Positions 1 to 14,426 of a DNA stretch of 14,426 nt are shown here, piece after piece (position 1 is the stretch's first letter; the number at the start of each line of letters is the position of its first letter). Origin of the DNA: an uncultured Kiloniellales bacterium (lineage in GTDB: Bacteria; Pseudomonadota; Alphaproteobacteria; Kiloniellales; JAKSDN01); NCBI GenBank assembly GCA_937974415.1, contig CALJXB010000108.1, positions 1 through 14,426 of the forward strand. The letters are read 5' to 3'. The translations under genes and the position numbers were made by a program. A model generated the notes under the pieces. That model was not told where the DNA came from. It worked only from the letters and a program-made list of their open reading frames with translations, and ran no database searches.

Positions 1-211
1 TATCACCGCTGTCTTGGCGGTGCTCCAGGCAACTCTTGCTTAAGGGATCCTGCATCACCAGCGCGCAATGCGCGCAGCATGCGATGAGGCCTCCCGTATT
101 GTTTGCGCGGATTTACGCCGCTACCCGCCAAAATCGCCCAGGATTTACCGGAATTTAATGGCGAGAGAGCAAAACTTTAGGCTCCACACGGGAACATCGC
201 GGGAAGACTCC
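1..211. other. Non-coding leader region with two small hairpins
   Basis: No convincing gene lies here. The open frame that continues upstream from the coiled-coil gene has a composition unlike the coding part: it is more AT-rich and lacks third-position GC bias. Visible structures are a 6-bp stem with a 7-nt loop (CACCGC 4-9 with GCGGTG 17-22) and a 6-bp GCGCGC/GCGCGC stem around AAT (61-75), which sits inside a weaker outer pairing (49-56 with 83-89). Neither is followed by a T-run, so neither is a standard rho-independent terminator. An 8-bp direct repeat GGATTTAC occurs at 109-116 and 141-148. This stretch probably holds the end of an upstream transcript and the promoter of the next gene, but I could not identify a clear -35/-10 pair. 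Confidence 0.5.
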
Positions 212-829
212 ATGGGCAACATCGATGGACTGAGAGAGCAGGTCGAGCAGCTCAAGCAACGCCTTAACGAACCGGAATCGCAGCAGATCGCGGCGCCGGA
301 CGAGCTCAAGACCAGGCTCGCTTCAATCAAGAAAAGTCTTGAAAGCAAGCAGGGTGAGATCGCCCAGCTCTCGGCCGAGAAACAGAAACTTGCAGCCGAG
401 AAGGACAAATTCGCGGCCGAACTGCAGCGCCAGTCGGCCGACAAGGACAAATTCGCGGCCGAGCTACAACGCCTGTCGGCCGAGAATGACCAGCTTCGCA
501 AGATGCTGAAGGACCTGCTGTCGGCGCTCGACAGCCGGCCCGCCGATTCGGCGACCTCTATCCTGAGCGAGTTTCTCGCCGAGACGGATTCGCTGATCGA
601 GCCGAATGGCCAGGGCGGCGGGACCGTCATCGCCGCAGGGCCGCCCGCGGCCGCTCAGCCGGGCAAGGCCCAGGGTGCCAGTTCGCGATCGCCGCATGGG
701 GCCGCCCAGGGCGCGGAGACTCAGCCTGGGAAGCAGCAGGCGCCGGATACGGCGGGCGAGGAGCCCGACGAGGAAGAGTCGCCGGCGCTGCGTCGGATCA
801 TGAAGCGCGGCCGCCGGGCCGCGGGCTGA
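212..829 (+). CDS. Coiled-coil protein of unknown function
   Basis: I do not recognise a family. The chosen start ATG at 212 has GGGAAG at 201-206, five bases upstream, as a plausible ribosome site. The frame is open back to an ATG at 68, but that part looks non-coding. The 205-residue product has no signal peptide or membrane segment, so it is probably cytoplasmic. Residues about 4-105 form a heptad-patterned coiled coil rich in E, Q, K, L and A. It includes a 14-residue, two-heptad unit repeated in tandem (residues 64-77 and 78-91, core KDKFAAELQR). The C-terminal half, from about residue 125, is low-complexity A/G/P/Q/E sequence, probably disordered, then an acidic patch and a basic tail (RRIMKRGRRA). 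This architecture fits a scaffold or polymer-interacting protein, but no specific role can be read from it. The gene is convergent with the thioredoxin gene downstream. Confidence 0.7.
   Translation: MGNIDGLREQVEQLKQRLNEPESQQIAAPDELKTRLASIKKSLESKQGEIAQLSAEKQKLAAEKDKFAAELQRQSADKDKFAAELQRLSAENDQLRKMLKDLLSALDSRPADSATSILSEFLAETDSLIEPNGQGGGTVIAAGPPAAAQPGKAQGASSRSPHGAAQGAETQPGKQQAPDTAGEEPDEEESPALRRIMKRGRRAAG
401..484 (+). repeat. 42-bp tandem duplication inside the coiled-coil gene
   Basis: Two adjacent 42-bp copies start at 401 and 443. They share an identical stretch AAGGACAAATTCGCGGCCGA and then diverge at a few third-codon positions. Each encodes two heptads, so the copy number changes the coiled-coil length without breaking phase. 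Confidence 0.8.
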
Positions 830-939
830 CGCCCGGGGCGACGGCCGTCGCGCCCTGAGCCAAGCCGAAGCGAAGGTTCGGGCGCCCGCCAGGTTCGGCC
901 AGGCTCGCTATGGCGGGTGCGGCGCGGGAGCCCGAAGGC

Positions 940-1584
940 TCACGCCTCCTCGGGGTGCTGCAGATAGTGGCGAATCAGGGCGACGGCCTCGTCGGAATCC
1001 CATTCCGCCGGGCCTTCCAAGCCGCCGACCACGCGGCCTTGGCGGTCGATCAGCAGGGTCGTCGGCAGCCCGGCGATGCCGAAGGCCTTGCCCAAGGCGC
1101 CGTCGCTGTCGAGATAGATCGCCAGGTTCTCGAGCTTCAGGCGCTCGAAAAACGGCTGAACCAGCTCGAGGCCGGCAAAGTCTTCCGAAACCGCCACCAC
1201 CGCCAAGCCTTCGTCCCTCAATTTGGCTTGCAGGCGGTCGAGTGACGGCATTTCGCGGACGCAGGGCGCGCACCAGGTGGCCCAGAAATTGAGCAGCACG
1301 ACCCGCCCCTGGAACGCCGCCAGGCTCGTCTCTTGGCCGTCGGCCGTGGTGATGGGCGTTGCCGGGGCCGGTTTCGGGCTTTCCACCCAGGTGAAGTTCT
1401 CGGCCAGGATATTGCCGTCGATACTGTCCTCGGCGGGCTGATCGGCGCGCGCGCCGGCGGCGTGCAAGGCGAGCGAGGTGAGACCCGTCGCCACCAAAGC
1501 GGCAAGCAGCCGGCGCCTGGCAGGAGCGGGCAAGTCGGATTCGCGCGCCTGGGGCCTGGCCGCAATCTTCTTGAACTTCCTCAT
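940..1584 (-). CDS. tlpA: TlpA-family membrane-anchored thiol-disulfide oxidoreductase
   Basis: This is a thioredoxin-fold protein of the TlpA/ResA group, which reduces disulfides in periplasmic clients, classically during cytochrome oxidase copper-site or c-type cytochrome maturation. The 214-residue product has a basic N-terminus. A hydrophobic segment at about residues 26-45 follows three arginines (23-25) and acts as an uncleaved anchor or signal peptide. The catalytic WCAPC motif is at 104-108 (Cys105, Cys108), and the cis-proline in GLPTTLLID is Pro174, which places the rest of the fold in the periplasm. Length and motifs are normal for the family. It is transcribed away from argH, with only 22 bp between the two start codons if argH begins at 1607. 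A TlpA-type gene divergent from argH is, as far as I recall, common in alphaproteobacteria. The client protein cannot be read from the sequence, so the symbol is a family-level label. Confidence 0.9.
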
Positions 1585-1606
1585 CGCCCGTGGTCCATAT
1601 CAGCCT

Positions 1607-3073
1607 ATGAGCTCGTCACAAAGCAAGGATTCCGGCCCCGCGGCCGATCCCGCTCCCGGCAGTGAAGGCTCTGGGGAAGGCGGCGGGGAAGGTGACGCCA
1701 ACGTCATGTGGGGCGGCCGCTTCACGGGCGGGCCCGCCGATACCATGGAACGGATCAACGCCTCCATCGACTTCGACCGGCGGCTCTATGCCCAGGATAT
1801 CGCAGCCTCCAAGGCGCACTGTCAAATGCTGGTGCGCCAATCGATTCTCCGCCCAGAAGATGGCGAGGCGATCCAACAAGGTCTAGACACGATTCTGCGA
1901 GAAATCGAAACGGGCACCTTCTCCTTTGATCGGGCGCTCGAAGACATTCACATGAACGTGGAGGCGCGGCTCAAGGCCCTGATCGGCGATGCGGCCGGGC
2001 GACTCCACACAGCGCGTTCGCGCAACGACCAGGTGGCGACCGACTTCCGCCTTTGGCTGCGCGACGAGATCGACGCCTTGGAGGCCGGATTGCAGGATCT
2101 GCAGGCGGCGCTGATCGACCAGGCCGAGGCCCACGCCGCGACGGTCATGCCGGGCTACACCCACCTGCAGCCGGCCCAGCCGGTGACCTTCGGGCACCAT
2201 ATGCTGGCCTACGTGGAGATGCTGGGGCGCGACCGGGGGCGCCTGCGGGACGCCCGGCGGCGGCTCAACGAGTGCCCCTTGGGCGCGGCGGCGCTGGCCG
2301 GTACCTCGTTTCCCATCGACCGGGACCAGACGGCCGAGGCGCTCGGCTTCGACCGGCCGGCGGCGAACTCGATGGACGCGGTTTCGGACCGGGACTTCGC
2401 TCTGGAGTTCCTCGCCGCCGGCGCAATCCTTGCCATGCACTTCTCGCGCCTGGCCGAGGAGATCGTGCTGTGGTGCTCCCAGAACTTCGGCTTCGTCGCC
2501 CTGTCGGACGCGTTCAGCACCGGCAGCTCGATCATGCCGCAAAAGCGCAACCCCGACGCAGCCGAGCTGTTGCGCGGCAAGAGCGGTCGGGTCGTTGCAG
2601 CCTTCAACGGCCTGATGCTGGTCATGAAGGGCCTGCCGCTGGCCTACGGCAAGGACATGCAGGAGGACAAGGAACCGGTGTTCGACGCCGCCGACACGCT
2701 GCAGCTTTCGGTCCAGGTGGCCGCCGGCATGGTGCGCGACCTGCAGCCGGACCCCGAGGCCCTGCGCCAGGCGGCCGAGAGCGGCTATCTGACGGCGACC
2801 GACCTTGCGGACTGGCTGGTCCGCGCCGCGGGGCTGCCGTTCCGCGAGGCGCACCACGTGACCGGGGCCTTGGTCAAGCAGGCCGCCGAGACAGACCGGG
2901 ACTTGCACGACCTGAGTCTGGCCGAGATGCAGGCGGTCGATCCCCGCATATCCGAAGGCGTTTATCAGGTCTTGGCCGTCGACCGGGCGGTGGAGAGCCG
3001 GACCAGCTTCGGCGGGACGGCACCGGAGCTGGTTCGCAAGGCGGCCGCCGCGGCGCGGGAGCGCTTCCTGTGA
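1607..3073 (+). CDS. argH: Argininosuccinate lyase
   Basis: ArgH cleaves argininosuccinate to arginine and fumarate, the last step of arginine biosynthesis. It is a cytoplasmic homotetramer of the fumarase/aspartase superfamily. With the ATG at 1607 the product is 488 residues. The family signatures are present: SRNDQ (138-142), the catalytic-histidine region [16 protein letters not shown] (183-198), and the flexible catalytic-serine loop [13 protein letters not shown] (305-317). Residues 1-33 are a low-complexity G/S/E/D tail ahead of the conserved MWGGRF. The alternative ATG at 1706 would start exactly at that motif and give 455 residues, close to the E. coli length. GGGGAAGG (1685-1692) lies upstream of it, but 13 bases away. 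Short tails before MWGGRF are common in alphaproteobacterial ArgH, so 1607 is kept. The stop overlaps the start of the lipoprotein gene (GTGA). Confidence 0.95.
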
Positions 3074-3354
3074 CCGGCCGGTCCGGCAGGATATCTGCGG
3101 CCCGTCTGCTGGTCCTGGCGCTGGCTCTGACGCTGGCCTTGGGCGGCTGCGGCCGGAAAGGGGATCTGCGCCCGCCCGAGGGCGAGGAGGACGCCTATAG
3201 CGGCTTGGGGGTCTATCCGGCGCCGGAAAGCGTTGTCCCGCAAGAGGGCGAAGCGACGGCGGTTCCGGCCGACGAAGAGGATCCCGAAAGCGGCCCCGAA
3301 TCCAGCCCCGAATCCAGCCCCGAATCCAGCGAGGAAGGCGCAGGCGGTCCGTGA
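3070..3354 (+). CDS. lptM: LptM-like small outer-membrane lipoprotein
   Basis: A 94-residue lipoprotein starts at GTG 3070, overlapping the argH stop by 4 bp (GTGA). The signal peptide is at residues 1 to about 27, with a hydrophobic core rich in L and A. The lipobox LGGC is followed directly by [11 protein letters not shown], the hallmark of the LptM (formerly YifL) family, which in E. coli assists maturation of the LptD/LptE LPS translocon. The mature part is acidic and ends in a PESS repeat (12-bp unit, 3295-3330). That makes it longer than E. coli LptM, and the tail is probably disordered. It is followed by lysA with another 4-bp overlap, so the three genes are almost certainly co-translated. 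Pairing of an lptM-like gene with lysine-pathway genes also occurs in gammaproteobacteria (next to dapF or lysA). The alphaproteobacterial protein's LPS role is inferred from the motif. Confidence 0.85.
3295..3330 (+). repeat. 12-bp x3 tandem repeat in the lptM-like gene
   Basis: Three perfect copies of CCCGAATCCAGC encode [12 protein letters not shown] in the acidic C-terminal tail. A degenerate copy (PESG) precedes them. The unit is in phase, so slippage would only change tail length. Confidence 0.9.
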
Positions 3355-4643
3355 CGGCGGCGTTCGTCTACAAGGCCGGCGTGCTCCACGCGGAGGAGGT
3401 CTCGCTCGCCCACGTCGCCGCGGCGGTCGGCACGCCGTTCTATTGCTATTCTTCGGGGGCCGTCACGTCCGCCTACGAAGCCTTCGCCGGCGCCTTCAGC
3501 GACCGGCCGTCGCTCGTTTGCTATGCCCTCAAGGCCAACGCTAATCTGGCGCTGGTCCGTACGCTCGCCCGGCTGGGCGCCGGCGCGGACGTGGTCTCCG
3601 AGGGCGAGCTGCGGGTCGCGCTGGCCGCCGGCGTGCCCGCGGAGCGCATCGTCTTCGCCGGAGTGGGCAAGACCGAGGAGGAGATGGCGGCGGGGCTCGA
3701 AGCCGGCATCCTGCAGTTCAACGTGGAGTCGCTGCCCGAGCTGGCAGCGCTCAACCGAGTGGCGACGGCGCGCGGCGTCCGGGCCCCAACCGCGCTCAGA
3801 ATCAACCCCGATGTGGACGCGCGCACCCACGAGAAGATCACCACCGGCCGGGCCGAGAACAAGTTTGGCATCGACTTGGGCCGGGTGCGGGAGGTTGCCG
3901 GCCTGGCGGCCGAGATGCCCGGCATATCGCTGCAAGGCTTGGCGGTCCACATCGGCTCTCAGCTGACCGGCCTGGCGCCGTTTCGTGCGGCTTTCGAGCG
4001 CATGGCGGCACTCTTTGGTGAGCTTCGAGCGACGGGTCACGACCTGCATCAGTTGGATTTCGGCGGAGGCCTCGGGATTGCCTACCGCGACGAGGTGCCG
4101 CCGGCCGTCGCCGACTACGCGGCCATGGTCAAGCAGGCGGTGGGCGCGTTGGACGCCCGCCTGGTGTTCGAGCCGGGGCGTCTTCTGGTGGGCAACGCCG
4201 GGGTCCTCGTCACCCGAGTGATCTACGTGAAAGAGGGCGCGCAGAGGCGCTTTTTGATCCTCGATTCGGCCATGAACGATCTCATTCGCCCCACCCTCTA
4301 CGAGGCTTGGCACGACATCGTTCCGGTTTCGGAAGCCTCGGAGGCTGAGACCCAAGCCTTTGATATCGTTGGTCCTGTCTGCGAAACCGGCGATACTTTC
4401 GCGCGCCAGCGCCCGCTGCCGCCGATGGCTGCCGGGGATCTGCTCGCGATTTGTTGCACAGGTGCGTATTCGGCTTGTATGGCTTCTGAGTATAATATGC
4501 GTCGGCTGGCGCCGGAGGTGCTGGTGCGCGGCCAGGATTTTGCCGTGGTGCGGGCGCGCAGCGACTATGCGGCGATGCTGTCCCGGGACCGGCTGCCGGG
4601 CTGGCTTGAGGCGGTGGATGGCGCCCCGCAAGGTGCCGCCTGA
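3351..4643 (+). CDS. lysA: Diaminopimelate decarboxylase
   Basis: LysA decarboxylates meso-diaminopimelate to L-lysine, the final step of the DAP pathway. It is a cytoplasmic, PLP-dependent, fold-type III enzyme that works as a dimer. The start is GTG 3351, overlapping the lipoprotein stop (GTGA), and the product is 430 residues, the usual length. Visible motifs are the PLP-lysine in YALKAN (Lys61), HIGSQ (200-204), the glycine-rich phosphate loop FGGGLGI (237-243), EPGR (274-277), the active-site CETGD (Cys344-Glu345, contributed to the partner subunit) and GAYSACMASEYN (371-382), which carries the PLP-contacting Tyr373. Nothing is missing. It is the third gene of the tightly coupled argH-lptM-lysA cluster and is followed directly by the DUF4175 gene. 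Confidence 0.97.
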   Translation: MTAAFVYKAGVLHAEEVSLAHVAAAVGTPFYCYSSGAVTSAYEAFAGAFSDRPSLVCYALKANANLALVRTLARLGAGADVVSEGELRVALAAGVPAERIVFAGVGKTEEEMAAGLEAGILQFNVESLPELAALNRVATARGVRAPTALRINPDVDARTHEKITTGRAENKFGIDLGRVREVAGLAAEMPGISLQGLAVHIGSQLTGLAPFRAAFERMAALFGELRATGHDLHQLDFGGGLGIAYRDEVPPAVADYAAMVKQAVGALDARLVFEPGRLLVGNAGVLVTRVIYVKEGAQRRFLILDSAMNDLIRPTLYEAWHDIVPVSEASEAETQAFDIVGPVCETGDTFARQRPLPPMAAGDLLAICCTGAYSACMASEYNMRRLAPEVLVRGQDFAVVRARSDYAAMLSRDRLPGWLEAVDGAPQGAA

Positions 4644-4657
4644 TCAGGAGAAGAGCG

Positions 4658-7156
4658 ACGACCAGGCGCAAACAGGACAGAGACTTCACCAGGAGCCCGG
4701 AGGCCGTATTCCGGCGGCGCCTGGGATTGCGTGTCGGTTTGGCGCGCGCGGCGCTGCTTTGGGAGCGCTTGTGGCTGGCCTTATGGCCGCTGATGACGAC
4801 GCTCGGCCTCTTCGCTGCGGTGGCGCTCCTGGATGTCCTGCCGTATTTGCCCGGCTGGTTGCACTTTGTCGTCCTGGCGGGTTTCGTCACGGCGCTGGGC
4901 GCTGCCTCGGCCTTGCTGGTCCGGCGCTTGACGATGCCGCGACGCGCCGAGGCGCGCCACCGCTTGGAGCAGGACAGTGGGCTCGATCACCGGCCGTTGA
5001 GCTCGCTCGAAGAAAAGCTGGTCACGCCGAGCGACGATCCGGAGGCGAAGGCCCTTTGGAAGGCCCACCAGGCACGGCTGAAGGATCGACTCGAGCAGCT
5101 GCGCGTGCGGTGGCCCCACCCGGGACTGGCGGCGGCCGATCCGCTGGCCCTGCGGGCCTTGGTCGCCCTCGGCCTCGTGGTCGGAGTCGCAGTCGGTTAC
5201 GGTGACTGGCCGAAGCGTTTGTCGGCGGCGCTATCGCCGCAATTCCGCTCAGTTGCGGCCCAAGCGCCCGCCAGCCTCGATCTTTGGATCAACCCGCCGG
5301 CCTACACGGCCCTGCCGCCGCTCTATCTCGAGCGGACTGCGGCCCCGACGGCGGATGCGGCGGCCTCGGCGCTCGCGCCTCCCGCAGCGGTCACGGTTCC
5401 GGCGGGCAGCACATTGCTCGCCCAGGTCAGCGGCGGCGGCGATGTGCCGCTGCTTCAAATCGGCGAGGAGCAGCAGAATTTCGACCCAGTCGGCCAAGGA
5501 GCCTATCGCATATCGACGGAACTGACGGCCGGAGACCGGGTTGCCGTGCTGCAGGATGGCGAGGAGCTGTCGGCCTGGCCGATCGAACTGGTTCCTGACG
5601 CGCCGCCCGAGGTCGAGTTGACCTCGGCACCCGCCCGCACGAGGCGCGGCGTTTTGCGCCTAGATTACGAGGCCAGCGACGACTACGGCGTGGTGTGGAT
5701 CAGCGCCATGGTCGAGCGCATCGATCAGCCGGATCAGGAGGGCTTCGAAATCGAGCTGCTGCTGCCAGGCGGCGACCGCCGTGATGTGGCCCATTCGAGC
5801 TACCACGATTTGACGGCCCATCCCTGGGCGGGGCTGCACGTGGATCTGCGGCTGGCGGCGGAAGACGCTATAGGTCAGCGCGACGTCAGCTATCCGGTGC
5901 GCCTCGTGCTGCCGGAGCGCGTTTTCAATCATCCCGTCGCGCGAGCTCTGGTCGAGCTGCGCAAGCAGCTTAGTCTCGATCCGGACGACCGATTGCCGGT
6001 TATCCGCAAGCTCGCGGAGCTCTACAGCCGGCCGCAGCATTTCTACAACGACCTGACCGTGGCCCTGGCGATCCGGCTCGCCGAGCGGCGCCTGATTTAC
6101 GATCCGGGCGAAGAGGCCATCGACCAGGTTCAGAGCCTGCTCTGGGATACGGCGCTGCACATCGAAGAGGGCGAGTTCGCCGTGGCCGAGCGCGATCTGC
6201 GCGAGATCCAAGAGGCCCTGATGCGGGCGCTGGAAGGCAATGCCTCCGAAGAAGAGATCGCGCGCTTGATGGAGCAACTGCAACAGGCCCTGGACCGTTA
6301 CCTCGAAGCCTTGAGCGAGCAGCTGATGGAACAACTTGCTCAGGGCACGGAGATGCAGCCGCTGCCGCCCAACGCGGAAATGCTCGGCGGCGACGAGCTG
6401 CGCGACATGATCGATCGGGCGCGCGACCTGGCGCAGAGCGGCGCCCGCGATGCGGCGCGGGAGCTTCTTTCGCAGCTGCGCGAGATGCTCGAGAACATGC
6501 AGGCCGGGCTGATGAACCAGCAGTTCGGTGACAGCGAAACCGGCGCCTGGCAGATGATGGAGCAGTTGGACAACATGATGCGGCGCCAGCAGGAGCTGCT
6601 GGATCGCAGCTATCAGCGCTCGCAGCAGGGCGACCCGCAGTCGGGCGAGGAGCAGGCGGGCCGGCTGCAGGAAAGTCTTTCGGACGCCGGCCGGCAGGAA
6701 AACCTGCGCCGGGAGCTGGGCCGCATGATGCGCGAGCTGGCCGACATGCTGAACGGCATGCCGCGTCCCTTGGGGCGCGCCGAACAGGCCATGCGAGACG
6801 CCCGCGACGCCCTGGAGCAGGGTCAGCCGGGCCAGGCGGTCGATCCGCAGACCCGTGCCGTGGACCAGCTGCAGCAGGGCATGCAGAGCATGGCCGAACA
6901 GATCATCGAGCAGATGGGCAACCAGGCCCAGCGGGGCTCCGGCCAAACCGGAGTCCAGCCGGGCCAGGGGCGCGACCCTCTCGGCCGACGCTGGGGTAGC
7001 GGCAACCGGGAAGCCATAGAAGGTGTCGAGATTCCCGATCAATTGGACATCCAGCGCGCCCGCGAGATCCTGCGCGAACTGCGCCTACGCCGCGGCGACC
7101 GCTATCGGCCGCTCGAAGAGCTGCAGTACATCGATCGTCTGCTGCGACGCTTCTGA
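4658..7156 (+). CDS. DUF4175 / TIGR02302 family membrane protein (probable non-standard start)
   Basis: This is a large inner-membrane protein of unknown function, in a family typical of alphaproteobacteria and often found after lysA. Counting from the only conventional start (TTG 4727, 809 residues), membrane segments lie at about 14-35, 45-66 and 138-157. An Ig-like extracytoplasmic region follows, with the family-like DYEASDDYGV near 308. The long tail at about 495-745 is very rich in Q, E, M and R and helical. The C-terminus ends RPLEELQYIDRLLRRF. The frame is open upstream to 4610 and continues to read like the family N-terminus (FTRSPEAVFRRRLGLRV). A good Shine-Dalgarno AGGAG (4646-4650) stands seven bases before an in-frame ACG at 4658, which would give 832 residues. 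The TTG lacks a ribosome site. I therefore place the start at 4658. An in-frame CTG at 4640 overlapping the lysA stop is the other option. Confidence 0.85.
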   Translation, partial: TTRRKQDRDFTRSPEAVFRRRLGLRVGLARAALLWERLWLALWPLMTTLGLFAAVALLDVLPYLPGWLHFVVLAGFVTALGAASALLVRRLTMPRRAEARHRLEQDSGLDHRPLSSLEEKLVTPSDDPEAKALWKAHQARLKDRLEQLRVRWPHPGLAAADPLALRALVALGLVVGVAVGYGDWPKRLSAALSPQFRSVAAQAPASLDLWINPPAYTALPPLYLERTAAPTADAAASALAPPAAVTVPAGSTLLAQVSGGGDVPLLQIGEEQQNFDPVGQGAYRISTELTAGDRVAVLQDGEELSAWPIELVPDAPPEVELTSAPARTRRGVLRLDYEASDDYGVVWISAMVERIDQPDQEGFEIELLLPGGDRRDVAHSSYHDLTAHPWAGLHVDLRLAAEDAIGQRDVSYPVRLVLPERVFNHPVARALVELRKQLSLDPDDRLPVIRKLAELYSRPQHFYNDLTVALAIRLAERRLIYDPGEEAIDQVQSLLWDTALHIEEGEFAVAERDLREIQEALMRALEGNASEEEIARLMEQLQQALDRYLEALSEQLMEQLAQGTEMQPLPPNAEMLGGDELRDMIDRARDLAQSGARDAARELLSQLREMLENMQAGLMNQQFGDSETGAWQMMEQLDNMMRRQQELLDRSYQRSQQGDPQSGEEQAGRLQESLSDAGRQENLRRELGRMMRELADMLNGMPRPLGRAEQAMRDARDALEQGQPGQAVDPQTRAVDQLQQGMQSMAEQIIEQMGNQAQRGSGQTGVQPGQGRDPLGRRWGSGNREAIEGVEIPDQLDIQRAREILRELRLRRGDRYRPLEELQYIDRLLRRF

Positions 7157-7161
7157 GGGAT

Positions 7162-7188
7162 AGCGGCTCTGGGCCGGTTCGGGCCGCT
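7162..7188. terminator. Possible bidirectional hairpin between convergent genes
   Basis: AGCGGC (7162-7167) pairs perfectly with GCCGCT (7183-7188) around a 15-nt GC-rich loop that can itself form a short stem. It lies between the DUF4175 stop (7156) and the DUF3426 stop (7205), where a shared terminator would be expected. There is no T-run on either side, so it is not a standard intrinsic terminator and is offered only tentatively. Confidence 0.3.
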
Positions 7189-7204
7189 TCGAGGCAAATC
7201 CGCT

Positions 7205-8065
7205 CTATCGCCGATGGGGGACGAAGTTGAGGTTGAGATTGCCTTGGCCAGGCGGATTCTGGGTCGAGGTATGAAATGTCGCATGACCGCCGGGCGGCAA
7301 GCTTTCGGTCTCGGCCGCAAAAACCCAGCGTTTGAGCTCGATACCGGTCGGGTCCATCAGCGTCGCCACCAGCGGCGGGACGTCTTGGGTTTCGTCGGTC
7401 GGATTGAAGACCTCTCCCTGAATGACCAGCGATGGCGTGCCGTCCACCTGCTTCCGATCGCTTGTAACGTCCCGCAATTTGAGCTGGATCCGAGGCAGGC
7501 TCGGCAAGGGCGATTCGCTGGCTATCCCGGCCATGGCGTAAAGCGATCTGGTCTCCGGCGCCCAGTCCATGATCTGCTGGCGGCCCAAGGCGACACCAGC
7601 CACCAGCGCCCCGGTGACCAGCGCGAAGAGCAGCCATCCGCCGGCCGATCCGCGCCTGTGCGCCTCGGCGCCGCTAGCGCCCGGTGCGCGCCGAGAGCGG
7701 CGGCGGGCAGTCTCGAACTCGGCTGCGCTGGGTGGCTGGCCGCCGGGCTGATCCACGGTCTCGGCCGGATGAACCGGCAGGTCGTCGGGTGGGCGGCTGC
7801 CGGGCTGATCCACGGTCTCGGCCGGATGAACCGGCAGGTCGTCGGGTGGGCGGCCGCCGGGCTGATCCACGATCTCGGCCGGTTGAACCGGCAGGTCGTC
7901 GGGTGGGCCCTCCGGCGCGGCCGGCGGGTCCTCGGGGGCAACCTCAACGGCCCTGGCGAGCCAGGAATTGCCACAGCGCCCGCAACGCACTTTGCGGCCG
8001 CCGAGGCCAATTGCACTGGCATCGACGAGAAAACTGCTCTCGCAGGACGGGCAGACCAGCTTCAT
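7205..8065 (-). CDS. MJ0042-type zinc-finger, DUF3426-like membrane protein
   Basis: The product has 286 residues and its function is unknown. The start is ATG 8065; the frame runs further upstream, but MKLVCPSCESSF is the standard beginning of this family. The N-terminal zinc ribbon has Cys5-x2-Cys8 and Cys28-x2-Cys31 (MJ0042 motif). A long proline- and acid-rich linker (about 40-115) follows, containing three 19-residue repeats (consensus HPAETVDQPGxRPPDDLPV). Then come a basic stretch (120-138) and one membrane segment (about 142-161). The C-terminal domain (about 190-286) resembles DUF3426, with VIQGEVFNPTDE near its start. By the positive-inside rule the zinc ribbon and linker are cytoplasmic and the C-terminus periplasmic. 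It is divergent from ftsE, an arrangement that recurs in alphaproteobacteria, so a link to division or the envelope is possible but unproven. Confidence 0.88.
   Translation of the reverse strand: MKLVCPSCESSFLVDASAIGLGGRKVRCGRCGNSWLARAVEVAPEDPPAAPEGPPDDLPVQPAEIVDQPGGRPPDDLPVHPAETVDQPGSRPPDDLPVHPAETVDQPGGQPPSAAEFETARRRSRRAPGASGAEAHRRGSAGGWLLFALVTGALVAGVALGRQQIMDWAPETRSLYAMAGIASESPLPSLPRIQLKLRDVTSDRKQVDGTPSLVIQGEVFNPTDETQDVPPLVATLMDPTGIELKRWVFAAETESLPPGGHATFHTSTQNPPGQGNLNLNFVPHRR
7743..7913 (-). repeat. 57-bp tandem repeat, three copies, in the zinc-finger gene
   Basis: Copies begin at 7743, 7800 and 7857 on the + strand (motif CCGGGCTGATCCACG). The first two are nearly identical. The third differs at a few bases and degrades after about 7909. 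Each copy encodes 19 residues of the proline/aspartate-rich cytoplasmic linker. The near-identity of the DNA points to recent duplication or gene-conversion-like homogenisation. Confidence 0.92.
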
Positions 8066-8231
8066 GACAGCGGCGATCCCATGACGGTCCGGTCGGTTTC
8101 TTATAGGTGGGCCAGACAGATAGCGCAAGATAACCCCTCGCCTGCATCGCGCCCGCCGGATGGCGAGATGCTTTACGACTCTGAAGCCCCTGTGCGATGC
8201 TCGCCGGCGATCAATAAAGGATCTTGCCACC

Positions 8232-8933
8232 GTGGTCCGCTTCGAGGAGGTATCGCTACGCTACGACGCGGGTCCGGAAATCCTGAGCCGGGTGTCGTTT
8301 GCACTCGATCCCGGCTCTTTCCATTTCGTCACGGGACCGAGTGGAGCGGGCAAGTCCTCCTTGCTCCGCCTGTTGTTCCTGGGCCTTCAGCCGAGCGACG
8401 GGCGATTCAGTCTTTTCGGCCGTGACGTTGCGGGACTGAACCGCGACGAACGGGCCTTGGTGCGTCGACGCATCGGCGTGGTGTTCCAGGATTTCCGGCT
8501 GCTCGACCACTTGACCGTCGTTGAGAATGTGGCCTTACCGCTGCGTGTCACGGGCCAGAAGGGTCAGAAAATTCATGAGCATGTAACGGAGCTCCTGTCC
8601 TGGGTCGGCCTGGCCGAACAGTTGAATGCCCATCCGCCCACGCTGTCGGGCGGTCAGCAGCAACGCGTGGCCATCGCGCGGGCGGTGATCGCGCGCCCCA
8701 GTTTATTGCTCGCCGACGAGCCGACGGGTAATGTCGACGACCGCCTGGCAGTGCGCCTGCTTTATCTCTTCGAGGAACTGAACAAGCTCGGCACGACCGT
8801 GTTGATCGCTACCCACAATGAATCGCTAGTGGCACGGTTCAGCCATCCGGTGCTGCGCCTGAAGGACGGATCCATGACGTTGGAAAGGGCGGCTTACGCA
8901 ACCTCGTCTTCGACTGCCGGGACCGCTGCCTGA
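8232..8933 (+). CDS. ftsE: Cell division ATP-binding protein FtsE
   Basis: FtsE is the ABC-type ATPase that works with FtsX at the inner face of the membrane. In studied bacteria FtsEX couples ATP hydrolysis to activation of periplasmic peptidoglycan hydrolases and supports divisome assembly. The chosen start is GTG 8232 (MVRFEEVSLRYD), which matches the usual FtsE beginning and has AAAGG at 8216-8220. The longer frame from 8160 adds 24 residues without family character. The 233-residue product shows Walker A GPSGAGKS (35-42), Q-loop Gln86 in VVFQDFRLL, signature LSGGQ (138-142), Walker B LLLADEP (158-164) and the switch His195 in IATHN. All catalytic residues are intact. Its stop is immediately followed by the ftsX ATG. 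Confidence 0.96.
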   Translation: MVRFEEVSLRYDAGPEILSRVSFALDPGSFHFVTGPSGAGKSSLLRLLFLGLQPSDGRFSLFGRDVAGLNRDERALVRRRIGVVFQDFRLLDHLTVVENVALPLRVTGQKGQKIHEHVTELLSWVGLAEQLNAHPPTLSGGQQQRVAIARAVIARPSLLLADEPTGNVDDRLAVRLLYLFEELNKLGTTVLIATHNESLVARFSHPVLRLKDGSMTLERAAYATSSSTAGTAA

Positions 8934-9824
8934 ATGAGACTGACGAGCCGAGAAGTTCCGCTGGATCGCGACGCCTCGGGTCCGTTTTTGCCGTGGATCG
9001 TTGCGGTCATGGTCTATTTGGCATCGCTCGCGGTGGCGGCGGCCTTGCTGGTTCATCAAGTCACCGAGCGTTGGGAGATGAGTCTGGCCGACGGCTTGAC
9101 CATTCAAGTCCCGCCGCCCTCGGAGGAGGACGCCGGTGCGGTTTATTCCGCGCGCGTCGACCAGCTGGTTCGGCTGTTGGGCGAATGGCCGGGCGTTGGC
9201 CAAGCGCGACACCTTGGGCCGGCCGAGGTGTCGGCCTTGCTGGAGCCGTGGTTGGGGGAGGCCGGGGTCTCCCAGGATCTACCGGTACCGGCTCTGATCG
9301 CCGTCGAGCTTGTGCCCGGCGCTGCGTTCGATCTTGCGGCTTTGACGGCCGAGATGCGGGGTGTTGCGCCCGGAGTTCTGGTGGACGACCATCAGAAATG
9401 GCTCGGCGATCTCTTGGTGCTGGGCCAATCGATCAAGATTGGCGCTCTGGTGGTCGTGTTGCTGATCATCGCGTCCGCGGTGACGGCGGTTGTCTTTCTG
9501 ACCCGAACGGGGCTCGCGATCCATCAAAAGGTGATCAGTCTGCTGCATGTCATCGGCGCCCACGACTCCTACATTGCCCGGCAATTTCAGATCCACGCGC
9601 TCAGGCTAGGGCTGGCCGGCGGCCTGTTCGGGCTTTGCCTCGCTGCGGCGACGATCCTCTCGGCCGGAGCCTGGCTCCGGTCGACCGAGAACGAGGTCCT
9701 GCCCGACCTCGCGTTGTCGCTCGGCAGTTGGTCGGTGCTCTTGTTGTTGCCGCCGGCTACGGCGCTGGTGGCCATGGTGACGGCCCGGATTACGGTCCTG
9801 CGCAGCTTGGCGCGCATGCCCTGA
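8934..9824 (+). CDS. ftsX: Cell division protein FtsX
   Basis: FtsX is the membrane partner of FtsE. The product has 296 residues with four predicted membrane segments at about 20-40, 168-190, 223-247 and 264-284. A large periplasmic loop (about 41-167) between the first two is where FtsX proteins contact hydrolase activators such as EnvC or amidase-type enzymes. The segment IHQKVISLLHVIGAHDSYIARQF between TM2 and TM3 is the typical FtsX/MacB-like cytoplasmic region contacting the ATPase. The ATG at 8934 directly abuts the ftsE stop (TGAATG) and lacks a strong Shine-Dalgarno, so translation is probably coupled to ftsE. Sequence similarity in this family is low in alphaproteobacteria. The call rests on topology plus position after ftsE. 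Confidence 0.92.
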   Translation: MRLTSREVPLDRDASGPFLPWIVAVMVYLASLAVAAALLVHQVTERWEMSLADGLTIQVPPPSEEDAGAVYSARVDQLVRLLGEWPGVGQARHLGPAEVSALLEPWLGEAGVSQDLPVPALIAVELVPGAAFDLAALTAEMRGVAPGVLVDDHQKWLGDLLVLGQSIKIGALVVVLLIIASAVTAVVFLTRTGLAIHQKVISLLHVIGAHDSYIARQFQIHALRLGLAGGLFGLCLAAATILSAGAWLRSTENEVLPDLALSLGSWSVLLLLPPATALVAMVTARITVLRSLARMP

Positions 9825-9855
9825 AACCCTTGTTGAATGGTCGATTAGAGAGGTT

Positions 9856-10464
9856 ATGGCTGCGACGTCCTCCAGGCGCCTCCTGGCCCGGCTTCTCTCC
9901 ATTGTAATCCTGTGCTTGGTGCTTTGGACGGCGGGGTTGGTGTGGTTCGCTACCAGCCTGCCCACCACGGTGGCGGATCCCGCACGGCGAACCGATGCCG
10001 TCGTCGTCTTGACCGGTGGTACCGGCCGCCTGCGCCAGGGTTTCGAGCTGCTCGAGCAGGACCGAGCCCAGGAGCTGTTCATCTCGGGTGTCGGCCGTGG
10101 CGTGAAGGTGGACGAACTCTTGCGCATCGACCAAATCGCGCCCCCGGAGCTCGTGTGCTGCGTCGTGCTCGGCTACAAGGCCGGCGACACCCGAGGCAAC
10201 GCCTTGGAGACGGCAGCCTGGATGGCGGCTCAGGGCTTCGAGTCGCTACGCCTGGTGACCGCGACCTATCACATGCCACGCTCGCTGTTGGAGTTCCGCG
10301 CCGCGATGCCGGGAACGGAGATTCTGCCCCACCCGGTCTTCAGCCGTAACTTCAGGCAGGCGGATTGGTGGCAATGGCCCGGTAGCACCCTTTTGTTGGC
10401 CAAGGAATTCAACAAGTTCCTGCTGGCCTGGGCGCGCAGCCGGCTGCTCGACGGCGCGCCATGA
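9856..10464 (+). CDS. YdcF-like DUF218 envelope protein
   Basis: This is a DUF218 (YdcF/SanA/ElyC type) protein of 202 residues. An N-terminal membrane anchor at about 11-33 is followed by a Rossmann-like domain, presumably periplasmic. It begins with TDAVVVLTGGTGRLRQG (46-62) and carries the family's GDTRGNALETA segment (110-120) and VTATYHMPRS (134-143). ElyC and SanA, members of the same family in E. coli, affect peptidoglycan and envelope integrity. The biochemical activity of this branch is not known. The start ATG 9856 follows GAGAGG (9848-9853) closely. The stop overlaps the plsC start by 4 bp (ATGA), and ftsX lies 31 bp upstream, so all four genes ftsE-ftsX-ydcF-plsC probably share a transcript. 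Confidence 0.88.
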   Translation: MAATSSRRLLARLLSIVILCLVLWTAGLVWFATSLPTTVADPARRTDAVVVLTGGTGRLRQGFELLEQDRAQELFISGVGRGVKVDELLRIDQIAPPELVCCVVLGYKAGDTRGNALETAAWMAAQGFESLRLVTATYHMPRSLLEFRAAMPGTEILPHPVFSRNFRQADWWQWPGSTLLLAKEFNKFLLAWARSRLLDGAP

Positions 10465-11177
10465 CGGTCTTTCGCTCCCTCTTGTTCAATTTGGTGTTTT
10501 TCGGCACCGGTGCGGTGTTTCTGAGCTTGGCGCTGCCCGCCTTGCTGTTGCCGCGGCGGGTCACGATCGTCGTCGGGAGGTTGTGGTTTCCTTTCGTGCT
10601 AGGAGCCTTGCGTCTTATCTGCGGCGTCAGCTACGAGATTCGCGGGCGGGAGAACATTCCCGCCACACCTGCGATCATAGCGGCCAAGCACCAGTCGGCC
10701 TGGGACACCCTCGTCTTTCAAACTTTCATCGACGACGGCGCCTATGTGATCAAGCGGGAGCTGACCCGGATCCCGGTCTACGGCTGGATGCTGATCAAGG
10801 CCGAGATGGTGCCGGTCGACCGGGCGGCTGGCGCCAAGGCGCTGCGGACCATGGTCAAGACCGCGCATTCGCGCCTGGCAGACGGTCGCCACATCGTGAT
10901 TTTTCCAGAAGGCACCCGCACCGCGCCGGGCGAACGCCGGGATTATCATCCCGGGGTCGCGGCGCTCTATAGCCAACTCGACGTCCCGGTGGTTCCCGTG
11001 GCGCTCAACTCCGGCCTGTTTTGGCCGCGGCGCGCCTTCCTCAAGCGCCCGGGGCATATCGTCGTGGAAATTCTGCCGCCGATTCCCACGGGCTTGCCGC
11101 GCCGCGAATTCATGGCGCAACTGCAGTCCGCGATCGAGGACGCCAGCGACCGCCTGTGCGCGATTGACTGCGCTTGA
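10461..11177 (+). CDS. plsC: 1-acyl-sn-glycerol-3-phosphate acyltransferase
   Basis: PlsC acylates lysophosphatidic acid to phosphatidic acid at the inner membrane, the entry to phospholipid synthesis. The 238-residue product has a hydrophobic N-terminal region (about 8-52), then the acyltransferase motifs: I, HQSAWD (77-82, His77 and Asp82 of the HX4D catalytic dyad); II, TRIPVYGWML (102-111); III, FPEGTR (148-153), binding the glycerol phosphate; and IV, around VPVALNSGLFW (about 173-184). The length is normal. The ATG overlaps the preceding stop (ATGA), which indicates coupling. Homologues with lysophospholipid or ornithine-lipid specificity exist (for example OlsA), so exact substrate preference is inferred. 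It is the last gene of the ftsEX cluster. Confidence 0.92.
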   Translation: MTVFRSLLFNLVFFGTGAVFLSLALPALLLPRRVTIVVGRLWFPFVLGALRLICGVSYEIRGRENIPATPAIIAAKHQSAWDTLVFQTFIDDGAYVIKRELTRIPVYGWMLIKAEMVPVDRAAGAKALRTMVKTAHSRLADGRHIVIFPEGTRTAPGERRDYHPGVAALYSQLDVPVVPVALNSGLFWPRRAFLKRPGHIVVEILPPIPTGLPRREFMAQLQSAIEDASDRLCAIDCA

Positions 11178-11215
11178 TTGGCCGGATTGGGCTGGGAGTC
11201 CGCGTCCTCCTCTCT

Positions 11216-11236
11216 TGTGGATAAACTTGTGGGTGA
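11216..11236 (-). promoter_or_regulatory. DnaA box (perfect) plus a weaker neighbour, upstream of nrdJ
   Basis: TGTGGATAA at 11216-11224 is the complement of TTATCCACA, identical to the strongest E. coli oriC DnaA boxes. Twelve bases further (11228-11236) TGTGGGTGA matches at seven of nine positions in the same orientation. The pair lies in the plsC-nrdJ gap, about 100 bp upstream of the predicted nrdJ -35 element. DnaA control of ribonucleotide reductase genes is established for E. coli nrdAB. The role here is inferred from sequence and position. Confidence 0.55.
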
Positions 11237-11301
11237 ACGTCGTCCCGCGCAGCTGGCCGGCCAAGTTCGCAAGGGGACGGCCGTGGGCGTGCCGCTACCG
11301 A

Positions 11302-11316
11302 GAACGAATATGGAAC
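11302..11316 (+). promoter_or_regulatory. LexA-type SOS operator upstream of nrdJ
   Basis: The sequence is GAAC (11302-11305), seven bases, GAAC (11313-11316). This exactly matches the direct-repeat LexA site described for alphaproteobacteria (GTTC-N7-GTTC on the other strand). A third, degenerate half-site GACC (11324-11327) follows at the same 11-bp phase and overlaps the proposed -35 element. Bound LexA would block that promoter, so nrdJ is predicted to be SOS-inducible. No lexA gene is in the window. Confidence 0.65.
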
Positions 11317-11321
11317 ATTCA

Positions 11322-11350
11322 TTGACCGCAGGGGCTTTGACCGGTATTCT
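11322..11350 (+). promoter_or_regulatory. Predicted sigma-70-type promoter of nrdJ
   Basis: TTGACC (11322-11327) and TATTCT (11345-11350) are separated by 17 bp, the optimal spacing. They match the TTGACA/TATAAT consensus at five and four positions. Transcription would begin near 11357 and leave a leader of about 89 nt before the nrdJ ATG. A second TTGACC at 11337-11342 has no well-spaced -10 partner. Confidence 0.55.
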
Positions 11351-11374
11351 GACTTGGTGGCACCGTATCTTTTC

Positions 11375-11415
11375 CGGCGGTTAAGCGATTTAGGCGTATC
11401 TTCGCTCAACCGCTG
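11375..11415 (+). promoter_or_regulatory. Strong stem-loop in the predicted nrdJ 5' leader
   Basis: GCGGTTAAGCGA (11377-11388) pairs with TCGCTCAACCGC (11402-11413) at 11 of 12 positions around a 13-nt loop. A G-U and a C-G pair extend the base to 11375/11415. It ends 30 bases before the nrdJ start. No T-run follows, so it is not an intrinsic terminator of plsC. It could be an RNA leader element or a palindromic protein site. I see no B12-box sequence, so it is not called a cobalamin riboswitch. Confidence 0.55.
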
Positions 11416-11445
11416 TCGCGTGAGGCGAGTCGCAGGGCCAGGAAA

Positions 11446-13854
11446 ATGTCGCAGATTTCGGCCATATCCCAGCGAATATGGGACGCCAAGTACCGCTTCA
11501 AGACGGACGCCGGCGATCCTGTGGACAAAACCGTCGAGGACAGCTGGCATCGGGTCGCCGCGACCCTGGCGAAGCCGGAAAGGGAGCAGGCCTCATGGGC
11601 CGGCCGCTTTGCCGAGGCGCTGGCGGATTTCCGCTTCATTCCGGCCGGCCGGATTCTCGCCGGGGCGGGGACCGACCGCCGGGTGACGCTGTTCAACTGT
11701 TTTGTCATGGGCCGCATCCCGGACGACATGGGCGGCATTTTCGAGAACCTCAAGGAGGCGGCGCTCACCCTGCAGCAGGGCGGGGGCATCGGCTACGACT
11801 TCTCGACCCTCAGGCCCAAGGGCGCCATGGTCCACGGGGTGGGGGCGGACGCCTCCGGCCCTTTGAGTTTCATGCACGTCTGGGACGCCATGTGCCGCAC
11901 CATCATGAGCGCCGGCTCGCGCCGGGGCGCCATGATGGGCACCCTGCGCTGCGACCATCCGGACATCGAGGACTTCATTGCGGCCAAGGAGAACCCCGAG
12001 CGCCTGCGCATGTTCAACCTCTCGGTACTGGTCACCGACGCCTTCATGCAGGCGGTCAAGGAGGACGCGCCCTGGGAGCTTTCGTTCGGCGGCGCCACCT
12101 ACCGCGTGGTCCCGGCTCGCGAGCTGTTCGACCGCATCATGCGGGCCACCTACGCCTATGCCGAGCCCGGGGTCATCTTCATCGACCGAATCAATCAGCG
12201 GAACAACCTCCATTACTGCGAGGAGATCCAGGCCACCAATCCCTGCGGCGAGCAGCCTTTGCCGCCCTACGGCGCCTGCCTGCTGGGGTCGATCAACCTG
12301 GCGAAACTGGTCGAGCGGCCGTTCGAGGCCGATGCCCGGTTGGATCTGGCGGCGCTGGAGGCCCTGGCGCCGGTTGCCGTGCGCATGCTGGACAATGCCA
12401 TCGACATATCGCGCTTTCCCTTACCGGCGCAGAAGCACGAGGCGCTGGCCAAGCGTCGCATCGGCCTCGGCATCACCGGATTGGCCGACGCTCTGATCAT
12501 GTGCGGCGTGCGTTACGGCAGCGCCGAGGCGGTGGAGCTGACCGAGACCTGGATGCGGTCGCTGCAACATGCGGCCTACGGCGCCTCGATAGACCTGGCG
12601 CGCGAGAAGGGCGCGTTTCCTCTGTTCGACCGGGACGCCTATCTCGAAGGCGAGTCCGTTAAGGGCCTCGACCGCGAGCTGCGCGATGCCATCGCCGAGC
12701 ACGGCATCCGCAACGCACTGGTCACCTCGGTCGCGCCGACCGGCACCATCTCCCTCTTCGCCGACAACGTCTCGTCGGGGCTGGAGCCGGTCTTCGCCTT
12801 CACGGCCCAGCGGGCGATCCTGCAGCCCGACGGCAGCCGCGAGTTCGAAGAGGTGAGCGACTATGCCTATCGCCTGTTCCGCCGTGTGAAGGGCGAAGAG
12901 GCCGATCTCACGCCGGCCTTCGTCGATACCCAGAGCCTGGAGCCCTCGGCCCACGTGGTCATGCAGGCTGCGGTCCAGAAGTTTGTCGACAGCTCGGTCT
13001 CCAAGACCATCAACCTGCCGGAGGACATCACCTTCGAAGCTTTCCGCGACGTCTACCTGCAGGCCTACGATCTCGGCTGCAAGGGTTGCACCACCTACCG
13101 CCCCAACCCGGTCACCGGGGCCGTGCTCGAAGCGCGCAGCCAGGTGCCGGAAACGGCCCCGCTCGAGCCCCAGGCCAAGGTGGCATCCGCTGCGCCGGTT
13201 GCCCCGCCTCATGAGGAAGAGGTGCCGGAAGCGCCGCCGCCGCCGCTGCGCGCCGACGCGGAAGCCAGCGTGGAGCACGACGATGCGGGCGGCCCGGGCG
13301 GCATCGTCTACATGACGCAGCCGCTGGCCCGGCCGGAGGCCTTGCCGGGGCGAACCTACAAGCTGCGCTGGCCGGAGAGCGACCATGCCATCTACATCAC
13401 CCTGAACGACGTGGTGCAGGACGGGCGCCGGCGGCCCTTCGAGATCTTCATCAACTCCAAGAACATGGAGCACTACGCCTGGACCCTGGCGCTGACCCGC
13501 ATGATCAGCGCCGTGTTCCGGCGCGGCGGCGACGTTTCCTTCGTGGTCGAGGAACTGAAGGCGGTGTTCGACCCGCGCGGCGGCGCCTGGCTCGGCGGGC
13601 GTTATGTGCCCTCGCTGCTGGCCGCCATCGGCGATGTCATAGAGCGCCACATGATCGACATTGGGTTCCTGCCTGCCGACGAGGACCGGCTGCAAGCGGA
13701 GCCTCGGCGCGCCGTCGCTGGCGAGCCGGACCCCTCGCCGGGCCACCCGAGCCATCGTGCTCTGCGCCAGTGCCCGAAGTGCGGCGGCGCCGCCTTGATC
13801 CATCAGGAAGGCTGCGACCTCTGCATGGCCTGCGGCTATTCGCGCTGCTCCTAA
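11446..13854 (+). CDS. nrdJ: Adenosylcobalamin-dependent (class II) ribonucleotide reductase
   Basis: NrdJ reduces ribonucleotides to deoxyribonucleotides using a thiyl radical made from adenosylcobalamin, without oxygen or a second subunit. The 802-residue product matches the bacterial type (TIGR02504). It has an N-terminal redox cysteine in FNCFVMGR (Cys85), the active-site NPCGE (265-269: Asn265, Cys267 as radical cysteine, Glu269), and PTGTISLFADNVSSGLEPVF, the phosphate-binding loop region, around 427-446. A CKGCTTYRPN motif lies near 545. A proline- and acid-rich linker (about 563-623) separates the barrel from a TSCPD-like domain (about 625-745) and a C-terminal zinc-ribbon or redox tail with Cys776, 779, 790, 793, 796 and 801. 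It is shorter than the roughly 1,200-residue forms found in many alphaproteobacteria. The start ATG 11446 has AGGA/AGGG just upstream. It stands alone, with its own regulatory region. Confidence 0.95.
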   Translation: MSQISAISQRIWDAKYRFKTDAGDPVDKTVEDSWHRVAATLAKPEREQASWAGRFAEALADFRFIPAGRILAGAGTDRRVTLFNCFVMGRIPDDMGGIFENLKEAALTLQQGGGIGYDFSTLRPKGAMVHGVGADASGPLSFMHVWDAMCRTIMSAGSRRGAMMGTLRCDHPDIEDFIAAKENPERLRMFNLSVLVTDAFMQAVKEDAPWELSFGGATYRVVPARELFDRIMRATYAYAEPGVIFIDRINQRNNLHYCEEIQATNPCGEQPLPPYGACLLGSINLAKLVERPFEADARLDLAALEALAPVAVRMLDNAIDISRFPLPAQKHEALAKRRIGLGITGLADALIMCGVRYGSAEAVELTETWMRSLQHAAYGASIDLAREKGAFPLFDRDAYLEGESVKGLDRELRDAIAEHGIRNALVTSVAPTGTISLFADNVSSGLEPVFAFTAQRAILQPDGSREFEEVSDYAYRLFRRVKGEEADLTPAFVDTQSLEPSAHVVMQAAVQKFVDSSVSKTINLPEDITFEAFRDVYLQAYDLGCKGCTTYRPNPVTGAVLEARSQVPETAPLEPQAKVASAAPVAPPHEEEVPEAPPPPLRADAEASVEHDDAGGPGGIVYMTQPLARPEALPGRTYKLRWPESDHAIYITLNDVVQDGRRRPFEIFINSKNMEHYAWTLALTRMISAVFRRGGDVSFVVEELKAVFDPRGGAWLGGRYVPSLLAAIGDVIERHMIDIGFLPADEDRLQAEPRRAVAGEPDPSPGHPSHRALRQCPKCGGAALIHQEGCDLCMACGYSRCS

Positions 13855-13955
13855 AGGAAATCCAACGCTTCGATGCGAGACGCCGGCCGGCGCTAGGCTG
13901 GGCCAGAGCGCATTCGACGTGTTGCCGCCACTTGATCGAACCGTTACGGTATCCA

Positions 13956-13973
13956 GCGTCACAAAACGGTCAT
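13956..13973 (+). promoter_or_regulatory. Pho-box-like site upstream of phnD
   Basis: GCGTCAC-AAAA-CGGTCAT fits the PhoB binding pattern of two 7-bp repeats (consensus CTGTCAT) separated by an A-rich 4-bp spacer. The second repeat matches six of seven and the first four or five. It lies 115 bp before the start of a phosphonate/phosphate-type binding protein, a typical PhoB target. No good -10 element sits at the expected distance downstream, which lowers confidence. Confidence 0.5.
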
Positions 13974-14006
13974 AAGACCTGAGGGCGGCGGCGGAGGGAC
14001 AGTGCT

Positions 14007-14035
14007 TTCGACCTTTGACGCCCGTGCCGGTCGAA
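14007..14035. promoter_or_regulatory. Inverted repeat in the phnD upstream region
   Basis: TTCGACC (14007-14013) and GGTCGAA (14029-14035) are perfect inverted 7-mers around 15 bases. They lie between the Pho-box-like site and an AT-rich patch (TTTAAAATTAA, 14047-14057) that could hold a -10 element. This could be an operator or a leader hairpin. No known regulator is recognised from the half-site. Confidence 0.35.
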
Positions 14036-14088
14036 GATCGTCGCGGTTTAAAATTAAGAACGACACAGGGATCATGGGAGGCATCAGC

Positions 14089-14426
14089 ATGAAAACTAGG
14101 CTACTCGTTGCCATAGCGGCCGCCGCATTGCTCGCGCTCGCCGCCGGCACCCCGAACCAGGCAATCGCCGCCGAGGACTGCCCGCGCGGCGCCCTCGACG
14201 AGCAGTATTGCGATCGCGACGGCGATCTGACCGCCGACACGCCGACCGATGCGGCAAACTTGGTCGATCCCGATACCATCATCTTCGCCTACACGCCGGT
14301 CGAAGATCCGGCGGTCTATCGCGAGGCCTGGGCCGATTTCTTGACCCACATGGAGCAGGTCACCGGCAAGAAGGTGCAGTTCTTCCCGGTCCAGTCCAAC
14401 GCGGCCCAGATCGAGGCCATGCGCTC
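14089..14426 (+). CDS. phnD: PhnD-type phosphonate/phosphite/phosphate ABC transporter binding protein (5' part)
   Basis: The gene is cut by the window end, and only its first 112 codons are visible. It starts at ATG 14089, with GGGAGG (14076-14081) seven bases upstream. An in-frame ATG at 14074 lies before that ribosome site and is less likely. Residues 1-28 form a Sec signal peptide (hydrophobic core 5-19, cleavage probably after AIA or AIAA). The mature N-terminus is acidic with two cysteines (Cys31 and Cys41), probably a disulfide. VDPDTIIFAYTPVEDPAVY (about 60-78) and VQFFPVQSNAAQIEAMRS at the end are characteristic of PhnD/PtxB-like periplasmic solute-binding proteins. The ligand (phosphonate, phosphite or phosphate) cannot be decided from this fragment. 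The rest of the importer is expected downstream. Confidence 0.88.
   Translation, partial: MKTRLLVAIAAAALLALAAGTPNQAIAAEDCPRGALDEQYCDRDGDLTADTPTDAANLVDPDTIIFAYTPVEDPAVYREAWADFLTHMEQVTGKKVQFFPVQSNAAQIEAMR

Follow-up and report, generated by a model that had tools for sequence, protein, structure and literature searches.

A predicted LexA operator upstream of a class II ribonucleotide reductase gene in a Kiloniellales bacterium

The LexA operator of alphaproteobacteria is a direct repeat, GTTC-N7-GTTC (equivalent to GAAC-N7-GAAC). For Caulobacter, PMC4211646 gives GTTC-N7-GTTC as the consensus and also accepts sites with seven of the eight bases, and the SOS genes reported for Sphingopyxis in PMC6472365 include the error-prone polymerase cassette imuA-imuB-dnaE2. 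For ribonucleotide reductases (RNRs), PMC5963079 reports that nrdAB of Vibrio cholerae is induced by mitomycin C but not through SOS, that LexA failed in an EMSA to bind a LexA-like sequence at nrdA, and, by citation, that nrdAB of Escherichia coli likewise lies outside the SOS response. By analogy, the Vibrio cholerae case is a warning that resemblance in sequence need not mean binding. These nrdAB enzymes are class I and reported not to be LexA-bound, whereas the gene considered here, nrdJ, encodes a class II enzyme and is preceded by the same direct repeat as the alphaproteobacterial operator. Direct control of an RNR by LexA would run contrary to the nrdAB case as reported in PMC5963079. 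Our literature search did not turn up LexA control of nrdJ; a mention in Erill 2004 or da Rocha 2008 is possible.

The window, i.e., the whole stretch of 14,426 nucleotides that was analyzed, contains a short nrdJ with an ATG start codon at 11446 (Table 1). Its product scores 586.7 bits against TIGR02504 (cut-off 399.95), which by family confirms the class II RNR named in an earlier, sequence-only reading of this DNA. The protein contains the RNR barrel, all-alpha, and TSCPD domains, and its best-scoring solved relatives are B12-dependent enzymes (e.g., PDB: 1xje); use of B12 as a cofactor and independence from oxygen are presumed from family membership. While the catalytic barrel and family score are like those of other class II NrdJ proteins (TIGR02504; 1xje), this form differs in being short, in carrying TSCPD, and in occurring beside a second, long RNR, represented in the organism's own genome by a frame that spans 1129 aa or more. 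Because the preceding plsC-like gene is co-directional and ends before the site, the operator is evidently directed at nrdJ. The 5' part of a gene for a phosphate/phosphonate-type ABC substrate-binding protein occupies 14002-14424, where it is cut by the contig end.

Table 1. Features of the nrdJ region, with positions numbered along the window.
Feature	Position	Strand	Evidence or remark
plsC-like acyltransferase gene, co-directional with nrdJ	10461..11177	+	
Intergenic region from the plsC-like gene to nrdJ	11178-11445		
Predicted LexA operator GAAC-N7-GAAC, GAACGAATATGGAAC	11302..11316	+	matrix score 22.6; reached by 0/5000 shuffles
-35 element TTGACC	11322..11327	+	sequence; TTGA 1-7 nt after the site in 39/53 anchored sites
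-10 element TATTCT, after a 17-bp spacer from the -35	11345..11350	+	sequence; putative promoter function
nrdJ, short (802 aa) class II ribonucleotide reductase, TSCPD domain, C-terminal cysteine cluster	11446..13854	+	

The GAAC half-sites at 11302-11305 and 11313-11316 lie 7 bases apart, and the window contains no second exact GAAC-N7-GAAC. Five bases, ATTCA (11317-11321), separate them from the -35 element, so the placement given by the sequence-only reading, with the repeat ending 5 bp ahead of TTGACC-N17-TATTCT, agrees with the sequence. At this distance, overlap with the core promoter depends on the footprint. A hairpin is predicted in the nrdJ leader (inverted repeat at 11375-11415), yet the leader is no more stable than its shuffles (z score of -0.94 over 11357-11450, with 42 of 200 shuffles folding equally well), and a search of the window with Rfam at gathering scores returned no match.

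The sequence-only reading had also held that eight fixed bases in this position are unlikely by chance, and this did not stand. By chance alone, 0.38 copies of the bare eight-base pattern are expected in the window, and at least one copy turns up in 64 of 200 window shuffles. Across the organism's genome (2.89 Mb), there are 32 exact matches versus 80 for the reversed control pattern, i.e., no genome-wide enrichment. As the bare pattern is weak evidence, we built a weight matrix from the operators that relatives carry in front of lexA and recA. From 110 candidate sites, 16 (12 different sequences) were removed by hand as spurious and 94 were kept; the matrix comprises 81 unique operators, none of them from nrdJ; it is partly hand-picked, and its training sites were limited to those with no more than one mismatch. 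At 22.6, the window site comes close to the training median of 24.6, and this score was not reached in 5000 dinucleotide shuffles of the 220-nt nrdJ upstream region. Based on this extended consensus and its recurrence at orthologues (discussed below), we consider the site non-random.

One LexA was detected in the organism's own genome (TIGR00498, 172.3 bits, over the cut-off), and GAACCAAACTAGAAC, found upstream of its lexA (C363), is an operator of the same type as that at nrdJ, as the sequence-only reading would have it. Neither recA nor a uvrA over the cut-off was found in this MAG, which is 69% complete, and this leaves lexA and imuA for the comparison within the genome. A site of the same type, GAACAAAACACGAAC, occurs ahead of imuA-imuB-dnaE2 (C321). 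In this cassette the ImuA family match is 35.4 bits (below the cut-off of 150), the Y-family IMS_C domain scores 40.8 bits, and the error-prone polymerase, truncated at the end of its contig, scores 275.7 bits against NF004225 (below the cut-off of 939). The cassette provides error-prone polymerase functions, whereas nrdJ would provide dNTPs. Matrix scores were obtained for 30 of the 32 exact own-genome sites: lexA scores 27.6, imuA 26.1, a site between an rpoH-like and a usp gene 22.9, and nrdJ 22.6; below these are one site at 19.3 and 25 others, all at 15.7 or less. The site scoring 22.9, GAACAAAACTCGAAC (L019:1192-1206), lies between genes for an rpoH-like sigma factor and a universal stress protein. 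That scoring 19.3, GAACATGACAAGAAC (L003:1501-1515), is ahead of a PA0069-type radical SAM gene and is adjoined by further GAAC/GTAC repeats; an attempt to identify the minus-strand frame beside it was without result.

We searched 58 genomes of relatives, including the organism's own, and took 30 loci each for lexA and recA from the 54 and 56 genomes, respectively, that had a match. An exact site is present upstream of lexA in 24 of 30 loci, 20 of which read GAAC[TC]AAACTAGAAC. Upstream of recA, the exact site occurs in 7 of 30 loci and GAAC-N7-GTAC in 21 of 30, which suggests that one of the two halves may be degenerate in operators of this group. The lexA operators of the group cover the likely -10 (placement by eye), whereas the nrdJ site is placed upstream of the -35, and this difference counts against assigning the nrdJ site to LexA.

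To compare orthologues, 220 nt upstream of short nrdJ genes were scored in 43 loci of the order (including the window; a few genes are fragmentary) and in named genomes, for which the top 80 out of 557 confirmed loci were taken. Of these, 79 were used (L106, whose match starts at residue 49, was omitted) and were divided by hand, from record titles, into 39 Rhodobacterales and 40 others. Among the 42 order relatives, 16 score at least 15, or 17 of 43 when the window is counted; in the named genomes (best 80 of 557), 27 of 40 outside the Rhodobacterales and 1 of 39 within them (L125-L169) do so. Other windows of the named loci (best 80 of 557), from which alone the background was taken, reach 15 at rates of 0.25% (of 4048) and 0.24% (of 4224), and the shuffled means per set are 0.04 for the order, 0.33 for named non-Rhodobacterales, and 0.23 for Rhodobacterales. 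Exact sites are present in 16 of 43 order loci (window included) and, from the best 80 of 557, in 8 of 40 others and 4 of 39 Rhodobacterales (background 0.5% and 0.4%). With up to one mismatch, the corresponding counts are 30 of 43, 32 of 40, and 7 of 39, again for the best 80 of 557 in the latter two, over a background of 13-15%.

Many orthologues thus carry the motif that the sequence-only reading led one to expect, and many within the order are without a good site. Within the order, 26 of 42 relatives stay under a score of 15 and 17 of them under 8, which counts against LexA control; given these 17, the site was repeatedly lost, moved or weakened, or was never present. The Rhodobacterales orthologues are mostly without it and this is, on the upstream sequences, a clade-wide difference in predicted wiring. 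On a FastTree tree built from 83 of the 109 NrdJ proteins, with the Rhodobacterales thinned to one in three, sites occur in several deep branches, and a limit of 12 requires at least 16 state changes. Because of shared phylogeny within these genome sets, the counts cannot be treated as independent trials; in addition, L055, an order relative, and L091, a named Kiloniellaceae bacterium, have identical NrdJ proteins and are counted once too often.

The shape of the element was derived from 53 anchored sites (score of at least 8, plus strand, unique, window included). Conservation peaks over the 15-bp site and the next two bases, and preceding bases reach at most 0.22 bits. Signal is also present at the -35, with 0.80 bits at position 21, and positions 42-44 near the -10 carry a weak one (0.25-0.43 bits). 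Because the matrix picked the sites, in-site conservation is partly built in, from which the -35 signal is exempt. The second half is nearly fixed as GAAC, while position 1 of the first half is G in 33 sites and A in 20; this degeneracy at many orthologous sites counts against LexA as the regulator, although the LexA-type sites at recA likewise have one degenerate half (GTAC as the second half in 21 of 30). TTGA follows at a spacing of 6 in 16 sites, 5 in nine, 7 in seven, and 1 in seven. The remaining 14 have no TTGA within 9 nt, and a few among them lie, by eye, at or after the likely -10 (e.g., L100, L044, and L124). A third half-site continuing the 11-bp phase into the -35 had also been proposed for the window. 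The bases in question, GACC (11324-11327), match at three of four positions and are the last four bases of the -35 box itself. Such a half-site needs a spacing of 5, which is found in 9 of the 39 anchored sites with TTGA within 9 nt, and since the spacing to the -35 varies among orthologous sites, we rule it out as a conserved element.

It is very probable, based on these comparisons, that the site is an SOS operator by which LexA represses nrdJ and from which DNA damage releases it. The own lexA operator and the recurrence at orthologues support the apparent LexA/SOS control put forward in the sequence-only reading; because the organism's own damage-response genes share the operator and many relatives keep it, damage is suggested to turn on NrdJ, with binding and induction as predicted steps. 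In an undamaged cell, LexA would sit on GAAC-N7-GAAC, at roughly -55 to -41 relative to a start site judged by eye, beside the -35, and from this position would hinder RNA polymerase at the nrdJ promoter. DNA damage would lead to RecA-stimulated self-cleavage of LexA and free the promoter. The B12-dependent, oxygen-independent NrdJ would then be made and, judging from its function, may supply dNTPs for repair and translesion synthesis.

LexA could instead bind here as an activator or dual regulator. A dual role is known for LexA at recA of Rhodobacter sphaeroides, activators often sit just upstream of the -35, and 39 of the 53 anchored sites end 1-7 nt before TTGA; this position leaves a dual role some likelihood. 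We nevertheless consider it unlikely, as the -35 is near consensus, so that an activator seems unneeded, and as the 14 sites without TTGA within 9 nt, some of them at or beyond the likely -10, fit a repressor of drifting place. A different protein reading 11-bp direct repeats, such as an OmpR/PhoB-type activator beside the -35, would account for a repeat of this period adjoining the -35 and for a first half that is often AAAC instead of GAAC. However, a matrix made from lexA and recA operators without nrdJ sites picks out the nrdJ sites, and the sites at lexA and imuA in this organism belong to the same type, making another regulator very improbable. A chance match without function is hardly credible: it agrees with the number of bare patterns expected per window (0.38), with the lack of genome-wide enrichment, and with the 26 of 42 order relatives below 15, but not with the failure of all 5000 shuffles to reach the matrix score nor with the 43 of 82 other upstream regions outside the Rhodobacterales that score at least 15 (16 of 42 plus 27 of 40, the latter from the best 80 of 557).

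With repression by LexA as the favored reading, nrdJ is predicted to belong to the SOS regulon as a new member, at a large share of the sampled alphaproteobacterial nrdJ loci outside the Rhodobacterales. If this is correct, a LexA-controlled class II RNR would tie damage repair to a B12-dependent, oxygen-independent source of dNTPs, which is a possible reason for these bacteria keeping a second NrdJ, and it would become testable how SOS mutagenesis is linked to dNTP pools.

We also scored the regions upstream of long NrdJ, as a control for specificity, and of class I nrdA, in 20 genomes each. For long NrdJ (~1200 aa), none of the 20 relatives reaches 15 (highest 12.6), and the best score upstream of the organism's own long NrdJ is 0.9, an absence that speaks for LexA control of the short form. 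For nrdA (~690 aa), 16 of 20 relatives (L238-L257) score at least 15; in one genome the identity of NrdA (NF006577, 1032.9 bits) and of the adjoining nrdB (PF00268) was established. In the organism's own MAG (69% complete), nrdA was not seen, and short and long NrdJ only are present. We give an even chance to the broader proposal that, across a broad set of alphaproteobacteria, LexA directly controls short NrdJ and class I NrdAB and not long NrdJ, which would yield an inducible dNTP supply, working both in the presence and in the absence of oxygen, to accompany translesion synthesis by dnaE2.

In several genomes the nrdA site lies just after the likely -10, and AT-rich elements following it resemble, by eye, the consensus of NrdR boxes. 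A gene for SRAP (SOS response associated peptidase), an SOS-associated family, is close to nrdA in both relatives inspected (L259:4301-5020 and L260:5057-5860). In G038, the intergenic region upstream of nrdA is common to a divergent SRAP gene, so the site there could serve either gene, and in G007 the neighbor of nrdA runs the same way as nrdA.
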